DNA of 64,000 nt, taken from contig JBDRCC010000021.1 in the NCBI GenBank assembly GCA_043822065.1, forward strand, positions 1 to 64,000, written 5' to 3'. A model generated the notes under the pieces. The model had not been told where the DNA came from, made no database searches, and saw only the letters and a program-made list of their open reading frames with translations. The translations under genes and the position numbers were made by a program. This DNA comes from JBDRCC01 sp043822065 [NCBI: archaeon]. Its GTDB lineage: Archaea > Undinarchaeota > CAZHTU01. Numbering within the stretch: the stretch's first letter is position 1; each line of letters begins with the position of its first letter. Below, one piece after another: positions 1 through 64,000 of this stretch.

Positions 1-19
1 CCCCTTCATTTCCAGTGGA
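1..19 (-). promoter_or_regulatory. ORB-like Orc1/Cdc6 binding site (left)
   Basis: Read on the minus strand the 19 bases TCCACTGGAAATGAAGGGG match the remembered ORB consensus TCCACWGGAAACRRAGGGG at 18 of 19 positions. They include the dyad core and the G-string, the two parts contacted by Orc1/Cdc6. The site abuts the window edge. Confidence 0.55.
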
Positions 20-82
20 AGTGGGTCCTTATTATCCTATTTATAAAACTATTTATTTACTATATAGTAGATATATCATATC

Positions 83-104
83 TAATTATCTTCCATATTG
101 CAAA
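83..104 (+). repeat. 22-base direct repeat, copy 1
   Basis: TAATTATCTTCCATATTGCAAA recurs at 1670-1691 with one mismatch. The two copies bracket the winged-helix and methyltransferase genes. They may be operators sharing the TTCCATAT core with the palindromes at 746 and 793, or the ends of an inserted two-gene module. Confidence 0.6.
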
Positions 105-138
105 GAAGAAAACCCCGAGAAAACACAAAAAAACCAGT

Positions 139-152
139 TCCACAGGAAGCGA
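139..152 (+). promoter_or_regulatory. Mini-ORB-like site (right)
   Basis: TCCACAGGAAGCGA matches the dyad part of the ORB consensus with one mismatch but lacks the G-string, so it is at best a mini-ORB. Its orientation is opposite to the left box, across the AT-rich stretch. It lies just beyond the stop codon of the winged-helix gene. Confidence 0.4.
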
Positions 153-163
153 GAGCCCCCCTC

Positions 164-703
164 TCACTCAATAATGCGTTCGAGCTGCCTGTCTACCCTA
201 GCGCGCTGCCCGCTCTTGTCCCTTTTTCCGAGCCAGGCTATGATTCTGCCGTATTCCTCAAGGAGCTTCTTCTTTTCGGCTTTGGTTTTTGACTCGCCGA
301 CCTTCGCCTCAAAATTTTTCCAGACCTCGGTGCTGGCTTTCTTCCATTCCACACTCTCGGCCGGGTTGCTCCTCTTTATCCCAAGCTCCTTGACAACGCT
401 CGCTGCCTTTTCGTCCTGCTTCTCGGTCGCGTTGTGCCCAAGCGAATAATTCTTCCTTTCCGTCGCCGGGCCCCAGGTGTACTTGCCTTCGACCCGCTCC
501 GAGCCGGCCTTAATGAATATCCCTTCGTCCACACCCTTGTTCAGGTGGTAATAGACGTTCCTGAGCGTGGTCCCGCCGTATGCCTTCCGGTAAACCTTGA
601 AAATCTCGTACCCGTGCGCGACCCCACAGCAGTCTATAATCCGTTCTATCTTGTTTCTCACTTGGCTTTTCAAAGGTCGTCCGCGTCCCATAGTATCACT
701 CAT
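164..703 (-). CDS. Winged-helix transcriptional regulator, PadR-like N-terminus
   Basis: This 179-residue protein has an N-terminal winged-helix-like region (about residues 10-80). It includes HGYEIFKVY followed by TTLRNVYYHLNK and a basic GKYTWGP wing, the pattern of PadR/GntR-style DNA-binding domains. The second half is charged and helical and ends in a K/R-rich tail, with no family I recognise. Starts are possible at 703 or at the in-frame ATG at 691 (MGRGRPLK). Two TTTTCCATAT sites, one a perfect 16-base palindrome, lie 43-105 bases upstream, and related sites occur beyond its 3' end, suggesting autoregulation. DNA binding is inferred from fold resemblance only. The gene runs in the same direction as the methyltransferase behind it. 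Confidence 0.6.
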   Translation of the reverse strand: MSDTMGRGRPLKSQVRNKIERIIDCCGVAHGYEIFKVYRKAYGGTTLRNVYYHLNKGVDEGIFIKAGSERVEGKYTWGPATERKNYSLGHNATEKQDEKAASVVKELGIKRSNPAESVEWKKASTEVWKNFEAKVGESKTKAEKKKLLEEYGRIIAWLGKRDKSGQRARVDRQLERIIE

Positions 704-745
704 TCAAATGCTGCAGTCAACTAATCACAGATATCCTTTTTATTA

Positions 746-757
746 TTTTCCATATAG
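746..757. promoter_or_regulatory. Operator-like half site TTTTCCATATAG
   Basis: This site shares TTTTCCATAT with the perfect palindrome 40 bases away and lies upstream of the winged-helix gene's start. It is probably a second, weaker binding site for the same regulator. Confidence 0.4.
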
Positions 758-792
758 AAGGCAATACGAAGCTACTTAAAGCCCCTTAATTC

Positions 793-808
793 TTTTCCAT
801 ATGGAAAA
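793..808. promoter_or_regulatory. Perfect 16-base palindrome TTTTCCATATGGAAAA
   Basis: This perfect inverted repeat lies between the methyltransferase stop codon (819) and the start of the winged-helix gene (703). The same core, CTTCCATAT, is in the two 22-base repeats at 83 and 1670. It is a strong candidate operator for the adjacent winged-helix protein. Confidence 0.5.
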
Positions 809-818
809 ATATTCCACT

Positions 819-1619
819 TCAGTTTTTATCAAAAATATAGAGGTACGCCCTACCACCAAAAAAACCTCCGCTGACCATTTCATGTTTTTTCACCAGCGTC
901 CAATCTAATTTGTACTTTTTCTCTATGTCATCTTCCTGTGTTGTGAAGGCTACCCTGCAACGGTCGGTTTCTTTTTCGATTTTATTAAAAAATTTTCTAA
1001 ACTCATCCTTCGTAAGGTGCGCTCCAGTGAATATAAAACCCCCCTTAGGTATCTCGCATTCTAAGAAATCACCCCACAACATCTCAACTTTGTCGGCAGA
1101 TTTTTTTATAAACTCACACCCCTCTTTTAGCAGTTTCTCCGACTGTTTGCGGTCCTTGAAATAAAGGTCGTTGTTAGTTATTTCCCACTTCCCGTCTCTA
1201 TCTTTCGGGCCTAAGTACCACCCAGGATCTCTTAGCAAACTCTGGAAGGTCGTAACCCCCACCGGGTTCAGCTCAATCCCAACCGCCCTCGACGCGCCAT
1301 GCATTATGGCCTGGAACAGCAGAGCACCATACCCCGCGCCCAAATCGACGAATACCTCCCCCTTCTCCATATAGTCAAACAACAATTTCTCCCTCTGATT
1401 GAGTGTTGGTTCAATATTGTGGGCACTTGCCTTTTTCACAATGCTATCATACTTGTGGCTCACATCACAAGGGGTGCTCCTCAAAAACCTATAGCTCAGA
1501 GGCGCCCACAGACCGGCGTCTTCCGTTTTTCCATCAGTAGTCCTTAATACATCATGCCTAAGATAAACAGCCGTCCAGAAGAACTTGCCTACCGCCGTTT
1601 CTCCTGGTGGAACTCCCAT
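819..1619 (-). CDS. SAM-dependent methyltransferase, Dot1-like features
   Basis: This is a 266-residue class I SAM-dependent methyltransferase. Motif I reads FVDLGAGYGALLFQA and is followed by an acidic GIELNP at the end of strand 2, the adenosine-binding signature. The order (helical N-terminal region, a loop with YDSIV, then motif I, GIELNP and a WGDFLE motif) recalls the Dot1 lysine methyltransferase family, archaeal members of which exist. However, the Dot1 catalytic NN pair is not evident; the equivalent segment reads FIFTGAHL. Substrate is unknown; protein lysine, another protein or a small molecule are all possible. A TTTTAATAT box about 28 bases before the ATG fits a promoter, and a TTCCATATGG site lies just upstream of it. 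It pairs with the winged-helix regulator. Confidence 0.65.
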   Translation of the reverse strand: MGVPPGETAVGKFFWTAVYLRHDVLRTTDGKTEDAGLWAPLSYRFLRSTPCDVSHKYDSIVKKASAHNIEPTLNQREKLLFDYMEKGEVFVDLGAGYGALLFQAIMHGASRAVGIELNPVGVTTFQSLLRDPGWYLGPKDRDGKWEITNNDLYFKDRKQSEKLLKEGCEFIKKSADKVEMLWGDFLECEIPKGGFIFTGAHLTKDEFRKFFNKIEKETDRCRVAFTTQEDDIEKKYKLDWTLVKKHEMVSGGFFGGRAYLYIFDKN

Positions 1620-1669
1620 ATAGTATAATCTATGGTCGTACTGTATATTAAAATCTATACCCCAATATT

Positions 1670-1691
1670 TAATTATCTTCCATATGGCAAA
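1670..1691 (+). repeat. 22-base direct repeat, copy 2
   Basis: TAATTATCTTCCATATGGCAAA differs from copy 1 (83-104) at one base. It sits directly 3' of the DUF460 gene and upstream of the methyltransferase promoter, where a repressor could act. Confidence 0.6.
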
Positions 1692-1693
1692 TA

Positions 1694-2770
1694 TTAAAAG
1701 CCTTTCCGGTCGCCCCTATATTCTTCCAAAATCCCCTTCACATCCACCCGCTCTTTTATTTTTTTCAGCACCCAGACGCCGCTGTCGTTTGAGAGCTCAA
1801 CATCATCCTCGCCAAGGACCTCAACCCCAGCTTCGCAGAAGGCATCAAGCACATTTTTCGCGAACCCATCCCCTATCACCCGCGCCACTCCAATCCCGGC
1901 AAGCCGCCTGGCAGGCTTTTCCGCCCCTGGCTTCCTCACCCAGACGGTGTCGCCCCTGAAAATCCCTATTCCGCCCGCGCGGTCAATCTCCTCGTCGCTC
2001 AATTCCGCGACAACCTTCACAACAACCGCGCCGCCGAGCGAAAGCTCGTGCATCTTCCTGAGCATGCCAACCCTGCCTGAAAGCAGGGCCTCGCGCCGCT
2101 TCAACTCCTCATACCGCCGCCTCACACTCTCGTCGCCGCGGGTGACAATCTTCATCTTGACGAAGTCCCGCTTCCGCAGCCGCTCTATCTCGGCGTCCCT
2201 TTCCCTTACCTTCCGCTCAAGAATCTCAACCCGCCTCCCGAGCCCGGCCCTTTCCGCCTCGACCTTGCCCATCCTCTCGAGCAGGCCTGCGACGTCCGTC
2301 CTTTTCCTGGCCGCCTGCACCCTCTCGGGCGCGGCCTCCGGCTCGATGCCCTCCCTTAAAATCCGCCCGACCTCATCCCTTGCGTGCCGCTTCTTCAGGT
2401 ACCTTATCTTCCCGACGTTATTCTTGTAATAATTCAGCGCGGCCGCGGCCGCGTCCCTTATGTGCGCGTTCTTGTGCGCGTAGAGCTCTTTCTTTTTCTC
2501 CACCGGCAGCGACTCGCGCGGGTGCCAGAAGTCCACGTCAAACCTCGCGGCAAGCTTCTCCAGCTTCTTCGGCGCCGGGCTGACGTCGCTCGCCACCACT
2601 ATCGGCTTGCCGTGCTCCTGAATGAACCGTATAACCTCTGTTTCGCCCATCCCCCTCTCGTGCTTCGAGGCGAAGACCTTGCCGTCGATGTCCACAAGCG
2701 CGACTGCGGACGTCGTCCCGGGGTCGTACCCTACAAAAAAATATTTGCGCGTGGTATCCTCTTCACTCAT
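1694..2770 (-). CDS. DUF460 family protein (RNase H-like fold)
   Basis: This 358-residue archaeal protein belongs to the DUF460/COG2433 family. Residues about 10-130 form an RNase H-like domain. It opens with GYDPGTTSAVALVDIDG, the acidic first strand typical of RuvC/RNase H nucleases, and has VVASDVSP and HIRDAAAAAL further on. A long coiled coil (about 160-240) and a basic C-terminal domain follow. The role is unproven; a nucleic-acid nuclease or scaffold is inferred from fold. Family members are often about 600 residues, so this is a short version. Its start overlaps the end of the XPF nuclease gene by 8 bases, indicating co-transcription and a likely link to DNA repair. Confidence 0.8.
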   Translation of the reverse strand: MSEEDTTRKYFFVGYDPGTTSAVALVDIDGKVFASKHERGMGETEVIRFIQEHGKPIVVASDVSPAPKKLEKLAARFDVDFWHPRESLPVEKKKELYAHKNAHIRDAAAAALNYYKNNVGKIRYLKKRHARDEVGRILREGIEPEAAPERVQAARKRTDVAGLLERMGKVEAERAGLGRRVEILERKVRERDAEIERLRKRDFVKMKIVTRGDESVRRRYEELKRREALLSGRVGMLRKMHELSLGGAVVVKVVAELSDEEIDRAGGIGIFRGDTVWVRKPGAEKPARRLAGIGVARVIGDGFAKNVLDAFCEAGVEVLGEDDVELSNDSGVWVLKKIKERVDVKGILEEYRGDRKGF

Positions 2771-3434
2771 ACTTGCTGGTTACCAGGCTCCTTATCCTCC
2801 TCGCCTTCTTCGGGCCGAGCTTGTCCACCTTCTGCAGTTCGACCTCGCTTGCGGTGAACACCTTCTCCACGCTCCCGAAATGGTTCAGCATGTTCCTTGC
2901 GAGCGTCTGCCCGACGTTCGGCAGGCCTGCGACGAGGAACTCCTGCTCAGCCTGGGTGCTGGAAACCTTTTTCGAGCCGCGTATCTGAACCGACTTCTTC
3001 AGGTCGAGCTGCTCCCGCCTCGCCATCTGCCAGATATAATTCGCCGCGTCCGCCTCGCTCTCAACCTTCAGGACGGGAATCCCGTAGTCGACAACCAGGC
3101 TTATCACCGCGCCGCGGATTGCGCGCTCGTCTATGTTCCTGATTGAGTATATGTCCTCACTGCCCACCAGCAAAATAATCGGCTTCTCAAAGCTGTCCTT
3201 CATCCTCTTTGCCTGCTCGAAAAGCCTCCCATCGACCAGGCTGCTAAGAAAATCACCCAGCGACTTCCTCTCAATCCCGACCCGTTCAGAAACCTGAAAA
3301 TCCGCGACATGAAGCTGCGCAGGCTTTATCTCGGCGCCCTTTGCATACAGCTCCTTGACAACCCTGCCCTTCAGCTCGCGGTTGTCGACGTAGACATAAA
3401 CCTTCTCCCCCGCTTTCAATACCCCTTGCGCCAT
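2763..3434 (-). CDS. xpf: XPF/ERCC4-type structure-specific endonuclease
   Basis: This 223-residue nuclease cuts branched DNA such as forks and flaps. The ERCC4 domain (about 1-135) shows VDNREL and the catalytic GIERKSLGDF stretch (the family's ERKxxxD motif). The tandem helix-hairpin-helix DNA-binding domain (about 150-223) reads GLPNVGQTLARNML and KLGPKKARRI. In most euryarchaea this nuclease is the C-terminal half of Hef. Here it is free-standing, while the helicase half is encoded 600 bases upstream at 4029-7328. A TTTTAATA box about 25 bases before the ATG suggests a leaderless transcript continuing into DUF460. Confidence 0.9.
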   Translation of the reverse strand: MAQGVLKAGEKVYVYVDNRELKGRVVKELYAKGAEIKPAQLHVADFQVSERVGIERKSLGDFLSSLVDGRLFEQAKRMKDSFEKPIILLVGSEDIYSIRNIDERAIRGAVISLVVDYGIPVLKVESEADAANYIWQMARREQLDLKKSVQIRGSKKVSSTQAEQEFLVAGLPNVGQTLARNMLNHFGSVEKVFTASEVELQKVDKLGPKKARRIRSLVTSKYE

Positions 3435-3551
3435 AGCCTAACAATGCCATCCGTATTAAAATAGATTGACCCGTAAAAAGACGAAAGGACCTGCAAGCGT
3501 GCAGCCAACATATATTTTATATATGGCGTTAATATTTAGAATTAGGGAACT

Positions 3552-3998
3552 ATGTCAGACTACAACAAGAAATATAAAGGCAAGGAGCTGATCGCCCTTA
3601 TCAACGAAACTGCCATGGACGAGGAGTTCTCGCTCGTAGACAAATACGAGAAAATGCTAAAGAAATTGGAGAAGATGGACGTCTCCGAGGCAAACAAGAA
3701 AAAAATACGGCCCGTCCTGCAAAAGCTCATCAATGACAGCAAACAGCATGCCAAGATGCTTAGCGCGGCGTCGGCGGACTACTTTGGCAAAGAGAAGAAG
3801 TACTCCTCCACAGACACTGCACTTTTTGTAGCTGAACTAAAGGATGGCTTGGTGCGGGAAGTGAAGGCAGCAGACATGTACCTGCAGGGGACCACCCGCT
3901 CACCAGAAGATGCGCAAAAGAATACTCTTGAAGCCCTCATAAAATGGGAAAAGCAGCACGCCAAGCTCCTCTCCGACCTTATTGATGAGATAAAATAA
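3552..3998 (+). CDS. Ferritin-like four-helix protein
   Basis: This 148-residue all-helical protein has two internally similar halves, each with an acidic residue three before a histidine: DSKQHAKML (about 58-66) and WEKQHAKLL (about 133-141). Each half also has earlier Glu residues (AMDEEF and VREVKAADMY). This spacing fits a di-iron ferritin-like or rubrerythrin-like bundle that could handle iron or peroxide. No rubredoxin zinc ribbon is present. Metal ligation is inferred, not shown. It lies alone on the plus strand between two minus-strand repair genes, and its stop is 30 bases from the helicase stop. Confidence 0.6.
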   Translation: MSDYNKKYKGKELIALINETAMDEEFSLVDKYEKMLKKLEKMDVSEANKKKIRPVLQKLINDSKQHAKMLSAASADYFGKEKKYSSTDTALFVAELKDGLVREVKAADMYLQGTTRSPEDAQKNTLEALIKWEKQHAKLLSDLIDEIK

Positions 3999-4028
3999 GC
4001 TGGTGCGCCGGCTGGGTTACACCAATAC

Positions 4029-7000
4029 TCAATAGTCCACCAGACGCTTCTGCTTAACGCCTATCTCCTTCTTTTGCATTTCCCCGAGGACTTTTTTCAT
4101 CTTCCTTTCCCTGTGGAACGAAGACCAGTAATACCCCTCGTCCCTCGTGCCCTTCGCGACAAGGACGACGACCTTCCCCGCCCTAAATCTCGCGGTCCTG
4201 CCCCTCCGCTGTATCGTCCTGAGCGGGCTCGGGACCGGCTCGAAGAACACCACGCAGTCGCACCCGCCGATGTCCAGCCCTTCCTCAGCGACAGAGCTCG
4301 CGACGAGCACGCTGAACTCCCCCTTCTTGAACCTCTCCAGCGTGTGCACCTGCTCCTTCTGGCTCATCCCCTTCTCGGACTTGGCCGCCTGCCCTATCAG
4401 CCTCTCCGCCTTTACCCCGTTCTTCTTGAGCTCCTCGATTATCTTTTTCACGCTGTCCCTGTACTGGGTGAACACGATTATCAGCGAGCGCGGGTTTGCG
4501 GAGAGCTCGCGCGAGACAATCATCTTCAGCCTCGCCATCTTCGGGTGCTCCACACCCGCCTCGTGCAGCGACTTGGTCCTGATGACCGCGTCCATGAACC
4601 GCTCGTTCGAGAAAAGGCTCGCAACCGCGCGCGACTTCCCCTCCTTCAGCCTCCCAAGGTAGCTGTGCGTGGCAGAAATGCCCTGCGTCTCAAGAAGCTC
4701 AAGCGCGTGGTACGCCTTTATCACGCTCGCGACCTTGCTGGCCGCCGCGAACGCTGTCTTCTCCCCTCTAGATATCCTGCCCCTTATCCTTCCCTGGAGC
4801 ATGAGCAGGTCACGCTTGCGCACTTTCGCCAGCTGGGCGCTCTTCAAATATCCCTCATCCCGCAGGAATACCAAATACGGCTTCAGCGACTCCTCAAGGC
4901 TCTTCTTTATTCTCATGAAGCTTTCCGGAAGCTCCACTTCCTCCCAGATGACGTCCGAGCCCTTGACGTACTGCTTCACACCATCGTCCTTCTCCGTCCT
5001 TATCTCGACGTGCCTTATCCTCAGGTTCCTGCAGACAGCTTCTATCGTCTCCTGGTCGCCGCCAGGCGACGCAGTCAGCGCGAGTATCAGCCCGTTCGTT
5101 TCCTTCGCAATGAATACATAAGCATAATCCCCTACTGCCCGGTGCGCCTCGTCAAAAACCACAAGGCTGAATTCGTCCATGCTGAGCCTCCCTGTCAGTA
5201 TGTCGTTCTCAACCACCTGCGGCGTTGCAAAAAATACCTTTCCCCTGCTCCAGACCTCCTTCCGCTCCGCAGGGTTCGTCTTCCCGGTCAGCAAAAACAT
5301 TCCGTCAACATCCATCACATCCTCAAAATACCTCTTGTGCTGGTCAGCCAGCGGCTTCGTGGGTGCGAGGAAAAGAATCTTTTTGTCAGGATTTTTTTCT
5401 ATGATGTATGTAATAAGGAGCAGAGCCAGAGAAGTATTATGGGAAAAGAGGCCTCCATTTTTTCCGGCTATAAAATTTTGTCCATTGTTTATTATTAAGT
5501 CGTACACGTGCTCGGATTTCGCCCTTTCAATGCTCTTTATGGGGTCCCAAAGAATTGGTGCCTCGACGAGATTTTTTAAATCTTCTACCTCTTTTCTGCA
5601 ATCCACCGCCCTGCCATATACATTCAACACAAACTCAATCATCCTCACCAATTTTTCAGTTTTTGGATTTGGGGTCCAGTATATCTCTGACTTCCTTAAA
5701 TTCCATTTAGAAACTCTCAGCCGGTGCCGTACCCTCTCAAGCGTCTCAATTGTGCGGGGATGAGAAATAACACTACCTCCCCTCGATTTCACCAGTTCTC
5801 TCTCTAAAAACTTCACATCCTCTCCGAGTTTCTCCATTTCACTTATTCTTTCCTCAAAAACAGAAAAAATACATCTCGCAACCCCTCTTGATGGGCGTTT
5901 CTCGCCACGCTCGTAGATGTCTATGGTAGGAAGAGGGAAATCCTTGTATGCTGTTGTTTTCAGTAGCAATTTCTCTCTTATGCCTCGGATCTTTTTACTT
6001 ACCGGAATGACATCAGTGTTCGTGTTTTCCTTCTTCCCATCGTCCATAATGGCGCGCAATCTTTTCTTTTTCTCTTCGATCTCAAAACCAATATTGCTCT
6101 CAAATCTTTTAAGGCTGGTTCTCCCGCTTATCCTCATCACATAATACTGCCTTTTTTTTGGCGCCAGCGAATTACTCGCCCAAGCCACCTTTTTTTTGAC
6201 CCGCGCCCGTAATCCAAAACGCAGCAACAAGTAACACATCTGGGAGATCAATTGCTCGCTCGCACTTGTTAATTCAATAGTACCATCTCCCCTAATATTA
6301 CCTTCTCCATCATACATAGCTCTAAGAAAAGCAGAAACAACATTATCCGGCGCAGATAAAACACACTCTGGTACTTTTTTCTCTCTCGAGTGCGAGCCGC
6401 TCTGCATGCCGAACTGATACTTAAGGAAGTATACCAGCGCAGAGCATCTTAAGCACAAACCGCCTTTTATGCGCTCAGCCCTCACGCCAAAAATTTTTTT
6501 CGATAATCGGTCAAATTTCCTTAAAATAACTTTATCCTTATTGAAAAAATCTATGCTTCCGGCCATTCTGCCCTCTGCGATTATCATCCCGACCAACCAA
6601 GCCAAATCAGGCGTCAGCCTCCAAACAGGGCGTAGCACTTTCAAATTCATACGACCCCCACTCACAAAAACTCCCCTCAAATTTTCTTTGACCAAATCAT
6701 CCGGCAGATTTCTTTCCCTTGCATCGTCTATTCTGTAGGTTTTTTTGCGGTTCGCATCTTTTAAAACACAATAAAAACTACAGTTTACCAATTTAGATGG
6801 AAACAACCTAAAGAAGTCTATCTTTGTTTCAGTTCCCCCAATCTCTATCTTCAATGGTACGGCAACATGATCGGACACCCCTAAGTTCTTAGCTGACTTC
6901 CAGTAAGTTTGTCCATCCGCGATAGTTAATAGTGGGTGCTCTGGTGTGACGGTCACCTCAGCGCCACTTTCAGTTACAATCTTCAATAATGAATTGGATT

Positions 7001-7328
7001 TCAATCTACAGCACCCAGTAACTCCTTTGCTTTTGATGTGCCAGTCATTAAGCGAATAAACAGTAGCATCGCCGTATAATTTTACCTCCCCCCCTATACT
7101 ATTAATCTTAAATTTCTCGCCCTCGCTTTCATGGAAAATATCTCCAATCGCCTTTAACCCCCCATTTCCTAAAAGAACTACATCTTCCGGAGCGTGGCAT
7201 TTTCCTAAACCGGTTGGCAAGACTACAAGGGAATTTTTATCCAAAATGGAGCATAGAAGTTCTTCTTGGTATAGTCTTGACTCTATCTTATTTTTCTTGA
7301 TTAGTCTATGCTCTACAAACTTAACCAT
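4029..7328 (-). CDS. hef: Hef-type SF2 helicase interrupted by an intein
   Basis: This 1099-residue precursor yields an extein of about 511 residues after removal of a 588-residue intein (residues 44-631). The extein is a Hef/FANCM-like fork-remodelling helicase. It has Walker A PTGLGK/T split by the intein, DEAH box VVFDEAHRA, motif III LALTASPGG and motif VI QRRGRTARF. It lacks the usual C-terminal nuclease, which is the separate gene at 2763-3434. The first 43 codons and roughly the first 25 codons after the intein are AT-rich like the intein, while the rest is GC-rich, so foreign flanking sequence appears to have come in with it. A TTTAAAA box at 7351-7357 gives a leaderless start. Splicing is required for a working ATP site. 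Confidence 0.92.
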   Translation of the reverse strand: MVKFVEHRLIKKNKIESRLYQEELLCSILDKNSLVVLPTGLGKCHAPEDVVLLGNGGLKAIGDIFHESEGEKFKINSIGGEVKLYGDATVYSLNDWHIKSKGVTGCCRLKSNSLLKIVTESGAEVTVTPEHPLLTIADGQTYWKSAKNLGVSDHVAVPLKIEIGGTETKIDFFRLFPSKLVNCSFYCVLKDANRKKTYRIDDARERNLPDDLVKENLRGVFVSGGRMNLKVLRPVWRLTPDLAWLVGMIIAEGRMAGSIDFFNKDKVILRKFDRLSKKIFGVRAERIKGGLCLRCSALVYFLKYQFGMQSGSHSREKKVPECVLSAPDNVVSAFLRAMYDGEGNIRGDGTIELTSASEQLISQMCYLLLRFGLRARVKKKVAWASNSLAPKKRQYYVMRISGRTSLKRFESNIGFEIEEKKKRLRAIMDDGKKENTNTDVIPVSKKIRGIREKLLLKTTAYKDFPLPTIDIYERGEKRPSRGVARCIFSVFEERISEMEKLGEDVKFLERELVKSRGGSVISHPRTIETLERVRHRLRVSKWNLRKSEIYWTPNPKTEKLVRMIEFVLNVYGRAVDCRKEVEDLKNLVEAPILWDPIKSIERAKSEHVYDLIINNGQNFIAGKNGGLFSHNTSLALLLITYIIEKNPDKKILFLAPTKPLADQHKRYFEDVMDVDGMFLLTGKTNPAERKEVWSRGKVFFATPQVVENDILTGRLSMDEFSLVVFDEAHRAVGDYAYVFIAKETNGLILALTASPGGDQETIEAVCRNLRIRHVEIRTEKDDGVKQYVKGSDVIWEEVELPESFMRIKKSLEESLKPYLVFLRDEGYLKSAQLAKVRKRDLLMLQGRIRGRISRGEKTAFAAASKVASVIKAYHALELLETQGISATHSYLGRLKEGKSRAVASLFSNERFMDAVIRTKSLHEAGVEHPKMARLKMIVSRELSANPRSLIIVFTQYRDSVKKIIEELKKNGVKAERLIGQAAKSEKGMSQKEQVHTLERFKKGEFSVLVASSVAEEGLDIGGCDCVVFFEPVPSPLRTIQRRGRTARFRAGKVVVLVAKGTRDEGYYWSSFHRERKMKKVLGEMQKKEIGVKQKRLVDY
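5436..7199 (-). mobile_element. Intein with LAGLIDADG homing endonuclease in the hef Walker A motif
   Basis: The insert begins with Cys1 (CHAPEDVVLL) after PTGLGK and ends with GLFSHN before Thr+1, so the Walker A lysine and threonine are its splice neighbours. Both splicing blocks are recognisable: VTPEHPLL resembles block B and NFIAGKNGGLFSHN matches the C-terminal blocks, with terminal His-Asn. A dodecapeptide endonuclease core lies between, with LAWLVGMIIAEG (about residue 240 of the precursor) and FLRAMYDGEG (about 330). It looks intact, so it may still splice and home. Its base composition is far more AT-rich than the host genes. Walker A motifs of ATPases are favoured intein sites. Confidence 0.9.
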
Positions 7329-7350
7329 ACAAATAACAACATATGCAACT

Positions 7351-7357
7351 TTTTAAA
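7351..7357 (-). promoter_or_regulatory. TATA box of the intein-bearing hef gene
   Basis: TTTAAAA lies about 25 bases before the ATG at 7328, the spacing of leaderless archaeal promoters. It lies in the AT-rich junction between the live gene and the dead 5' remnant, so the live copy has its own promoter. Confidence 0.5.
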
Positions 7358-7359
7358 CA

Positions 7360-7503
7360 TTAACAGAGAGCGGCTTGCCGATATTCCAGGCCGGTCGGCA
7401 AAACAACCAGGGCGTTCTTGTCCTTCACCCTCGCGAAAATCTCTTCCTGGTAGACCCTGGACTCTATCTTCCCCTTTTTCACAAGCGGATGCTCAACGTG
7501 CAC
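7360..7503 (-). pseudogene. Remnant of the original hef 5' end (duplicated N-extein)
   Basis: Starting from GTG at 7503 this reads HVEHPLVKKGKIESRVYQEE, then VKDKNALVVLPTGL, and stops at 7360 after nonsense (EYRQAALC). It aligns codon for codon with the first 42 residues of the live helicase but uses GC-rich host-like codons. It breaks off exactly at the Walker A site where the intein sits in the live gene. The live gene has its own AT-rich copy of the same segment. The remnant is therefore best read as the ancestral start of hef, cut off when the intein and donor N-extein entered. The next codons (GGCAAG for Gly-Lys) reappear 7 bases later in another frame. Confidence 0.85.
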
Positions 7504-7554
7504 GCCTATAAGATGGAACCAACATTTTTAAACACCACCGCCCTAATTGCCTGC

Positions 7555-7734
7555 ATGGCGCTGAACGTAATCCCGACACTCGACATCTTCCTCGGGCTAT
7601 TCATACTGCTGTCCTTTTTCCCCATGCACATTCCGTACGTCAGCGCAGTCTTCGGCGCAATCCCGAGCACGGTCTACTTCGTGCTAGGCGTGCTCCTTTT
7701 CCTGCGCGGGCTCCTCAGCTTCAGGTCTAAATAA
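7555..7734 (+). CDS. Small membrane protein
   Basis: This 59-residue protein has two hydrophobic helices (LDIFLGLFILLSFF and VYFVLGVLLFLRGLL) joined by a short loop. The ATG at 7555 was chosen because a TTTTTAAAC box lies about 25 bases upstream; the longer reading to 7375 runs antisense through the dead hef remnant. No family is recognised. Its stop overlaps the next start by one base (TAATG), so it is co-translated with the following membrane protein. Confidence 0.65.
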   Translation: MALNVIPTLDIFLGLFILLSFFPMHIPYVSAVFGAIPSTVYFVLGVLLFLRGLLSFRSK

Positions 7735-8147
7735 TGGCGGAAGACGAACAAGGGGAAAAGTCAGGCATTCTGTCTGGCCTCCTCCACAAAGACGGCGGGC
7801 AGGGAGGCTCGGTTTTCTTCGACTACAGGGTCATCATCCTGCTCATCTTCATCCTGCTGGTCGTCATCCAGGCTTTCGTCCCGTCCCTGATTTCCCACGT
7901 CCCAATCATCGGCCCCTACATGGCTGCGGTCGCCCACCTCTATGCTATCGGCGCCGGCATAATCGCCGGGAACAGCGGGATTTTCACAATGGCAAACTTC
8001 ATGGTCACGTTCTCGCTCGTCTTCTTCCCGCCCTTCCTGCTCTACGTCGCGTTCTTCACCTTCAGGACCGTCAAGGGGGTAGGCAAGTACCTCTTCCCGG
8101 TGCTCGCGATTCTCGCGGTCGGCTACATCCTCCTCATGCTCATCTAA
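7734..8147 (+). CDS. Membrane protein of unknown function
   Basis: This 137-residue protein has a short charged N-terminus (about 30 residues). Three to four hydrophobic segments follow, around VIILLIFILLVVIQAF, GPYMAAVAHLYAIGAGIIAG, FMVTFSLVFFPPFLLYVAFF and LFPVLAILAVGYILLML. No catalytic motif is visible and I do not recognise the family. It overlaps the previous small membrane gene by one base, and the two probably form one membrane complex or operon. Confidence 0.7.
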   Translation: MAEDEQGEKSGILSGLLHKDGGQGGSVFFDYRVIILLIFILLVVIQAFVPSLISHVPIIGPYMAAVAHLYAIGAGIIAGNSGIFTMANFMVTFSLVFFPPFLLYVAFFTFRTVKGVGKYLFPVLAILAVGYILLMLI

Positions 8148-8188
8148 TCCCAATCCACTACAACACTGCATAAAACCAAGGAGGCGAA

Positions 8189-8458
8189 ATGTCAAGCAAA
8201 ACAGCCAAATGGCAAATCACTGGCCACAGGCCTGAACTGGTGGGCGGCAGAATCGGCGCAGCCCGCCTGACTGAAGATGACGACAAGGCGCTGCACAAGC
8301 TGATAAGGATGAGCGGCGTGAAGTCGCTGCGGTACAGCTACGACCAAACAAAAACAACATTCACGATGGTGATAGAGGGCGAGGAGGGGCAGTGCATGAT
8401 TTTCCTCAACTCCCTATTCTGGCAAGCGTCATATTTTATCAAGCCGGAGCGGCTGTGA
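8189..8458 (+). CDS. Conserved-looking hypothetical protein, 89 residues
   Basis: This small soluble protein has mixed alpha/beta character (alternating segments such as SLRYSYDQTKTTFTMVIEG) and no membrane segment or recognisable motif. An AGGAGGCGA ribosome-binding site sits directly before the ATG, unusually strong for this window, where many genes look leaderless. That implies a leadered transcript continuing from the upstream membrane genes. Function unknown. Confidence 0.65.
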   Translation: MSSKTAKWQITGHRPELVGGRIGAARLTEDDDKALHKLIRMSGVKSLRYSYDQTKTTFTMVIEGEEGQCMIFLNSLFWQASYFIKPERL

Positions 8459-8479
8459 AGCTTTTGCGAAATACCTAGC

Positions 8480-8875
8480 ATGGCCAAAACTTTACTCACC
8501 AACGAACAGCTGAAAATAGTGTGGGATAATTTTGAGTACTGGGCGTATGGAAAGCTCCCTGTGAAAAAATGCAAACTCCATGAGATACCCTACTGCAGGC
8601 GCTTCAAGAAAAAAATAAAGATGCTGAACACTGCGCTCGATGTGATAGAGGAAGGCATGGCCGGCTACGCCCAGATGGCAAGGTTCATGATTCTAAGGTC
8701 GTTTTTGTATGAGTATTTGACTGGCGAGGGCATTACCGCCGGGTACATTGACACTGTAAAAGCGCTCCTAGCCGAGAGCAAGAACAGGGAAGAGCTATTT
8801 GCGTGCCTCGACAAAGAGTGCGCCTACATGGTTGAGCACTACCAGGACCCAACCGAAAAGCTGCTGGCCTGCTAA
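8480..8875 (+). CDS. Helical hypothetical protein, paralogue A of a tandem pair
   Basis: This 131-residue, mostly helical, soluble protein is paralogous to the next gene: both start with MA-K-LLT-QL, then W-NF--WA, share a central MIL--FLY-YL block, and end with a T--LL motif. No domain is recognised. Several cysteines (KKCK, YCR, ACLDKECAY) are not conserved in the partner, so a shared metal site is unlikely. It probably arose by local duplication and may form heteromers with its neighbour. Confidence 0.65.
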   Translation: MAKTLLTNEQLKIVWDNFEYWAYGKLPVKKCKLHEIPYCRRFKKKIKMLNTALDVIEEGMAGYAQMARFMILRSFLYEYLTGEGITAGYIDTVKALLAESKNREELFACLDKECAYMVEHYQDPTEKLLAC

Positions 8876-8968
8876 TGCCTAAACCGGCGTGGGCGGCGGC
8901 CCCAACAAAAACCGTGCCAGCTGCTCTACGCAGTTACCTTTAAATACCCTACGCGCCAAATATGCCGC

Positions 8969-9379
8969 ATGGCAGAAAAAATTTTACTTACACACGACCA
9001 ATTGGAAACAACATGGCGGAACTTTGCCAGCTGGGCCGGGTACAACCTTCCCAAGGGGAATGAAGACAAGATCTGCGAGATACTAACCGCTAAGGGCAAC
9101 AAGGAAATGATAGAGCGGTTTGATGCCGTGTTCGACGTAGCAAGCGGGCACATACGAGCAAAAGCTACAGGTACGCGGACGAAGCTCATGATTTTAAAAG
9201 CGTTTTTGTATGTTTATCTGCTAGAGCAGGAACTCACAGCGGACGCCATTGGCATGGCGAGGGTATTCGCAGCCAAGGAACAATACAGCGAAAAAATACT
9301 GCCGCTACTCGACGAAACGTTCGACTACATGGTAAAGGACTACAGCAGACCAACCAGCAACCTGCTGGTGCCGAGATAA
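8969..9379 (+). CDS. Helical hypothetical protein, paralogue B of a tandem pair
   Basis: This 136-residue paralogue of the preceding gene has the same block order (LLT-DQL, W-NF-SWAGY, LMILKAFLYVYL, FDYMVKDY). Unlike its partner it has its own promoter: TTTAAATAC at about 8940 is 25 bases before the ATG. The pair may therefore be expressed separately. It has no cysteine in the conserved blocks, no membrane segment and no recognised family. Confidence 0.65.
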   Translation: MAEKILLTHDQLETTWRNFASWAGYNLPKGNEDKICEILTAKGNKEMIERFDAVFDVASGHIRAKATGTRTKLMILKAFLYVYLLEQELTADAIGMARVFAAKEQYSEKILPLLDETFDYMVKDYSRPTSNLLVPR

Positions 9380-9423
9380 CAAACCTTTTTATTCAAGCCA
9401 GCCCTTTAATGCAGCGAGGTGAG

Positions 9424-9585
9424 ATGATGCCAAAATCAAAAAAGAAGCTTTACCACAAGAAGCACCCAACGACGGCAAAGCCAATAGCCGTAGGGATAAA
9501 GTCCAACATGGAGATTGAGATTGTCTTTAGCAAGGAAGACCTCCCTCTCCTGAAAAAAGCGATAAAGACGCTCGAAAAGGTTTAA
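9424..9585 (+). CDS. Small basic hypothetical protein, 53 residues
   Basis: This short ORF begins ATGATG directly after a GAGGTGAG ribosome-binding site. It encodes a lysine-rich N-terminus (PKSKKKLYHKKHP) followed by an alternating hydrophobic segment (MEIEIVFSKEDLPLLKKA). The good ribosome-binding site, GC-rich codons and host-like composition argue that it is real. A nucleic-acid-binding role is possible but only a guess from charge. Its end is 25 bases from the 3' end of the homing endonuclease gene. Confidence 0.5.
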   Translation: MMPKSKKKLYHKKHPTTAKPIAVGIKSNMEIEIVFSKEDLPLLKKAIKTLEKV

Positions 9586-9609
9586 GCCAGCTCGCGTTTT
9601 AACCGAAGC

Positions 9610-10908
9610 TTAATAGAAAATTGGTGTATGGCTTAGTTTATCCAATACTTTCCTCGCCTTTTTGGTCATCCTGTACCTTTGTAGAGTTTTCCCCTGTAGT
9701 TTATTCAGCTCGCCTCCACGAATGTATGCGCTCCTTTCGGTTGTCCTCAAATAGCCACCTATAGCCAATTTAGAAAGCCATTTTTCACCCCATCGCCTAC
9801 TAAAACCGGATTGTTTCGAGAGTAGATACTTGTCCACATAACCTTTTTCGTTTTCTACGCAAGCCACATTAGCAATGGCGCGTTCTAAGCCACACCTGAC
9901 ATAGTCATTTTTTAATTTTCTTAGTAATCGCGTCAATCTTTCTTCTTTATCATTATCCGAGAATCCAACCAGTTGTTGGTATCTAATAAGATTGTTCCTG
10001 CGCTGAACACAAATACCCCAATATGTTGAAAAATATGTTGTTCCATCCCTTTGAAAGACTCTTTTCCCAGTTAGGTGTATCCTGCAAGCCCCGATCTCAA
10101 GCTCGCCTAACATAGCCTTTACGTCTTTAAGCAACTCCGGGGCCCATTTCGTATTTTTTTGCGGGTTCTCCAAGATACCCCCAAAAATTCGCTTATCCAC
10201 ATACCTTCCGAGCTTTAATCCAACATAATACGCACTTTTTCCAGAGGAAACGGTTCCTTCATCAGTAAAGAACTGTTTCAAAAATTCTTTTTTTACATCC
10301 TCGCTTGCAATACGTATAAAAAAAGGCACTCTTGGGTTTGTTTCTCCCTTAGCCCCCCCTCTTAAACCAAGTCTTGCGAGTATCCTCCCAGCAATCGTTG
10401 GAAAATTCACAGTATAATGCGCCGGATCCTCTACTAACTCTATCCCCCCAAAAATCTCTCGGCTGGCTTCCATTATTTTTTTTCTCGCCGCCTTTTTAGT
10501 ATTCGTGTAGCTTACTCCACCCCCTCTTTTTATAGTTCCGTCCCCTAAAACAGCCGCAATAAAACATGCGCCTGCACTGTTTTTCAGTTCAAACGGGAGT
10601 TTTGGGTCCCTTATGCCTTTCCCCGTCCGCGTGCCTATCCATTCAACAGCGTCTTCAAATCGCCTGGGGAATATTTTTTTGAATTCTTCTAGTCTAGATA
10701 GTTTCTTAATGGTAGATAGGGCAACCCGGTCATACAAATAAATCCCCCCCACAACGGATTGCGGTAGCCCGGTCCTTTTTTCAATTTCGGCGCGACTATA
10801 CCTTTTTTTTAATGATTGTCTAAATCTGTCGTAGGTTTTTCTTTTGGGTATTATGTAGGTAGTGCTGGCAGGAAGTTCCCAAAGGCGGACTTTACCATTA
10901 GCTGACAT
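9610..10908 (-). CDS. Free-standing LAGLIDADG homing endonuclease
   Basis: This 432-residue protein has two dodecapeptide motifs: ACFIAAVLGDGTI (about residue 113) and FLKQFFTDEGTV (about 214). Each carries the catalytic acidic residue of the DOD endonuclease family. An N-terminal helical region with a helix-turn-helix look (SRAEIEKRTGLPQSVV) and a C-terminal winged-helix-like region (about 350-432) flank the core. It is not an intein: no splice residues at either end. It is strongly AT-rich, unlike its neighbours, so recently acquired. It diverges from tatD with only 31 bases between start codons, and the tatD promoter overlaps its own start. Confidence 0.85.
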   Translation of the reverse strand: MSANGKVRLWELPASTTYIIPKRKTYDRFRQSLKKRYSRAEIEKRTGLPQSVVGGIYLYDRVALSTIKKLSRLEEFKKIFPRRFEDAVEWIGTRTGKGIRDPKLPFELKNSAGACFIAAVLGDGTIKRGGGVSYTNTKKAARKKIMEASREIFGGIELVEDPAHYTVNFPTIAGRILARLGLRGGAKGETNPRVPFFIRIASEDVKKEFLKQFFTDEGTVSSGKSAYYVGLKLGRYVDKRIFGGILENPQKNTKWAPELLKDVKAMLGELEIGACRIHLTGKRVFQRDGTTYFSTYWGICVQRRNNLIRYQQLVGFSDNDKEERLTRLLRKLKNDYVRCGLERAIANVACVENEKGYVDKYLLSKQSGFSRRWGEKWLSKLAIGGYLRTTERSAYIRGGELNKLQGKTLQRYRMTKKARKVLDKLSHTPIFY

Positions 10909-10916
10909 ATTTATAC
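10908..10916 (+). promoter_or_regulatory. TATA-like box of tatD overlapping the endonuclease start
   Basis: The TATTTATAC stretch about 25 bases before the tatD ATG begins inside the start codon of the divergent homing endonuclease, so the two genes share a compressed promoter region. Confidence 0.4.
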
Positions 10917-10939
10917 TACTATTACTTATTTTATTTTAT

Positions 10940-11740
10940 ATGCTTATTGATACACATGCGCACCTAACACTTAAGAACTTCAACAAGGATCGCGAGACCG
11001 TCATCCAGCGCGCAAGGCAGAAGCTTGAGTTCGTCGTCGAGGTCGGCGTCAACTTCCTGACAAATGAAAAGGCGCTAGCACTCGCGTCTTCCCACGCTGA
11101 TTTCATACACCCGTCTTTAGGCCTCCACCCGATGGACTCCTCGCCGGAGGAGGTCGAAAAGGTCAGCGCCCAGATTATGGAGCACAAAGACCAAATCATC
11201 TCAGTCGGCGAAATCGGCCTGGACTACCACCACGAGAAGGACGAGAAAAACCGCGCGGCCCAGCGGGAGACATTCTCCAAAATCCTCGCCCTCTGCGAGA
11301 AGCTCCAGAAGCCGGTCGTCACCCACACCCGCGAGGCAGAAAAGGACTCGCTTGAAGTCCTCTCCTCCTACAAGCTCAAGTCCGTCATAATGCACTGCTT
11401 CTCCAACAATGCGCTCGCCGGCGAGTGCCTCGACCGCGGCTACTGGATTTCCGTCCCGACCACAGTTTGCTTCGCCCAGGACAAGCAGGAGCTTGCAAAA
11501 GCCATCGGGCTCGAGCGCCTCCTCCTGGAAACTGACGCGCCGTTCCTCTCCCCCATCCGCGCGAGCAGGAACGAGCCGATATACGTCGAAAAGTCCGCAA
11601 TGAAGATTTCACAAGTATTAAATACGACCTTTGAAAATGTCTCATCCAGGACCACCCAAAATGCGAAAGAGGCTTTCAATTTCAAGGCTTACAAAGCAGC
11701 CAAGCCCCCCGGTAGCGACAATCCTCCTCATACTAATTAA
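10940..11740 (+). CDS. tatD: TatD-family metal-dependent DNase
   Basis: This 266-residue TIM-barrel hydrolase of the TatD family carries out metal-dependent 3'-5' DNA trimming. Visible metal-site motifs are IDTHAHL at the start, SVGEIGLDYHH, KPVVTHTREA, IMHCFSN and LLETDAPFLSP. The ATG at 10940 is preceded by a TATA-like box; an upstream in-frame extension overlaps the endonuclease gene and is unlikely. The first 15 or so codons are more AT-rich than the rest, as if exchanged together with the endonuclease next door. The C-terminus overlaps the rhomboid gene by about 100 bases in another frame. Confidence 0.9.
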   Translation: MLIDTHAHLTLKNFNKDRETVIQRARQKLEFVVEVGVNFLTNEKALALASSHADFIHPSLGLHPMDSSPEEVEKVSAQIMEHKDQIISVGEIGLDYHHEKDEKNRAAQRETFSKILALCEKLQKPVVTHTREAEKDSLEVLSSYKLKSVIMHCFSNNALAGECLDRGYWISVPTTVCFAQDKQELAKAIGLERLLLETDAPFLSPIRASRNEPIYVEKSAMKISQVLNTTFENVSSRTTQNAKEAFNFKAYKAAKPPGSDNPPHTN

Positions 11741-12500
11741 CATACTCTTCTTCTACTACCTCTCAAGCACCCTGGTCGGCACGCCGAGCGACGTCTACCC
11801 CTACGCCCTGAAGTACTCCCGCCCGCTTACCTATTTCACCTACTCCTTCGTCCACCTCTGGCCGGTCCACCTTTTCGCAAACCTGCTCTTCCTCAGCCTC
11901 TTCGGCGCAATCATCGAGTCAAGGATGGGCCCGTACCGTTTCCTGATGTTCTACTTCGTCGGCGCGATAGTCACTGGCCTCCTGGCGCAGGCGGTCGACT
12001 ACGCAACCCTCGGCAGGCTTTTCGTCATCGTCGGCGCGAGCGGGGCGATATTCACCCTCCTCGGCGCGGCAATCGCCGTCCGCCCAGTCTTTTCGCTCGC
12101 CGCCTACCTGATCCTCGGGCTTGTCGTCGTGCCTTATGGCGTTTCCTCCACAGTCCACGCCCAGCAGGAGCTCTCCCTCGCGGAGGCGCAGGCGGGCCAG
12201 GCAGTTGCAGAGCAGAACATTGAAATCGCCCAGGGCCGCTACGAGTCAGGCTACATCTCCGAGCCGCAGATGCAGGAGATAGTGGCGGAGAACACAGAAA
12301 TCAAGGAGCAGGCGGAATTCATCATCGTAAGCGTCCAGGAGGCGCAGACAAGGGAGCAGTACGTCAAGACCGCGGAGTCGACGCACGCAATCGGGCTCTT
12401 TGTCGGGCTGATACTCATCCTAGTCATGGAGCCAGGGATCCTCAAGGACTGGGAGCGCAGGGCAGAGCTGATTGTCCGCTTCTTCGAGCGGCTCCGATAA
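11637..12500 (+). CDS. Rhomboid-family intramembrane serine protease
   Basis: This 287-residue polytopic membrane protein has the rhomboid active-site pattern: HLFANLLFLSLFG (His and Asn of the oxyanion region), catalytic serine in VGASGAIF, and a later STHAIGLFVG with the His of the dyad. An unusual insert of about 70 charged, Gln/Glu-rich residues (AQQELSLAEAQAGQ onward) separates the serine-bearing half from the last histidine helix. Start is uncertain: ATG at 11637 lies inside tatD, and ATG at 11661 would also keep all helices. It presumably cleaves single-pass membrane proteins, perhaps those encoded downstream. Confidence 0.85.
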   Translation: MSHPGPPKMRKRLSISRLTKQPSPPVATILLILINILFFYYLSSTLVGTPSDVYPYALKYSRPLTYFTYSFVHLWPVHLFANLLFLSLFGAIIESRMGPYRFLMFYFVGAIVTGLLAQAVDYATLGRLFVIVGASGAIFTLLGAAIAVRPVFSLAAYLILGLVVVPYGVSSTVHAQQELSLAEAQAGQAVAEQNIEIAQGRYESGYISEPQMQEIVAENTEIKEQAEFIIVSVQEAQTREQYVKTAESTHAIGLFVGLILILVMEPGILKDWERRAELIVRFFERLR

Positions 12501-12536
12501 CAAAAGTATTTAAACAAAAATAGTTTCATGCTAGCT

Positions 12537-13067
12537 ATGGGGCTTTCTGACCTGATAGACAAGGTAAAAGACAAGGCGTCGTCGATAAAGGATATGCTCC
12601 CATTCGGGAAAGATGACGACGACGAAGACCTTGACGAGGGCATGGGCGAGGACCTGTCCACTGGCGCGAAGGAGCCAGAACCAGAGCCGGAACCAGAACT
12701 CGAACCAGAGCCAGAACCTCTGCCAAAACAGGCGCCCCCTCAAATTCAGCCCACACCACAATCCATAACGCCGATTACCCAGCACATTGAGCCGCCGACG
12801 CCGGTTCCGCCCTCGCGCGATGCGGACGGGCTAAACAGCAACCTCGCCAACCTCGCAAGCCGCTTGGACACGCTCATCTCAAAAATCGACTCCATGCGCA
12901 ACGAGATGGAGACACTCGAGACGCAGTCCGAGCTCCACAAGTCGCTCCTCAAGACCTACGACTACCACGTCAACGAGATTTCCAGGAAGCTCGACCTGCT
13001 CGAGCAGCAGCACGAGACAATCTGGGGCGAGCTGCCGAAACAGAAAACGAAAATACCGGAGCCATGA
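12537..13067 (+). CDS. Coiled-coil protein with acidic and Pro-Glu-rich linker
   Basis: This 176-residue protein has an amphipathic N-terminus (MGLSDLIDKVKDKASS), an acidic run and a Pro-Glu alternating stretch (about 45-65). A Pro/Gln-rich linker and a C-terminal coiled coil (about 100-165, heptad-like LNSNLANLASRLDTL) follow. No enzyme motif. ATG at 12537 was preferred to 12528 because TATTTAAAC lies 25 bases before it. It overlaps the next secreted protein start by four bases (ATGA), suggesting co-expression with the surface-protein block. It may be a cytoplasmic or membrane-associated tether. Confidence 0.65.
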   Translation: MGLSDLIDKVKDKASSIKDMLPFGKDDDDEDLDEGMGEDLSTGAKEPEPEPEPELEPEPEPLPKQAPPQIQPTPQSITPITQHIEPPTPVPPSRDADGLNSNLANLASRLDTLISKIDSMRNEMETLETQSELHKSLLKTYDYHVNEISRKLDLLEQQHETIWGELPKQKTKIPEP

Positions 13068-14584
13068 AGGCAATTGCTCTATCTGCAATCCTCATTATCG
13101 CGCTTTTTTCAGCCATTGCCATAGCTGCTGTCTTAGGGGACAAGGACTACTGCAGCACGGCAGTTTGCTCCGCTGGCGAGGGGGACTGCGATTCCGACTC
13201 CCAGTGCGCATCCGGCCTGGTATGTGCGATAAACAGCGGCTCTAATTATGGCATGCCTCAAAACTATGATGTCTGCATAAACCCAGCGGTATTTGATGCC
13301 GTGGGCGGAGCCTACAATGGCAATGAGGCGTACTGCAGTCTGAAGGCCCTTGTGGGGCAGAAATGCGCCGAGGGGCAGGGCGACTGCGACTCGGACGACG
13401 AGTGCCAAAGCGGATTAATCTGCGCCCTTGACATAGGCGGGAGGGTTTTCGGCGTTGGCGAGGAGAAAACCGACGTGTGCACCGCCCCGGCAAACCTCCA
13501 GAGCGGCGACATGGACTTCTGCAGGGCGAGGGTTCTCCTTGGGCAGAAATGCGCCGAGGCCGAGGGCGACTGCGACTCTGACGCCGAGTGCATCAGCGAC
13601 GCTGAGCACAACACCACATGCGTCCCAGACAACGGCGCGAAATTCGGCTTCCTTGGCCATATCGATGTTTGCGCAACGCCGACTACGCCGGAGACCAAGC
13701 CACCAGTCCAAAACGGGACCCAGCCAACGTCAAACATCACACGGACCGACTACACCACCTCAACAACCCCCAGCATTATCCACAATCGCGTTTTCTCAAT
13801 CTTCTACGACCCAGGCACCGAGAAGATGTTCGTCGGGCAAGAAATATCCGGTGTCGCAGTCATCGACCTCACCGACAACTCACGAGCAGTTTACCGCGCA
13901 TCCACAACCCCCGGGCTTGATGGTCTAGGGGATGCCGTCCGTTCGGTCTTCTACGACCCAGGCACAGAAAAAATGTTCGTCGCGGTAGAGCTAGCAGGCG
14001 TAGCCGTCATCGACTTTACAGACGGCTCAGAAGCCTACTACACAACCACCACAACCCCAGGGGTTATTAACATGTGGGCCACCTCAGTCTCCTACGACCC
14101 AGGCACCGAGAAAATGTTTGTGGGAACCCAGGATGGATTAACAGTCATCGACCTCACCGACAATTCAACAACCAACTACAGGACCACCACAACCCCCGGT
14201 ATTCTTCATAACATTGTCTGGTCGGTCTCCTACGACCCAGGCACCGAGAAAATGTTCGTCACGACAGGGAGCGGAGTAACCGTCATCGACCTCACCGACA
14301 ATTCAACAACCAACTACAGGACCACCACAACCCCCGGAATTATTAACGATTGGGTCCTTTCGCACTTCTACGACCCGACAACCGAGAAATTGTTCGTAGG
14401 CACGGTACTAGGACTAACCGTCATCGACCTCACCGACAACTCAAGGACAGACTACACAACCTCCACAACCCCCGGAATTATTAACAATCTCGTCAAGTCG
14501 GTCTCCTACGACCCAGGAAGCGATCGAATGTTCGTCGGAACACAGCTGGGCGTAACCGTCATAAGCTTCGGGGAGGCGCCATAA
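13064..14584 (+). CDS. Secreted Cys-rich and beta-propeller-repeat protein
   Basis: This 506-residue protein has a clear signal peptide (hydrophobic ALSAILIIALFSAIAIAA). Three Cys-rich modules follow (about 25-205), each with a GDCDSD--C--GL-C core, seen in many secreted microbial proteins. The C-terminal half (about 225-506) holds six repeats of 46-49 residues built on YDPGTEKMFVG and GVTVIDLTDNS, consistent with a six-bladed propeller. The repeats are nearly identical at DNA level, a sign of recent unit duplication. It is likely cell-surface or exported; ligand unknown. It overlaps its neighbours on both sides by a few bases. Confidence 0.75.
   Translation: MKAIALSAILIIALFSAIAIAAVLGDKDYCSTAVCSAGEGDCDSDSQCASGLVCAINSGSNYGMPQNYDVCINPAVFDAVGGAYNGNEAYCSLKALVGQKCAEGQGDCDSDDECQSGLICALDIGGRVFGVGEEKTDVCTAPANLQSGDMDFCRARVLLGQKCAEAEGDCDSDAECISDAEHNTTCVPDNGAKFGFLGHIDVCATPTTPETKPPVQNGTQPTSNITRTDYTTSTTPSIIHNRVFSIFYDPGTEKMFVGQEISGVAVIDLTDNSRAVYRASTTPGLDGLGDAVRSVFYDPGTEKMFVAVELAGVAVIDFTDGSEAYYTTTTTPGVINMWATSVSYDPGTEKMFVGTQDGLTVIDLTDNSTTNYRTTTTPGILHNIVWSVSYDPGTEKMFVTTGSGVTVIDLTDNSTTNYRTTTTPGIINDWVLSHFYDPTTEKLFVGTVLGLTVIDLTDNSRTDYTTSTTPGIINNLVKSVSYDPGSDRMFVGTQLGVTVISFGEAP
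13803..14560 (+). repeat. Six tandem propeller-blade repeats of about 138-147 bp
   Basis: The phrase TACGACCCAGGCACCGAGAA or a close variant recurs at about 13804, 13951, 14092, 14230, 14369 and 14506. Each is followed about 45 bases later by a copy of GTCATCGACCTCACCGACAA or a close variant. Such nucleotide identity means the repeat number can change by recombination. Confidence 0.8.
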
Positions 14585-14943
14585 TGGGGCGCCGCTTACC
14601 TTGCATGCCAAAGCACAAGCGGGCAGCCATCGAAATAGAGACCGTAGTAGTGCTTTCCCTTGCCGTCATAGTCCTGCTACTCGTCGGGGTATTTTTTTCC
14701 GGGGGCTTACGCGCCGCCGGCTCCAAACTCCTGAAGTTTTCAGATACGGCGGTCGGCAACACGGCTGAAAAAGGGAGCGCAATCAGTTGCAATTTCTGGT
14801 GCTTAGATGTTGTTGCTGGGCTGGATGTCAGAAAGCTGCGGCCCCTCAGCTGCATGTGCCCAGGCGAGGACGCGGATGTTCTCCTGCGGGAGGGCGCGTT
14901 AGAAAATAATGAAGGCGGAACCCTGACTGACGAAGACCTGTAG
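14584..14943 (+). CDS. Pilin-like single-pass membrane protein
   Basis: This 119-residue protein has a basic N-terminus (KHKRAAIEIET) leading directly into one hydrophobic helix (VVVLSLAVIVLLLVGVFFSGGL). The IEIET-hydrophobic arrangement is typical of archaeal pilin-like or type II pseudopilin N-termini. The extracellular part has four cysteines in two C-x3-C-like pairs (SCNFWC and SCMCPG), so disulfides are possible. No peptidase cleavage site is certain. It follows the propeller gene with a one-base overlap and may be its membrane partner. Confidence 0.6.
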   Translation: MGRRLPCMPKHKRAAIEIETVVVLSLAVIVLLLVGVFFSGGLRAAGSKLLKFSDTAVGNTAEKGSAISCNFWCLDVVAGLDVRKLRPLSCMCPGEDADVLLREGALENNEGGTLTDEDL

Positions 14944-14957
14944 CTGATGCAGCATAA

Positions 14958-15236
14958 TTAGAAATACTCGTCCAGGTTCTTTACCTTCTCGCCAATTTTT
15001 CCGCTTATGTCCACCACTCGCTTGTCCCTGTGCAGGCTTCCCTCCTCGTATGTCTGCCCGCCGAGGTTGTGGATGCTGGCGTGGGTGTTTTTCATGTAAT
15101 TCGCAATCCCGATTGCCCGCCTGCCAGCGGTCTCAATCGCAGTGGAGGCGTCCTTGTAGTTCGCGACCCACACAATCTTGTGGACCTCCGGCTCGCCCTC
15201 CTCATGGACATAGATTTCCACGTTATAGTTCGGCAT
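14958..15236 (-). CDS. Hypothetical protein, 92 residues
   Basis: This small soluble alpha/beta protein has beta segments (NYNVEIYVHEE, HKIVWVANY) and an alanine-rich helix (DASTAIETAGRRAIGIANYM). The ATG at 15236 is preceded by a GTTAAATAC box at the leaderless distance; a TTG one codon earlier is also open. No family recognised. It points back toward the surface block and ends 15 bases beyond the pilin-like gene's stop. Confidence 0.6.
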   Translation of the reverse strand: MPNYNVEIYVHEEGEPEVHKIVWVANYKDASTAIETAGRRAIGIANYMKNTHASIHNLGGQTYEEGSLHRDKRVVDISGKIGEKVKNLDEYF

Positions 15237-15284
15237 CAAATAGCTAAAAGCTTAGCGCGTATTTAACTATAATGGGTCTAAAAA

Positions 15285-15656
15285 CTAGGAGCCGGGGCAG
15301 TTGCAGTCGCATATTACGAATGCGCCATTCTTCGCTATGTACTCTGCCGGCAGCGGGGCAGGTCCGTAGTAGGTAGTGTCTGCTGGCGGGCAGCCGCACT
15401 CCGCGCGCACGTAAATCGCGGAAACCGCCGGCGCAAGCTCGCCGCTTTCCAGGACCTTGCAGCATTCTGTCCCAGCCTCAGCCGACGTCTTTGGGCACGT
15501 GTCTAAGTCGCCCTCTCCCCCGCCGATCACATCGGCATTTAAATCCCAGAAATGCGGGGTGTCGAAGTTTAGGGTGAACAGTATGCCACCCATGACGCCG
15601 GCAAAAATGAGCCACGACAGAAGCCGCTTGTACTCTATGGTGCCCGGGCGCTTCAC
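15285..15656 (-). CDS. Membrane-anchored Cys-rich extracytoplasmic protein
   Basis: This protein has at least 123 residues from a GTG at 15656. One transmembrane helix (LLSWLIFAGVMGGILFTL) is followed by an extracytoplasmic part with nine cysteines (CPKTSAEAGTECC, ECGCPP, ICDCNCPGS). That suggests disulfides or metal binding. The frame stays open upstream for about 24 more codons (with ELKKEALDAVKRPG), and a TATTTAAG box near 15740 suggests a longer N-terminus with a non-standard start. Its Cys-rich tail resembles the neighbouring secreted proteins. Confidence 0.55.
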   Translation of the reverse strand: MKRPGTIEYKRLLSWLIFAGVMGGILFTLNFDTPHFWDLNADVIGGGEGDLDTCPKTSAEAGTECCKVLESGELAPAVSAIYVRAECGCPPADTTYYGPAPLPAEYIAKNGAFVICDCNCPGS

Positions 15657-15779
15657 AGCATCAAGCGCCTCTTTTTTCAGCTCTTTTTCGTTTGGCGTAG
15701 TAATCTCTCTCCTGCACCCAATAAACGCGCAGCCTCTTAAATACCTTGCTATAAGCCAATGGCCCAGGCCGTCATTCCG

Positions 15780-16181
15780 TCAGCGTTTGGCTGGGCGCCG
15801 CCCGGTATCATGCTTTTTAGAATAAATCTTGATTGCCTCGGTTATCATCCCTTTGGGTATATAGCTATACTTTTTCCCCCTGTAGCTAAAAGCCCTGCAA
15901 TTTACTGGATGGCCAGCCAATTGGCAGCAATCCCGGCAATGGCTGGTTTTTAATTTTGAATTTTTATTTACCAGCTTTTCAATATCTACACCATTAATCA
16001 GAACAGACGGTGAAAGGCCGATTTTTGACTCCGGCAGCCTTGTCTCTTTTAGGCAGATCTCCAAGCCTGCGGCGCTTATGGCTTCTTTCAGCTCCTTCAG
16101 GGATAACCTTACAGACGTGTCTGTGGAAGCACACCTCTCGCACGCAGTTTTATCGTAGTACAGGAACTCTACAGTTATCAT
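15780..16181 (-). CDS. DUF2703-like thioredoxin-fold protein
   Basis: This 133-residue protein opens with a beta strand and a CERC redox-type motif (YYDKTACERCASTD). A PSVLINGVDIE segment follows, the cis-Pro region of thioredoxin folds. Two further Cys clusters (SHCRDCCQLAG, NCRAFSY) complete the pattern of DUF2703 proteins. It could bind metal or act in thiol chemistry; the activity is not known. ATG at 16181 is used, as the TTG two codons upstream is less likely. Its codons are more AT-rich than the nearby genes. Confidence 0.65.
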   Translation of the reverse strand: MITVEFLYYDKTACERCASTDTSVRLSLKELKEAISAAGLEICLKETRLPESKIGLSPSVLINGVDIEKLVNKNSKLKTSHCRDCCQLAGHPVNCRAFSYRGKKYSYIPKGMITEAIKIYSKKHDTGRRPAKR

Positions 16182-16250
16182 GCCCAATACCTATCGCGCC
16201 CAACTCCCTGTTCTGGCGTTTAAGCCTCCGCAGATGATGCTGGAAAAGAA

Positions 16251-16323
16251 TAGCCCCGAGCAGATTCGAACTGCTGTCGAGGGATCCAGAGTCCCTAATG
16301 CTTGACCACTACACCACGGGGCT
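16251..16323 (-). tRNA. tRNA-Gln (anticodon CUG)
   Basis: The minus strand folds as a full cloverleaf: acceptor AGCCCCG with CGGGGCT, anticodon stem AGGGA/TCCCT with loop CTCTGGA (anticodon CTG), and T arm GCAG-TTCGAAT-CTGC. No intron; CCA is not encoded. A TAATTAATAAA box lies about 15-25 bases upstream of the mature 5' end. Confidence 0.93.
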
Positions 16324-16366
16324 ACGTGTGCATCTTTATTAATTAGCGCCCTTTATAAGATTTCGC

Positions 16367-17119
16367 ATGAAGCTGGCAAATTTCGCGAGCAGGTACCGGT
16401 TCTATTTCCTCTACGCAGCCCTCTTCCTCCTGCTCGCCCTGAGCATCGGCCCCTCCCTCATGGTCCACATCAGGATAATCTTCAGCCTTTACGGGATATC
16501 ATACGTCCTGAAGTACCAGTGGTGGGCGATGGCAATCTACATCCTCATCTTCTCCTCCGCAGCATTCTTCCTCATGCACCACCCTGCAAAAAAGGGCGAA
16601 TGGAAAAAGCATTCCCTCTACGTCGCGTTCATCGCCGCCCTGTTCACGGAGATGTTCGGCTACCCACTGACAATCTACCTCCTCTCCCCCCTCCTCCCGG
16701 CATCCCCAGCCCAGCAGGCTCCGCCTGTCGTCTTCTCAAGCTCATTCCTCGGCATGCCCTACCAGCTCGAGCTCAACACCTTCGTCGGGTTAGCCGTCTC
16801 CGCCCTCGCAGGCGCGCTGATAATCCTCGGCTGGAAGCGGATATACAATTCCGCGTCCCTCGTCACCGACGGAATCTACTCAGTCGTGCGCCACCCGCAG
16901 TACACAGGCATCATGCTGATAATCTCCGTCTGGGCGCTGGTTTGGCCGACGCTCCCGACCCTTGTCCTCTGGCCAGTCCTCATCTTCGCCTACCGCAGGC
17001 TCGCCCTTTCAGAAGAGGCTGACATGGTTGCGAAGTTCGGAAAGGCTTATACCGAATACAGAAAAAAAGTCCCGGCATTCCTCCCGTACCTGAAGCCAGC
17101 AGAAAGCCGGCGGTGTTAG
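16367..17119 (+). CDS. Isoprenylcysteine/phospholipid methyltransferase-family membrane enzyme
   Basis: This 250-residue polytopic protein has about six membrane helices. Near the C-terminus is the ICMT/PEMT signature: TDGIYSVVRHPQYTGIML, then a helix and an acidic EEADMVAKFGKAYTEY segment. In this superfamily the RHPxY and EE motifs bind SAM and the lipophilic substrate. In archaea the substrate is unknown; lipids, quinone-like or protein thiols are possible. The C-terminus ends in CRRC-like basic residues. It stands alone, divergent from tRNA-Gln. Confidence 0.8.
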   Translation: MKLANFASRYRFYFLYAALFLLLALSIGPSLMVHIRIIFSLYGISYVLKYQWWAMAIYILIFSSAAFFLMHHPAKKGEWKKHSLYVAFIAALFTEMFGYPLTIYLLSPLLPASPAQQAPPVVFSSSFLGMPYQLELNTFVGLAVSALAGALIILGWKRIYNSASLVTDGIYSVVRHPQYTGIMLIISVWALVWPTLPTLVLWPVLIFAYRRLALSEEADMVAKFGKAYTEYRKKVPAFLPYLKPAESRRC

Positions 17120-17152
17120 ATTTATATATCTCCCAGCTACTAATAGTGCAGG

Positions 17153-18115
17153 ATGAATGGCGGGGCTATACTCGTTGCAGTTGTTCTGTTTTTAGCAGCT
17201 ACCTCCATTCTGCATGAATTTACAACCTACAACTACACCGTGCCACAGCCCGAAGGCGCCGGCGAAGATCTGACAATAGGCGGCGGGTCAGACGAGCCAG
17301 CAGCCGATGAATTTGAACCAGTCGATGAACCGGATGAGCCAATAACCAGCGATGCGCCGCCAGAACTGCCCGCAACATTGCTGTTTTCAGACGACTTTTC
17401 AGCATCCCTTGACAATTGGAAAATTTCAGCGGCTCCAAAAATCATAGACGGCGCTGTAAGCTCCGATTCCTTCGTAATAGAGACCTCAACCAGCTTTCCA
17501 AGCAAAAATGGGATAGAGCTCTCCTTCGACTTCCTCTCCCCAAGCAACCCCAGTGGCACATTTACGGTAACCTTCGTAGAAAAGACATTCGCCTCCAATT
17601 ATGCCAAGTTTTATACCGTCACCCCTACCGGAAACCTGGGTTATCACATATATGGGCATTGCGTAACCCCGGCCCCCTTAGTCCATAATCAAGCCGGCCC
17701 AATAGACGGCAACTTTCACTCGTTCATCTTTAGGGCGCACACAAACGGGTCTGCGGAATGGATTCAGGACGGGTACGTGCAATTCCAAAGAAATAACTTT
17801 GATATAGACGGGGATTACACGCTCATGCTGTCCGGCAGTTCATTAATAGGAAGCGCACAACGCGATGAACACAATGTATTCATAGATAATATCAAAATAG
17901 CATCATTAAACGAACCTACCTCGTCCTCCGACATCTGCAAAGCCATTTCGCCCACCCCCGCCAAAAACCCCTGCCCCTACGGCGATTGCCTTTCAAACGG
18001 AATTTGCTGCTCGTCCTATAGCCCCTACTACTGTGAAGGTCATTGTTATTCATCAAGCAACGCCGCAATGTCAGCAAGCCAGGGGAGATGCGTCAACTTC
18101 AGGATAGTCTGCTAG
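17153..18115 (+). CDS. Secreted/membrane-anchored protein with lectin-like domain and Cys-rich tail
   Basis: This 320-residue protein has an N-terminal hydrophobic anchor (GGAILVAVVLFLAATSIL) and a low-complexity Asp/Glu/Pro linker (about 25-70). A beta-rich domain (about 75-260) begins LLFSDDFSASLDNWK, the usual opening of LamG/concanavalin-like carbohydrate-binding modules. The C-terminal 50 residues hold ten cysteines (CPYGDCLSNGICCSS onward), like a knottin. It probably sits on the cell surface. It is followed after nine bases by another surface membrane protein. Confidence 0.7.
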   Translation: MNGGAILVAVVLFLAATSILHEFTTYNYTVPQPEGAGEDLTIGGGSDEPAADEFEPVDEPDEPITSDAPPELPATLLFSDDFSASLDNWKISAAPKIIDGAVSSDSFVIETSTSFPSKNGIELSFDFLSPSNPSGTFTVTFVEKTFASNYAKFYTVTPTGNLGYHIYGHCVTPAPLVHNQAGPIDGNFHSFIFRAHTNGSAEWIQDGYVQFQRNNFDIDGDYTLMLSGSSLIGSAQRDEHNVFIDNIKIASLNEPTSSSDICKAISPTPAKNPCPYGDCLSNGICCSSYSPYYCEGHCYSSSNAAMSASQGRCVNFRIVC

Positions 18116-18124
18116 GCGGAAAAA

Positions 18125-19000
18125 ATGAAAAACACAACGGCATTTATGGTCATTTCAGTTTTAGTCCTCTCTCTGCTTCCCAATATTGCTTCGGCAGATG
18201 CCATCCCTCCGATGGCTGAAGTATACCTTGACTTAGGAAGTGAATACGCCTCAGCCGGAAATTTTTCCATAGAGCTGCTTAGATGCAGAAATTCAACCTT
18301 CGAAACCAGCTATCATATCGACCGCGATGCTGTTGACCTTAACATAAGCATATACGATCCTGAAAACGGCTGCTACTGGAAGCGGGGCAGCCCAGTCGCA
18401 AAATGCCGGAACGAAGTGTGCTTTGTTAACGAGGGCGTGCCCTACGGGAAGGATTTTATGCTGGCAATCTACGCCCCAGCCATTTCCAAAGTGTTTATAA
18501 CAAACAAGCTCAGGGCGGACCTCGGGCGCAACGAGTACCACATTGACCTTTCCGCTATCCTCCCAGAACAGGTTTTAGAAAACGCCACCGGCATCCAGAA
18601 AATAATTGATGTTGAAGTTACCGAAAGTGCTGAATTAAGCGCGTTCACCTATTTTGTGCTTGCCCTAGCCATTACCCTGATCCTCGAATCTTTGGTTGCC
18701 TTAGTATACCTGCCAACTATCAAGCTTAAAAATAAGGCGAATAAGATTCTGCGGTCAATACTCTATGCAAACATTATCTCCCTGCCAGCAGTCTGGATTC
18801 TGGTAGTATCCCTGCCCTTTTTCAGCATAATCGCGTTCGCCGAGATATTTGCCTTTGTCTTTGAGGCTTATTTCATCCATTGGATGAATAAAAAATACCT
18901 GGCGCTCAAGCAGGCGTTCAGGCTGAGCCTCATAATGAACCTGGTGAGCTTCTTTTTGGGCGGGGCAATACTCGTTGGCATCCTCGTGCAGCTAGCGTGA
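18125..19000 (+). CDS. Membrane protein with large extracytoplasmic domain
   Basis: This 291-residue protein has a signal peptide (TAFMVISVLVLSLLPNIASA), then a soluble domain of about 130 residues with four cysteines (LLRCRN, NGCYW, AKCRNEVC). About four membrane helices follow from residue 175 to the end (FTYFVLALAITLILESLVALVYL onward). No enzyme motif. A GGAAAAA stretch precedes the ATG. The same layout (export signal, Cys-containing head, helical membrane tail) suggests joint function with the upstream lectin-like gene. Confidence 0.65.
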   Translation: MKNTTAFMVISVLVLSLLPNIASADAIPPMAEVYLDLGSEYASAGNFSIELLRCRNSTFETSYHIDRDAVDLNISIYDPENGCYWKRGSPVAKCRNEVCFVNEGVPYGKDFMLAIYAPAISKVFITNKLRADLGRNEYHIDLSAILPEQVLENATGIQKIIDVEVTESAELSAFTYFVLALAITLILESLVALVYLPTIKLKNKANKILRSILYANIISLPAVWILVVSLPFFSIIAFAEIFAFVFEAYFIHWMNKKYLALKQAFRLSLIMNLVSFFLGGAILVGILVQLA

Positions 19001-19016
19001 TGCTGCGAAAAGCAGC
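18999..19016 (+). terminator. Short hairpin after the surface membrane gene
   Basis: GATGCTGC-GAAAA-GCAGCGT can form a 5-7 bp stem right at the stop codon. There is no following T-run, so it may stabilise the 3' end rather than terminate. Confidence 0.3.
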
Positions 19017-19072
19017 GTACACGAAGCCAAATACAGCAAACTTTATAAACCGCCGAACCCCCCAGCGGTTCC

Positions 19073-22000
19073 ATGAAGAAGCTCGCATGCCTGCTTTGCC
19101 TGTTCCTTCTCCTTACCCCAGCGCTTGCACTTAGGGAGGGCGACTTCCTGCACCGAGTAGCCTACTACTGGGACATGCAGACCTCTGGCTTTTATGGGTT
19201 CCTCAGCGCCCTCCTTTCTTTCCTTGACGCGCTCGGGGACACCCAGGAGATGGCAGCCGCCCAAATGGGGGCAGCCTACTCAACCTACGACCTTGAAAAT
19301 CTTGCCCTCCCCCCAAGCTACAGCTATAGCTCAGCTAACTACCTGTCAAGCCGGCACCCTCCGACTGACGGCGCCCCGTCCAGCCTCATCTCATCCTACT
19401 GGGACGCCGCGAGAACAGCGAAAGAGGACAAGGTACGGTGCATGTTCAAGCCGTCCCTGTCCGGCCAGTACCTCTACTGCTTCCCAGACTGGCTCAAAAA
19501 AGTCAACGAAACAATAAAAGCAGCGGACTCCACCATGCTCTCGCTTTCAATGGTTCTGGACGGCGACCTCTCCATGCTCATCGAAAACGGCGCAGACGTG
19601 CCTGGCTACACCGGCACCCTGAAGGACTGCGCCGGCGACCTGGCAGAGCTCGCCGACTTGATGAAAGAGGACCCCTACAAGTCCTGCATGAACACAGGCT
19701 ACCGGAGCTTCACTGCATCCGTCCTGCCAGCCTACTGCACCTATGCAAAGGCGCCCCAATTCTCAGAGCGGTACAACGCCGCCCTTGGAGCCAAAACAGA
19801 TTCATTCTTCTTCCTCGTGCTCAGCCGCCACAACAAGTGCAGGCTCGACCTGATAGATGAGGACATCCGTACAGACAAAAAAATAGCCCAAAGCTCGGCT
19901 ACGCTCCAGAAGCTCAAAGCGCGCTTCGCGCCAGCTGAATACTACTGCAACATCACCCAGCACCACCTGCTCCTTCTCAACCCGCCTGCAGTCAGCGAAC
20001 AGAACTCCATCTCTGCCGCCCCCTCCAGTTCCCCATCGGGCACGCCCTCAGAAAACTGCGCCAAAATCCGGGAGCAAATCTCATCGGCAGACTTATCTCT
20101 GGCCGAGCTCGGCAAAACGCCAGTCTTCGGGAGGAAGTACGTCCTTGCAGGCGAGCTCGAATCCGCAGTCAGCCAGATTGAGCCCAACGTCGCATCCCTG
20201 GAGAAGGCTTCCGCCCTCCAGCCGCTCGCAGAAAAGCGCGCCGCAAGCGAGCTTTCCGAGCTTGAGAAAATCCGCGGAAAAATGTCAGAGCTCGAGCGCG
20301 CCGACACCGACAGCTTTTACAACAGCATCCTCATCAGCCTCTCAAAAAAGGACCTTTACTCCATCCTCTCCGCAATCGAGGCGGCCCAGGATTTTAGAGC
20401 GGCATACTCCCCAGCGGAAGAAAAGCAAACTAGCTGCGAGGGGCGCGCCAAGAAGATTTTTGCCTGCATCGGCGGCAGCCTTACCGCGCCCAAGGAGCAG
20501 CTCTTCTTCGAAAGCGCAGACAAAAAAGACGGGAGCGGCTATTCCCAGGAAGGCAAATACTGCGCCGCCCTCTACGGCTCCGGCTACTACCAGCTTGCAG
20601 GGGTTGAGCGCGCCGCAATGCTCGCCTACCCAAGCCTCGAACCCATGCGCAAGGAAACAATCCAGCTTTCATCATTCCTAAATTCCGCCGGGCTAAAAAT
20701 CAGCGACTCAGGCTACGCGCCATACGAGCACTACTTCGCCTCCGGCACCCTCTCCTACCTTGACGCCGCCTGCGACCTGAAGAAAATGCATGCCGCCTAC
20801 TCTTCAGCCTACGCCTCCCTCAACACCACGCTCAGCACCCAGGCAAGCCTCATCCTCAAAAACCTCATCGACTCCTCAGCCGAATACTCAACCAGCAAGA
20901 CAATCTACTCAGACCAGCCTGCCGTAATAAAGCTGGCATTCAAAATCAAAAACCCGACTGCCGCCCCCCTGCCGCCGGCAGAAACGGAAGTCTCCCCCCT
21001 CTACCCACCTGCTGATTCGTTCTACTACGAGCAGGACACCCCAGGCGGCAGGCTCCTGGCGTACTCATCCGGAAAAAGCATCCGGCTCCGCTTCCCGGCA
21101 ACACCGCCCGGTGCCGACTTTGAAGCCGCAGTCTTTTACGAGAGCCAGCTGCTTGAGAACTACGGCGAGGAGTGCACCAAGAAAGCCTACGGCAACGACA
21201 CAATCATCGAATGCCTGCTTGACTATGACTACGACCTCGAAGGATACTCAACCGGCTACACCCTCCTCCTCAGCTACTCAGACCAGCTTGCCGCAATCTT
21301 CGAGGACCCATCAAACCCAGGCTACATCAGCACCACCCCCTACGGCAAAAAGCTCCTGCGGAAGACGCTCTACAACACCGCCCCCCAGGAGGTTCTCCCC
21401 CCTACCAGCACCCTGCCTGCGGTCGAAAGCGCGCTCGAGCTTGCAGAGGCGCTGGAAATCAAGAGCGAAATCACGGGCGGGAACTACACCGCCGCACTCG
21501 AATACGCCGCAACCGCCCTTTTGGAATACCAGAACGGCAACAATGCCTCCGCAATATCAAATGCAAAAAAGGCGCTGGCCACGAAAGTGTTTGACAAGGA
21601 ATTCCTGAAGTTGCTTGATGCCGAGAAAACCCAGATGAAGGCCGGCGTCGACCTCCTCAACGCCGCCAGTGCAGCCCTTGCGCCTTTCGGGAAAGCCGAA
21701 CAGCTCGCAGGCCCGCTCGCCAGCCTCCAACAGGTTTTCGGGAGGTTCACCTCGGCAGTCGAATCCGAAGACATATCAGCCGTCGCGGAAAGCCGCGCAG
21801 AATTCAGGCTCGAGCATGAAAAGGCATACTCCCTTGCGGAATCCCTCGCCAGACAGGCGCTCTCTAACTCAACCTCTTCTGGCAGCATCCTGTCCCTTAA
21901 GGCCAGGGTCGAGGCCGCCGACTTAGAAACAATCGCCAGCACAAGCGTCAAGCCGGAAGTCTACGCATGGGCGAAAAGCAGGGAGTACCAGCAAATCCGC

Positions 22001-22477
22001 GAAAACCTCTTCCAGAAAAGGGACTTTGCCCTCGGCATCCTGAACGGCATTGCCGCAAACCTAACCTCCGCAGACCCTGTCCATGCGCTCATACTCGCCT
22101 CAGCCCAAACCGACGCTTCCCCTGCAGAAAGCTTCCTTCGCGACGTCCAGACGCTCAACGATACAGCCGAGTCTGCCATAGAAGGCACCGCCATCCTCAT
22201 GCGCCGCGGCCTGCTCAAGGGCGACGCAGACCTGCTCTATTCCTTCGCCTCGGGCTCATACGCCGAAGGCAAATACCTCGAAGCAGTAATCTACACCGAC
22301 TACATCGCCGCAGAGAAGAAGTCAACTCCAAGGAGCATCCTCTACACCCTCCTCTCCGCGCCGGCGCTCTTCATCCCCGGCGCCTACCTCTCCCGCAAAA
22401 AGCTCAAGGCGCTCTTCAGCAAAAAGCCTGAGGACGAAATCGGCAGGATAGAGCGCCAGCTCAGAAAGTTTAAGTAA
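19073..22477 (+). CDS. Giant secreted helical protein with C-terminal membrane anchor
   Basis: This 1134-residue protein has a standard signal peptide (KKLACLLCLFLLLTPALAL) and one transmembrane helix near the end (YTLLSAPALFIPGAYL) followed by a basic cytoplasmic tail. The exterior is mostly helical and Ala/Ser/Leu/Glu-rich, with a beta-rich segment about 640-720. Sparse cysteines occur in pairs (KCRLDL, YYCNIT, ENCAK). No recognised domain. A TTTATAAAC box about 25 bases before the ATG gives a leaderless start. The size and topology suggest a surface-layer or stalk component peculiar to this lineage. This is inference from architecture only. Confidence 0.75.
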   Translation: MKKLACLLCLFLLLTPALALREGDFLHRVAYYWDMQTSGFYGFLSALLSFLDALGDTQEMAAAQMGAAYSTYDLENLALPPSYSYSSANYLSSRHPPTDGAPSSLISSYWDAARTAKEDKVRCMFKPSLSGQYLYCFPDWLKKVNETIKAADSTMLSLSMVLDGDLSMLIENGADVPGYTGTLKDCAGDLAELADLMKEDPYKSCMNTGYRSFTASVLPAYCTYAKAPQFSERYNAALGAKTDSFFFLVLSRHNKCRLDLIDEDIRTDKKIAQSSATLQKLKARFAPAEYYCNITQHHLLLLNPPAVSEQNSISAAPSSSPSGTPSENCAKIREQISSADLSLAELGKTPVFGRKYVLAGELESAVSQIEPNVASLEKASALQPLAEKRAASELSELEKIRGKMSELERADTDSFYNSILISLSKKDLYSILSAIEAAQDFRAAYSPAEEKQTSCEGRAKKIFACIGGSLTAPKEQLFFESADKKDGSGYSQEGKYCAALYGSGYYQLAGVERAAMLAYPSLEPMRKETIQLSSFLNSAGLKISDSGYAPYEHYFASGTLSYLDAACDLKKMHAAYSSAYASLNTTLSTQASLILKNLIDSSAEYSTSKTIYSDQPAVIKLAFKIKNPTAAPLPPAETEVSPLYPPADSFYYEQDTPGGRLLAYSSGKSIRLRFPATPPGADFEAAVFYESQLLENYGEECTKKAYGNDTIIECLLDYDYDLEGYSTGYTLLLSYSDQLAAIFEDPSNPGYISTTPYGKKLLRKTLYNTAPQEVLPPTSTLPAVESALELAEALEIKSEITGGNYTAALEYAATALLEYQNGNNASAISNAKKALATKVFDKEFLKLLDAEKTQMKAGVDLLNAASAALAPFGKAEQLAGPLASLQQVFGRFTSAVESEDISAVAESRAEFRLEHEKAYSLAESLARQALSNSTSSGSILSLKARVEAADLETIASTSVKPEVYAWAKSREYQQIRENLFQKRDFALGILNGIAANLTSADPVHALILASAQTDASPAESFLRDVQTLNDTAESAIEGTAILMRRGLLKGDADLLYSFASGSYAEGKYLEAVIYTDYIAAEKKSTPRSILYTLLSAPALFIPGAYLSRKKLKALFSKKPEDEIGRIERQLRKFK

Positions 22478-22497
22478 GCCCCTGATATACTACTCTC

Positions 22498-23217
22498 ATG
22501 AAAATACGGTACCTCGGGCACTCCTCTTTTGAGATAATCCTCCCGAAGCCGAAGGGCGAGGACATAAGAATCCTGACTGACCCGTTCTACTACGGCAGGT
22601 TCCCTGGCAACCCGCGGAAATACGACCCGATAAAGGCGGAGGACGTCTACGACTACATCCTCATAACCCACGAGCACTTCGACCACTGCGACTCCCAGCT
22701 CATCGACGAGATATACTCGGACCGGACAAAAATCATAACCACCCCTGACGCGGCGGCCAAAATCCACCACCCGTGCATCACCATGCTCGAGAACCAGGAG
22801 TACGCCGACGAGAACATAAGCCTACGTGCCGTCCACGCAGAGCACGGCAGCTCGGCGAAGCCAATCGGCTTCATGATAGAGTCCCCGGAGAAAATCTACT
22901 TCGCAGGCGACACCCGCCTTTACCAGAATATCGGGGAAATCCGCGCGCCGTTCCTCGCCTTCCTGCCAATCGGGGGAAGCTTCACGATGACAGTCGAAGA
23001 GGCGTCTTCAGCCGCAAGCCTCATCCGCCCGGCGCACCTCATACCGATGCACTACAACACCTGGGGCGTCATCGAGGCTGACACAGAGGAGCTAAAGGCA
23101 AGGCTGAAGGAAAAAACAGTCGCCACAAAGCTCCACGTCCTCAAGCCCGGGCAGGAAATTGAGCTAACTCCCTTTACCGGGCAGGAAGGGCAGACGTCAA
23201 TGCTGCCGCCTAGTTGA
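22498..23217 (+). CDS. Metallo-beta-lactamase-fold hydrolase (UPF0173 type)
   Basis: This 239-residue MBL-fold protein has YLGHSSFEI at the start and the metal motif THEHFDHCD (about 60). Later come AEHGSSAKPIGFMIE, FAGDTRLY and an IPMHYNTWG C-terminal histidine. This set is that of the UPF0173 metal-dependent hydrolases (YtkL-like). Substrate is unknown. It follows the giant surface protein by 20 bases but looks like a cytosolic housekeeping enzyme. It is convergent with a tiny minus-strand ORF overlapping its last 8 bases. Confidence 0.88.
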   Translation: MKIRYLGHSSFEIILPKPKGEDIRILTDPFYYGRFPGNPRKYDPIKAEDVYDYILITHEHFDHCDSQLIDEIYSDRTKIITTPDAAAKIHHPCITMLENQEYADENISLRAVHAEHGSSAKPIGFMIESPEKIYFAGDTRLYQNIGEIRAPFLAFLPIGGSFTMTVEEASSAASLIRPAHLIPMHYNTWGVIEADTEELKARLKEKTVATKLHVLKPGQEIELTPFTGQEGQTSMLPPS

Positions 23218-23335
23218 GAACATTCCGCCTTTTATCGAGCCAGCACCTGAATTCCGTCTCAGCGACATCCATTTGGCTTTTGTAGAGGAGGTCAATCACT
23301 TCACCTATTTCCATGAACATTTGAACCACCACCAC
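23210..23335 (-). CDS. Possible 36-41-residue protein
   Basis: This short minus-strand ORF (ATG at 23320, or GTG up to 23335) ends with ETEFRCWLDKRRNVLN. A TTTATATA box about 25 bases upstream of the GTG region and a GGAG just before it support expression. The sequence is amphipathic helical and unrecognised. It accounts for half of an otherwise empty 207-base gap. Confidence 0.35.
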   Translation of the reverse strand: MVVVQMFMEIGEVIDLLYKSQMDVAETEFRCWLDKRRNVLN

Positions 23336-23424
23336 TCCTATTCCTGGGCGCTATATAAACCGGAACACAGACCAGCTTGCCGGTAATACAAAAAAGCTAA
23401 GTATCCGCCCGCCATCTTCCAAGC

Positions 23425-24042
23425 ATGCTCATAGAACTCTCATTATTGCTCCTGTGCGCAGCCGCGGCATACCTGCTCTACTCCGATTTCAAATGGGCAA
23501 GCGTAATAGCTTTTGCCTCCCTCCTCCCAATCGCGCTTTACGTCGAGCAGAATGGAATCGCATCAGGCATATGGTCCTGGTCCCTCGGCGGGCCGTCAGT
23601 CCTCCAGGTTCCTATCACTGTAATCCTTTCCTATGCGGTCGGCGGCATGATAATCGCAGCGGTTTCAATCTCCCGCTACGACGACCGTGCGCAGGACTGG
23701 CCTGCGTTCAAGTACGCCCTACTGTTCGGCTTCCTGCTCTACGCCCTCGGCCCCCTCGCCTTCAAGGGCAGCCTCCACTTCCTTGGGAAGTTCATCCTCG
23801 CCTCAGCCATCCTCTACAAGCTCGGCTCAAGGCCCCTCGCCCTGGTCGGGGCGGCGGTTGCGTCTGCAGACTACGCTCTCGAGACTGCGGCGATTTACCT
23901 CGGCGAGCTCACCTACTACACGCCAACCTACGTCCAAGGCCTCCCGCCAAGCATCTTCCTCGGCATGGGGCTCGCGGCGATAATCTTCGGCGGGTTTGCA
24001 ATCATTCTTGACAAAAAGCTCCAGCAAACCAGGCTCCGCTGA
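23425..24042 (+). CDS. Integral membrane protein of unknown function
   Basis: This 205-residue protein has about six or seven hydrophobic helices covering nearly its whole length. Conserved-looking polar positions lie between them (YVEQNGIASGIWSW, SRYDDRAQDW, YALETAAIYLGELTYY). The helix count and acidic residues in loops recall small carotenoid or lipid enzymes, but I see no diagnostic motif, so no function is given. It precedes cdc6 by 45 bases but cdc6 has its own TATA box. Confidence 0.65.
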   Translation: MLIELSLLLLCAAAAYLLYSDFKWASVIAFASLLPIALYVEQNGIASGIWSWSLGGPSVLQVPITVILSYAVGGMIIAAVSISRYDDRAQDWPAFKYALLFGFLLYALGPLAFKGSLHFLGKFILASAILYKLGSRPLALVGAAVASADYALETAAIYLGELTYYTPTYVQGLPPSIFLGMGLAAIIFGGFAIILDKKLQQTRLR

Positions 24043-24086
24043 CGAATACCGGCAGGCTTAAATACCCACTCGCATTCCAGTAATCC

Positions 24087-25193
24087 ATGTCCGACCTTTT
24101 TACAGGCGCCGGCGGGGCAACGGTCTTCCGCAACGAGAGCGTCCTCTCCCCGGAATACCTGCCTGACCAGTTCCCCCACCGCGAGAACCAGATTCAGGAG
24201 GTCGCGAACTGCATCAAGCCGGCCCTTTCCGGCGGCAAGCCTTACAACTGCTTCATCTTCGGCCCGCCAGGCGTAGGGAAGACTGCGGTGGTCAACTTCG
24301 TTTTCAAGGAGCTCTCGGAATTCGAGCGCGTCACCCCAATCTACGTCAACTGCTGGGAGTACAACACCCGCCACGCAGTCCTGTCCAAGCTCCTCAACGA
24401 GATGGGCGGGATCGCCCCGCGCCGCGGGGTCGCGACCGACGAGGTCTTCGACAGGTTCCTCCGCCAGCTGAGGCAGACCACCCCGATAATCGCGCTCGAC
24501 GAGGTCGACCAGCTGATACGCCGCGACGGCTCCCAGCTCCTCTACGACCTTGTCCGCGCAAGGGAGCAGCAGAAAAACTCAAACCTCAGCGTCATCGCAA
24601 TCTCCAACGACCTCTTCATCATGCGCAACATCGACGCAAGGGTCAAGAGCTCGCTCGGGCAGGAGGAAATCAGCTTCAAGCCCTACTCCGAGCGCGAGCT
24701 TGAGGACATAATCAAGGAGCGCCTCGACATCGCATTCAGGAAGGGCTTTTACGAGCCCGCGATAATCAGCCTCACCGCGAAAGAGGCCGCAATGCGCGGC
24801 GGAGACGTCCGCTTCGCCCTCGAGTGCCTCTGGAAGGCAGGGCGAGAGGCAGACAAGGACGGCTCAAAGGTCAAGGCAAGCCACATGAAGACTGTCTTCG
24901 GAAAGACCGGCGACCTGCACGTCGAGGAGATGATACGCAGCCTCTCAGGGCACGAGCGCCTCATCCTCCGGACCATAGCCAAATACCCGGACGCAATCTC
25001 CGGCGAGATATTCACGAAATATTCGCTCCTCACCAAGGAGCCGGTCGCGGACAGGACGTTCCGCAACTACATCTCCCGGCTGGAAACCCTCAATCTGATA
25101 GAGACCCGCCCGACCGGCGAGGGAATGAAAGGGCAGTCGAGGATAATCTCCCTGAAAATCAGCCCGGAGACAGTCATCCGCTCCTCCAAATAG
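24087..25193 (+). CDS. cdc6: Orc1/Cdc6 replication initiator
   Basis: This 368-residue AAA+ protein has Walker A FGPPGVGKTA (about residue 54), Walker B PIIALDEVDQL (about 130), sensor I AISND, and an arginine-containing AAA+ lid. The C-terminal winged helix has YISRLETLNLIETRP. It binds origin recognition boxes and loads MCM. A TTAAATACC box about 25 bases before the ATG fits a leaderless transcript. No origin boxes are obvious in its own short upstream gap, whereas two ORB-like sites lie at the left edge of the window. Confidence 0.93.
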   Translation: MSDLFTGAGGATVFRNESVLSPEYLPDQFPHRENQIQEVANCIKPALSGGKPYNCFIFGPPGVGKTAVVNFVFKELSEFERVTPIYVNCWEYNTRHAVLSKLLNEMGGIAPRRGVATDEVFDRFLRQLRQTTPIIALDEVDQLIRRDGSQLLYDLVRAREQQKNSNLSVIAISNDLFIMRNIDARVKSSLGQEEISFKPYSERELEDIIKERLDIAFRKGFYEPAIISLTAKEAAMRGGDVRFALECLWKAGREADKDGSKVKASHMKTVFGKTGDLHVEEMIRSLSGHERLILRTIAKYPDAISGEIFTKYSLLTKEPVADRTFRNYISRLETLNLIETRPTGEGMKGQSRIISLKISPETVIRSSK

Positions 25194-25229
25194 CGAAACC
25201 TTATAACTTAGTTATACCAAATTACCCTT

Positions 25230-25610
25230 ATGCGCACGCCATGCGAACTAATCGTCAAGTTCTACCTTCCCGCGGTCCGCTCCCAGGTCGCGAAGGAGCT
25301 CGACAAGAAGGGCCTCACCCAGTCCGAGATAGCCAAGGTGCTCGGCGTCACCCAGGCGGCGGTAAGCAAGTACCTTTCCGGAAAGCTCGATCCGACAAGC
25401 AGCGCAATAAGCCGCCTTCCGGAGATAAAATCCACAGCCAAGGAAATCGCGGACGGGATTTACTCAAAAAAGCTCAACACGCACACCGCCCTTGCCAAGC
25501 TCTGCAGGACCTGCCGCAAGCTCAAGGGCGCGCACCATTTCTGCCCGTTCCACTCAGATCTCCAGCCCGGCTTCGACCAGGACTGCGCAATATGCTCCCA
25601 TAAAAGTTAA
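25230..25610 (+). CDS. HTH regulator with C-terminal Cys cluster (COG2522-like)
   Basis: This 126-residue protein has a helix-turn-helix (about 25-55: GLTQSEIAKVLGVTQAAVSKYL, Xre-like) and a C-terminal zinc-binding-type cluster (CRTCRKLKGAHHFCPFH and DCAICSHK). This is the layout of the archaeal COG2522 predicted regulators. A TTATAACTTAG box upstream suggests its own promoter, separate from cdc6. Target genes are unknown; a role near replication is only positional. Confidence 0.8.
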   Translation: MRTPCELIVKFYLPAVRSQVAKELDKKGLTQSEIAKVLGVTQAAVSKYLSGKLDPTSSAISRLPEIKSTAKEIADGIYSKKLNTHTALAKLCRTCRKLKGAHHFCPFHSDLQPGFDQDCAICSHKS

Positions 25611-25633
25611 AAAGGAGCCCCCACATTACCTAT

Positions 25634-26116
25634 ATGATGCCAATCTCAAGATTAAAGAGCAGGCTTTCTAGGAAGGCGCCTCAGATGCCCCAGGCTGCGG
25701 AGTTCCAGCAATCCTATGCCCGGCGCTCCTTCGAGGAAATGCCCCCACGGGAGGAGAAAATGGAACGGAAAGAAACTACTGAGAAAAAGGACCTTATAGA
25801 CCTTCTTGAAGAGGACATAACACAGGCGCTCTCAATAAAGGCCGAGCGCGACAAGCTCAAGGACAGGGTCCACGAGCTCGAGGACCGGTTTACCGAAATC
25901 GAGGAGCACAAGGAAGCCCGCCTGCGCGCGGACGCGAAGGCCGAGGACCTGGAAAACGACATAGTCAAGCTCAAGGACGACAAGGGCGCACTGGACGAGG
26001 ACATCAGGCGCCTGAAGGACGAGATTTCCGCCAAGGACGAGAAAATAAAGAAGTACGAAAAAGCCTTGCTTAGAATCAAGGAGAAAATCGTCGACTTCGA
26101 CAAGAAGCTAGACTAA
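25634..26116 (+). CDS. Coiled-coil protein
   Basis: This 160-residue protein has a basic N-terminus (ISRLKSRLSRKAP), a Pro/Glu-rich linker and a continuous charged coiled coil from about residue 55 to the end (LKDRVHELEDRFTEIEEHKE onward). No enzymatic motif. It overlaps the convergent phospholipase-like gene by four bases at its 3' end. It could be a structural or chromosome-associated protein, but nothing in the sequence decides this. Confidence 0.6.
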   Translation: MMPISRLKSRLSRKAPQMPQAAEFQQSYARRSFEEMPPREEKMERKETTEKKDLIDLLEEDITQALSIKAERDKLKDRVHELEDRFTEIEEHKEARLRADAKAEDLENDIVKLKDDKGALDEDIRRLKDEISAKDEKIKKYEKALLRIKEKIVDFDKKLD

Positions 26117-26934
26117 ATCTTGTAATCGTCCAGATTTTCAAGAATGTAGCGGGCAACCTTGCCGCTCAATACATGCTCCCGCATCAGGTCCCTGGCTGCC
26201 CCCGTGTCCAGCTTTTCCTGCGACGCATAGTACGGCTTTTCAATGTACCCAACCATCTGGCTCCTGAACCGGTCGAGGCTCTCGTGGGCTTCCTTCCTCT
26301 GGATGCCCTTCCTGTGCAAATGTTCCACAAGGCCCAAGTCCCCTACCCCGGCTGAAACCTTTTTTACGACGCCGACCCACTTCAGCTTCGTCGTGAACCT
26401 GCGCCTGAGCTTGTACGGGACTGGAATCGTGCGCCTCGCCCTTATGCGCAGGTCAACCGCGAACTTTTCCGCGTCTGACTGCATAAGCCCATTTTCCTCC
26501 ACGTAGTCGTCCAGGATGAGGTGCCCCAGGTATCCGAGCCTGAAAGAATACCTCTCGATGTTCCAGCTCTTGCCTTTGAGCGCCACCGACCTTGCCGCCA
26601 TCGTCCCAACCCTTTTCTCGAACTCGCGTATCCTGCGCTGCTCTTCCCCCCTGGCTAACTCCTCCGTGCGCACGCGCGCCTTAAATACCATGAGCCTTCT
26701 GTGAAACTCCTCATCAGCGTCAGCCGCCAGCGTGTCTTTCGATATATGCGTGTGCTCCCTCTTTATCCTGGTGTTCCCCTCAAGGCGGTACAGGTCAGGG
26801 CACAGGCAGCCCCACAGGTAGGAGTTAATGTCAAAAGGCCCAAAGACGTACTGCCTCTGCCCAAGCCGCCAGTCGCTCTGTGCCTCGTTGTATATCTGCC
26901 CTGCGACGTACAGGTGCGCTATCGGCCATGCCAT
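26113..26934 (-). CDS. Zinc-dependent phospholipase C-like protein
   Basis: This 273-residue protein starts MAWPIAHLYVAGQIY, with an early Trp/Pro/His like zinc-dependent phospholipase C family members, where the N-terminal residue binds zinc. Further candidate ligands lie in CLCPDLYR, REHTHIS and LGYLGHLILDDYVEE, the last matching the G-x2-x-H-x3-D core of that family. No signal peptide, so a cytosolic role is likely; activity on phospholipids is not implied. Family assignment is from motif order only. Confidence 0.55.
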   Translation of the reverse strand: MAWPIAHLYVAGQIYNEAQSDWRLGQRQYVFGPFDINSYLWGCLCPDLYRLEGNTRIKREHTHISKDTLAADADEEFHRRLMVFKARVRTEELARGEEQRRIREFEKRVGTMAARSVALKGKSWNIERYSFRLGYLGHLILDDYVEENGLMQSDAEKFAVDLRIRARRTIPVPYKLRRRFTTKLKWVGVVKKVSAGVGDLGLVEHLHRKGIQRKEAHESLDRFRSQMVGYIEKPYYASQEKLDTGAARDLMREHVLSGKVARYILENLDDYKI

Positions 26935-27253
26935 AGGTTATACTTATCAGTCATCATTTAAAAACTTTGATAAAGGTGCTCGGTTCATCACGAGCCCTTT
27001 CTTTTAGAAAAAGAAAGTGCTACGTTACCCCAAAGAAAACTACCATAGTCCTCCACTCACTCCGTTCGTACCCTCCAGCAAAGCTGAAGGTCGCTCCGCT
27101 CGGAACTATAAAACAAACAAAAGGTAACTCGGCTCATCATCGTAGCTACTTTGTAGCCCCTCCGGCCGCACCCCTATTTTATCCTTACGCCTTTTTATAA
27201 CTTATGGCGCCCATTCCAGTTCTGAAACGCCATATTTATAAGCAATAAAACCC
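26935..27253. repeat. Intergenic region with hairpin repeat element
   Basis: This roughly 320-base gap lies between divergent genes. It holds a copy of the dispersed hairpin element: CCTTTCTTTTAGAAAAAGAAAG at 26996-27017 and CCAAAGAAAACTACC ending at about 27044. An imperfect direct repeat (AAAGGTGCTCGGTTCATCA at about 26972 and AAAGGTAACTCGGCTCATCA at about 27119) flanks it. Further inward are TCACTCCGTTCG and TCGCTCCGCTCGG, the latter shared in part with the copy at 53451. No gene is seen. TATA-like boxes near both ends serve the flanking genes. Confidence 0.5.
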
Positions 27254-27274
27254 GCCGGGATTCTGGTGATTCTA

Positions 27275-27487
27275 ATGGATGAAAAGGAATACGGACGGAT
27301 AAAAAAGAGCGGCGACAGCGAAATCGTCATACGGGTCTCGAACTTCAAGGACGTGGACCGGGTCGACATACGCGAGTTCGTCAAGACCGAGAAATACACT
27401 GGCTTCACGAAGAAGGGGATAAGCCTCCCATTGAAGCAGCTTAACGCGCTGAGGCAGCTGCTGGCGTGCATCCAGCTGGACGCTTAG
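27275..27487 (+). CDS. PC4/p15-like single-strand DNA-binding coactivator
   Basis: This 70-residue protein consists of one PC4-like domain: SEIVIRVSNFKDVDRVDIREF, then YTGFTKKGISLPLKQLNAL. It matches the pattern of transcriptional coactivator p15 homologues (beta sheet plus C-terminal helix dimer), which bind single-stranded DNA or assist transcription. The ATG at 27275 is favoured by a GGTGAT ribosome-binding site seven bases before it; GTG at 27266 is an alternative. A TTTATA box is at 27235. Confidence 0.8.
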   Translation: MDEKEYGRIKKSGDSEIVIRVSNFKDVDRVDIREFVKTEKYTGFTKKGISLPLKQLNALRQLLACIQLDA

Positions 27488-27490
27488 GCG

Positions 27491-28288
27491 CTAGTCCTCT
27501 TTAGGCTTGACGAGCTTCCCGCTGGTCCACTCGCGGATTACTATTTTCGCCGCGGCTATGGTGTCCGGGACTCCCCCCTTCAGGAGCTTCCCGCGCCGCC
27601 TTGCGATTTCAATCAGGACCTCTTCAGGATCCCCGCTTACGCCGTACCTGTTGAAGACAACCTCCTCATTTTTCTCCATCAGGTACTTGAGTATGTCAAG
27701 CGCCGCCTTCTCCGGCCTCTTCATAAGGTCGGGGTCGACTGCGAACTTGAACGCGAGGCTCTCCTCTGACTCCCACCGCGGTATCACGCCGGGCGTGTCG
27801 TAAAGCAGTATGTTCTTCGAGACCCTTACCCACTGCTGGTGCTTGGTGTAGCCTGGGACGGGGGAAACCTTGGCAGCGCTCTTCCCCTTGAGCGCGTTGC
27901 TGAGCTGGCTCTTCCCGACGTTCGGGTAGCCGACCAGCGCGACCTTTGCGGGCAGCTGCGGCGCAACCCTGCGTATGGTGTCCCTCAGTATGGTCGTGCC
28001 GAGCTTTTTTGATGCCGACACGAAAACCGTCGGCGCAACCTTCTCAAGCTCCCGCTTTATCCGCTCAGCCTCTTCTTTTTCTATCAGGTCGCACTTGTTC
28101 ACAGCGAAAATGAGTCTCCTGCCGTACCTTCTGGCCCGTTCCTCGATGTCCTCCGCCCTCGTCCCCTGCGGGTTCCTTGCGTCGAGGACCTCTACTATGA
28201 CCTCCGCCCTCCTCAGTAGCATGTCCATCTTCCCGCGCTTCCCGAGCTTTTTGCGGCTGACGTGCTTTTTCTTTCTTCGCCCCTTCAT
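27491..28288 (-). CDS. Circularly permuted GTPase, YlqF/NOG2-like
   Basis: This 265-residue GTPase has the permuted motif order G4-G5-G1-G3: NKCDLIEKE (about 60), VSASKKLG (about 90), GYPNVGKSQ (about 118) and LYDTPGVIP (about 165). This order defines the YlqF/RbgA, YawG and NOG2 group, which acts in large ribosomal subunit assembly. The N-terminus is lysine-rich, as in ribosome-binding members. It is convergent with the PC4-like gene, three bases apart. Confidence 0.9.
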   Translation of the reverse strand: MKGRRKKKHVSRKKLGKRGKMDMLLRRAEVIVEVLDARNPQGTRAEDIEERARRYGRRLIFAVNKCDLIEKEEAERIKRELEKVAPTVFVSASKKLGTTILRDTIRRVAPQLPAKVALVGYPNVGKSQLSNALKGKSAAKVSPVPGYTKHQQWVRVSKNILLYDTPGVIPRWESEESLAFKFAVDPDLMKRPEKAALDILKYLMEKNEEVVFNRYGVSGDPEEVLIEIARRRGKLLKGGVPDTIAAAKIVIREWTSGKLVKPKED

Positions 28289-28366
28289 GCTGCTCTTCTA
28301 GATTACTAAATATAAGTAGGTGCTCTCCGGCATAATCGTTTTAAATTCGCGTTACATAGGAATTGC

Positions 28367-29056
28367 ATGGCAAACATCATAGAGCTAAGCGACGTGAAAA
28401 AGACGTACTACCTCGGCAAGCTCGCTGTCCCTATCCTCCACGGCATAAGCCTCCACATCCGCGAGGGCGAGTTCATCTCGATAGTCGGCCACTCCGGCAG
28501 CGGCAAGTCAACCCTCCTGAACCTCATTGGCTGCCTTGACACCCCGACCTCAGGCAGGATACTCATCTCAGGGAAGGACGTGTCCAAGCTGCACGAGAAC
28601 GACCTCGCCAAGATACGCCGGGAAAAAATCGGCTTCGTGTTCCAGAAGTACAACCTCATTGAGAAGCTCACCGCGCTTGAGAACGTCTCATTCCCGATGT
28701 GGCTTCGCGGGGTCCCGTCCGAGGAGCGCCTGAAAAAGGCGCACGCACTCCTCAGGACCGTCGGCCTCGGGGAAAGGGTCGAGCACAGGCCGTCAGAGCT
28801 CTCCGGCGGGGAGTCCCAGCGCGTTGCGATAGCCCGCGCACTCTCCAACAACCCGGAAATCATACTCGCGGACGAGCCGACCGGAAACCTCGACTCCAAA
28901 ACAAGCGAGGAGATTGAGACCCTCCTCATGAACCTCCACAAAAAGAAGGGGGTAACCCTTATCCTTGTCACCCATAACGAAGAGCTTGCCAAAAAGGCAA
29001 GGCACAGGATTTACCTTCGCGATGGGCTGGTATTAAAGGAGGAGAGGAAAAAATGA
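28367..29056 (+). CDS. MacB/LolD-type ABC exporter ATPase
   Basis: This 229-residue ABC ATPase is complete: Walker A GHSGSGKST, Q-loop FVFQKYNLI, signature LSGGESQRVAIARAL, Walker B IILADEPTG, H-loop VTHN. It energises the two FtsX/MacB-type permeases encoded behind it (30223, 31403). Its stop overlaps the next start by four bases. TTTTAAATTC about 30 bases before the ATG is the likely operon promoter. Confidence 0.93.
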   Translation: MANIIELSDVKKTYYLGKLAVPILHGISLHIREGEFISIVGHSGSGKSTLLNLIGCLDTPTSGRILISGKDVSKLHENDLAKIRREKIGFVFQKYNLIEKLTALENVSFPMWLRGVPSEERLKKAHALLRTVGLGERVEHRPSELSGGESQRVAIARALSNNPEIILADEPTGNLDSKTSEEIETLLMNLHKKKGVTLILVTHNEELAKKARHRIYLRDGLVLKEERKK

Positions 29057-30219
29057 AGTATCTGCCAGTTATATTCGCCCTGCTTTTGGCAGGCGCAGTG
29101 TTTGCCGCAGAAAGCCCGGCATTCACAGTTTCAACACTCTCTTCCCCGGCTTCTGTCGAGCCTGGCGCGAGCTTCTCGCTCCAGATTCAGATACAGAACA
29201 GCGGGAAGGGCGCAGCAAACGATATGGAAGTATACCCAGTGATTGAGGGCCCGTTCGAGGTCAAGGCCGGCACAAAAACCAAGGAGAGCATCTCAACCCT
29301 CAACGCAGGCCAGATTGCGGTGGTTTCGTTCGACTTCTTTACCATCTACGGCACGAACACCGGCATCTACAACCTGAAAATCGCAGTCCTTGACGGCTCC
29401 GGGCTGAAGGTCGAAAAGGCAATACCAATCAGCGTCCAGTCCTCCCCGGACATCGAGGTAGTCGACGTGATCTCGCCGGAGAAAATCTCCCCTGGCGACC
29501 TGATCGAGCTCAAGCTCGTGCTCAAGAACGTGGGCGGCGGCGAGGCTAAGAACGTCCGCGTAACATATGCGGAATCCACGGCACTTCTGCCTGTCGGCGC
29601 GGCCGTCGGCTTTGTCGACAGCATTTCGCCAGGGATACAAAAGACCGTCAGGCTCCCCCTTTCCATAGCCGGGGACACAGAAGGCGGCTCAAAGACGCTG
29701 GCAGTTACAATAAACTTTGATGACAGCTCAGGCGCGGCGCAGACTGCAGTCCTGCGGAATATCGGTGTCAAGGTCAGCAGCAACATAGAGCTGAAGGCGT
29801 TCCTTGACGAGCAGACCAGCATGACTGCAGGGGTTACAGGCGCGGTTTCGGTCCAAATCGCGAACACCGGCCCGAACATAGCGCAGTACCTCGAGGTAAA
29901 AGTCAGCTCAGACGACTTTGTTCTAAGCCCGACATCCTTCTACATCGGCAACCTCGAATCAGACGACTACGACACGGTAGACTTTGCCGCAACCACGTCC
30001 AAGCCGGCTGGCGATTACCCGGTGACGGTAACGCTTTCCTACAAGGACCAGTTCAACAAGGCGACTGAGGACGTGCAGACTGTCAGCGTCAAGGTTCTGT
30101 CCCCCTCAGAATACAAGAAGCAGCAGCCAAAGAGCCGCGGGTGGGTCATCCTCCTGCTGTTAGTGCTCGGAGGCGCCGGCTACTGGTACTACAAGAAGAA
30201 GCGGAAGGCAAAGAAATAA
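29053..30219 (+). CDS. CARDB/S-layer-type surface protein of the ABC operon
   Basis: This 388-residue protein has a signal peptide (LPVIFALLLAGAVFAAES) and three beta-sandwich repeats of CARDB/COG1361 type (each with NSGKGAANDMEV, NVGGGEAKNVRV or NTGPNIAQYLEV-like segments). It ends in one C-terminal membrane helix with a basic tail (GWVILLLLVLGGAGYWYYKKKRK). In bacteria a periplasmic adaptor (MacA) occupies this place in the operon, so this may be its archaeal stand-in, presenting or receiving substrate outside. That role is inferred from gene order. Confidence 0.85.
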   Translation: MKYLPVIFALLLAGAVFAAESPAFTVSTLSSPASVEPGASFSLQIQIQNSGKGAANDMEVYPVIEGPFEVKAGTKTKESISTLNAGQIAVVSFDFFTIYGTNTGIYNLKIAVLDGSGLKVEKAIPISVQSSPDIEVVDVISPEKISPGDLIELKLVLKNVGGGEAKNVRVTYAESTALLPVGAAVGFVDSISPGIQKTVRLPLSIAGDTEGGSKTLAVTINFDDSSGAAQTAVLRNIGVKVSSNIELKAFLDEQTSMTAGVTGAVSVQIANTGPNIAQYLEVKVSSDDFVLSPTSFYIGNLESDDYDTVDFAATTSKPAGDYPVTVTLSYKDQFNKATEDVQTVSVKVLSPSEYKKQQPKSRGWVILLLLVLGGAGYWYYKKKRKAKK

Positions 30220-30222
30220 AAC

Positions 30223-31401
30223 ATGAATGAGCTCCTGAGGATTGCGGTCCGCAACCTCTCCTCCCAAAAGACACGGACCGCCCTCACCCTTTTAGGGATA
30301 ATCATCGGCGTTGGCGCGATAGTATCCCTAGTCTCAGTAGGGGAAGGCCTCCAGAGCACAATAACCGACCTAATCTCAAACCTCGGCACCCACAGGATAA
30401 TCGTGAGCCCCGGCGGAGGGGCCCCTACGATGGGCCTGTCGTTCGCCGATTCTGACGTAGAAACAATAGAAAAAGTCTCTGGCGTCGAGGCGGTGACCGG
30501 CGCATACGCGTCCTACGATACAATAAAAACCAGGAGGGAATCAACCCAGGCCCTCGTCAGGGGAGTCGACCCTGGGAAAATCAAGGACGTCATGTCCGGC
30601 GCCGGCGGCGGCTTCGAAATAGTGGACGGCAGATTCCTTCAGGAGGGCGACACACACAAGATAGTCGCCGGCTGGGACTTCCACGAGAGCGTGTTTGAAA
30701 AAAAGGTGGAAGTGCGCGACACAATCGAAATCCGCGGCCAGACGTTCGAGGTCGTCGGCGTCATTAAAAAATTAGGCCAGCGGGAGGCAGACCAGGCAAT
30801 TCTCGTCCCGATTGAGGACGTCTGGGACCTGTACGGCGCAAACGGCGAGTACAAGCTCATCTTCGTCAAGGTCGACGACAGCTACGACCCGGAAAAAGTC
30901 GCCGAGACGATAAAGGAAAAGCTCAAGCGCAAGAGAGACAGGGAGGACTTCTCAGTCCTGACAACAAAGCAGATACTTGAGACCCTTGGCAGCCTCACCA
31001 GAATCCTCAGCATAGTCCTAGGCGGAATCGCAGGCGTCTCCCTGCTCGTCGGCGGCGTCGGGATTGCGAACACCATGCTCATGTCCGTCCTTGAGAGGAC
31101 AAAGGAAATCGGGGTGATGAAGGCGCTCGGCGCCTTCCGCCGCCAGATAATCTCTATATTCATAGTCGAGGCAACGCTCATAGGCGTCATCGGCGGGGCC
31201 ATAGGCGTAGTCACAGGCTACGGGCTCTCGAAGGGCATCTCCGCCGCAACCGCAGCATACGGCATCGAGCTTGCGACAAAAGTCACCCCGACCCTTGCAG
31301 CTGAAGGCATGGGCTTCGCCATCATAGTGTCAATCCTGTTCGGGACATATCCCGCCTACCAGGCATCCAAGCTGGACCCAGTCCAGTCGCTGAGGTACTG
31401 A
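30223..31401 (+). CDS. MacB/FtsX-type ABC permease 1
   Basis: This 392-residue protein has one N-terminal membrane helix (TALTLLGIIIGVGAIVSLVSVG) and a large extracytoplasmic MacB_PCD domain (about 50-250). Three C-terminal helices of the FtsX domain follow, with the ERTKEIGVMKALGA coupling segment that contacts the ATPase. It starts four bases after the CARDB gene. MacB-like exporters move peptides, toxins or lipoproteins by a mechanotransmission mechanism; the substrate here is unknown. Confidence 0.92.
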   Translation: MNELLRIAVRNLSSQKTRTALTLLGIIIGVGAIVSLVSVGEGLQSTITDLISNLGTHRIIVSPGGGAPTMGLSFADSDVETIEKVSGVEAVTGAYASYDTIKTRRESTQALVRGVDPGKIKDVMSGAGGGFEIVDGRFLQEGDTHKIVAGWDFHESVFEKKVEVRDTIEIRGQTFEVVGVIKKLGQREADQAILVPIEDVWDLYGANGEYKLIFVKVDDSYDPEKVAETIKEKLKRKRDREDFSVLTTKQILETLGSLTRILSIVLGGIAGVSLLVGGVGIANTMLMSVLERTKEIGVMKALGAFRRQIISIFIVEATLIGVIGGAIGVVTGYGLSKGISAATAAYGIELATKVTPTLAAEGMGFAIIVSILFGTYPAYQASKLDPVQSLRY

Positions 31402-31402
31402 A

Positions 31403-32578
31403 ATGGAACTGCTGAATATCGTCATCCAAAACATGCGCGTCCGCAAGGGGAGGACAGCCCTGACTCTCATCGGAATAATCATCGGCATCTCCGTCGTCGT
31501 GGCGCTCGTCTCCGCTTCGCAGGGCCTGACGCAGGAGTTCGAGGACCAGCTCGAGGGCCTCGGCTACGACAAGATAATGATTTACGCCGCCGGCATGAAC
31601 ATGATGGCCACCAACCTATTCACGCAGGGTGATATTGACACGATAAACAAAGTCCAGGGCGTCGAGCTCGTAGGGGGGATGGCAATGGCCCAGACTCCAG
31701 TGGAGTTCAGAAATGAGCTGAAGACGTCATGGATAGCCGGCATGGACGCTGAAGAGGCCAGGGAGCTGTTTTTTGAGGGCACGGGCATGAACCTCTACTC
31801 CGGCAGGTGGCCTAGGGGCGGGGAGTCCCACGTCGCGCTCATCGGCTGGCTCGTACACAACGACCAGTACACGAAGGATGTCGACCTTGGCGACACAATA
31901 AAAATCGGCGAGACAGAGTTCAAGGTAATCGGCGTTGTCGATGAGATAGGCAACAGCCAGGACGACACCAACATCTACATAGAAACTGAGGAGTTCTGGG
32001 ACATCTTCGGGCAGAGGGGGACGTATGCCGCAATACTCGCAAGGACTACCCCAGGCGCCGACCCAAAAAAAATCGCCGAGGTCATCGACAGGCGGCTTGA
32101 GCGGTACAGAGACGCGGAGGACTTTGATGTCTTCACCATGGACCAGCTGGCAGAGCAGATTGCCGACGTGATGAAAACGCTCACCACAGTCCTTACGGGA
32201 ATCGCCGCGATTTCCCTCATCGTCGGCGGCATAGGGATAATGAACACAATGCTCATGAACGTCGTGGAGCGGACGAAGGAAATCGGGATAATGAAGGCGG
32301 TCGGCGCGACCGAGCGCCAGATAATATCAATATTCCTGGCGGAGGCTGTCGTCATCTCGCTAATCGGCGGGACAATAGGCATTGTTTTCGGCCACGTCCT
32401 CACCAGGGCGATAGCATTTGGCGTCAAGATGGCCGGCGCGACAATCCAGACCCCGCTCGGGCTCTACACTATAATCCTAGCCTACGTCTTTTCGGCAGCC
32501 GTTGGCATAACGTCAGGCATCTATCCCGCAATAAAGGCAGCAAAACTCGACCCTGTGGAATCCCTCAGGTACGAGTGA
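31403..32578 (+). CDS. MacB/FtsX-type ABC permease 2
   Basis: This 391-residue protein is paralogous to the preceding gene and has the same layout: N-terminal helix, external domain and FtsX domain with ERTKEIGIMKAVGA. Two different permease genes next to one ATPase gene imply a heterodimeric exporter. Its start follows the first permease stop by one base. It is convergent with a small membrane protein whose stop codon begins at the next base. Confidence 0.92.
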   Translation: MELLNIVIQNMRVRKGRTALTLIGIIIGISVVVALVSASQGLTQEFEDQLEGLGYDKIMIYAAGMNMMATNLFTQGDIDTINKVQGVELVGGMAMAQTPVEFRNELKTSWIAGMDAEEARELFFEGTGMNLYSGRWPRGGESHVALIGWLVHNDQYTKDVDLGDTIKIGETEFKVIGVVDEIGNSQDDTNIYIETEEFWDIFGQRGTYAAILARTTPGADPKKIAEVIDRRLERYRDAEDFDVFTMDQLAEQIADVMKTLTTVLTGIAAISLIVGGIGIMNTMLMNVVERTKEIGIMKAVGATERQIISIFLAEAVVISLIGGTIGIVFGHVLTRAIAFGVKMAGATIQTPLGLYTIILAYVFSAAVGITSGIYPAIKAAKLDPVESLRYE

Positions 32579-32761
32579 CTATCTCTTCTTCGCTTCAAGA
32601 ATCTGCTCGATGTGGTACATGCTCAGTATTATCACGAGCAGCCCGATGAACATGACGGCGTTCATGTCCTTCACGGCGTACGCGACAAACATAGCAGCCA
32701 GCCCGAAATAGACCTCGAGCTTCTTTTCGTTCATCTTAATATTGAACCTTTTCTCAGGCAT
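32579..32761 (-). CDS. Small two-helix membrane protein
   Basis: This 60-residue protein has a basic N-terminus (KRFNIKMNEKK) and two hydrophobic stretches (VYFGLAAMFVAYAV and AVMFIGLLVIILSMYHI), ending EQILEAKKR. No family recognised. It is transcribed against the ABC operon and its 3' end abuts the last permease gene. Confidence 0.55.
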   Translation of the reverse strand: MPEKRFNIKMNEKKLEVYFGLAAMFVAYAVKDMNAVMFIGLLVIILSMYHIEQILEAKKR

Positions 32762-32807
32762 GATATGTCTAAATACCGCCCTGTTTTAAACCTTCCTATC
32801 GCAGCGC

Positions 32808-32829
32808 AAGGGGGGACGCCTCCCCCCTT
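32808..32829. terminator. Perfect G/C hairpin
   Basis: AAGGGGGGA-CGCC-TCCCCCCTT forms a perfect 9-bp stem with a 4-base loop in the 137-base gap between divergent genes. There is no T-run, so it may be a structural or regulatory element rather than a simple terminator. Confidence 0.4.
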
Positions 32830-32898
32830 ACCGCACTATTCCCCCTCTTACTCAAAGCCATCGCAAGTTTAATCTACTAGGTGCTATTAATTACGGGC

Positions 32899-33285
32899 AT
32901 GGACAAGCCGTTCACGACAATGGACCCGTACAAGCGGGACGAAATCGTCGCCTACCTCAATTCTGACGAGAGCAGGATACGCATAATCAAGGCGCTCGAG
33001 CGCAGGGCCGAGCCGCTGACCACGGAGTACCTCAAGGAGCTCCTCTGGGAGAAGGACATCGGCGAGACAATAGCTCTTCTTACCGACATGGAAGCGAACG
33101 GCATAGTCAAGTGCATGTCAAGGAAGGACGGCAAGCCGTCTTCCTGGGACCTGACAATCGAGGGCAAGGAAGTCTTATACGCGCTCGGCACCCCGCATCG
33201 GGCGTCCCAGTGGCACCTTGGAAATATACTCGGCACCATGGTCTCAAGGCTCAAAAAAATAAAAGAGGAAAAGGCAAAACCCTAA
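32899..33285 (+). CDS. Winged-helix protein, probable regulator
   Basis: This 128-residue protein is predicted mostly as one winged helix: RIIKALERRAEPLTTEYLKEL, GETIALLTDMEANGIVKCM, then the wing GKPSSWDLTIEGKEVLYAL. A basic C-terminal tail follows. ATG at 32899 is used; the ORF is open to a GTG at 32881. GTTTAATC about 28 bases upstream is a possible TATA box. Its end overlaps the convergent coiled-coil gene by four bases. Confidence 0.65.
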   Translation: MDKPFTTMDPYKRDEIVAYLNSDESRIRIIKALERRAEPLTTEYLKELLWEKDIGETIALLTDMEANGIVKCMSRKDGKPSSWDLTIEGKEVLYALGTPHRASQWHLGNILGTMVSRLKKIKEEKAKP

Positions 33286-33569
33286 GAAAGCCCGAGCTTA
33301 TCCTTCCACGTCGCGCCCTTCTGCAGAACCGCCTTTGACATTGACCTTCCTGATTCGGAAAGCTCTTCCCTCAGCCTGTGGTTCTCTGAAAAAAGCTCCT
33401 TTATCCTCTTCGTGAGCTCGTCAATCTCGAGCTTGTACTTCTTGTTCTCCAGCTCGAGCTGCTTCACCTTGTCCATCTCGTCGTAGCTCGGGAGCTTCTT
33501 TGAGCTGCTGCTCTTCAGCGGGAGATCCCTGAAAATGCTCTTTTTTATGTCCTCTACGCTCTCTTCCAT
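33282..33569 (-). CDS. Short coiled-coil (leucine-zipper-like) protein
   Basis: This 95-residue protein has a Ser/Lys-rich linker, then a strong coiled coil (about 38-72, with KQLELENKKYKLEIDELTKR and LFSENHRLREEL heptads) and a short basic end. It is probably a dimerisation module; partner unknown. It diverges from the 33613 gene with an AT-rich shared promoter (33570-33612). Confidence 0.55.
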   Translation of the reverse strand: MEESVEDIKKSIFRDLPLKSSSSKKLPSYDEMDKVKQLELENKKYKLEIDELTKRIKELFSENHRLREELSESGRSMSKAVLQKGATWKDKLGLS

Positions 33570-33612
33570 AACTACGATATGTATCTTATATTAATAAACC
33601 TATATACTACTC

Positions 33613-33939
33613 ATGACGACCCTTCTCGCCGTAAGGGCGCCCTACCCGGAGCTGAAGCGGCACATCCACCACCTCTCGGATGTTGTCTACATGTACTTCA
33701 TAGACATCTCTGACATCTCCGGATGGAGGTTCTACGACTTCCACGGGCGCCTCCTGCGCGCCCACCAGCACCTGCGCTCCCTCCGCGACCTCCGGGGCGG
33801 GAAAATGCGGATTGAGTTTGGCACTGACTTCCAGGAAAAGCTCACCAGCGTCGCCCTTGAGGAGCGCGCCGACAAAATCGTCCTTCCCGTCGCGGAGGCG
33901 CCTGCCGGCGACCTTGGGGTGGAGGTGATATACCTTTGA
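33613..33939 (+). CDS. Hypothetical protein, 108 residues
   Basis: This soluble, beta-containing protein (VVYMYFIDISDISGWRFYDF, MRIEFGTDF, KIVLPVAEA) contains a His-rich start (ELKRHIHHLSD). No family recognised. Its stop overlaps the next start by four bases, so it is certainly co-transcribed with the 370-residue gene and probably works with it. Confidence 0.6.
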   Translation: MTTLLAVRAPYPELKRHIHHLSDVVYMYFIDISDISGWRFYDFHGRLLRAHQHLRSLRDLRGGKMRIEFGTDFQEKLTSVALEERADKIVLPVAEAPAGDLGVEVIYL

Positions 33940-35048
33940 GGGCGCTTGTCCCCCTCTTCCCGTGCTCGTCGCGCGCGGAAAAAGCCGCTGAAAAGGCAAA
34001 GAGCAACGCCGACGAGGTCGTCCTTGCCTACCTTCTCCCTGCAAAATACGCCAAGGTGTTTTCGTTCACCAAGTTCCTCTTCTACGGCTTGTGCGGCAAC
34101 TACGCGCTCAACTACCTTGAGGAGAAGATGCCCCCTGCGAAGGTGAAGAAGATAATGCTCTACGGCGACCAGAAGGCTGAAATCCTCCGCGCCTTCAAGC
34201 GGGAGAAGTGCGACGTGGTGATTGCGGAGGCATGGCAGCAGAAGGAGTACAACATACTCCGCGAGGTCTCCACGGAGGTTCCGACAATAACCATATTCCG
34301 CAGGGGGAGCTTCAGCTACGCCCAGGGCAGCGCAACTCCAGCGGTCTCCCGCGAGGTCAAGGGCTTTGGCAAGGAGCCCCTCGACGAGATTCTCTGGAGC
34401 CTCTACTCAAAAGACAACCTAACCGCAAAAAAGCCCCAGCCCGAGCCGCCAGTCATGCCTGACGACTGGGTCCGCGCGTTCAAGACGGGCGAGTTCCTCT
34501 CGATATTCTTCCGCACCGGCCTCATATTCGAAAAGGACATGCTCGACTCGCTTCTTGAGAGGGAGCCAGAGCAAGACACGTATGACCTGCTGAAGAAGCT
34601 TGCCCACAGGATGTACGTCCTCCTGAAGTTCAAGAGCCCGCCGGAGCCTAATCTCCTGGAGTGGTGGGCAGAGACGTCCGCATTACCAGACGACCACGGC
34701 GCCTGCGCATCATCCCTCCTTGAAAAGATGGAGCGGATCGGCCACCTTTCGAACCACGAACGCGTTTTTTTAGCGTCCTACCTCGGCTGCCTGCGCGGGG
34801 TCAACTCCAAGTCCATTCTCCGCCTGTTCGAGCATAATTTGATTGACCACGAGCCGAAGATAAGCGCGTTCAACACCTACCAGATACTCGGGCTCTTCAG
34901 CGGAAAGCCTTACGTCGTCTCTGACAACTATGCCCGCGCCCACGGGATTTGCAAAGGCTGCGAGCGCGAAGGGCAGCCCTGCCGCATACAAATGCTCTAC
35001 CTCAAGTGGCTTGAGAAGGAAAGAAGGCACGCCAGGGAAAAAGCCTAG
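33936..35048 (+). CDS. Hypothetical protein with USP-like N-terminus and Cys cluster
   Basis: This 370-residue protein has an N-terminal alpha/beta region (about 1-130) with repeated strands ending EVVLAYLLP, KKIMLYGD and CDVVIAEAW. It resembles a universal-stress-protein-type Rossmann fold, but no clear nucleotide motif is seen. The C-terminal part is helical and ends with a four-Cys arrangement (GICKGCEREGQPCRI plus an earlier Cys), possibly metal-binding. Function unknown; coupled to the preceding small gene. Confidence 0.55.
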   Translation: MRALVPLFPCSSRAEKAAEKAKSNADEVVLAYLLPAKYAKVFSFTKFLFYGLCGNYALNYLEEKMPPAKVKKIMLYGDQKAEILRAFKREKCDVVIAEAWQQKEYNILREVSTEVPTITIFRRGSFSYAQGSATPAVSREVKGFGKEPLDEILWSLYSKDNLTAKKPQPEPPVMPDDWVRAFKTGEFLSIFFRTGLIFEKDMLDSLLEREPEQDTYDLLKKLAHRMYVLLKFKSPPEPNLLEWWAETSALPDDHGACASSLLEKMERIGHLSNHERVFLASYLGCLRGVNSKSILRLFEHNLIDHEPKISAFNTYQILGLFSGKPYVVSDNYARAHGICKGCEREGQPCRIQMLYLKWLEKERRHAREKA

Positions 35049-36118
35049 TTCTTGTATTTTATGTACGTCTGCAGCGTAGCCTGCGCAAGCCCGAGCCCGA
35101 GCGGCCCGAGGACTAAGCCCTTAACGCCCCAGATGAGCGGCCCGCCTATGAAGCCGAGCAGGACTATGAGCGGGTGTATGCTTCCGGACTTTCCCGCCAG
35201 CGTCGGCCTTATGTAAAAGTCAGGCAGGAGCATCAGGAATACCACATCGAACGCTAGTATTATGATTGAGTTAACCACCGCCACTGCCGCGGGCTGCGTG
35301 CTCAGCAGCCAGAAGACAATCGGCACAAAGATGATTGGCGTCCCTATCAGCGGAAGGAGCATGCAGACCCCCACTAGTATGCCAAGGAAAACCGCATATG
35401 CCGTTGTCATGAAAGGCACAATCCCAAAGGCGCCCATGACCATGAACCCGGCCGTCGCAATAAACATGCCTATCAGGGAGGTGACAACGTGCCCTATGAA
35501 GAGCCCGTGCGCAATCCTCTCAACGTGCTTCATCAGCTCCACGAGGAACTCCTGGTTCTTCGGGATCCTCCGGTTTATGCTGTCGACTATCCTTGGGCCG
35601 TCCCGTATGAAATAATACGTCGTTATCAGGTAGACCGGGACCTGGATGAAAACCCTGCTTGAGAACGAGGCTATCGTGCCAGTCACGCTTACCCCGAAGT
35701 TAAGGAGCATCTCCCTGACCCGCAGGCCTATTACCTCCGAGAAGACCTCGAGGCCCATGCCGTTCAGCGCACTCTGTATCTTTGCCGCAATCGCCGGCGA
35801 GTAGTAGATTAAATCAATGAGAAGCCCTGAGCCCCTTGACGTGGTCAAGAAGGAAATCGTCTGGAAGAAAAGCAGAACGAGCGGGATAATCAGGATGAGC
35901 ATTGAAAGGAATGCCGATAGGGCGTACGAGCCAAGTATCCTGTTGCCGGTCCTTTTCCCTAGCTCATTCACCTTCTTTGTCAGCGGGTAGACTATGTACG
36001 CGGTTACGGCGCCCATAATCACTACCCCGGCAAAGAAGTCCAGCACCTTCCAGCTCAGGAAGGCTACAAACAGGGTTGACGCCAATACGACAATGCTCCA
36101 AAAGGTCCGCTCTTGCAT
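35045..36118 (-). CDS. AI-2E family (PF01594-type) membrane transporter
   Basis: This 357-residue protein has about eight hydrophobic helices. The family pattern is present: two N-terminal helices, the long central amphipathic region around SVTGTIASFSSRVFIQVPVYLI, the YYFIRDGPRIVDSINRRIP motif, and C-terminal GVKGLVLGPLG. These proteins export small molecules or exchange sodium and protons; the name does not imply quorum sensing here. It overlaps the upstream plus-strand gene's stop by four bases (convergent). Confidence 0.88.
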   Translation of the reverse strand: MQERTFWSIVVLASTLFVAFLSWKVLDFFAGVVIMGAVTAYIVYPLTKKVNELGKRTGNRILGSYALSAFLSMLILIIPLVLLFFQTISFLTTSRGSGLLIDLIYYSPAIAAKIQSALNGMGLEVFSEVIGLRVREMLLNFGVSVTGTIASFSSRVFIQVPVYLITTYYFIRDGPRIVDSINRRIPKNQEFLVELMKHVERIAHGLFIGHVVTSLIGMFIATAGFMVMGAFGIVPFMTTAYAVFLGILVGVCMLLPLIGTPIIFVPIVFWLLSTQPAAVAVVNSIIILAFDVVFLMLLPDFYIRPTLAGKSGSIHPLIVLLGFIGGPLIWGVKGLVLGPLGLGLAQATLQTYIKYKN

Positions 36119-36156
36119 AGCCCTTAAATATAACTGTGTGATATATAACTTTACCT

Positions 36157-36693
36157 ATGGACAGCCTTAACGACCTATTCAAACAGGCAAAAAGCATGGA
36201 CATACGGAACATCAGGAAGTACCTGCACCCGTACATCAAGGAGTTCATACGCCAGGAAAAGACCCGCCCGAAGAACGTCGGGCTCCTCATCGACGGCCCG
36301 AACATCGTGCGGAAGGAGTTCTCTGTCGACTTCGACGAGATACGCAAAAAGGCGCAGAAGTACGGCGACCTGAAGATCGCAAAGGCGTTCCTCAACCAGT
36401 ACGCCAAGGAGAAGCTCATAGAGGCAATCGCAAACCAGGGTTTCGAGCCCGTCATGTCCATTTCGGAGGACGTCGACGTCGACGTCGCTGTCGAGGCGGT
36501 CGAGCTGATACACAACCCGCTGATAGACATCATAATCATCGCCTCAAGGGACTCGGACTACCTCCCGGTTTTCCGCCTTGCCAAGGAGAAGAACAAGACG
36601 ATAATCGTCTTCGGCGCAGAGCCAGGCTTCAGTCAGGCGCTGAAAAACGCAGCCGACAAGTACGAAGTCCTGGGCAAAAGGAAATTTATATGA
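36157..36693 (+). CDS. NYN-domain (LabA/DUF88-like) putative ribonuclease
   Basis: This 178-residue protein is a PIN-like NYN domain. Its acidic catalytic residues are visible in GLLIDGPNIV (about 47), EDVDVDVAVEAVE (about 108-120) and ASRDSDYLPVF (about 129). NYN proteins are metal-dependent RNases acting in RNA processing or decay. Length fits a stand-alone archaeal version (TIGR00288-like). It is divergent from the AI-2E gene over an AT-rich shared promoter (36119-36156). Confidence 0.88.
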   Translation: MDSLNDLFKQAKSMDIRNIRKYLHPYIKEFIRQEKTRPKNVGLLIDGPNIVRKEFSVDFDEIRKKAQKYGDLKIAKAFLNQYAKEKLIEAIANQGFEPVMSISEDVDVDVAVEAVELIHNPLIDIIIIASRDSDYLPVFRLAKEKNKTIIVFGAEPGFSQALKNAADKYEVLGKRKFI

Positions 36694-36711
36694 CCTCGCC
36701 ATATAACAATC

Positions 36712-37005
36712 ATGCATCCGAAACTAAACCCTTCAATAAAGTTTGAGCTCAAGGGGCAGAGCTTTGCCTACCGGGACACTGCAAGCGACGACCACTCTGC
36801 CAAGCCAATCGACCCCCTTGCATTTTTTATCTGCTCTTTGTGCAACGGGGAGAACAACGAGGACGACATCACCAGCCAGCTTAGGAAGACGCTGACCGAC
36901 AGCGGCATGCAGATACCTCCTGGCGTCGAGCTGAAGGCAAACGTCGAAAAAGTAATCAACACCCTGGCGACTGCCGGAATCGTAATGATTGACCTGAAGG
37001 TTTAA
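36712..37005 (+). CDS. Hypothetical protein, 97 residues
   Basis: This small soluble protein has beta segments (SIKFELKGQSFAYRD) and a helical C-terminus ending AGIVMIDLKV, with one CSLC pair. No family recognised. It follows the NYN gene by 18 bases. Its stop codon lies inside the start of a 3'-end duplication (37002 onward) belonging to the opposite-strand gene, so the repeat may have replaced its original downstream sequence. Confidence 0.55.
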   Translation: MHPKLNPSIKFELKGQSFAYRDTASDDHSAKPIDPLAFFICSLCNGENNEDDITSQLRKTLTDSGMQIPPGVELKANVEKVINTLATAGIVMIDLKV

Positions 37006-37070
37006 GCCTTCAGCTGCCGGTACAGCTCAGTCCCGACCTTTCTTTAGAAAAGAAAGCTCGACCAAAGAAA
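37002..37070 (-). repeat. 69-base unit: duplicated 3' gene end plus hairpin element (copy 1)
   Basis: The last codons of the minus-strand gene at 37071 (TELYRQLK then stop) are repeated at 37002-37033 as TELYRQLKA and a second stop, 69 bases away. The intervening 37034-37070 is a hairpin element: GACC, CTTTCTTT-AGA-AAAGAAAG, then CTCGACCAAAGAAA. The same geometry and element occur at 50406-50474. On either strand the poly-T arms would act as archaeal terminators. Confidence 0.8.
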
Positions 37071-37820
37071 TTACTGCTTCAGCTGCCGGTACAGCTCTGT
37101 CTTGAACCCGCCCAGCAGCACCCTGAAATACGCATAAATTACCCCGAACAGGGCAAACCCTACAACCATATTCGGCAGGTAGGGGTACGTAATCCAGACG
37201 CTCCCAAAAGCAAGCTCGTATACCACAACGCTTGGCACAAGGGCTATCGCAGGAATAGCCGCCGCAAAAATAGCGAGAAGCATCAGGACGTTATAGGCCA
37301 TCCAGTCCCAGAATATCTTCGCCTTCTGCCCTTTGAACTGCATGTAAGAGTCTATGACTATGTCGGCGTAGTCCTTCTTTATCAGCGCGCCGTGCTGGTA
37401 GGAGAAGAATAGCGGCACCCCCACAAACAGCCACAGCATTCCACCATACGTCGGAATGAATGTTATGAATACAAAATACCCAACCGCCAGGCTCAGCGTC
37501 ACAGCCGTGAACGTCGGGTAATGCGCCCTGAACCCGTCCCAGCTCTTTCGGAGGCTTTCCGCCCTCCCGCCGAAATACTGGTTCGCATTCCTGATTATGA
37601 CTCCCTCCAGTGCGATGTATGCCAGCACTGCCGCAGCCCCGCATGCCATAAAAACCAGCCCGGCCGCCACCGACGCTTCCATAGACGCCACTGCCCTCGA
37701 AATGAACAGGAGCCCTCCAAGCGCGAAAAAAGAAAGCGTGAACAATACGGCGTACGGCGCCATCCTCTCCCGGCTGTGGGCGTATGTCACCGCCCGCCTT
37801 ATCGCAGTCCTGTACCTCAT
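37071..37820 (-). CDS. Polytopic membrane protein
   Basis: This 249-residue protein has about six hydrophobic helices (YAVLFTLSFFALGGLLFI, VAAGLVFMACGAAAVLAYIAL, FTAVTLSLAVGYFVFI and more) and a basic N-terminus. ATG at 37820 is chosen; the longer frame runs into the next gene. No family recognised with certainty. Its last eight residues and stop are duplicated downstream around a hairpin element, leaving the gene intact. Confidence 0.65.
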   Translation of the reverse strand: MRYRTAIRRAVTYAHSRERMAPYAVLFTLSFFALGGLLFISRAVASMEASVAAGLVFMACGAAAVLAYIALEGVIIRNANQYFGGRAESLRKSWDGFRAHYPTFTAVTLSLAVGYFVFITFIPTYGGMLWLFVGVPLFFSYQHGALIKKDYADIVIDSYMQFKGQKAKIFWDWMAYNVLMLLAIFAAAIPAIALVPSVVVYELAFGSVWITYPYLPNMVVGFALFGVIYAYFRVLLGGFKTELYRQLKQ

Positions 37821-37858
37821 TATGCTAATTGAATCTAAAAACTCATATTTAAAGCCAG

Positions 37859-38404
37859 CTAAGCTAGCACCAGCATGACGTACGGCGCAAACGAGCGGAA
37901 CATCACGAAATTCCAGACGATGTGCGTCAGCACGAACTTGGCGCAGCCTGCCGGGCTGTGCCCGGTGAAAACGTACACCCCGCATATCACCACATCATAA
38001 ATTACAGTCACCAGGACCCCGAGCGCAAGGATGCCCCCCACATTCAGCATCCCTGCCAGGAACCCTGCGAGCAGGAACCCGAAAACGCCTATCAGCACGT
38101 CGTCAGGCCTCTCCCTTGTGAAAAACCATGACAGCGCCATCGCAGCAGCGCCAACAAGGCCGCCAAGCATCGCGCCCTCCGACACAGCGGTGCAGACTGT
38201 AAAAAGCATTATCATTTCTATCCCGATGTCCCCGCCTGCGAACCTCTGCGGGACCCTGCTCAGCGCCCCGATCGCTACCATCAGCAGCAGCGCCCCCCCG
38301 AACTTCAGCTGGGCGCCGAACGTGTAGAACAGAAAGGCGATGAGCAAGGCTGCCGTCCCGGCTACCGCCCCAATGACCACCAGCGGCCGTTCTAGTATCC
38401 CCAT
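37859..38404 (-). CDS. Polytopic membrane protein
   Basis: This 181-residue protein has six hydrophobic helices (VVIGAVAGTAALLIAFLFY, FGGALLLMVAIGALS, MIMLFTVCTAVSEGAMLGGLVG and so on). No motif or family recognised. It precedes the 249-residue membrane gene on the same strand by 38 bases and is divergent from the ferredoxin-ATPase fusion, so a role alongside that unusual ATPase is possible but unproven. Confidence 0.65.
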   Translation of the reverse strand: MGILERPLVVIGAVAGTAALLIAFLFYTFGAQLKFGGALLLMVAIGALSRVPQRFAGGDIGIEMIMLFTVCTAVSEGAMLGGLVGAAAMALSWFFTRERPDDVLIGVFGFLLAGFLAGMLNVGGILALGVLVTVIYDVVICGVYVFTGHSPAGCAKFVLTHIVWNFVMFRSFAPYVMLVLA

Positions 38405-38539
38405 TTTAGCCTTTATATATTTCAGAACTCACCGGATTTATATGGTTGGCGAAAAAGGCGTATTCCAGGATGGGATTTGCAGGGCTGGCAATCCTGCCAG
38501 CGAAAGCCTGCGCCGCTCCGCCACCCCTTTTGGAACAAA

Positions 38540-40219
38540 ATGATAGGTCTAAACGAGGCAGCCTGCGACTCATGCGGAATCTGCGCAATGGCGTGCCAGC
38601 GGCACGGCATCCAGCTTGCCGGATTCCCAAACCTCTGCCGCCACTGCGAGGACCCGCCCTGCCTCGGCTGCGGCGCCATGCGGCTGGAGGGCGCTGTGGT
38701 TGTCATCGACCAGAGCATGTGCGGCGGCTGCGGCGAGTGCGCCAAGCGCTGCCCCTACGGCGCAATAACCCTAACCAAAGGAAAGGCGTGGAAGTGCGAC
38801 CTCTGCTACCCGGAGCTCAAGCCGAAGTGCATCCCAGCCTGCCCAGAGAACGCCCTGTACGTCATTTCCGCCGAAAGGGAAAGCCCGCTCGGCTGGGGCT
38901 TCCAGCCGCTCTCGGATTCCTTCATAAGAAAAACCCTCGAGCGCACTGACAAAGACGCAGTCTTCATTGACACAAAGGGCGACATCCGCTATTTCTACAC
39001 TGGCTTGTCCGAGCTGACCCAGCAGGAGGAGGGGGTATTCCGGGCGGTCTCTTCGCTTTTCAAGGAGCTCGCAAGGCGCGAGATGCTCTCGCCCCCGCTG
39101 TCAGGCGAAAACCCACTCGCCGCCAGAAAGGAAATCCGCACCAAGGTCTCCACCCTCCTCGCAGACCACCTCGTGCGGCACTCCAAGCCATTCCCTCCTG
39201 AAAGGAGCGAGAACCTAGCCGAGATAATCACTTCCTCCGTCGGAGGCAACCTCGGCCCGCTGGACTTCCTACTGTACAACGACAGGTTTGAGGAAGTGAC
39301 ATTAAACGGCATCGGCGAGAAGCTCTTCGCCAAGCACAAGGAATACGGAAGAATCGAGACGAATTTTTTCTTCAGGAGCGCGGAATACGCAAAGGAGAAC
39401 ATCGTCAACCGGATAGCCGACTTCGTCGGGGAGCCAAACCTTTCTGAAAAGAACCCAATCCTCCCGGCGACCCTCCCTAACGGCGACAGGCTCCACGCCC
39501 TGCTGTACCCCGTCGTCGGCTCCATAGCATTTACAATCCGCCACTTCCCGAAGAAAAACCTCACCCTCGAAGACCTGATAGCCTCCGGCACAATCTCCAA
39601 AGGCGCAGCCGAATACCTAAAAAAAATCATGGAGTCTGGCAAGACAGTCTTCTTCGTCGGCGCCACCGGCACAGGAAAGACAACCCTGCTCAACGCCCTC
39701 CTGAAATACGTCCCGCCGGACAGGCGCATCCTCTCCCTGGAAGAGGTCAGGGAGATACACCCCCCGCACAAGGACTTCCTCCACCACCAGGCAAGGAAGT
39801 CGCAGGGAATCGGCATGCAGCAGCTGATTGAGTCGAGCCTCAGGGAGACGCCGGACCGCGTCGTCATCGGCGAGGTCAGGACAGAGGCGGAAATCCGCGC
39901 CTTCCTCTCCCTAGCCCAGGCTGGCCCGGGCGAGGCTTCGTATGCCACGTTTCACGGCGAGACGCTCGAGACCGCAATCCGGAGGCTGAAACACTACGGC
40001 ATCTCCGAAGTCGACCTGCCTGGTGCCATACACCTTCTAGTCCTCCTCACGCGCAGGCATGAGTACGACAGGAAGCTGAACAAAAGCCGGACTGCCCGCT
40101 ACGTCGCGGAAATCGCAGAGCTCAAAGACGACGCGTCCCTCAACAAAATCTTTGTTTTCAAGGCCAGGGCAAAACGGCTCGAGAGGACCAAGAGCAAATC
40201 AATTCTGCTCGACCAGTAA
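38540..40219 (+). CDS. Four-cluster ferredoxin fused to a type II/IV secretion ATPase
   Basis: This 559-residue protein has two parts rarely joined. Residues 1-105 carry 16 cysteines in four groups (9-12-15-19, 33-36-41-44, 61-64-67-71, 86-89-97-101), like the electron-transfer subunits of molybdoenzymes and hydrogenases (LCRHCEDPPC, CGGCGECAKRCPYGAI). A helical linker follows. Residues about 215-540 form a VirB11/GspE/TadA-type ATPase with Walker A GATGTGKTTLL (about 373), SLEEVREIH, and Walker B RVVIGEVRTEAE (about 440). No frame break separates them, so the fusion is real at the sequence level. No pilin platform gene is adjacent. The start is ATG 38540; 63 upstream bases stay open. Redox control of a secretion or pilus motor is a hypothesis. 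Confidence 0.88.
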   Translation: MIGLNEAACDSCGICAMACQRHGIQLAGFPNLCRHCEDPPCLGCGAMRLEGAVVVIDQSMCGGCGECAKRCPYGAITLTKGKAWKCDLCYPELKPKCIPACPENALYVISAERESPLGWGFQPLSDSFIRKTLERTDKDAVFIDTKGDIRYFYTGLSELTQQEEGVFRAVSSLFKELARREMLSPPLSGENPLAARKEIRTKVSTLLADHLVRHSKPFPPERSENLAEIITSSVGGNLGPLDFLLYNDRFEEVTLNGIGEKLFAKHKEYGRIETNFFFRSAEYAKENIVNRIADFVGEPNLSEKNPILPATLPNGDRLHALLYPVVGSIAFTIRHFPKKNLTLEDLIASGTISKGAAEYLKKIMESGKTVFFVGATGTGKTTLLNALLKYVPPDRRILSLEEVREIHPPHKDFLHHQARKSQGIGMQQLIESSLRETPDRVVIGEVRTEAEIRAFLSLAQAGPGEASYATFHGETLETAIRRLKHYGISEVDLPGAIHLLVLLTRRHEYDRKLNKSRTARYVAEIAELKDDASLNKIFVFKARAKRLERTKSKSILLDQ

Positions 40220-40232
40220 CAATAAAAAATCA

Positions 40233-40254
40233 CCCCCCCTATACTTCTTGGGGG
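40233..40254 (+). promoter_or_regulatory. C-run/G-run hairpin directly before purB
   Basis: CCCCC at 40235-40239 can pair with GGGGG at 40250-40254 around a 10-base loop. The G-run is also the ribosome-binding stretch five bases before the purB ATG, so folding would hide it. It could be a simple RNA switch or the terminator of the upstream gene. Confidence 0.35.
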
Positions 40255-40258
40255 TAAA

Positions 40259-41590
40259 ATGGCAATTCATCCAATCGAGTTTAGGTATGGAAGGCCGGAG
40301 ATGAAAAACGTCTGGTCCGACGAGTCCCGCCTGAAAAAGGTCCTTGAGGTCGAGGTTGCGCTCGCATACGCGCACTCCAAGGCCGGAAACATCTCAAAAT
40401 CTGATTTTCTGAAAATCCAAGCCGGCGCAAAGAAGGTCAGGCTTGACCGCGTCAACAAGATCGAGGCGGAAATCAACCACGACATGATGGCGGTCGTCAG
40501 GGCGCTCTCCGAGCAGTGCGGCTCGGCTGGGAAGTACGTCCACCTCGGCGCGACATCAAACGACATATTCGACACTGCGACATCCCTCCAGTTCAAGGAG
40601 GCAGCCAGAATCCTCCGATCCGACCTTGTCTCGCTCAAAACGACCCTTGCCACCCTTGCCGGCAGGACGAAAAACCTCGTCTGCATCGGCAGGACGCACG
40701 GGCAGCACGCAGTCCCGACTACATATGGGCTCCGCTTCGCAATCTGGGCGCTTGAAGTCCACAGGCACCTCCAGCGACTCGACGAGCTGACACCAAGGCT
40801 TCTCGTCGGGCAGATGAACGGCGCAGTCGGCACTGGCGCGGCGTTCGGCTCAAAAGCCGCAAGGATACAGGACACCGCAGTCAGGCGCCTCGGCCTCAAG
40901 CCGGTCACGGCGTCAAACCAGGTCATCCAGCGCGACCGCCACGCAGAGTTCCTGCTCTTCATGTCCCTTGCCGCGGAGACGCTCAACAAGATAGGCGTCA
41001 ACATCCGCACCTGGCAGAGGACTGAAATCGGCGAGGTATTCGAGCAGTTCGACACCAAGAAGCAGGTCGGCAGCTCGACCATGCCGCACAAGCGGAACCC
41101 GATACACTTCGAGCGCATCTGCGGCCTCTCGAGAATCATAACCGCAAACGCATTCGCCCAGCTGAGGAACATCGCACTCTGGGACGAGCGCGACCTGACA
41201 AACTCCTCTCCCGAGAGGATAACATTCCTCGAGTCGACAATACTCCTTGACTACATCCTCGGGCTGTCCATCTGCGGGCTGTCCTCCCTTGGGTTCGACA
41301 GGAAGCGGATTGAGCAGAACCTCAACATGACGAATGGGCTTGTCATGGCAGAGCGCGTAATGATTGCCCTGGCTGAAAACGGCATGCCGCGCCAGGAGGC
41401 GCACGAGCTCGTCCGGAAGCTCTCGATGAAGTGCTACTCCTCAGGCGAGCCGCTTGCCAGCCTGCTGAAATCAGACAGAAAAATATCTTCAATCCTTTCC
41501 CCGAAGAAAATCGATTTGCTGATGGACCCGCACACCTACATCGGCAATGCAGTCCAGACCGTCGAGAAGGCGCTCAAAGAGGTGCGCTGA
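40259..41590 (+). CDS. purB: Adenylosuccinate lyase
   Basis: This 443-residue enzyme of the fumarase/aspartase superfamily acts twice in purine synthesis (SAICAR to AICAR, adenylosuccinate to AMP). Signature SSTMPHKRNPIHFE (about 275) and the histidine segment GRTHGQHAVPTTYG (about 143) are present. Length is normal. Its stop overlaps the purM start by one base. A G-run ribosome-binding site and hairpin precede it. Confidence 0.94.
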   Translation: MAIHPIEFRYGRPEMKNVWSDESRLKKVLEVEVALAYAHSKAGNISKSDFLKIQAGAKKVRLDRVNKIEAEINHDMMAVVRALSEQCGSAGKYVHLGATSNDIFDTATSLQFKEAARILRSDLVSLKTTLATLAGRTKNLVCIGRTHGQHAVPTTYGLRFAIWALEVHRHLQRLDELTPRLLVGQMNGAVGTGAAFGSKAARIQDTAVRRLGLKPVTASNQVIQRDRHAEFLLFMSLAAETLNKIGVNIRTWQRTEIGEVFEQFDTKKQVGSSTMPHKRNPIHFERICGLSRIITANAFAQLRNIALWDERDLTNSSPERITFLESTILLDYILGLSICGLSSLGFDRKRIEQNLNMTNGLVMAERVMIALAENGMPRQEAHELVRKLSMKCYSSGEPLASLLKSDRKISSILSPKKIDLLMDPHTYIGNAVQTVEKALKEVR

Positions 41591-42588
41591 TGGACTACCG
41601 CCAGGCAGGAGTAGACATCAAAAAGGAAAACGCCTCAATCTCTACGATGGTCTCGGCCCTGCAGAAGACCTTTGCAGAGCGCAAGGGAAAGCTCGGGGAG
41701 GTCATCGACCTCGGAGACTACTTCGCTAACCTAATTGACATCGGGAACGGCAAGGCGCTTGCAATGTCAACCGACGGAGCCGGCTCCAAGGTGATAATTG
41801 CCGAGCTGCTTGACGACTACACCACAGTCGGGATAGACATGGTCGCGATGAACGTCAACGACATCATCTGCACCGGCGCCGAACCGATTGCACTCGTCGA
41901 CTACTACGCAGTCGAGGAGATAAATGAAAGGCGCTCGCTTGAAATCGCCCAGGGCGTCGCCAGGGGCTCAATCGAGGCAGGCGTCGCCGTCATCGGCGGC
42001 GAGACTGCAAGCCTCCCGGACACAATCAAGGGCGCAAAGCCGAAGACGGGCTTCGACATCGCCGGGACCGCCATCGGAATCGTCGACAAGGACAAGATAA
42101 TCGACGGCAAGAAGGTCAAGCCAGGGGACGCAATCCTCGGGCTCGCGTCATCCGGCATACACTCAAACGGGCTGACACTTGCACGGAAGGTCCTCGACCT
42201 CTCGGACAAAAAAACCCTCCGGGAGCTCCTGACCCCGACGAGGATTTACGTCAAGCCAATACTCAAGCTCCTCAAGTCCTGCGAGGTCCACGGCCTTGCC
42301 CACATCACGGGTGGCGGGCTGAACAAGATACGCAGGCTCAACAAGAACTACGGCGTAGACATACCAAGCCCGCGCAAGCCGCAGAAGATATTCCAGGAAA
42401 TCCAGAAAAAGGCAGGCATCTCTGAAGCTGAGATGTACCGGACGTTCAACATGGGGACCGGCTTCGCAGTTGTGCTCCCTGAGTCAGAGGTCGCATCAGC
42501 GAAAAAGCTTCTCTCCGCCCTTGACCCGATGGTCATCGGCTCTGTAATCAGGGAAAAGGCAATCTACCTGCGGGGCGAGAAGGCATAA
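41590..42588 (+). CDS. purM: Phosphoribosylformylglycinamidine cyclo-ligase (AIR synthetase)
   Basis: This 332-residue ATP-dependent enzyme makes aminoimidazole ribonucleotide. The start is the ATG overlapping the purB stop (ATGA type). Motifs include STDGAGSKV (about 62), the VNDIICTGAEP loop, and IGGETASLPD. The C-terminal HITGGGLNKI and FNMGTGFAVVLP are typical of PurM. It sits between purB and purO, each joined by one-base overlaps, so the three are translated as a unit. Confidence 0.93.
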   Translation: MDYRQAGVDIKKENASISTMVSALQKTFAERKGKLGEVIDLGDYFANLIDIGNGKALAMSTDGAGSKVIIAELLDDYTTVGIDMVAMNVNDIICTGAEPIALVDYYAVEEINERRSLEIAQGVARGSIEAGVAVIGGETASLPDTIKGAKPKTGFDIAGTAIGIVDKDKIIDGKKVKPGDAILGLASSGIHSNGLTLARKVLDLSDKKTLRELLTPTRIYVKPILKLLKSCEVHGLAHITGGGLNKIRRLNKNYGVDIPSPRKPQKIFQEIQKKAGISEAEMYRTFNMGTGFAVVLPESEVASAKKLLSALDPMVIGSVIREKAIYLRGEKA

Positions 42589-43682
42589 TGTACGCCGGCA
42601 GAGTCGTTGCAGTAGGCAAGACCTCCGCGCCATTTGTCTGCTACAGGGTTTCCTCCAACTCGTTCCCTGACCGCGCGGCAAAAATATCGCGCGGCAAGGT
42701 GAAAATCTCACTCAAGCCGGGAATCAAGACATCCAACCAATACGTCGAGTACAACTGCATAGCCAAAGTCGGCAAAGCCGTCATCGCCTCAAACGGGAAA
42801 CACACCGACCTCATAGCCAAAAATTTCAGCTCAGGCATGCCCATGAAGGAGGCAATTTATTCCGCACTCAGCAGGATGGGCTACGAAAAGGACGGGCACA
42901 ACACCCCGCGGATTGCGGGCGCGTTCCTCGGCAGCAAAGGCTATCTTGGCATCATCCGAAAGGGCGGAATTGAAATCCAGGAGTTCCCCCTGCGGGCAGG
43001 CTCGTGCAGGATTGTCTCGACAAATTCGTTTACCTCCCTCTCCGAAAACGAGTACGCATTCGAAGCCGCTGACGCAAAGGACTGCGCCCGCTTCATCTCC
43101 GAAGGGCACTTCTTCTGCAAGCTCAAGAGCTTTGTCTGCTCCGCGGCATACCTCGGCGGGTATTCAACCTACAACCCAAACGTGCCAACCCCAGCCCAGG
43201 CGCTCGCCCTCCTAAAGAAAGCAGGCTGCTCCCAGAAGGTCATCCTCCACTGCAAAACCGTCAGGCGCATCGCCCTAAAGCTCCTTGACAAATACCGGAT
43301 AAAGGCAGACCGCCAGCTCGTTGAAACCGGCTCGCTCCTGCACGACATCGGCAGGGCTAAGGACCACGGCATCCAGCACGGGCTCTACAGCTATCAAGCC
43401 CTCCGTGAGCTTGACCTCCCGCTTGAAATATGCCTCATCGCGCTCCACCACGTCGGCTCGGGAATCGACAGGCAGACCGCGGTCGAGCTCGGCCTACCTC
43501 CCGCGGACTACTCCCCCATCACGACTGAGGAAAAGCTTGTCTGTTTCGCCGACATCCTCGCCAGGGGCGACACGGAGCTTTCGTACGAGGAAGCCCTTGA
43601 GGCGGACTCCCTGAAGTTCGGCAAGAATTCCAAATACATCCGCAAAATGAAGGCTCTCCACTGCGAACTCACGGGCAAATAG
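42588..43682 (+). CDS. purO: PurO-type IMP cyclohydrolase fused to an HD domain
   Basis: This 364-residue protein has two domains. The first (about 1-205) is the archaeal IMP cyclohydrolase PurO (YAGRVVAVG, SSNSFPDR, ASNGKHTDLI, YLGGYSTYNP), which closes the purine ring in the last step to IMP. The second (about 215-364) is an HD-type metal phosphohydrolase, with TGSLLHDIGRAKDHG, LALHHVG-like histidines, and CFADILARGD. PurO is normally a single domain of about 200 residues, and archaeal HD proteins of this type are usually separate. The fusion suggests a nucleotide-clearing or regulatory activity coupled to IMP. It begins one base before the purM stop. Confidence 0.88.
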   Translation: MYAGRVVAVGKTSAPFVCYRVSSNSFPDRAAKISRGKVKISLKPGIKTSNQYVEYNCIAKVGKAVIASNGKHTDLIAKNFSSGMPMKEAIYSALSRMGYEKDGHNTPRIAGAFLGSKGYLGIIRKGGIEIQEFPLRAGSCRIVSTNSFTSLSENEYAFEAADAKDCARFISEGHFFCKLKSFVCSAAYLGGYSTYNPNVPTPAQALALLKKAGCSQKVILHCKTVRRIALKLLDKYRIKADRQLVETGSLLHDIGRAKDHGIQHGLYSYQALRELDLPLEICLIALHHVGSGIDRQTAVELGLPPADYSPITTEEKLVCFADILARGDTELSYEEALEADSLKFGKNSKYIRKMKALHCELTGK

Positions 43683-43712
43683 CTTTTTAAATACTAAAAT
43701 CAAAGTCCTATT

Positions 43713-44435
43713 ATGGTCAGCCAATTTCCGACCGTCAAGGCATACGAGGAGGCATGCGCGAGGGCAGCGAAGAAGGGCATCGAGCTCACGAAAAACCCTG
43801 ACCTAACGAACTTCTTCAATTCCACCTACTACTTCTTCATGGCAGGCGACCACGCCAGGCTTGAGCACACTGCCAAGCAGATTAAATTCCTCATTGAGAT
43901 GAAGGAGAAAAAGGGCATTCCCCTCAAAAAAGACGAAGCCCGCATCCCGTCATTCCTCCCGCTTTTTGAAATTCTGCTAAAGAAGGACAAGATGAAAATA
44001 TGCGAGGAGCTGAAGGGCCTGGTCTATTTCCTGCCCCCTGAACTCCAGGAGGACGAGCGGCACTATCGCCTCCTTTTCAGCAGGGAATACCTCATAAACA
44101 TAAAGAAGGACCTTGAAGTCTACCACAAGATTATCCCGAAGGCGCTGGAAAAAATGCCGCCCGAAGACCCGGACGCAGACGACAAGGCAAAGGATAAGCG
44201 GGAACGGGCAATCGAAGTAATTTCGAAGTTCCTGGAGAAGCAAAAGAACGCGCTTATCAAGGATTTGTACAAACGGACTGTCTTCGACTTCTCCTGGTCC
44301 AAGGATCCAGCTTCGGACGACGGAAAGCTTTACTTCCCGCTCGACAAGAAGTCCAATGCCCTGCTCCTCCTATATTTCTTTTACAAGCTGGACGCCTGCA
44401 TAGACGCAGTAAACACTTTCACAGGCAAGGAATAA
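43713..44435 (+). CDS. Helical hypothetical protein, 240 residues
   Basis: This soluble, charged, almost wholly helical protein has repeated TPR-like segments (YFFMAGDHARLEHTAKQIKFL, FLEKQKNALIKDLYKRTVF). No motif or family recognised. A TTTTTAAATAC box about 25 bases before the ATG suggests its own leaderless transcript, separate from the purine genes. Confidence 0.6.
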   Translation: MVSQFPTVKAYEEACARAAKKGIELTKNPDLTNFFNSTYYFFMAGDHARLEHTAKQIKFLIEMKEKKGIPLKKDEARIPSFLPLFEILLKKDKMKICEELKGLVYFLPPELQEDERHYRLLFSREYLINIKKDLEVYHKIIPKALEKMPPEDPDADDKAKDKRERAIEVISKFLEKQKNALIKDLYKRTVFDFSWSKDPASDDGKLYFPLDKKSNALLLLYFFYKLDACIDAVNTFTGKE

Positions 44436-44849
44436 TCACGGATAAATAGTTACTATGTCCCCGTCCTTCACGTCAAGGGCTGCCCTGAGGTTTATCGGCC
44501 CGAGTATCTCGATTACCTCGTCGTCCTCCCTCTGCCTGTCGGGGAATATGACTGCGCACCTGGTCGTCTGCGCCTCGCCGTGCTCCAGGGTGGATATCCG
44601 CACGCACTTCGCCCCGCCGTAGTCGTCCACCATGTCCTTCTTGCGGGTGTTAACCTTCATGAAGCCCTCGAGCCGCTCTCCTGTCAGCGTCCTAAGGTGC
44701 TCCCTTACCGTAGGGGTGACCTGGAGGCAAAGCGTCCCTGAAAAAGGGGTGTAGCCAAGGATGCGCTTGAACTGCTTGGTATACTCCGTCATGGAGACAA
44801 AAGCTGCGCCTTCCCCCGCCCCACTTCTAACTATGCCTGAGAAGCTCAT
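44436..44849 (-). CDS. ribK: CTP-dependent riboflavin kinase
   Basis: This 137-residue enzyme of the DUF120 family phosphorylates riboflavin to FMN using CTP. Recognisable segments are SGIVRSGAGEGAAFVSM at the start, GYTPFSGTLCLQV, LEGFMKVNTR, CAVIFPDR, and VKDGDIVTIYP at the end. Length is normal for the single-domain form. Its product may feed the FMN-binding protein encoded at 45828. It precedes a PRC-barrel gene on the same strand. Confidence 0.92.
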   Translation of the reverse strand: MSFSGIVRSGAGEGAAFVSMTEYTKQFKRILGYTPFSGTLCLQVTPTVREHLRTLTGERLEGFMKVNTRKKDMVDDYGGAKCVRISTLEHGEAQTTRCAVIFPDRQREDDEVIEILGPINLRAALDVKDGDIVTIYP

Positions 44850-44856
44850 CTAAGCG

Positions 44857-45171
44857 CTAAATGTCTTCTGCAACCCGTTCATCTTCGCCTGTCGGGATTG
44901 ACAGCGGGGTCTCGTACTTCTTCGGCATTGAAATGATAACTATGTCGTCCGCCGCAACTATGTGCTTGTGCGGTATCAGTACTGCCCTCTTTGCGTCCCC
45001 GCTTTTTTCGAACATCTGGTAGAGGAAGCTCCCCCGGTCCATCTGGACGACGACGCCGTATACTGCGCCCCTTTCAGTGTCCAGCATGGTGTCCTCGACA
45101 ACGCCTATAAACTTGGCGTTCTTGGTGTAAACGCTTTTTCCGCCTATCTCGGTGAGATTGCTAACTGTCAT
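44857..45171 (-). CDS. PRC-barrel domain protein
   Basis: This 104-residue protein is one PRC-barrel: IGGKSVYTKNAKFIGVVEDTMLD, VYGVVVQMDR, LIPHKHIVAADDIVIIS. Archaeal PRC-barrel proteins act in cell division (CdpB), RNA maturation or as small adaptors. Nothing here decides which, though a stand-alone barrel of this size fits the CdpB-like group. It lies seven bases upstream of ribK on the same strand and is divergent from the TraB gene. Confidence 0.85.
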   Translation of the reverse strand: MTVSNLTEIGGKSVYTKNAKFIGVVEDTMLDTERGAVYGVVVQMDRGSFLYQMFEKSGDAKRAVLIPHKHIVAADDIVIISMPKKYETPLSIPTGEDERVAEDI

Positions 45172-45214
45172 ATCAACCGCTACTCATTAAATCCAACTAG
45201 TATATAAATTATTC

Positions 45215-45859
45215 ATGGCGAGGACAGTCATACTCATCCCAACCGCGCACCTTTCGAAAAAGAGCGTTCAGCTCGTCAGGCGGACAATCGACGAAGTCAA
45301 GCCACAGGCCGTGGCGGTCGAGCTCTGCAGGAACCGCTACTACGCCCTCGCCTCGGGAAGGCGCGCCACCGCAAAGGAGCTCATCCGCAGGGGAAACCTC
45401 TTTCTAGCAATCGTAAGCATGCTCCAAAACCGCCTCTCCAAACAAATAGGGCTCCTCCCAGGGGCGGAAATGATTGAGGCGGTGAAGGTTGCCCGCGAGA
45501 GGAACCTCCCCGTCTTCCTCATCGACCAGGACATCTTCACCATCATGCGGAGCTTCAGGAAAATCCCCCTCCGCGAGAAGCTCAGGATGTTCTTCCTAAC
45601 AGGGGGCATCCCCAAGAAGGCCACCATTGACGAGCTCACCGAGGAGAAGACAGTCTCAGGAATCCTCGAGGCCATGCGCAGGAAGATGCCAGTGACCTAC
45701 AAAGCCCTTGTCGAAGACCGAAACCGTTTTATGGCTCGCCAGCTAAAGAGCCTACCGTTCGAGAGCGTGGTCGCCGTCGTCGGCGCAGGCCACGCCTCAG
45801 GCATAAAGAGGATACTCGAGGTGAAAAATGCTGACAGGCGACGTAAAAAAGCTGTTTGA
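45215..45859 (+). CDS. TraB-family protein
   Basis: This 214-residue protein of the TraB/TIKI fold has the two signature motifs PTAHLSKKS (about 10) and VGAGHASGI (about 190), plus VAVELCRNRY. Eukaryotic and bacterial relatives are putative proteases or regulators; the archaeal role is unknown. It is short (many archaeal members have extra membrane helices; none seen here). It overlaps the FMN-binding gene by 32 bases. Confidence 0.85.
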   Translation: MARTVILIPTAHLSKKSVQLVRRTIDEVKPQAVAVELCRNRYYALASGRRATAKELIRRGNLFLAIVSMLQNRLSKQIGLLPGAEMIEAVKVARERNLPVFLIDQDIFTIMRSFRKIPLREKLRMFFLTGGIPKKATIDELTEEKTVSGILEAMRRKMPVTYKALVEDRNRFMARQLKSLPFESVVAVVGAGHASGIKRILEVKNADRRRKKAV

Positions 45860-46262
45860 GTCCCAGGATCTTGTCGCGCTGGCTACTGCAGACAAAAGCA
45901 GCATGCCAAACGTGGTCCCGATATACTGGAAAAAGATAGTCGACAGCTCGACAATATGGCTGATAGACAACTACATGCTCCAGACCGCTGGAAACCTGAG
46001 GCAGAACAAAAAGGCATGCATCTCCTTTTGGAACCCCTCCACCGAAGACGCCTATAAGCTAAAAGGCGAGGCTACCTATTACTCGAGCGGCAAGGTCTTC
46101 GAGGCAGCCAAAAAGTGGATACAGTCAATAAGCCCATCTAAGAGCCCGAAAGGCGTTGTCGAATTCAAAGTCCTGGAAGTCTACACAATAAAGCCAGGCC
46201 CTGCCGCCGGCTCAATGCTGTACGACAGCGATACCAAAGCTAAAAAGACAAGCAAAAAATGA
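45828..46262 (+). CDS. Pyridoxamine 5'-phosphate oxidase-like flavin protein
   Basis: This 144-residue split-barrel protein has FESQDLVALATADKSSMPNVVPI, then IWLIDNYMLQTAGNLRQNKKACI, the usual FMN-binding pattern of the PNPOx-like family. The substrate is unknown; many relatives reduce F420-linked or small electrophilic compounds. It starts inside the TraB gene and ends four bases into the site-2 protease gene, so the three form an operon. RibK nearby on the other strand could supply FMN. Confidence 0.8.
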   Translation: MLTGDVKKLFESQDLVALATADKSSMPNVVPIYWKKIVDSSTIWLIDNYMLQTAGNLRQNKKACISFWNPSTEDAYKLKGEATYYSSGKVFEAAKKWIQSISPSKSPKGVVEFKVLEVYTIKPGPAAGSMLYDSDTKAKKTSKK

Positions 46263-46864
46263 AAAAAAACGTCTACCAGTTCGGCGAAACAGAGCTTAAG
46301 GACCTCATAGTGGCATGGGTCTTCCTTTCCCTTATCTTCTCCTACCGCGCAGGCTTTGCAGCATCCGGCGACTTCCTCTCCCGTTTCCTCTTCATCCTCC
46401 CAACCCTCGGGCTCGGCTTCATAGGCCACGAGCTCTCCCATAAGTTCGCAGCCCAGAGGTATGGGTTCTGGGCGGAGTTCAGGATAAGCTACAGCAACCT
46501 GTTCTTCGCGCTAATCCTCGCGATGGTTAGCCCGATAATCTTTGCTGCCCCCGGCGCGGTCGTCATCTTCCCAGTCAACAGGCATGGCAGGATGGCCGAC
46601 AGCGGCGCGAGCGGGAGGATTTCCCTTGCAGGCCCGATGGCAAACCTGCTGATAGTCCTGCTCTTCTCGGCGGCTTACCTCTTCCTCCCGCTGAGCCCTG
46701 CCCTCGTCTCCCTCTGCCAGATAGGCATCATGGTCAACGGCTTCCTTGCGTTCTTCAACCTCATACCGTTCAGCGTCCTCGACGGGAAGAAGGTCTTCCG
46801 CTGGAGCAAGCCGGTCTGGGCGCTCGCCTTTGCAATCTCCCTCCTTGCCCTGTATTCGGTATAG
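46259..46864 (+). CDS. Site-2 protease (M50-like) membrane metalloprotease
   Basis: This 201-residue membrane protein has zinc motif GHELSHKFAAQR (about 60), the HExxH of site-2 proteases, and a third ligand in FFNLIPFSVLDGKKVF (about 162). Five or six hydrophobic helices surround these. Such proteases cleave membrane proteins to release regulators. It is the third gene of the TraB/flavin/protease set. Confidence 0.9.
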   Translation: MKKNVYQFGETELKDLIVAWVFLSLIFSYRAGFAASGDFLSRFLFILPTLGLGFIGHELSHKFAAQRYGFWAEFRISYSNLFFALILAMVSPIIFAAPGAVVIFPVNRHGRMADSGASGRISLAGPMANLLIVLLFSAAYLFLPLSPALVSLCQIGIMVNGFLAFFNLIPFSVLDGKKVFRWSKPVWALAFAISLLALYSV

Positions 46865-46899
46865 AGAAAACTTAAAAACGCCAAAGTCGAAATAACCAT

Positions 46900-47010
46900 A
46901 TGAACTGCAAAGCTGTGCTCGTCAACTACCTGAACGGGATAATGGCGGTAATGTTTGTCCTATGGTTCTTCCTGCACGTATTCGGGGTCGCCAACCTGAT
47001 TCTGTCCTAA
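46900..47010 (+). CDS. Tiny single-pass membrane protein
   Basis: This 36-residue ORF is mostly one hydrophobic helix (MAVMFVLWFFLHVFGVANLIL). A CTTAAAAACG box lies about 26 bases before the ATG, so a leaderless transcript is likely. Its stop overlaps the convergent YkgJ-like gene. It resembles small accessory membrane peptides. No partner is identified, though the site-2 protease directly upstream is the obvious candidate. Confidence 0.5.
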   Translation: MNCKAVLVNYLNGIMAVMFVLWFFLHVFGVANLILS

Positions 47011-47612
47011 TCCGACACAGCCTCGTCTATAACGCTGTCCCTCACCTTATCAAAGCCCTTTTTCGCAGCCTTTTCGTGGTACTTCTCAAAATACACCCGC
47101 ATAAGCCTGTTAAACGAGGCAGCCGCCTCTGCAAAATTAGTATCGCACCTGTCCCGCAGCACAGCCTCCAGCTTGCCCTCCTTCAGCCCGTCCCGCACGT
47201 GCTTCCACGCCGGGCATGCCTTGTAGAAATCCACGTGCTTCAGGACAACATGGAACGCAGGGTAGCACTTGCAGACGAACGGCTTGGCGCTGTGCACCTT
47301 GCAGAGCCCTGACTTCTTGTCATAAAATATGCAGCTCCCACCTTCAATCTTCAGATGCAGCTTGTAGGCAATCTGCGTCTCGTAAATCCACCTTTGTATG
47401 TCCCGCTCCACGTAGCTAATGCCCTTTAGCCACTCCGCAATTTCAAATACCTGCTCGATGGCGGCAAACTCATGCGGCCTCATCCCAGTCTTCCTGCTTA
47501 TCGCCTTGGCGTCCCTCATTGTGATGTCAGGGCCGCGGCCGCTAAACGTCCCGCAGCAGTGGCGGTCGCACTTCCTGCATATCTCGGTTGTGTCAATCCA
47601 GGGCTCTTTCAT
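47007..47612 (-). CDS. YkgJ-type Cys-cluster (zinc or iron-sulfur) protein
   Basis: This 201-residue protein has two Cys groups: EICRKCDRHCCGTF near the start and GGSCIFYDKKSGLCKVH, then FVCKCYP in the middle. These match the YkgJ/CxxCxxCC family (putative metal-binding proteins that may bind an iron-sulfur cluster). The function is unknown. The C-terminal half is helical. The AT-rich segment before it (47613-47680) contains two GGAAATATAT repeats that may be its promoter. Confidence 0.8.
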   Translation of the reverse strand: MKEPWIDTTEICRKCDRHCCGTFSGRGPDITMRDAKAISRKTGMRPHEFAAIEQVFEIAEWLKGISYVERDIQRWIYETQIAYKLHLKIEGGSCIFYDKKSGLCKVHSAKPFVCKCYPAFHVVLKHVDFYKACPAWKHVRDGLKEGKLEAVLRDRCDTNFAEAAASFNRLMRVYFEKYHEKAAKKGFDKVRDSVIDEAVSD

Positions 47613-47731
47613 GGGAAATATATCCGTTGGAAATATATTTAAGCTCTTTCCTTATAACTAATACGGGGTTACTCTTTTAGGCTTATATCTATGGGAACGG
47701 CCAACCCCCTACTGAACTGGAGAACACACAA

Positions 47732-49051
47732 ATGAAAGTCCTAGTCGTCGGAAGCGGTGCAAGGGAGCATGTCATAGCGGAAAGCATAGCGAAGTCCGGG
47801 GAGAAGCTCTACTCCATCCTTTCAACCAGGAACCCAGGCATAATCCGCTTATCCGAGGACTACAAGGTCTGCGACATCACCGACAACGACTCAATCCGCA
47901 AGTTCGCGGAGAAGAGCGACATCACGCTCGCAATAATCGGCCCCGAAGTGCCGCTCGCAAACGGCATCGTCGACGAGCTCGTCATGGAGGGCATCGACTG
48001 CGTAGGTCCGAGGAAAGTCCTTGCAAGGCTCGAGTCCGACAAGGCCTTCGCCAGGAACCTCATGCAGACGAACAAAATCGGCGGCTGCCCAGAATTCCAC
48101 ATACTCACAGACCCTGCAAAGGCAGAGGAAGTAATCCGCAACTCCGGCAAGGCGTGGGCAATAAAGCCCGCAGGGCTGACCGGGGGCAAGGGCGTCCAGA
48201 TGATGGGCGAGCACCTCGACATCGAGGGTGCGGTAGCCTACTCAAAGAAGATTCTCGAAGACAAGGTCGGCGGGATGGCAAAGCTGGTTCTTGAGGAAAA
48301 GCTCATCGGTGAGGAGATAACCATCCAGGCTTTCGCCGACGGAAAGACACTTATTCCGATGCCAGTCGTGCAGGACCACAAGCGCGCCTTTGACGGCGAC
48401 CAGGGCCCGAACACCGGCGGCATGGGTTCGTACTCCGACTCAAACCATCTTCTCCCATTCCTCGACAGGAAGACCTACGACCAGTGCATCGGGATAATGG
48501 AGCAGACAATCTCCGCAGCGGTGCGCGCCACAGGCTTCCCGTACAAGGGAATCCTCTACGGCCAGTTCATGCTTACCAAAGGCGGGCCGAAGGTCATAGA
48601 ATTCAACACCCGCTTCGGCGACCCGGAGGCAATGAACGTCCTGAGCCTGCTCGAGACCGACCCGCTCCAGATATACGTCAACATCGCGCACGGCGACCTG
48701 AAGAAGTCTGACGTCAGCTTCCAGAACAAGGCCACGGTCTGCAAGTACGTCGCTCCGGCGGGCTACCCGACCCTATCTAAGCCAGTCCCAATCACAGTCG
48801 ACGAGTCCGCCATATCCGGCCTCGGCGCGAAAGTCTACTACGCCTCAGTCTCTGAGAAGAACAAGAAGCTCATCACGGGCACATCAAGGACGGCCGCGAC
48901 AGTCGGAATCGCGGACACAATCGAGGAGGCTGAGAAAATCGCAGAGGCTGCACTCGGCCACATCAAGGGCGACCTCTTCCACCGGAAGGATATCGGCACA
49001 AGCGCGCTCATCCAGAAACGGCTCGACAACATGAAGACAATAATGGGCTAG
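47732..49051 (+). CDS. purD: Phosphoribosylamine-glycine ligase
   Basis: This 439-residue ATP-grasp enzyme makes glycinamide ribonucleotide in purine synthesis. Segments VVGSGAREHVIAESI, AIIGPEVPLANGIVDEL, KPAGLTGGKGVQMM, GPNTGGMGSYSDSNHL and FNTRFGDPEAMN are all diagnostic. Length is slightly above the bacterial norm but typical of archaea. A CTGGAG ribosome-binding site lies about 12 bases before the ATG. It is convergent with the HDAC-like gene (four-base overlap). Confidence 0.94.
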   Translation: MKVLVVGSGAREHVIAESIAKSGEKLYSILSTRNPGIIRLSEDYKVCDITDNDSIRKFAEKSDITLAIIGPEVPLANGIVDELVMEGIDCVGPRKVLARLESDKAFARNLMQTNKIGGCPEFHILTDPAKAEEVIRNSGKAWAIKPAGLTGGKGVQMMGEHLDIEGAVAYSKKILEDKVGGMAKLVLEEKLIGEEITIQAFADGKTLIPMPVVQDHKRAFDGDQGPNTGGMGSYSDSNHLLPFLDRKTYDQCIGIMEQTISAAVRATGFPYKGILYGQFMLTKGGPKVIEFNTRFGDPEAMNVLSLLETDPLQIYVNIAHGDLKKSDVSFQNKATVCKYVAPAGYPTLSKPVPITVDESAISGLGAKVYYASVSEKNKKLITGTSRTAATVGIADTIEEAEKIAEAALGHIKGDLFHRKDIGTSALIQKRLDNMKTIMG

Positions 49052-49944
49052 CCTTTCGCCAGCTCTTCTATTATCCCGCAAACGCATTCTCCAAGCGCCT
49101 TTGAACTATACCCGCCTTCCAGTGCTATCACCAGAGGGTATTTTTTTATCCGCCTGAACGTCTCTACGAAGCAGTCTGTTGTCAACCCGAACCCGCCTAT
49201 CGGGTCGTCCTTGTGCCCGTCGAACCCGGCTGAGACAAACAAGATTTCAGGCTTCTCCCTATCTATCCTCTCGACCGCCTTGTCGACAGCCTCCAAAAAC
49301 GCATCATCCTCCGTTCCGGCAGGCATTGGGAGGTTAAATGTGTAACCCTTGCCAGCGCCCTGCCCGGTCTCGCTTACGCTCCCGCTCCCGGGGTAGAACG
49401 GGTACTCGTGTATTGATGTATACAGCACAGGCTCGGAATAGAATATGTCCTGCGTCCCATTCCCGTGGTGGATGTCGATGTCGAATATTGCCTTTCTCCC
49501 CCCGAAAGCCCTCACCCCGAACGCAATGTTGTTGAAATAGCAGAAGCCCATCGGCGTTGTCCTTGTCGCGTGGTGCCCCGGCGGCCTTACCAGGCAGAAG
49601 ACGTGCCTGCTCCCTCTCTTTATCCGCTCAACCGCCTTTACAAGGCCGCCGACCGCGAGCTTCGCAACCTCGAACGTCGCGGCGCAGGGAACTGTATCGG
49701 CGTCTATCATTTCCTCCGCCCTGCTCCTGGACCTCACGAGGTCAACCATCTCCTTCGTATGGACCCTCAGCAAATAATCATCGTCAACCGGCTCAGGCTC
49801 GACAATGTTTATCTTTTTCCCCAGCCCCCGCCTGCCTATCTCATCCCATATCGCCTTGAGCCTGTTTGGCGCCTCAGGGTGCCATCCCCCTGATACGTGC
49901 CTCAGGTACTCGGGCGAGTAGACAACGTCGATTTTCCCTGCCAT
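49048..49944 (-). CDS. Histone deacetylase-family zinc hydrolase
   Basis: This 298-residue arginase/HDAC-fold enzyme has RPPGHHATRTTPMGFCYFNN and DIDIHHGNGTQDIFY, which hold the zinc ligands and catalytic histidines. SAGFDGHKDDPIGGFGL follows. Archaeal and bacterial members deacetylate polyamines, acetoin-like compounds or lysines; the substrate here is not known. The ATG at 49944 is chosen; the frame stays open antisense through purE but that extension is not credible. It runs between purD and purE on the opposite strand. Confidence 0.92.
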   Translation of the reverse strand: MAGKIDVVYSPEYLRHVSGGWHPEAPNRLKAIWDEIGRRGLGKKINIVEPEPVDDDYLLRVHTKEMVDLVRSRSRAEEMIDADTVPCAATFEVAKLAVGGLVKAVERIKRGSRHVFCLVRPPGHHATRTTPMGFCYFNNIAFGVRAFGGRKAIFDIDIHHGNGTQDIFYSEPVLYTSIHEYPFYPGSGSVSETGQGAGKGYTFNLPMPAGTEDDAFLEAVDKAVERIDREKPEILFVSAGFDGHKDDPIGGFGLTTDCFVETFRRIKKYPLVIALEGGYSSKALGECVCGIIEELAKG

Positions 49945-49981
49945 TGGAAATTTATAAAAGACCTCCGGCAATAAGTACCTT

Positions 49982-50413
49982 ATGATAACCATAATAATCG
50001 GCTCCGAGTCAGACAGGCCAGTTGCCGAGAAAGCTGAAAAAATACTCTCCGAATTCGGCGTCCCATTCCAGACCCACGTCGCATCCGCCCACCGGACCCC
50101 GGACAGGCTCAAGGAAATCGTCACATCATCCAAATCCGACGTCTTCATAGCAATTGCCGGCTTATCCGCAGCCCTGCCTGGTGCGGTCGCCTCAATGACA
50201 GTAAAGCCTGTCATCGGCGTCCCGGTTAACGTCAAGCTTGGCGGGCTTGACGCCCTTCTCGCGATAATGCAGATGCCGCCAAAGGTCCCGGTCGCCGCCG
50301 TCGGGGTGGACAGGGCGGACAATGCAGCCTACCTGGCGGTTCAGATTCTATCGCTCAAGGACAAGGCCCTTGCAAAAAAGTTTGCAGACTTCAGGCAGTC
50401 GCTTTCTAAATAA
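49982..50413 (+). CDS. purE: AIR carboxylase/N5-CAIR mutase
   Basis: This 143-residue PurE protein acts on aminoimidazole ribonucleotide. The start matches the family pattern ([19 protein letters not shown], then [16 protein letters not shown]), and [16 protein letters not shown] and [13 protein letters not shown] follow. It is shorter than the bacterial form by about 15-20 residues. Whether it is the bicarbonate- or ATP-linked type cannot be told here; no purK is present in the window. Its stop lies inside a duplicated 3' end of the opposite-strand gene. Confidence 0.92.
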
Positions 50414-50474
50414 TAAACTTAAGCAGCAGCTTCCCAAGCGACCTTTCTTGAAAGAAAGCTCGACCAAAGAACGC
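50406..50474 (-). repeat. 69-base unit: duplicated 3' gene end plus hairpin element (copy 2)
   Basis: The last codons of the minus-strand lipid reductase gene (LGKLLFKFII then stop) recur 69 bases downstream as [10 protein letters not shown] plus stop (50406-50438). Between them (50439-50474) lies the same hairpin as at 37034: CGACC, CTTTCTT-GA-AAGAAAG, CTCGACCAAAGAA. The period equals that of copy 1 although the duplicated genes are unrelated. Confidence 0.8.
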
Positions 50475-51665
50475 CTAAATAATAAACTTAAACAGCAGCT
50501 TCCCAAGCTTCGGGCTCTTCTTTATCAGCGTCTTAACCGCCGCGGTCTTTCCATCCATCATGTCCAGCACCGTCTTTGTGTCAAAGACAGTAGCCAATTG
50601 GTCAATCTCCGCGTCGTTCAGCGAGGCGGCTATCTTCTGGAGCCTTAAGTGCCTCTTGAATGTCTTTCCATATGCGCTGTCCCATAACGCCTTGTACTCG
50701 TCAAGCCGCGTCTTCGAAACGTCCCCCTTTTCGAGCGCTTTGGCTCCGACTTCAGCCGCTATGCTCCCAGCGCCCATTGCAAACGCTATCCCGCCGCCGT
50801 GTATCGGGCTTACCTGCCTTGCCGCGTCACCGACAACCACTAGGCCATCGGTCGCAAACTCCTTTGACACGCCTCCGACCGGTATCCCCCCTCCATTTAC
50901 CTCCACTATCGAGCCATCTCCGTACCCGTGCTGCTTTACCCACCTGTCAAGGTAGTACTTTGCATTTTTTTCAGAGGCAGCGTTTATCCCTATGCCCACG
51001 TTGGCGACGTCCTTTCCCTTTGGGAAGACCCAGATGTACCCGCTCGGCGCGATGCTGTTCCCAATGTAGAACTCAAGGACCTCGTGGTCCTGGATATCTA
51101 TCCCTGCCATCTCGTACTGGAACCCGGAATCAAAAGTTTCAAGCTTTTCAGCTGTGTCTATCCCTGCCCACCTTGCGACCTTGGAGTCCACGCCGTCTGC
51201 CGCGACAGTCAGCCTCGCCCTGACTTCAAATTCCTCGCCGAAGCGGTCGCAGTTTATGCCCTCGATGCCGTTCTTTCCCTTCAGGACCCCGGTGCACCTG
51301 ACCTTTGCCTGGACTTCAGCGCCAGCCCTCGCAGCCTCTATGGCAAGGTACTTGTCAAACATCTTCCGCTCAAGCAGGTAGCCGCACAGCGCGTCGTCGG
51401 TCTTGTCCTTTAGCGTGAGCCTTGTCCCGTTCGGGCTGATGAGCGACATGCCGTATATGTTGTTCGCGATGTGGTTCCCCTTCTCTGGTATGCCGAACCT
51501 CTTGAAGTGGGCCTTCGCAAGGCCTTCGCCGCACCTCACCGGCGCACCTATCTCCTCGCGCTTGTCAATGCATAATACCGATAGCCCCTTCTCTGCAAGC
51601 TTCTTCGCGGCGTATGTGCCGCCTGGGCCTGCGCCAACGACTGCAACATCGTACTCATCCTTCAT
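50475..51665 (-). CDS. Geranylgeranyl reductase-family flavoprotein
   Basis: This 396-residue FAD-dependent reductase has the dinucleotide-binding start VAVVGAGPGGTYAAKKLAEKG, then PVRCGEGLA, LTVAADGVDSKVARWAG and VGDAARQVSPIHGGGI. This is the pattern of archaeal digeranylgeranylglycerophospholipid reductase, which saturates membrane lipid chains. The ferredoxin gene immediately upstream (11-base overlap) is a likely electron donor. Its 3' end is duplicated beyond the stop around a hairpin element. Confidence 0.93.
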   Translation of the reverse strand: MKDEYDVAVVGAGPGGTYAAKKLAEKGLSVLCIDKREEIGAPVRCGEGLAKAHFKRFGIPEKGNHIANNIYGMSLISPNGTRLTLKDKTDDALCGYLLERKMFDKYLAIEAARAGAEVQAKVRCTGVLKGKNGIEGINCDRFGEEFEVRARLTVAADGVDSKVARWAGIDTAEKLETFDSGFQYEMAGIDIQDHEVLEFYIGNSIAPSGYIWVFPKGKDVANVGIGINAASEKNAKYYLDRWVKQHGYGDGSIVEVNGGGIPVGGVSKEFATDGLVVVGDAARQVSPIHGGGIAFAMGAGSIAAEVGAKALEKGDVSKTRLDEYKALWDSAYGKTFKRHLRLQKIAASLNDAEIDQLATVFDTKTVLDMMDGKTAAVKTLIKKSPKLGKLLFKFII

Positions 51666-51834
51666 ACTTTATCGCCCCCACCGGGCAGAACTTCTCGCAA
51701 ACCCTGCAGTTGATGCAGTAATCATAGAAAACTATCCCCTCTTCAAGCAGCTCGTTCGCGTTCTTCGGGCAGACCGAGACGCAGCCCCCGCACTTCAGGC
51801 ATTTCCGCCTGTCAACCCGCATCTTGCTCTTCAT
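51655..51834 (-). CDS. Two-cluster [4Fe-4S] ferredoxin
   Basis: This 59-residue ferredoxin has CLKCGGCVSVCPKN and CINCRVCEKFCPVG, two complete C-x2-C-x2-C-x3-C-P motifs. ATG 51834 overlaps the aspS stop by one base (TAATG). A longer N-terminal reading exists but belongs to the aspS frame shadow. It overlaps the lipid reductase start by 11 bases, indicating translational coupling, and fits as its electron donor. Confidence 0.92.
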   Translation of the reverse strand: MKSKMRVDRRKCLKCGGCVSVCPKNANELLEEGIVFYDYCINCRVCEKFCPVGAIKYEG

Positions 51835-53138
51835 TACGGCGTCAGCCTCTTCATGTCGCGCGGGAATGCTATGCACTCCCTCACGTTTGAAACCCCAGTA
51901 AGCACCATGACAAGCCTGTCCCCGCCAAGCCCCCATCCGGCGTGCGGCGGCATCCCCCAGTCGAACGCCTTGAGGTGGTGCTCGAAGTCTGCAGGGTCGT
52001 TCCCATGCTTTTTCAGGCTCTCAAGCAGCATTTCCCTTTCGTGTATCCTCATCCCGCCTGAGGCAAGCTCTATCCCCCCGAAGTCGAAGTCAAACGACCT
52101 CGAAAGCTTCGGCTTGTCTGCCGGCATTATGTAGAACGGCTTTATGTCCGCAGGATAATTTGTTATGAAGAACGGCCCCTTTACATTCTCCCCGAGCGCC
52201 TTCTCGGACTCGGTGTCTATGTCGTCCCCGAACTTCAGCTTCTTGCCGGACTTGTCCAGGATTTCGAGCGCCTCCTCATAGGTCACGCGCCTGTACGGCG
52301 GCTTTGGTATGTCAAGCTCCCTGCCGAGCATCTTCAGCTCCTCGGCGCAGCCCTCCCTCACCTTCGTGACTATGTGGTAGAACATGTTTTCGAGCGCCTT
52401 CATCGCATCCTCGTCGTCCCCGAAGGCGAGCTCAATATCAATCCCAGTGAACTCAGAGATGTGCCTGACTGTGTCAGACGGCTCAGCCCTGAAGAAGGGC
52501 GCAATCTCGTAAACCCTGTCGAAGCAGCTGGTGAGTATCTCCTTGTAAAGCCGCGGCGACTGGCTAAGGTAAGCCTGCTGGTCGAAGTATGAAATCGGGA
52601 AGAGCGTAGCCCCGCCCTCCGCCCCTGCCTTTATTATCTTCGGGGTGTGGACCTCTATGAACCCTTCGCCGGACAGGTACTCCCGTGCTGCGTCGAACAC
52701 CTTGTCCCGTATCTTGAATATCGCAAGTATCTCCGGGCGCCGCAGGTCGACTGCCCTGGCGTTCAGCCGCGTGTCCAAGTCCGCCGGCGTTATCCCGGTG
52801 ACGTCAAGCGGCAGCTGGCGCTGGGCAGTGTTTATTATCCTTATTTCCTGCGGTATTATCTCAATCCCGCGCTTGGCAATCTTGCTCGCCTGCGCCTTCC
52901 CCTTGACCGCGACGACGAACTCCCGCCCAAGCTGCTTTATCTTTTCGGTTATCTCCTGCGGGACTTCCTCCCTCTTGGCGGTTATCTGCGCAATCCCCGA
53001 CCTGTCCCTGAGCAGGAAGAAGTTTATCTTTCCGAGGAGCCTGACCTCGTGGACCCATCCCATGAGGATGACGTCCTGGCCTGCCCTGACGTCGGCAACA
53101 AAGCATGTCCTCCGCCAGTCCCCCATATTGTCAACCAT
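51834..53138 (-). CDS. aspS: Aspartyl-tRNA synthetase, archaeal type
   Basis: This 434-residue class II synthetase has an N-terminal OB-fold anticodon domain (about 15-100, VILMGWVHEVRLLGKINFFLLRD). The class II motifs follow: FIEVHTPKIIKAGAEGGATLF, APFFRAEPSD and the C-terminal GWGLGGDRLVM. Archaeal length; no bacterial insertion. Whether it also makes Asp-tRNA(Asn) cannot be read directly. It is co-transcribed with the ferredoxin and lipid reductase genes. Confidence 0.95.
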   Translation of the reverse strand: MVDNMGDWRRTCFVADVRAGQDVILMGWVHEVRLLGKINFFLLRDRSGIAQITAKREEVPQEITEKIKQLGREFVVAVKGKAQASKIAKRGIEIIPQEIRIINTAQRQLPLDVTGITPADLDTRLNARAVDLRRPEILAIFKIRDKVFDAAREYLSGEGFIEVHTPKIIKAGAEGGATLFPISYFDQQAYLSQSPRLYKEILTSCFDRVYEIAPFFRAEPSDTVRHISEFTGIDIELAFGDDEDAMKALENMFYHIVTKVREGCAEELKMLGRELDIPKPPYRRVTYEEALEILDKSGKKLKFGDDIDTESEKALGENVKGPFFITNYPADIKPFYIMPADKPKLSRSFDFDFGGIELASGGMRIHEREMLLESLKKHGNDPADFEHHLKAFDWGMPPHAGWGLGGDRLVMVLTGVSNVRECIAFPRDMKRLTP

Positions 53139-53139
53139 A

Positions 53140-53409
53140 TCAAGTCGCCTTTGCGTAGTAAACCAAAGCCCAGACGAAAAGCCAGAATATCATGTACGGC
53201 CACACTCCTACCCCGAACCACCACTTGTTTCCGTGCGTCTTCGGGTCAAGCTTGAATGCCCGCTGGAATGCATACCATATCATAAACAGCAGCCCAAGCG
53301 CCAAGAAGCCGATGTATACTTCGGTGCCTATGTACCCGCTGGCAGCCCCCATCAGCGCCCCAGCGGACGCATGGATTGCCAGACTCTTCTCTTCCAGGGT
53401 AAGTTCCAT
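53140..53409 (-). CDS. Small membrane protein
   Basis: This 89-residue protein has an acidic N-terminus (MELTLEEKSLAIHASA) and three helices (GALMGAASGYIG region, VYIGFLALGLLFMIWYAF, and WWFGVGVWPYMIFWLFVWALVYY). ATG at 53409 is preferred over 53418 because ATTTTAACC lies about 25 bases upstream. No family recognised. It precedes aspS by one base and shares its transcript. Confidence 0.65.
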   Translation of the reverse strand: MELTLEEKSLAIHASAGALMGAASGYIGTEVYIGFLALGLLFMIWYAFQRAFKLDPKTHGNKWWFGVGVWPYMIFWLFVWALVYYAKAT

Positions 53410-53450
53410 GCTTAACATACGGATTAGGGGTTAAAATAATTTGCCCACAG

Positions 53451-53548
53451 CCTTTTTCTTTTAGAAAAAGAACCGCAAGGAACAAAGTTCCTTGGAGCCC
53501 CGAAAAGCCTTGCTTTTCGAGGAAACGCTGGCGAAAAAGAAAACTACC
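53451..53548. repeat. Hairpin repeat element, long form
   Basis: This is a copy of the dispersed element: CCTTTTTCTTTTAGAAAAAG (53451-53470) on the left and CGCTGGCGAAAAAGAAAACTACC (53526-53548) on the right. Two further palindromes lie between (GGAACAAAGTTCC, CGAAAAGCCTTGCTTTTCG). It fills the gap between RNase HII and the small membrane gene and ends near GGTTCGCTCCGCTC, also seen in part at 27100. No duplicated gene end is found here. Confidence 0.6.
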
Positions 53549-53583
53549 TCAGGGTTCGCTCCGCTCACGCACTTTATCCTGCC

Positions 53584-54234
53584 TTAGAACCACTCGCCAA
53601 GCCTGCTCTGGCACTTCTCCTCGTTCAGCCGCCAGGCAGTGTACCAGGACTTCCTCACTATCTCCGGGTACTCCTTATTTTTCCTTATCCAGTCCTGGAG
53701 GAACTTTATCGTAACCTCGTCCGAGGGGTATCCGCTCCCGATTTCCCCGTACTTCTTCTTCAGCTTCTCAATCTCCCTGTCCCTCTCGACCTTTGCCAGA
53801 ATCGACGCCGCCGCGACAACCGGGAACCTTTCCCCCCTGTTGTGCGAGTGTATTATCATCGGGTCCTTGAGGTACTTCCGTATCCTATTTGCAAAAACGA
53901 TCGGCGGCCGGTCCGGGGAGTCGACGTAAACCTTGTCCGGCCCGAGCTTCCTTATCAGCCCGCCTATGAACTCCGCCTCCATCTCGTTAAGCGAGGCGTC
54001 GTCGCGGTACCTGTCGATGTACTTTGGCTGTATCCTCTCCACCCTGTAGGTGTGCGCAATCTTTTTTATCTCCTTCCGGAGGGAAGCCCTTTTTTCCGGC
54101 GTGAGCAGCTTCGAGTCCTTGACCCCTATCTCCTTCAGCCGCTTCTCCCCTGCCTCGTCAACCACAAGGCAGCAAATCGTCATAGGCCCGATGACTGGCC
54201 CGCGGCCGGCTTCATCCACTCCTGCAATGAGCAT
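53584..54234 (-). CDS. rnhB: Ribonuclease HII
   Basis: This 216-residue enzyme removes RNA from RNA-DNA hybrids. It starts AGVDEAGRGPVIGPM (the conserved DEAGRG) and has VYVDSPDRPP, HNRGERFPVVAAASILAKV and GSGYPSDEVT, all diagnostic. ATG 54234 is used, with GTTTAAATC about 25 bases upstream; a longer frame (to 54300) is not credible. It is divergent from the initiator tRNA. Confidence 0.94.
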   Translation of the reverse strand: MLIAGVDEAGRGPVIGPMTICCLVVDEAGEKRLKEIGVKDSKLLTPEKRASLRKEIKKIAHTYRVERIQPKYIDRYRDDASLNEMEAEFIGGLIRKLGPDKVYVDSPDRPPIVFANRIRKYLKDPMIIHSHNRGERFPVVAAASILAKVERDREIEKLKKKYGEIGSGYPSDEVTIKFLQDWIRKNKEYPEIVRKSWYTAWRLNEEKCQSRLGEWF

Positions 54235-54327
54235 ACTCCTTCTTTGTTGCCCTGGATTTAAACTATTTGCGCAACCAAAACCTTTTATAAGCTGAACCAA
54301 GTACTATGATTACTGTGCATTTCCGAT

Positions 54328-54406
54328 AGCGGGGTGGAGTAGTCTGGCCTATCTCGACGGGCTCATAACCCGTAGATCAGTCGTTCGAATCGACTCCCCG
54401 CTACCA
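54328..54406 (+). tRNA. Initiator tRNA-Met (CAU)
   Basis: This is a cloverleaf with acceptor AGCGGGG/CCCCGCT (A1:U72, the archaeal initiator mark), anticodon stem CGGG/CCCG around CTCATAA, and T arm GTCG-TTCGAAT-CGAC. CCA is encoded in the gene (54404-54406). No intron. Confidence 0.93.
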
Positions 54407-54459
54407 TTTATTTAATCTTTATACTAAAAACTTATAAATCCGGGGAGCTAAAATAGCCT

Positions 54460-54831
54460 ATGGTTCACAAGACCGCAGTAATCGTCGCGGCCACCACGGT
54501 CATCGCCGCGCAGTACCTTCCTTACAAATATGCACTCCTAGTCGGGGCTTTCCTAGTCATGCTGCCGCTCAGGCTTACCATAATGCCCGGCAACCTGATT
54601 TCCCAGACCGCGATAGGCACCTCCCTTCTCACCCTCCTCGGGCTCCACCTCGGCTTCGGCCCATTTTACGCATTCGCATTCGGCGTCACGGCAAGGTTCG
54701 CAATATTCCTCCTTATAGTCACTTTCATCCTAAAGAGCATGAGCTCCAAGCCAAGGCTGCCGAAATTCCTCCAGTCCAACAAGGTCCAGCCGACGGTTAT
54801 GAAACAGTATCCTGGCAACAAATCCAATTAA
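54460..54831 (+). CDS. Membrane protein, 123 residues
   Basis: This protein has three hydrophobic helices (VIVAATTVIAAQYL, ALLVGAFLVMLPLRL, FYAFAFGVTARFAIFLLIVTFIL) and a basic tail. No motif or family recognised. A CTTATAAATCC box about 25 bases before the ATG fits a leaderless start. Confidence 0.65.
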   Translation: MVHKTAVIVAATTVIAAQYLPYKYALLVGAFLVMLPLRLTIMPGNLISQTAIGTSLLTLLGLHLGFGPFYAFAFGVTARFAIFLLIVTFILKSMSSKPRLPKFLQSNKVQPTVMKQYPGNKSN

Positions 54832-54888
54832 ACCCCCTTTTCCCATCCTGAGCCAGAATATTTATATCCCCTCAGCCACCTGCAAACC

Positions 54889-55500
54889 ATGATTGAGCGC
54901 AAGGCCGCGTTTTTGGCGCTAATCCTCGCATCGGCAGGCACCGCCATGCTCTATGCAATACCCCAGGGCTACGGCGTCCCGCACACACCCATCCAAAAAA
55001 TCACACCATCCTACGAGGGCGTGCCCGTGGTCGTCTCCGGCTCAGTCAGCCAGATAAAATCCACGGAGAAAGTTACACTCCTTACACTATCCGACGGCGA
55101 AGCCTCAATCCTCGTCCCTGTCTTCGACAAGGCGGAAGAATTCTCCATCGGAGAGGCGCTTGATGTCTCCGGCAAGGTCCAGCTCTACAACGGCGCGCTT
55201 GAGGTCATCCCGTCGGCAATATTGCGGGCGCCCCCCGCCCAAGAAAAAAACTTCGTCTCCGTTTCCGAGATAGGCGCTTCCTGGGAGAGCCGGAGCGTCC
55301 GCATCCTCGGCAAGGTCGTCTCCTCCAAGGAATACAAAGACAGCCAGCTCATAAGCGTCGAGGACCACACTGGAAAAATAGATGTCTACACCGCACGGAA
55401 ATACGAGCTTTGGAACGGCGACTACGTCTCGGTTGACGGAACCGTTTCAATGTACAAGGGCATGCCTGAGGTCAAAGCCACATCAATAGAAAGGCTTTAG
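54889..55500 (+). CDS. Membrane-anchored OB-fold protein
   Basis: This 203-residue protein has an N-terminal signal or anchor (AAFLALILASAGTAMLYAI) and two OB-fold-like beta barrels: GVPVVVSGSVSQIKSTEKVTLLTLSDGEASI and SRSVRILGKVVSSKEYKDSQLISVEDHTGKI. OB folds of this kind bind single-stranded nucleic acid or oligosaccharide; the anchor places it outside or at the membrane. Its TTTATATCC box lies 25 bases upstream. It is three bases from the convergent gene. Confidence 0.7.
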   Translation: MIERKAAFLALILASAGTAMLYAIPQGYGVPHTPIQKITPSYEGVPVVVSGSVSQIKSTEKVTLLTLSDGEASILVPVFDKAEEFSIGEALDVSGKVQLYNGALEVIPSAILRAPPAQEKNFVSVSEIGASWESRSVRILGKVVSSKEYKDSQLISVEDHTGKIDVYTARKYELWNGDYVSVDGTVSMYKGMPEVKATSIERL

Positions 55501-55503
55501 CCG

Positions 55504-55980
55504 CTACCTTGGCGGCATCATGTCCTTTATGGACCTTGAGCTTACCACTGTCACGTTCCCGAGCGGGTCGACGTTCGGAAGTATCTTAGTCCTCAGGTGC
55601 CCGAGCAGGAGCCTTGCAACGTCTGCGTGCTCCTCTTCACCCTCGACTATTATCGTGTCCCGCGGCGCGGCGCCCTTGCCTGCGACGACCGTGAAGAGCA
55701 GGTCAGCTTCGATTTTTGACTTCTTAAGCGGGAACTTCTTTTTTGAGCCGATGACCTTTGCCCCGAACCGCCTCGTCGGCATTGGCTTGCCGTTCTCGTC
55801 AGTCTCCTGCCGCCCCGTTGGGACGTCGTGCTCCTGCACCCTGATGTTTGCAAGGAACGTCCCCTTTTCGGTTATCTGCTCGTTTACTTCCTTGACGAGC
55901 TCTATGTCCGTCAGGATATCTCCTATTATCTCAAATGACTTCGCATGCGAGGGAATGAAGGTTATCTCGAAAAACTTCAT
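55504..55980 (-). CDS. Hypothetical protein, 158 residues
   Basis: This soluble protein starts with a strand-rich segment (MKFFEITFIPSHAKSFEIIGDIL) and ends in another alpha/beta region (IIVEGEEEHADVARLLLGHLR, LGNVTVVSSRSIKDMMP). A charged central part is positively biased (KVIGSKKKFPLKKSK). No motif recognised. The ATG at 55980 follows a GATTTAAATAAC box at the leaderless distance. It is divergent from the frameshifted gene. Confidence 0.6.
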   Translation of the reverse strand: MKFFEITFIPSHAKSFEIIGDILTDIELVKEVNEQITEKGTFLANIRVQEHDVPTGRQETDENGKPMPTRRFGAKVIGSKKKFPLKKSKIEADLLFTVVAGKGAAPRDTIIVEGEEEHADVARLLLGHLRTKILPNVDPLGNVTVVSSRSIKDMMPPR

Positions 55981-56059
55981 GCATATACTAAGCATTTTGT
56001 TATTTAAATCTGTAGTGATTTGAAAAAACATTAAATACTCTACAAACAAAATACATCCT

Positions 56060-56580
56060 ATGTCAAAAACTCCCCCTGCCAATTGGCGATCCCGTCTCGT
56101 TAAACTTGATGCAGATGAAATAGTAGACTATTTAATAGCAGAACAAGAACAACAACTTAAGGAGAAAAGCCATCTGATGAGACTGAAGTTGTTTTTAAAG
56201 AAATTAAAAAACTCCTTAAAATATGCGAGAGTTTTGGAGTGGAAGGAGATACAGCTGAGCACGCGATACAGGACTTTTTAACTGTCTGTGGAAAAGACTA
56301 TCTCTCTCCAGAGAATAGGGCTGAAATGCAAAAAATTGAGGATGAGGTGACTATTATCGGAAGGCTCAGAACGAAGAAAGACACGTATATCTATGTACTA
56401 AAATTCATCAAGAAATTTGATGAACCTGTTAGTTTTAAGATGCTAAATCTTGCGCCAAAATCTTATCTGAAAGATAAATATAAACCTTTTATACTAGACC
56501 TTGAAAGATTTAATATAATCCAAATAGATAGAAGCAAAGGCGAACGCAATTACCTCTATTCATTAAATACGCTTGGCTAA
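56060..56580 (+). pseudogene. Frameshifted AT-rich gene of unknown function
   Basis: One open frame begins at 56060 and a second, overlapping frame ends at 56580. They join into one protein of about 173 residues if a base is added near 56158-56161 (the CTTAAGG stretch). Reading on in the second frame gives GEKPSDETEVVFKEIKKLLK before its first ATG, so the shift, not a second gene, is the simplest explanation. The joined protein would have an N-terminal helix-rich region and a C-terminal winged-helix-like part (EPVSFKMLNLAPKSY onward). Composition is strikingly AT-rich compared with neighbours, suggesting recent transfer. A sequencing error or programmed -1 shift cannot be excluded. Confidence 0.6.
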
Positions 56581-56612
56581 TCTATTTAATTGGAAAGAAT
56601 TATCAATCTCTC

Positions 56613-57122
56613 ATGATAACCATTCTTAGGCTTTCCCACCGCATTTCGAGGGACAAGCGGCTCTCGACCCACCTCGGGCTTGTAGCCCGCGCCTTCGGCG
56701 CCGACAAGGTCATCTACACCGGCGAAAAGGACGAGCACCTGTTTGAGTCCCTCCGCAAGGTCGCAGGCGACTGGGGCGGAAAGTTCGAGGCGGAGCACGC
56801 AAAGAGCTACCGCAAGGTCATCAAGGAGTTCAACGGAACTGTCGTCCACCTGACGATGTACGGCATGCCAGTCCAGGACAAGGCCGCCGAGCTCCGCGGC
56901 AAGGACCTTTTGATAATCGTCGGCGCCGGGAAAGTCCCGGGCGACGTCTACGAGCTGGCTGACTATAATATTTCAGTCACACTCCAGCCGCACTCCGAGG
57001 TCGCAGCCCTCGCAATCCTCCTGGACAGGCTCCAGAACGGCGCAGAGCTTTCCAAAACGCACTCCGGCGCGAAGAAAAAGGTTATACCAAATGCCAAAGG
57101 CAAAACACTCATTCAGGATTGA
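56613..57122 (+). CDS. tRNA (cytidine(56)-2'-O)-methyltransferase
   Basis: This 169-residue SPOUT-fold enzyme of the aTrm56 family methylates C56 in the T loop of tRNA, an archaea-specific modification. The start ILRLSHRISRDKRLSTHLGLVARAFGAD and GTVVHLTMYGMPVQD, DLLIIVGAGKVPGDVYELADYN and QPHSEVAALAILLDRL fit the family. It overlaps the following small sulfur-carrier gene by 32 bases. Confidence 0.9.
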   Translation: MITILRLSHRISRDKRLSTHLGLVARAFGADKVIYTGEKDEHLFESLRKVAGDWGGKFEAEHAKSYRKVIKEFNGTVVHLTMYGMPVQDKAAELRGKDLLIIVGAGKVPGDVYELADYNISVTLQPHSEVAALAILLDRLQNGAELSKTHSGAKKKVIPNAKGKTLIQD

Positions 57123-57306
57123 GATAGACGGCGAAAAAAGGCAGCTAAGCCTAAGGCCAGGCGCGAATGTCGATGGCCTCCTAACCGAACTCGGCTACAC
57201 CTCCGAGGACTACCTCGCAACAATCGATGGCAGGCTTTCCCACCCCTCCACAAAAATCTCCCCCTCCATGAAGATAAAACTCCACCGGGTGGCTTCCAGT
57301 GGCTAA
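57091..57306 (+). CDS. Ubiquitin-like sulfur carrier (SAMP/TtuB-like)
   Basis: This 71-residue beta-grasp protein of the MoaD/ThiS type has the usual strand-helix pattern: SFRIEIDGEKRQLSLRPGANVDGLLTELGY, then YLATIDGRLSHPS. It ends Ser-Gly rather than Gly-Gly, which is unusual for a protein whose terminal glycine is activated as thiocarboxylate. The last Gly is kept, so it may still work. Overlap with Trm56 and with the sulfurtransferase TtuA on either side strongly implies service in tRNA 2-thiolation. Confidence 0.8.
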   Translation: MPKAKHSFRIEIDGEKRQLSLRPGANVDGLLTELGYTSEDYLATIDGRLSHPSTKISPSMKIKLHRVASSG

Positions 57307-58216
57307 GTGCTTCTTATGCAAAAAGCCCGCGGTGATAGACTGCAGGTACGGGGCGAAGTCCTACTGCGCAGGCTGCTTCACCAAGACAATCGACCAGCGG
57401 ATAAGCAAGACAATCCGCATACACGAAATGATAAAAACGCACGACCACGTCGCAGTCGGGTACTCCGGCGGGAAGGACTCCGGCCTCGCCCTCTACAAGA
57501 TTGCCCAGCTTTCGAAGAAGCTCCCCATGGAAATCACGGCAATCACGGTCGATGAGGGCACGAAGGGCTACCGCGACAAGTGCATTGAGCTCACGAAAAA
57601 GTACTGCAAGGAGCTCGGTGTGAGGCAGGAAGTAGTCTCCTTCAAGCAGATGTTTGGCATCACCATGGACCAGGTCGCAGGAAAAAAGCTCCGGAAGGGC
57701 ACCTGCTCCTACTGCGCGGTATACCGGCGGAAGGCGCTGAACAATGCCGCCCGTGAAATCGGCGCGGACAGGCTTGTCATCGCCCACAACCTCGACGACG
57801 AGGTCCAGTCCATAGTCATGAACTACTTCCGCGGCGACCTTGAGCGGTCAGCCCGCCTCGGCGCCAAGTCCTACCCAGTCTACCCGGGCTTCGTCCAGAG
57901 GATTAAGCCCATCCGGAATGTCCCTGAGCGCGAGACGCTCGCCTACTGCCTGATAAAGGGAATACCGTTCTACGAAAAGCGCTGCCCCTACTCGCACGAC
58001 GCTAGCAGGAACGACGTGAAGCGCATGCTCAACCAGTACGAGTCAATCCACCCGGGGACGAAGCAGTCCCTCCTGAACTCCTTCGACGACCTCCTTCCGC
58101 TCCTGAAGGCGAAATACAGGCTCGAGAGGCTAAACCCCTGCGCGGAATGCGGCGAGCCTGCGTCCGGCGCAGTCTGCAGGCCATGCTCCTACCTGAAGGA
58201 AATTCAAAAACGTTAA
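57299..58216 (+). CDS. ttuA: tRNA 2-thiouridine synthetase TtuA/Ncs6-like
   Basis: This 305-residue PP-loop ATPase has an N-terminal zinc finger (CFLCKKPAVIDC and YCAGC), adenylation loop VAVGYSGGKDSGLAL, and catalytic Cys in KGTCSYCAVYRRKAL. The DDEVQSIVMNYFRGD segment and a C-terminal zinc finger (CAECG and CRPC) follow. It thiolates U54 or the wobble uridine using the neighbouring sulfur carrier. The GTG start overlaps the carrier gene's stop. The SRP RNA promoter (GTTAAATAC) overlaps its 3' end. Confidence 0.92.
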   Translation: MAKCFLCKKPAVIDCRYGAKSYCAGCFTKTIDQRISKTIRIHEMIKTHDHVAVGYSGGKDSGLALYKIAQLSKKLPMEITAITVDEGTKGYRDKCIELTKKYCKELGVRQEVVSFKQMFGITMDQVAGKKLRKGTCSYCAVYRRKALNNAAREIGADRLVIAHNLDDEVQSIVMNYFRGDLERSARLGAKSYPVYPGFVQRIKPIRNVPERETLAYCLIKGIPFYEKRCPYSHDASRNDVKRMLNQYESIHPGTKQSLLNSFDDLLPLLKAKYRLERLNPCAECGEPASGAVCRPCSYLKEIQKR

Positions 58217-58220
58217 ATAC
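58212..58220 (+). promoter_or_regulatory. TATA box of the SRP RNA gene
   Basis: GTTAAATAC lies about 25 bases before the predicted 5' end of the 7S RNA at 58242 and overlaps the ttuA stop codon. Confidence 0.55.
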
Positions 58221-58241
58221 TTCCCAGCCCAAATTACCCTT

Positions 58242-58506
58242 GGTGGCTAGGCGGGGAGATAGTCGTACCCTTTACGCGAAATCGACTTCAGCGCGGCCGA
58301 ATGCCCTTTTGAGGCGGATAGGCTTTCTAATCTAGCCGTTTCCAAGCGTCGAAGCCCTGCCCTCAGGGGTGGTGCATCTGGACGAACCGGGCCAGGCGGG
58401 GAACCGTGCAACCCTAATCCTTATGTATTACGCTCTGCGGATCACGGGGTGGAGTTTGGATCGGTATTGGATTAGTTTGCACTAGCGTCGATTAAGGGTG
58501 CCACCA
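58242..58506 (+). ncRNA. ffs: Signal recognition particle 7S RNA
   Basis: The stretch of about 265 bases has the archaeal SRP RNA order. Terminal GGTGGC (58242-58247) pairs with GCCACC (58500-58505). A GGCTAGGCGGGGAG-type 5' domain follows, and helix 8 carries the conserved GGGCCAGGCGGGGAACCGTG stretch (around 58390-58410), the site of SRP54 binding. No protein frame fits. Boundaries are approximate. A poly-T hairpin element directly behind it would end transcription. Confidence 0.88.
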
Positions 58507-58512
58507 CCTCAA

Positions 58513-58557
58513 CCTTTTTCTTTTTAAAAAAGAAAAACGTTGGCGAAAAAGAAAACT
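58513..58557. repeat. Hairpin repeat element after SRP RNA
   Basis: CCTTTTTCTTTTTAAAAAAGAAAAACG, then TTGGCGAAAAAGAAAACT. It matches the dispersed element at 53451 (right half CTGGCGAAAAAGAAAACT) and serves as a likely terminator for the 7S RNA. The following lipoprotein gene starts just inside its end. Confidence 0.65.
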
Positions 58558-58563
58558 GGACAA

Positions 58564-59553
58564 ATGACCAATTCCACTGACAACACACAATTAAAGACTT
58601 GGGTACCCCTGCTAATATTCTCCATTATGCTTACCTGCGGCTGCACTAGCTATTCAGAGCCAACCAAACCTGGCCAATTCGCAGACCAGGGCGGCGCTGG
58701 CGCATTCAACCTCAGTGGCACTCCTGCAGCATCTTACTGCTATTCTGACGCCGAAGTGGCTGAGCTGAATAACGAGATGCTGGATGTCTTTAGGGACCTT
58801 GTCGAACCGAGACGCTATTATCATGGAATACGGCGGGATGTCGAATACTCACCGGCCCATGGCATAACAATGAACAACGTCCTTGAGATCCCAGAGGAAG
58901 TTTACCTTGAGTACACCTACCTGTACAAGGATTACGCTGTAGTAGATACTCACTACGCACCCGACGGCGTTGAGCGGATGGTCAGCCTAAAATTCCTGGT
59001 GCCAGCGGATGCCGAGACGGAATTCAGCCCGTCCGAAGTGCAGGGCTTTGTCAAGGGGTACATGGAAAAGCGCGCAAGATACTTCAACACAGATTTTAGC
59101 GAAATAGAATTCGGGAAGCCGGTATACCATGACTGGGACTCCTCCTGGGAAATGGGGATAGCGCGCAAGAAGGACGGCGCCGTCTCAATTCCAGGCGGCG
59201 CCCAATTCACAATATCCAACTATGGCGTAGTCTACCACTTTCTCGCCTCCGAGGATGCCGTAGGGACTATAGTCGCTGTTCCAGACCTTGAGCTCCCCGC
59301 AACCCCCAAAATATCAAAATCCGACGCGGAGCGAATCGCAAAGCTCCAGGACGGCATACCTCAGACACCCATAATCGAACGCGCCGAGATGTCATTCAAG
59401 ACTGTATGGAGCAATGAAACCTGCATAGACTACTGGCTGTTGTGGACCATCGACTTTTCCTGTACAGGCTCTGACGCAAAATACGATAAAATAATAATCG
59501 ACGCGCTTGATGGCTCAGTCGTTGCCAAGACGTTCAAATGCTACGCAACATAG
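58564..59553 (+). CDS. Putative lipoprotein with PepSY-like C-terminal region
   Basis: This 329-residue protein has an N-terminal hydrophobic stretch ending LTCGC, close to a lipobox. A Gly/Ala-rich spacer and a soluble domain of about 270 residues follow. The C-terminal portion (SDAERIAKLQDGIP, then IDYWLLWTIDFSC and IDALDGSVV) resembles a PepSY repeat, often inhibitory or redox-related and membrane-attached. Likely on the outer face of the membrane. A TTG at 58540 lies inside the repeat element and is less likely than the ATG at 58564. Confidence 0.65.
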   Translation: MTNSTDNTQLKTWVPLLIFSIMLTCGCTSYSEPTKPGQFADQGGAGAFNLSGTPAASYCYSDAEVAELNNEMLDVFRDLVEPRRYYHGIRRDVEYSPAHGITMNNVLEIPEEVYLEYTYLYKDYAVVDTHYAPDGVERMVSLKFLVPADAETEFSPSEVQGFVKGYMEKRARYFNTDFSEIEFGKPVYHDWDSSWEMGIARKKDGAVSIPGGAQFTISNYGVVYHFLASEDAVGTIVAVPDLELPATPKISKSDAERIAKLQDGIPQTPIIERAEMSFKTVWSNETCIDYWLLWTIDFSCTGSDAKYDKIIIDALDGSVVAKTFKCYAT

Positions 59554-59607
59554 TCTCCATAGCCCAAAGAAAAAACATATAGATACAATCAGTCTAATCA
59601 ATGTCAT

Positions 59608-59693
59608 GCGGAGGTGGCAGAACCTGGTTAACGCGCAAGCCTGCTAAGCTTGTGGGCCTTTGGCCCGTTCGAGTTCAAATCTCGACCTCCGCG
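59608..59693 (+). tRNA. tRNA-Ser (GCU)
   Basis: This is a long-variable-arm tRNA: acceptor GCGGAGG/CCTCCGC, anticodon stem GCAAGC with loop CTGCTAA (anticodon GCT), variable arm TGGGCC-TTT-GGCCC, T arm GAG-TTCAAAT-CTC. CCA not encoded. An oligo-T stretch with the left half of the hairpin element follows at 59698. Confidence 0.92.
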
Positions 59694-59697
59694 CTCA

Positions 59698-59712
59698 ACC
59701 TTTTCTTTTAGA
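59698..59712 (+). terminator. Oligo-T terminator after tRNA-Ser
   Basis: AACCTTTTCTTTTAGAA follows the tRNA directly and equals the left half of the dispersed hairpin element without its right half, fitting an archaeal poly-T terminator. Confidence 0.5.
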
Positions 59713-59716
59713 ACTA

Positions 59717-60091
59717 CTACTCTAACTTATTTCCAACCAGCGTGTCCACCATCCACCAGAAGATGAACACAAACAGCACCGGGTACAGCTTCGTGCCCTG
59801 GAATTCAAAGACCGGTATCTTGTCAATCTGCGTCAGGAACATGGTCGCAGACATCGACATCATCCATACCGCATGGAAAGCAAAGTGCTCCATCGTCTTC
59901 CTGTAGACGTACATCATCCCAAGCCCCACGAGAGTCACGGACAGGGCGATGTAAATCATGAACGGCACGGATGGCTTGATGTTGTTGTACAGGTTGTAGG
60001 CCTCAGTAAACAGGAATAGGGACCCTACCAGCAGGAAGACATACCCGAATCCCCGCCCAAAGTCCTTGCCTACGCCGTCTTCAGTCACCAT
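59717..60091 (-). CDS. Membrane protein, 124 residues
   Basis: This protein has four hydrophobic helices (FGYVFLLVGSLFLFTEAYNLY, VPFMIYIALSVTLVGLGMMYVY, AVWMMSMSATMFLTQI, LYPVLFVFIFWWMVDTLV). No family recognised. Its start (60091) is 46 bases downstream of the DUF116 gene's stop on the same strand, so co-transcription is possible. Confidence 0.65.
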   Translation of the reverse strand: MVTEDGVGKDFGRGFGYVFLLVGSLFLFTEAYNLYNNIKPSVPFMIYIALSVTLVGLGMMYVYRKTMEHFAFHAVWMMSMSATMFLTQIDKIPVFEFQGTKLYPVLFVFIFWWMVDTLVGNKLE

Positions 60092-60137
60092 ACAATAATA
60101 TTCTCCCTTCGCCTATATAAACCTACCAAGCGCCGCC

Positions 60138-60785
60138 CTACTTTAGAGAAAGCTCCTCGATAACCCTTTCCGAGTCAACTTCCGTGTTGACGCACCCTGC
60201 CCGCGTGAGCTGCACGCCGTGGAGGCAAAGCCTCTTCTCGTGCGTCCTTAACCCGGCGAGCTGCATCTCCTTCAGGCAGGCAACGCCGAAAATCCCCATT
60301 GGCTTCAGCCTTTTCACTATCCTGTCCACGAAGCTCCCGCCCGGAACGACAAAAACCCTGTACCCGAGCTTCTCCGCGCTCTTTTTTATCTTGCCAATGG
60401 AGCACGCCCCGCAAGCCCTGCACTGGATTCCGTCCTTGTTCAGCGGCGCAGGGCAGGACTCAGCCCGGAGGCACTGCGGCAGGAAAAGAATCCTATCCTT
60501 GTACGCGGTCTTCCTGAACCCCGGCAGGTCAGCCCTGTTCCTTATGTCGAGGCAGAGCTTGTCGATGGTGTCCTTTTCGACGCCGAAATAGTGCCCAATC
60601 TTTATTATCGGGAAATAAAGCGTGTAAAACACCCACAGGACGGCTGTCGGCAGGAAGAGCTTCTCTTTCCGGTACATCCAGAACCCCGCAGCAAATGCAA
60701 ACATCACCAGGACAAAAAACGCGCCGAGCGCGAGGACTGCCACCCTACCTATATTATAATACGAAACCAGTGCAAGAACGCCCAT
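60138..60785 (-). CDS. DUF116 family membrane protein
   Basis: This 215-residue protein has two N-terminal helices (MGVLALVSYYNIG and ALGAFFVLVMFAFAAGFW) and a cytosolic domain. Cys motifs in the latter (LPQCLRAESCPAP, IQCRACGACSIG, GVACLKEMQLAGL) define DUF116, probably an iron-sulfur or zinc protein of unknown role. The ATG at 60785 is preceded by GTTAAATAC at the leaderless distance; a longer open frame upstream is not needed. Confidence 0.82.
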   Translation of the reverse strand: MGVLALVSYYNIGRVAVLALGAFFVLVMFAFAAGFWMYRKEKLFLPTAVLWVFYTLYFPIIKIGHYFGVEKDTIDKLCLDIRNRADLPGFRKTAYKDRILFLPQCLRAESCPAPLNKDGIQCRACGACSIGKIKKSAEKLGYRVFVVPGGSFVDRIVKRLKPMGIFGVACLKEMQLAGLRTHEKRLCLHGVQLTRAGCVNTEVDSERVIEELSLK

Positions 60786-60934
60786 GATAGTAATCTGAAG
60801 CGCGGAGTATTTAACCCTTCCGCGGCAGAGAAAAATTCTACCCGATGCACGCTGCACTGGGCAAAATCGACGACAAAAAGCTTGATTAGCCGGAACTCAA
60901 AAACTTTTTAAATGAGATGCCCATCCTATGCGCA

Positions 60935-61045
60935 ATGGGGCCGTATTCAGTTCCTTGGTCAACGTTTCTTGCCTGGGTGGTAGCCCTGGGAAGCGTAGCC
61001 CTTGCAATAGTCTGGGCTAGATGGTACACCCCAGAGGAGATTTAG
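60935..61045 (+). CDS. Symporter small accessory protein-like peptide
   Basis: This 36-residue single-pass protein (FLAWVVALGSVALAIVWARWY then TPEEI) has its stop directly adjacent to the symporter start. Short one-helix proteins of this form are known to be encoded just before sodium/solute symporters of the SSS family, and are thought to help assembly. A TTTTTAAAT box about 25 bases before the ATG makes it the first gene of the transcript. Confidence 0.75.
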   Translation: MGPYSVPWSTFLAWVVALGSVALAIVWARWYTPEEI

Positions 61046-62479
61046 ATGGAAGAGACCATGATTTATGGCTCAGTCATCTCCGTCTACCTTCTTTCCCTCA
61101 TACTCATCGGCTACGTCGCCTCAAAGAGGCACAAGACCTCGGCCGGCTTCTTCCTTGCCGGGAGGAGCATCGGGCCCTGGGTAACCTCATTCTCATTCAT
61201 CGCCGCGTACTTCAGCTCGGTGATTGTCGTCGGCGGGGGCGGCTTCGGGTACAAGTACGGCATGGCGACCCTGTGGATAAGCGCCATGAACGTGCTCGTC
61301 GGCTGCACCCTTGCCTGGATACTGCTCGGGCCGAGGCTTAGGAAATTCACAACGCGGCTTGACACGATAACCGTCCCTGACTTCATCTCAAAGAGGTTCG
61401 GCGCCCCGTTCGCAAAGAGCTATTCCGCGGTCATCCTGTCCATGTTCCTTATAATCTACTGCATCAGCGTCCTCAAGGGGATGGGGAACATCTTCGAGGG
61501 GCTGATGGGCATGGACTACAAGACGGGAGTCATAATCTCCGGCCTGATAATCGCGGTCTACGTCGCAATCGGCGGGTACCTTGCAGTCGTCTGGACCTCC
61601 TTCATCCAGGCGTGGATAAAGATAATCGGCTTAATCCTCCTGACACTCGCAACCCTGAAGGCGGTCGGCGGCTTCGAGGCGGCGCACGTGCAGCTTGCGG
61701 CGGTGAACCCGGGCTACGTCTCAACCCCAGGGGTATGGGGATGGGCAGGCCTGATATCATACGCATTCATATTCAGCTTCGGCGCCTGGGGCATGCCCCA
61801 GCTGCTGGTGAGGTTCTACTCGATAAAGGACCTGAAGACCCTGAAGCTCGGCACAGTCCTGGTGAGCGTTGGCGCCCTGATGGCTTTCCTCCCGTTCTTC
61901 AACGGCGCAGTTTCACGGTTACTGCTTCCAGACCTCGCAAACCCGGACCTGGCAATCCCGATGCTTTCCAAGATGGTCCTTTCCCCGTGGCTGGCGGCAA
62001 TATTCCTCGCCGCGGTGGTCGCGGCAGGCATGTCCGCGTTCTCCTCAATCCTCATAGTCATCAGCAGCTCCATAGTCAAGGACATCTACCAGACGAGCAT
62101 CAACAAGAACCTTGACGAGAAGATTTACCTCCGGTACAGCCGGGTCGTAAGCCTCATAGTTGGAATCATAGCAATCATGGTCGCGCTCAACCCGCCGGCG
62201 ATGATATTGGTCCTCGCTGCGTTCTCCTGGGCTGTCGTCGCCTCAACCTGCCTGTGGCCGATAGTCCTCGGCGCGTGGTGGAAGGGCGCAACCCGCTGGG
62301 GCGTCACTTCCTCAATGGTCGTAGGCTCGCTGTTCGCGATGTCATGGATGCTTGCAGGGAACCCGTACGGGGTGCACGGCTTCATACCGGGCGTTGCAGT
62401 CGCCCTAATAGTCCTGATAGTCGTCAGCCTGTTCACTGAGAAGCCTTCTGAAAAGATAATAAAGAAGCTCTGGTCCTAA
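61046..62479 (+). CDS. Sodium:solute symporter (SSS family)
   Basis: This 477-residue protein has about 13 hydrophobic helices. Typical SSSF blocks are visible: RHKTSAGFFLAGRSIGPWVTSFSF, GFGYKYGMATLWI, PDFISKRFGAPFAKSYSAVI, WTSFIQAWIKIIGLILL, SFGAWGMPQLLVRFYSIK, and FLAAVVAAGMSAFSSILIVISSS. The family imports proline, panthothenate, sugars or carboxylates with sodium; the substrate cannot be read. The arylacetate-CoA ligase behind it, convergent with a four-base overlap, hints at organic acid import. Confidence 0.93.
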   Translation: MEETMIYGSVISVYLLSLILIGYVASKRHKTSAGFFLAGRSIGPWVTSFSFIAAYFSSVIVVGGGGFGYKYGMATLWISAMNVLVGCTLAWILLGPRLRKFTTRLDTITVPDFISKRFGAPFAKSYSAVILSMFLIIYCISVLKGMGNIFEGLMGMDYKTGVIISGLIIAVYVAIGGYLAVVWTSFIQAWIKIIGLILLTLATLKAVGGFEAAHVQLAAVNPGYVSTPGVWGWAGLISYAFIFSFGAWGMPQLLVRFYSIKDLKTLKLGTVLVSVGALMAFLPFFNGAVSRLLLPDLANPDLAIPMLSKMVLSPWLAAIFLAAVVAAGMSAFSSILIVISSSIVKDIYQTSINKNLDEKIYLRYSRVVSLIVGIIAIMVALNPPAMILVLAAFSWAVVASTCLWPIVLGAWWKGATRWGVTSSMVVGSLFAMSWMLAGNPYGVHGFIPGVAVALIVLIVVSLFTEKPSEKIIKKLWS

Positions 62480-63765
62480 GCCTTTTCTTTTCTCAGGTCT
62501 ATTACCCTCTTTGCCTTGCCCTCGCTCCTCGGCAGGCTGTTGAACCCGCCAAGCTCGACGCTCGCCTTTATCCCGAGTATGGACTGTATGCCGTCCTGGA
62601 GCGCCCTCTGGAGCTCAGGCGTCGGCTTCGTCCTCTCGTCAGTCTCAATCTTGATGGTCAGCTTGTCGAGGAGGTCCCTGTCAATCACTATCTGGTAGTT
62701 CGGGCTTGCCCCCGGCACCTGGGTTATCACGTGCTCAATCTGGCTCGGGAAGACGTTCACCCCGCCCACAATGAGCATGTCATCGCTCCTGCCGCCAATC
62801 CTCATTATCCTAGGGTGGCTCCTGCCGCAGGCGCACTTGTCCTCGTTGAGTATTGTTATGTCCCTCGTCCTGTACCTTATCAGCGGCATGGACTCGCGTA
62901 TCAGCGTCGTCACGACGAGTTCGCCCTTCTCACCAGGCCCAAGGACCTCCTGGGTCTCTGGGTCGATTACCTCGGCATAAAAGTAGTCGCTCCACAGGTG
63001 CAGGCCGTCCTGCTCCTCGCACTCTATCGCGACGCCCGGCCCGTACAGCTCTGACATGCCGTACATGTCGTACGCTTTCATCCCGAAGGCCTTCTGTATC
63101 TCCCGCCTCATGCCGTCCGACCACGGCTCAGCGCCGAATATCCCGCGCTTTATCGCCAGGTCCTTTTTCGGGTCTATGCCGTCCGCCTTTGCGGCTTCCG
63201 CAAGGTAGAGCGCATACGACGGGGTGCAGCACAGGACAGTCGACTGCATGTCTTTCATTATCATGAGCTGCCTCTTGGTATTCCCGGTCGCGACCGGTAT
63301 GACCGCGCAGCCGAGCCTCTCTGCCCCGCCGTGGAACCCGAGCCCGCCCGTGAACAGCCCATACCCGTACGAGTTCTGGACTATGTCCTTTGAGGTGGCG
63401 CCAGTGCAGGCATAGCACCTTGCCATAAGCTCGTACCAGTCGTCAAGGTCCTTTCTCGTGTAGGACACGACTGTCGGCTTGCCTGTCGTCCCGGAGGACG
63501 CGTGGAACCTGTTTATCCTGTCAGTCGGGACTGCGAGTATTCCGTAGGGGTAGTGGTCCCGGAGGTCTGTCTTGACGGTGAATGGGAGCTTTGAAACGTC
63601 CTCAAGCTTCTTGATGCCGGAAGGCATAATCCCTGCCTCCTTGAGCCGCCTCTTGTATAGCGGCACATTGTCATAGCAGTGCTTCACGCTCTTCTTTATC
63701 CTCTGGAGCTGAAGCTTCTTTATCTCCGAAAGTTTCATTTTTTCCATCTTTTCGTGGTACATCAT
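62476..63765 (-). CDS. paaK: Phenylacetate-CoA ligase family enzyme
   Basis: This 429-residue AMP-forming acyl-CoA ligase has the PaaK-type ATP loop [17 protein letters not shown] (about 90) and later [21 protein letters not shown] and [27 protein letters not shown], all characteristic. Such enzymes in archaea act with indolepyruvate-type oxidoreductases in aromatic amino acid breakdown. A GGAGTGA ribosome-binding site precedes ATGATG. It is divergent from an aminotransferase, which strengthens this link. Confidence 0.92.
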
Positions 63766-63811
63766 TCACTCCCCCGATTTCTTAATAAACATAAAATTTA
63801 TATCCTTAGCC

Positions 63812-64000
63812 ATGGGAGAATTTCTTCCTTCTGACAGGATGGCACGCATACGCCCATCCCGCATACGCGAGCTGTTCGACCTTGCGCAGGGAGTCGAGGG
63901 CATAATAAGCTTCGGCATAGGCGAGCCCGACTTCAACACCCCTGAGCACATAAAGGAAGCCTGCAAAAAGTCGCTCGACAGCAACCAGACGCACTACTCC
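63812..64000 (+). CDS. Class I/II aminotransferase, N-terminal part (cut by window end)
   Basis: The first 63 residues read [19 protein letters not shown], then [21 protein letters not shown], the opening of PLP-dependent aspartate or aromatic aminotransferases. The frame is open to the window end. ATG at 63812 is used; the in-frame ATG at 63839 is possible. It could supply arylpyruvates for the neighbouring arylacetate-CoA ligase pathway. Confidence 0.85.

What the first reader, a model, noticed from the sequence alone, without database searches (positions are those of the whole stretch)
38540..40219. Four-cluster ferredoxin fused to a secretion/pilus ATPase
Sixteen cysteines arranged for four [4Fe-4S] clusters, as in hydrogenase or DMSO-reductase electron subunits, precede a complete VirB11/GspE-type ATPase in one uninterrupted frame. 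I know of no described protein with this pairing. It could make a secretion or pilus motor respond to redox state, or move electrons at a surface appendage. The nearby divergent membrane proteins (37071, 37859) might form its membrane platform.
Basis: partly seen in the sequence, partly recalled or inferred. Interest (0 to 1): 0.8.

Follow-up and report, generated by a model that had tools for sequence, protein, structure and literature searches.

The report
Ferredoxin-fused archaeal secretion-type ATPase
An archaeal gene joins an electron-carrying iron-sulfur module to a motor ATPase of the kind that builds pili, yet no usual pilus platform gene was found near it, so it looks like a redox-linked ATPase whose job is not yet known.

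Summary
In detail: one open frame, window 38540-40219 (+), encodes 559 residues with a sixteen-cysteine, four-group ferredoxin module (residues 9-101; no cysteine elsewhere) followed by a GspE/FlaI/CpaF-type ATPase. The frame scores as coding throughout, and no start codon lies between the module and residue 156; reads were not available. The ATPase keeps Walker A and B and other invariant positions, but lost the first His-box histidine, lacks 50-94 C-terminal residues present in 11 of 11 archaeal comparators, and sits on a long, unplaced branch. The pilus reading weakens: a TadC/T2SSF platform gene lies beside 32 of 34 hand-picked comparators, none was found in the 64-kb window, and the divergent membrane proteins show no detectable likeness to TadC. 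I found no second fused copy in the collections reached and no description in ten library searches; the nearest precedent is archaeal ATPases with cysteine-rich N-terminal domains (Makarova 2016, PMC4858521, passages). Best reading: an orphan ring ATPase with a built-in Fe-S redox or docking module. Metal binding, activity, orthologues and lineage are untested.

The parts
38540..40219 (+). Whole fused gene, 559 aa (P0001); frame open upstream to TTG 38477
38540..38863 (+). Residues 1-108: compact four-group, 16-Cys ferredoxin module, nearest to the HycB/HydN/DmsB kind
   Evidence: Fer4_11, Fer4_7; HycB4 7qv7_B alignment; cysteine list
38864..39253 (+). Residues 109-238: N1-type region as in archaeal GspE
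   Evidence: 2oap aligned from residue 139; MAFFT with 11 archaeal ATPases
39254..40216 (+). Residues 239-559: N2 plus ATPase core; ends before the C-terminal region of relatives
   Evidence: PF00437; fold match to 2oap_2, Z 26.3, 366 aligned, rmsd 7.0; missing tail
39659..39682 (+). Walker A GATGTGKT, residues 374-381
   Evidence: conserved columns; motif name recalled
39857..39880 (+). Walker B RVVIGEVR, residues 440-447, with E445
   Evidence: conserved columns; motif name recalled
39929..39955 (+). His-box remnant, residues 464-472: H472 kept, first His absent
   Evidence: motif name recalled

Best explanation
A genuine single-chain Fe-S P-loop ATPase. Shown by sequence: an N-terminal four-group ferredoxin module stands where archaeal GspE-like ATPases have a variable N-terminal extension, followed by an N1-type region, N2 region and an ATPase core with its invariant motifs. 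Inferred: it forms a ring (hexamer) like its relatives, carries up to four [4Fe-4S] clusters per subunit, and uses them as a redox-sensitive or partner-docking input that controls ATP-driven movement of the ring on a partner that is not a classical pilus platform encoded beside it. It is probably a repurposed orphan member of the secretion ATPase superfamily.
For: Both domains exceed Pfam cut-offs in one ORF. All 16 cysteines lie in residues 9-101, none in the other residues. The frame scores as coding in 14 of 14 windows of 40 codons while the other two frames are negative in all 14; among residues 61-301 the only in-frame ATG/GTG/TTG are at 156, 182, 212 and 253. HycB4 of the H2-dependent CO2 reductase matches over the second, third and fourth cysteine groups. 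Positions K380, E401, E405, E445, R447, H472, R317 and R334 are kept (their catalytic roles are recalled from the family). Against a pilus role: T2SSF lies directly after the ATPase in 20 of 20 hand-picked high-scoring comparators by Pfam; a TadC HMM finds it beside 32 of 34 (12 of the 14 not used to build the HMM) and finds nothing in the six-frame stop-to-stop segments of 60 or more residues of the window at E 0.1. Of 62 positions identical in all 11 comparators, 28 are changed (26 substitutions, 2 in the missing tail), and the branch is the second longest of 48 tips.
Against: One sequence only: no orthologue was found, so selection on the fusion cannot be shown. A platform could be encoded elsewhere in this genome, which is not held. 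The first cysteine group matches HycB4 at only 1.9 bits, and the highest summed score for the module is a repeat-rich polyferredoxin, MvhB. Nothing here shows that clusters bind or that ATP is hydrolysed. AlphaFold2 gave no usable model of the Fe-S module (mean pLDDT 35.9) and moderate confidence only for the core.
Confidence: 0.5

Rival explanations
1. It is a true type IV pilus or secretion motor working with a TadC platform and pilins encoded elsewhere; the Fe-S module switches assembly with redox state.
For: Best sequence and fold matches are archaeal GspE, CpaF, FlaI and VirB11. [quoted passage not shown] A pilin-like short ORF lies at 14584-14943 (my reading of its leader, no family hit).
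Against: No TadC found in 64 kb, against 32 of 34 comparator loci; C-terminal region and one His-box histidine missing; below the cut-offs of the FlaI (149.7 of 550), TadA (137.5 of 373.15) and VirB11 (125.7 of 249.95) models.
Confidence: 0.22
2. Fe-S clusters are structural or a mechanical hinge, as in ABCE1 (recalled), with no redox role.
For: The module is very compact (93 residues from first to last Cys) with one shortened loop (C41-x2-C44, longer in HycB4), which could go with a non-redox role.
Against: The four-group pattern of electron-transfer subunits is kept, more clusters than a hinge would seem to need (inference).
Confidence: 0.14
3. ATP-driven electron transfer: the ring uses ATP hydrolysis to pass low-potential electrons through its ferredoxin modules to a partner enzyme.
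For: The module resembles electron-transfer subunits of hydrogenases, formate dehydrogenases and HDCR.
Against: No oxidoreductase gene among the direct neighbours that were annotated; no precedent in this ATPase superfamily that I know of (recalled).
Confidence: 0.09
4. Assembly chimera of a ferredoxin gene and an ATPase gene.
For: No reads available; no orthologue found in the collections reached.
Against: Frame, third-position G+C (0.70-0.88) and coding score are even across the join; the join falls at the domain border before the N1-type region.
Confidence: 0.04

Closest known systems
Archaeal GspE (2oap), FlaI (4ii7/4ihq), CpaF/TadA (9e24, 8rjf)
   Same: N1-N2-core order, Walker A/B and other invariant positions; fold match Z 26.3 to 2oap_2 over model residues 159-559, of which only about 281-500 is modelled with confidence
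   Different: N-terminal ferredoxin module; no C-terminal region; one His-box histidine lost; no TadC found beside it
HycB/HydN/DmsB-type four-cluster ferredoxin subunits (e.g. HycB4 of HDCR, 7qv7_B)
   Same: 16 cysteines in four groups; CRHCEDxPC and KCDLC...ACPENAL words shared with HycB4
   Different: Compact, shortened second-group loop, weak first-group match, fused to an ATPase
Archaeal secretion ATPases with cysteine-rich N-terminal domain: subclade 4F and subclade 4D/arCOG05558 in Makarova et al. 2016, PMC4858521 (passages seen)
   Same: Extra N-terminal cysteine domain; arCOG05558 is said to lack the C-terminal domain and its loci to lack pilins
   Different: Authors read those cysteines as possible disulfides; their 4D loci hold a 4-5 TM partner; whether they are ferredoxins or orthologues could not be tested here
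ABCE1 and MinD-type ATPases with an inserted ferredoxin (recalled, no call)
   Same: Ferredoxin domain joined to a P-loop ATPase
   Different: Different ATPase families, fewer clusters

Membership tests
T2SSE / secretion ATPase superfamily (PF00437) | Profile match over curated cut-off | tested here: met
   94.1 bits against 24.9
T2SSE / secretion ATPase superfamily (PF00437) | Walker A, Walker B, conserved Glu and Arg positions | tested here: met
   34 of 62 columns identical in 11 comparators are kept, including these
T2SSE / secretion ATPase superfamily (PF00437) | Both His-box histidines | tested here: not met
   H472 kept, first His absent; superfamily membership rests on the profile, so this lowers the claim of a standard catalytic site
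Archaeal type IV pilus / archaellum motor | Adjacent TadC/T2SSF platform gene | tested here: not met
   none found in window; 32 of 34 comparator loci have it. A distant or very divergent platform is not excluded
Archaeal type IV pilus / archaellum motor | C-terminal region of archaeal relatives | tested here: not met
   11 of 11 comparators have 50-94 further residues
FlaI, TadA or VirB11 proper | NCBIfam model cut-off | tested here: not met
   149.7/550, 137.5/373.15, 125.7/249.95 bits
HycB/HydN/DmsB-type four-cluster ferredoxin domain | Fer4_11 match over cut-off and 16 cysteines in four groups | tested here: met
   40.9 bits against 26.2; cysteine list
DmsB, TtrB, HydN or another named subunit proper | NCBIfam model cut-off | tested here: not met
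   DmsB 42 of 214.1, TtrB 39 of 416, HydN 29 of 260 bits
HycB/HydN/DmsB-type four-cluster ferredoxin domain | Binds four [4Fe-4S] clusters | not testable with these tools
   needs purified protein
arCOG05558 / subclade 4D ATPase | N-terminal Cys domain and absent C-terminal domain | tested here: inconclusive
   both features present here, but only the paper's wording was compared, not sequences
arCOG05558 / subclade 4D ATPase | Sequence orthology | not testable with these tools
arCOG05558 / subclade 4D ATPase | Adjacent 4-5 TM partner protein | tested here: inconclusive
   divergent neighbours have 6 and 4 hydrophobic segments by a Kyte-Doolittle count; no sequence link tested

The most novel reading that the evidence does not exclude
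A ring ATPase of the secretion superfamily that left pilus biology and became an ATP-coupled redox machine: six subunits carry up to 24 [4Fe-4S] clusters, and ATP hydrolysis drives, or is gated by, electron movement through them.
Probability: 0.1. Interest if true: 0.9.

Novelty: new variant of a known kind. Interest (0 to 1): 0.6.

Why it matters
If confirmed, it would be a direct physical link between cellular redox state and a ring motor ATPase, and would suggest that the cysteine-rich N-terminal domains already reported on other archaeal secretion ATPases should be re-examined as possible metal or Fe-S sites rather than disulfides. It would also give a concrete candidate for the open question of what orphan, pilin-less archaeal secretion ATPases do.

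Tried and rejected
Orthologue searches. Genome-contig scan with P0001: 71 stretches matched a peptide, 1 confirmed relative, L001, a separate ferredoxin of 208 aa followed by a 602-aa ORF that I read (from memory of the family, no call) as an aldehyde oxidoreductase; not a fusion. Plasmids: at least 5000 records match, 0 cover 80% of the query (limit reached). Phages: 36 records, 0 cover 80%. Whole genomes: 189 of 194 genomes match P0001 at E 0.001; no listed row starts before query residue 111, but the list was cut and Fe-S-only matches were mostly not listed. 0 of 33 fetched ATPase loci (32 distinct genes; L010 and L035 are the same) has a CxxC N-terminal of its ATPase match. One search, meant to reach another phylum, returned 145 genomes that were all in the first set and added nothing.

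Lineage.

Structure. The Fe-S module alone gave mean pLDDT 35.9 with a two-row alignment, not usable. The whole protein gave 52.4, with residues 281-500 at 62-85 per ten-residue block and most of the rest under 60. No Fe-S protein is among the rows shown by Foldseek or VIA, as expected for a part with pLDDT about 30; this says nothing about the module.

Tree. Support is only 0.46 for the node joining P0001 with the 37 archaeal ATPases among 48 tips; long-branch placement, so no clade is claimed.

Other ideas. Defence system: only weak P-loop matches in PADLOC (best 22.2 bits). Pilus platform by the divergent membrane proteins: not supported. A sigma-70/terminator scan is not informative for archaea. 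Papers PMC10547907 and PMC9012536 (passages by term) held nothing on this pairing.

Full report
What is there. The frame 38540-40219 on the + strand gives 559 residues without a stop. Pfam finds Fer4_11 at residues 28-108 and T2SSE at 299-505, both above their cut-offs. All sixteen cysteines lie between residues 9 and 101 in four groups: C9-x2-C-x2-C-x3-C19, C33-x2-C-x4-C-x2-C44, C61-x2-C-x2-C-x3-C71, C86-x2-C-x7-C-x3-C101; the other residues hold none. In six frames of the window the CxxCxxCxxxC motif occurs four times, twice here and twice in a separate small ferredoxin.

The ferredoxin part. NCBIfam models of DMSO, tetrathionate and formate-linked electron subunits match it, all below their cut-offs. 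PDB sequence search with this part alone lists first the repeat-rich polyferredoxin MvhB (78.4 bits summed over seven stretches, best single one 24.8), then HycB4 of the hydrogen-dependent CO2 reductase (64.5 bits, best stretch 45.7), and further down NarH, FdhB and NrfC-type chains. The HycB4 alignment pairs FPNLCRHCEDPPC with MPIQCRHCEDAPC and shares KCDLC and ACPENAL; the loop between the third and fourth cysteine of group two is shorter than in HycB4, and the first cysteine group matches only at 1.9 bits. Against the separate ferredoxin of L001 it is 36% identical, with 15 of the 16 cysteines aligned.

The ATPase part. The best solved relatives by sequence are archaeal GspE (2oap, residues 139-485), FlaI and CpaF. 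By fold the model matches 2oap_2 with Z 26.3 (366 aligned, rmsd 7.0); CpaF, FlaI and VirB11 chains score 23.8-26.0, practically tied. Only residues 281-500 of the model have block pLDDT of 62-85. Aligned with eleven archaeal ATPases (eleven of the 33 locus rows then held), residues 109-238 fall on the N1 region of these proteins, so the ferredoxin module stands in place of their variable N-terminal extension. Of 62 columns identical in all eleven, 34 are kept, among them G374, K380, T381, E401, E405, E445, R447, H472, R317 and R334; 28 are changed or missing, among them the first His-box histidine; and each of the eleven carries 50-94 residues beyond the end of this protein. The names Walker A, Walker B and His box, and the catalytic roles, are recalled. 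The next gene, purB, starts 39 bases after the stop, which leaves no room for a tail there.

Is it one gene. Frame 1 scores as coding in all fourteen 40-codon windows and the other two frames in none; third-position G+C stays at 0.70-0.88; among residues 61-301 the only in-frame ATG, GTG or TTG codons are at 156, 182, 212 and 253, so none of these codons lies between the cysteine module and residue 156. This speaks against two genes. It does not replace reads.

Surroundings. Downstream on the same strand lie adenylosuccinate lyase (40259), an AIR-synthetase-like gene (likely start 41590; scanned from 41593) and an IMP cyclohydrolase joined to an HD domain (42588). Divergently upstream lie a membrane protein at 37859-38404 and one whose likely start is 37820 (ORF 37071-37985); neither has a Pfam family above cut-off (one sub-threshold DUF6249 match, E 0.064) nor resembles a TadC profile (hhalign probability 0.2% and 0.1%). 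Pfam scans of 56 distinct window proteins, not all ORFs, list no T2SSF. As a control I hand-picked 20 high-scoring archaeal ATPase loci and checked the gene after the ATPase: 20 of 20 are T2SSF. An HMM made from those 20 finds TadC beside the ATPase in 32 of 34 loci, 12 of 14 if the 20 are left out (the two misses are L082 and L088, the latter ending at its contig end), and lists nothing in the window at E up to 0.1; an ATPase HMM, whose alignment includes this protein, finds only this gene in the window. Pilins were not tested beyond Pfam.

Relatives. No second fused protein was found in genome contigs (close relatives only), viral contigs, plasmids, phages or the listed rows for 194 whole genomes. 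In a tree of 48 ATPase cores the protein sits on the second-longest branch, beside the archaeal sequences with support 0.46. The window's own genome is not held and its lineage could not be reached; that it is archaeal rests on the archaeal SRP RNA and on gene types such as aTrm56, Cdc6/Orc1 and geranylgeranyl reductase.

What is in print. Ten searches of the paper library, several of them strict, brought no description of this pairing. Makarova et al. 2016 (PMC4858521; abstract, outline and passages seen) is the nearest: subclade 4F ATPases often carry a variable cysteine-rich N-terminal domain, and arCOG05558 of Pyrobaculum and Thermoproteus lacks the C-terminal domain, has a small N-terminal domain with conserved cysteines, and belongs to two-component loci without pilins, with a 4-5 TM protein. 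The authors suggest disulfides and possibly a non-pilus role. Similar features are seen here, but sequences were not compared, as the supplements and those genomes were out of reach. An archaeal fusion/fission survey (PMC11237513; passages by term) has no word beginning with secretion or pilus in its main text.

How it may work. Shown: one open frame, two domain types, invariant ATPase motifs kept, no platform gene found near. Inferred: ring assembly, cluster binding, and a redox or docking role of the module. I give 0.5 to a repurposed orphan Fe-S ATPase with a redox or docking input, 0.22 to a pilus or secretion motor with partners elsewhere, 0.14 to structural clusters, 0.09 to ATP-coupled electron transfer and 0.04 to an assembly artefact.

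Verdict. It is a new variant of a known kind: known domains, a combination I could not find described, in an apparently orphan gene. A single sequence and no biochemistry keep the interest at 0.6.

Noticed in passing
window 51655-51936 (-) and 50475-51665 (-): A small ferredoxin with two CxxCxxCxxxC motifs lies directly before a geranylgeranyl-reductase gene; a plausible electron-donor and reductase pair.
   Followed up: partly
window 4029-7328 (-): A helicase gene (DEAD/ResIII, Helicase_C) holds an intein with splicing and LAGLIDADG domains, inserted next to what I read as its Walker A.
   Followed up: partly
window 42588-43682 (+): IMP cyclohydrolase (PurO) and an HD domain in one chain.
   Followed up: no
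window 14584-14943 (+): Short ORF with a pilin-like hydrophobic leader, no Pfam hit; my reading only.
   Followed up: no
window 9610-10908 (-): 432-aa ORF with a weak, sub-threshold LAGLIDADG match.
   Followed up: no
L076-L081 (unnamed archaeal genomes): Short ATPases (open frames about 411-417 residues) preceded by a divergent TadC-like gene (22-39 bits); with L082 and L083 they are the nearest to this protein in the tree.
   Followed up: partly
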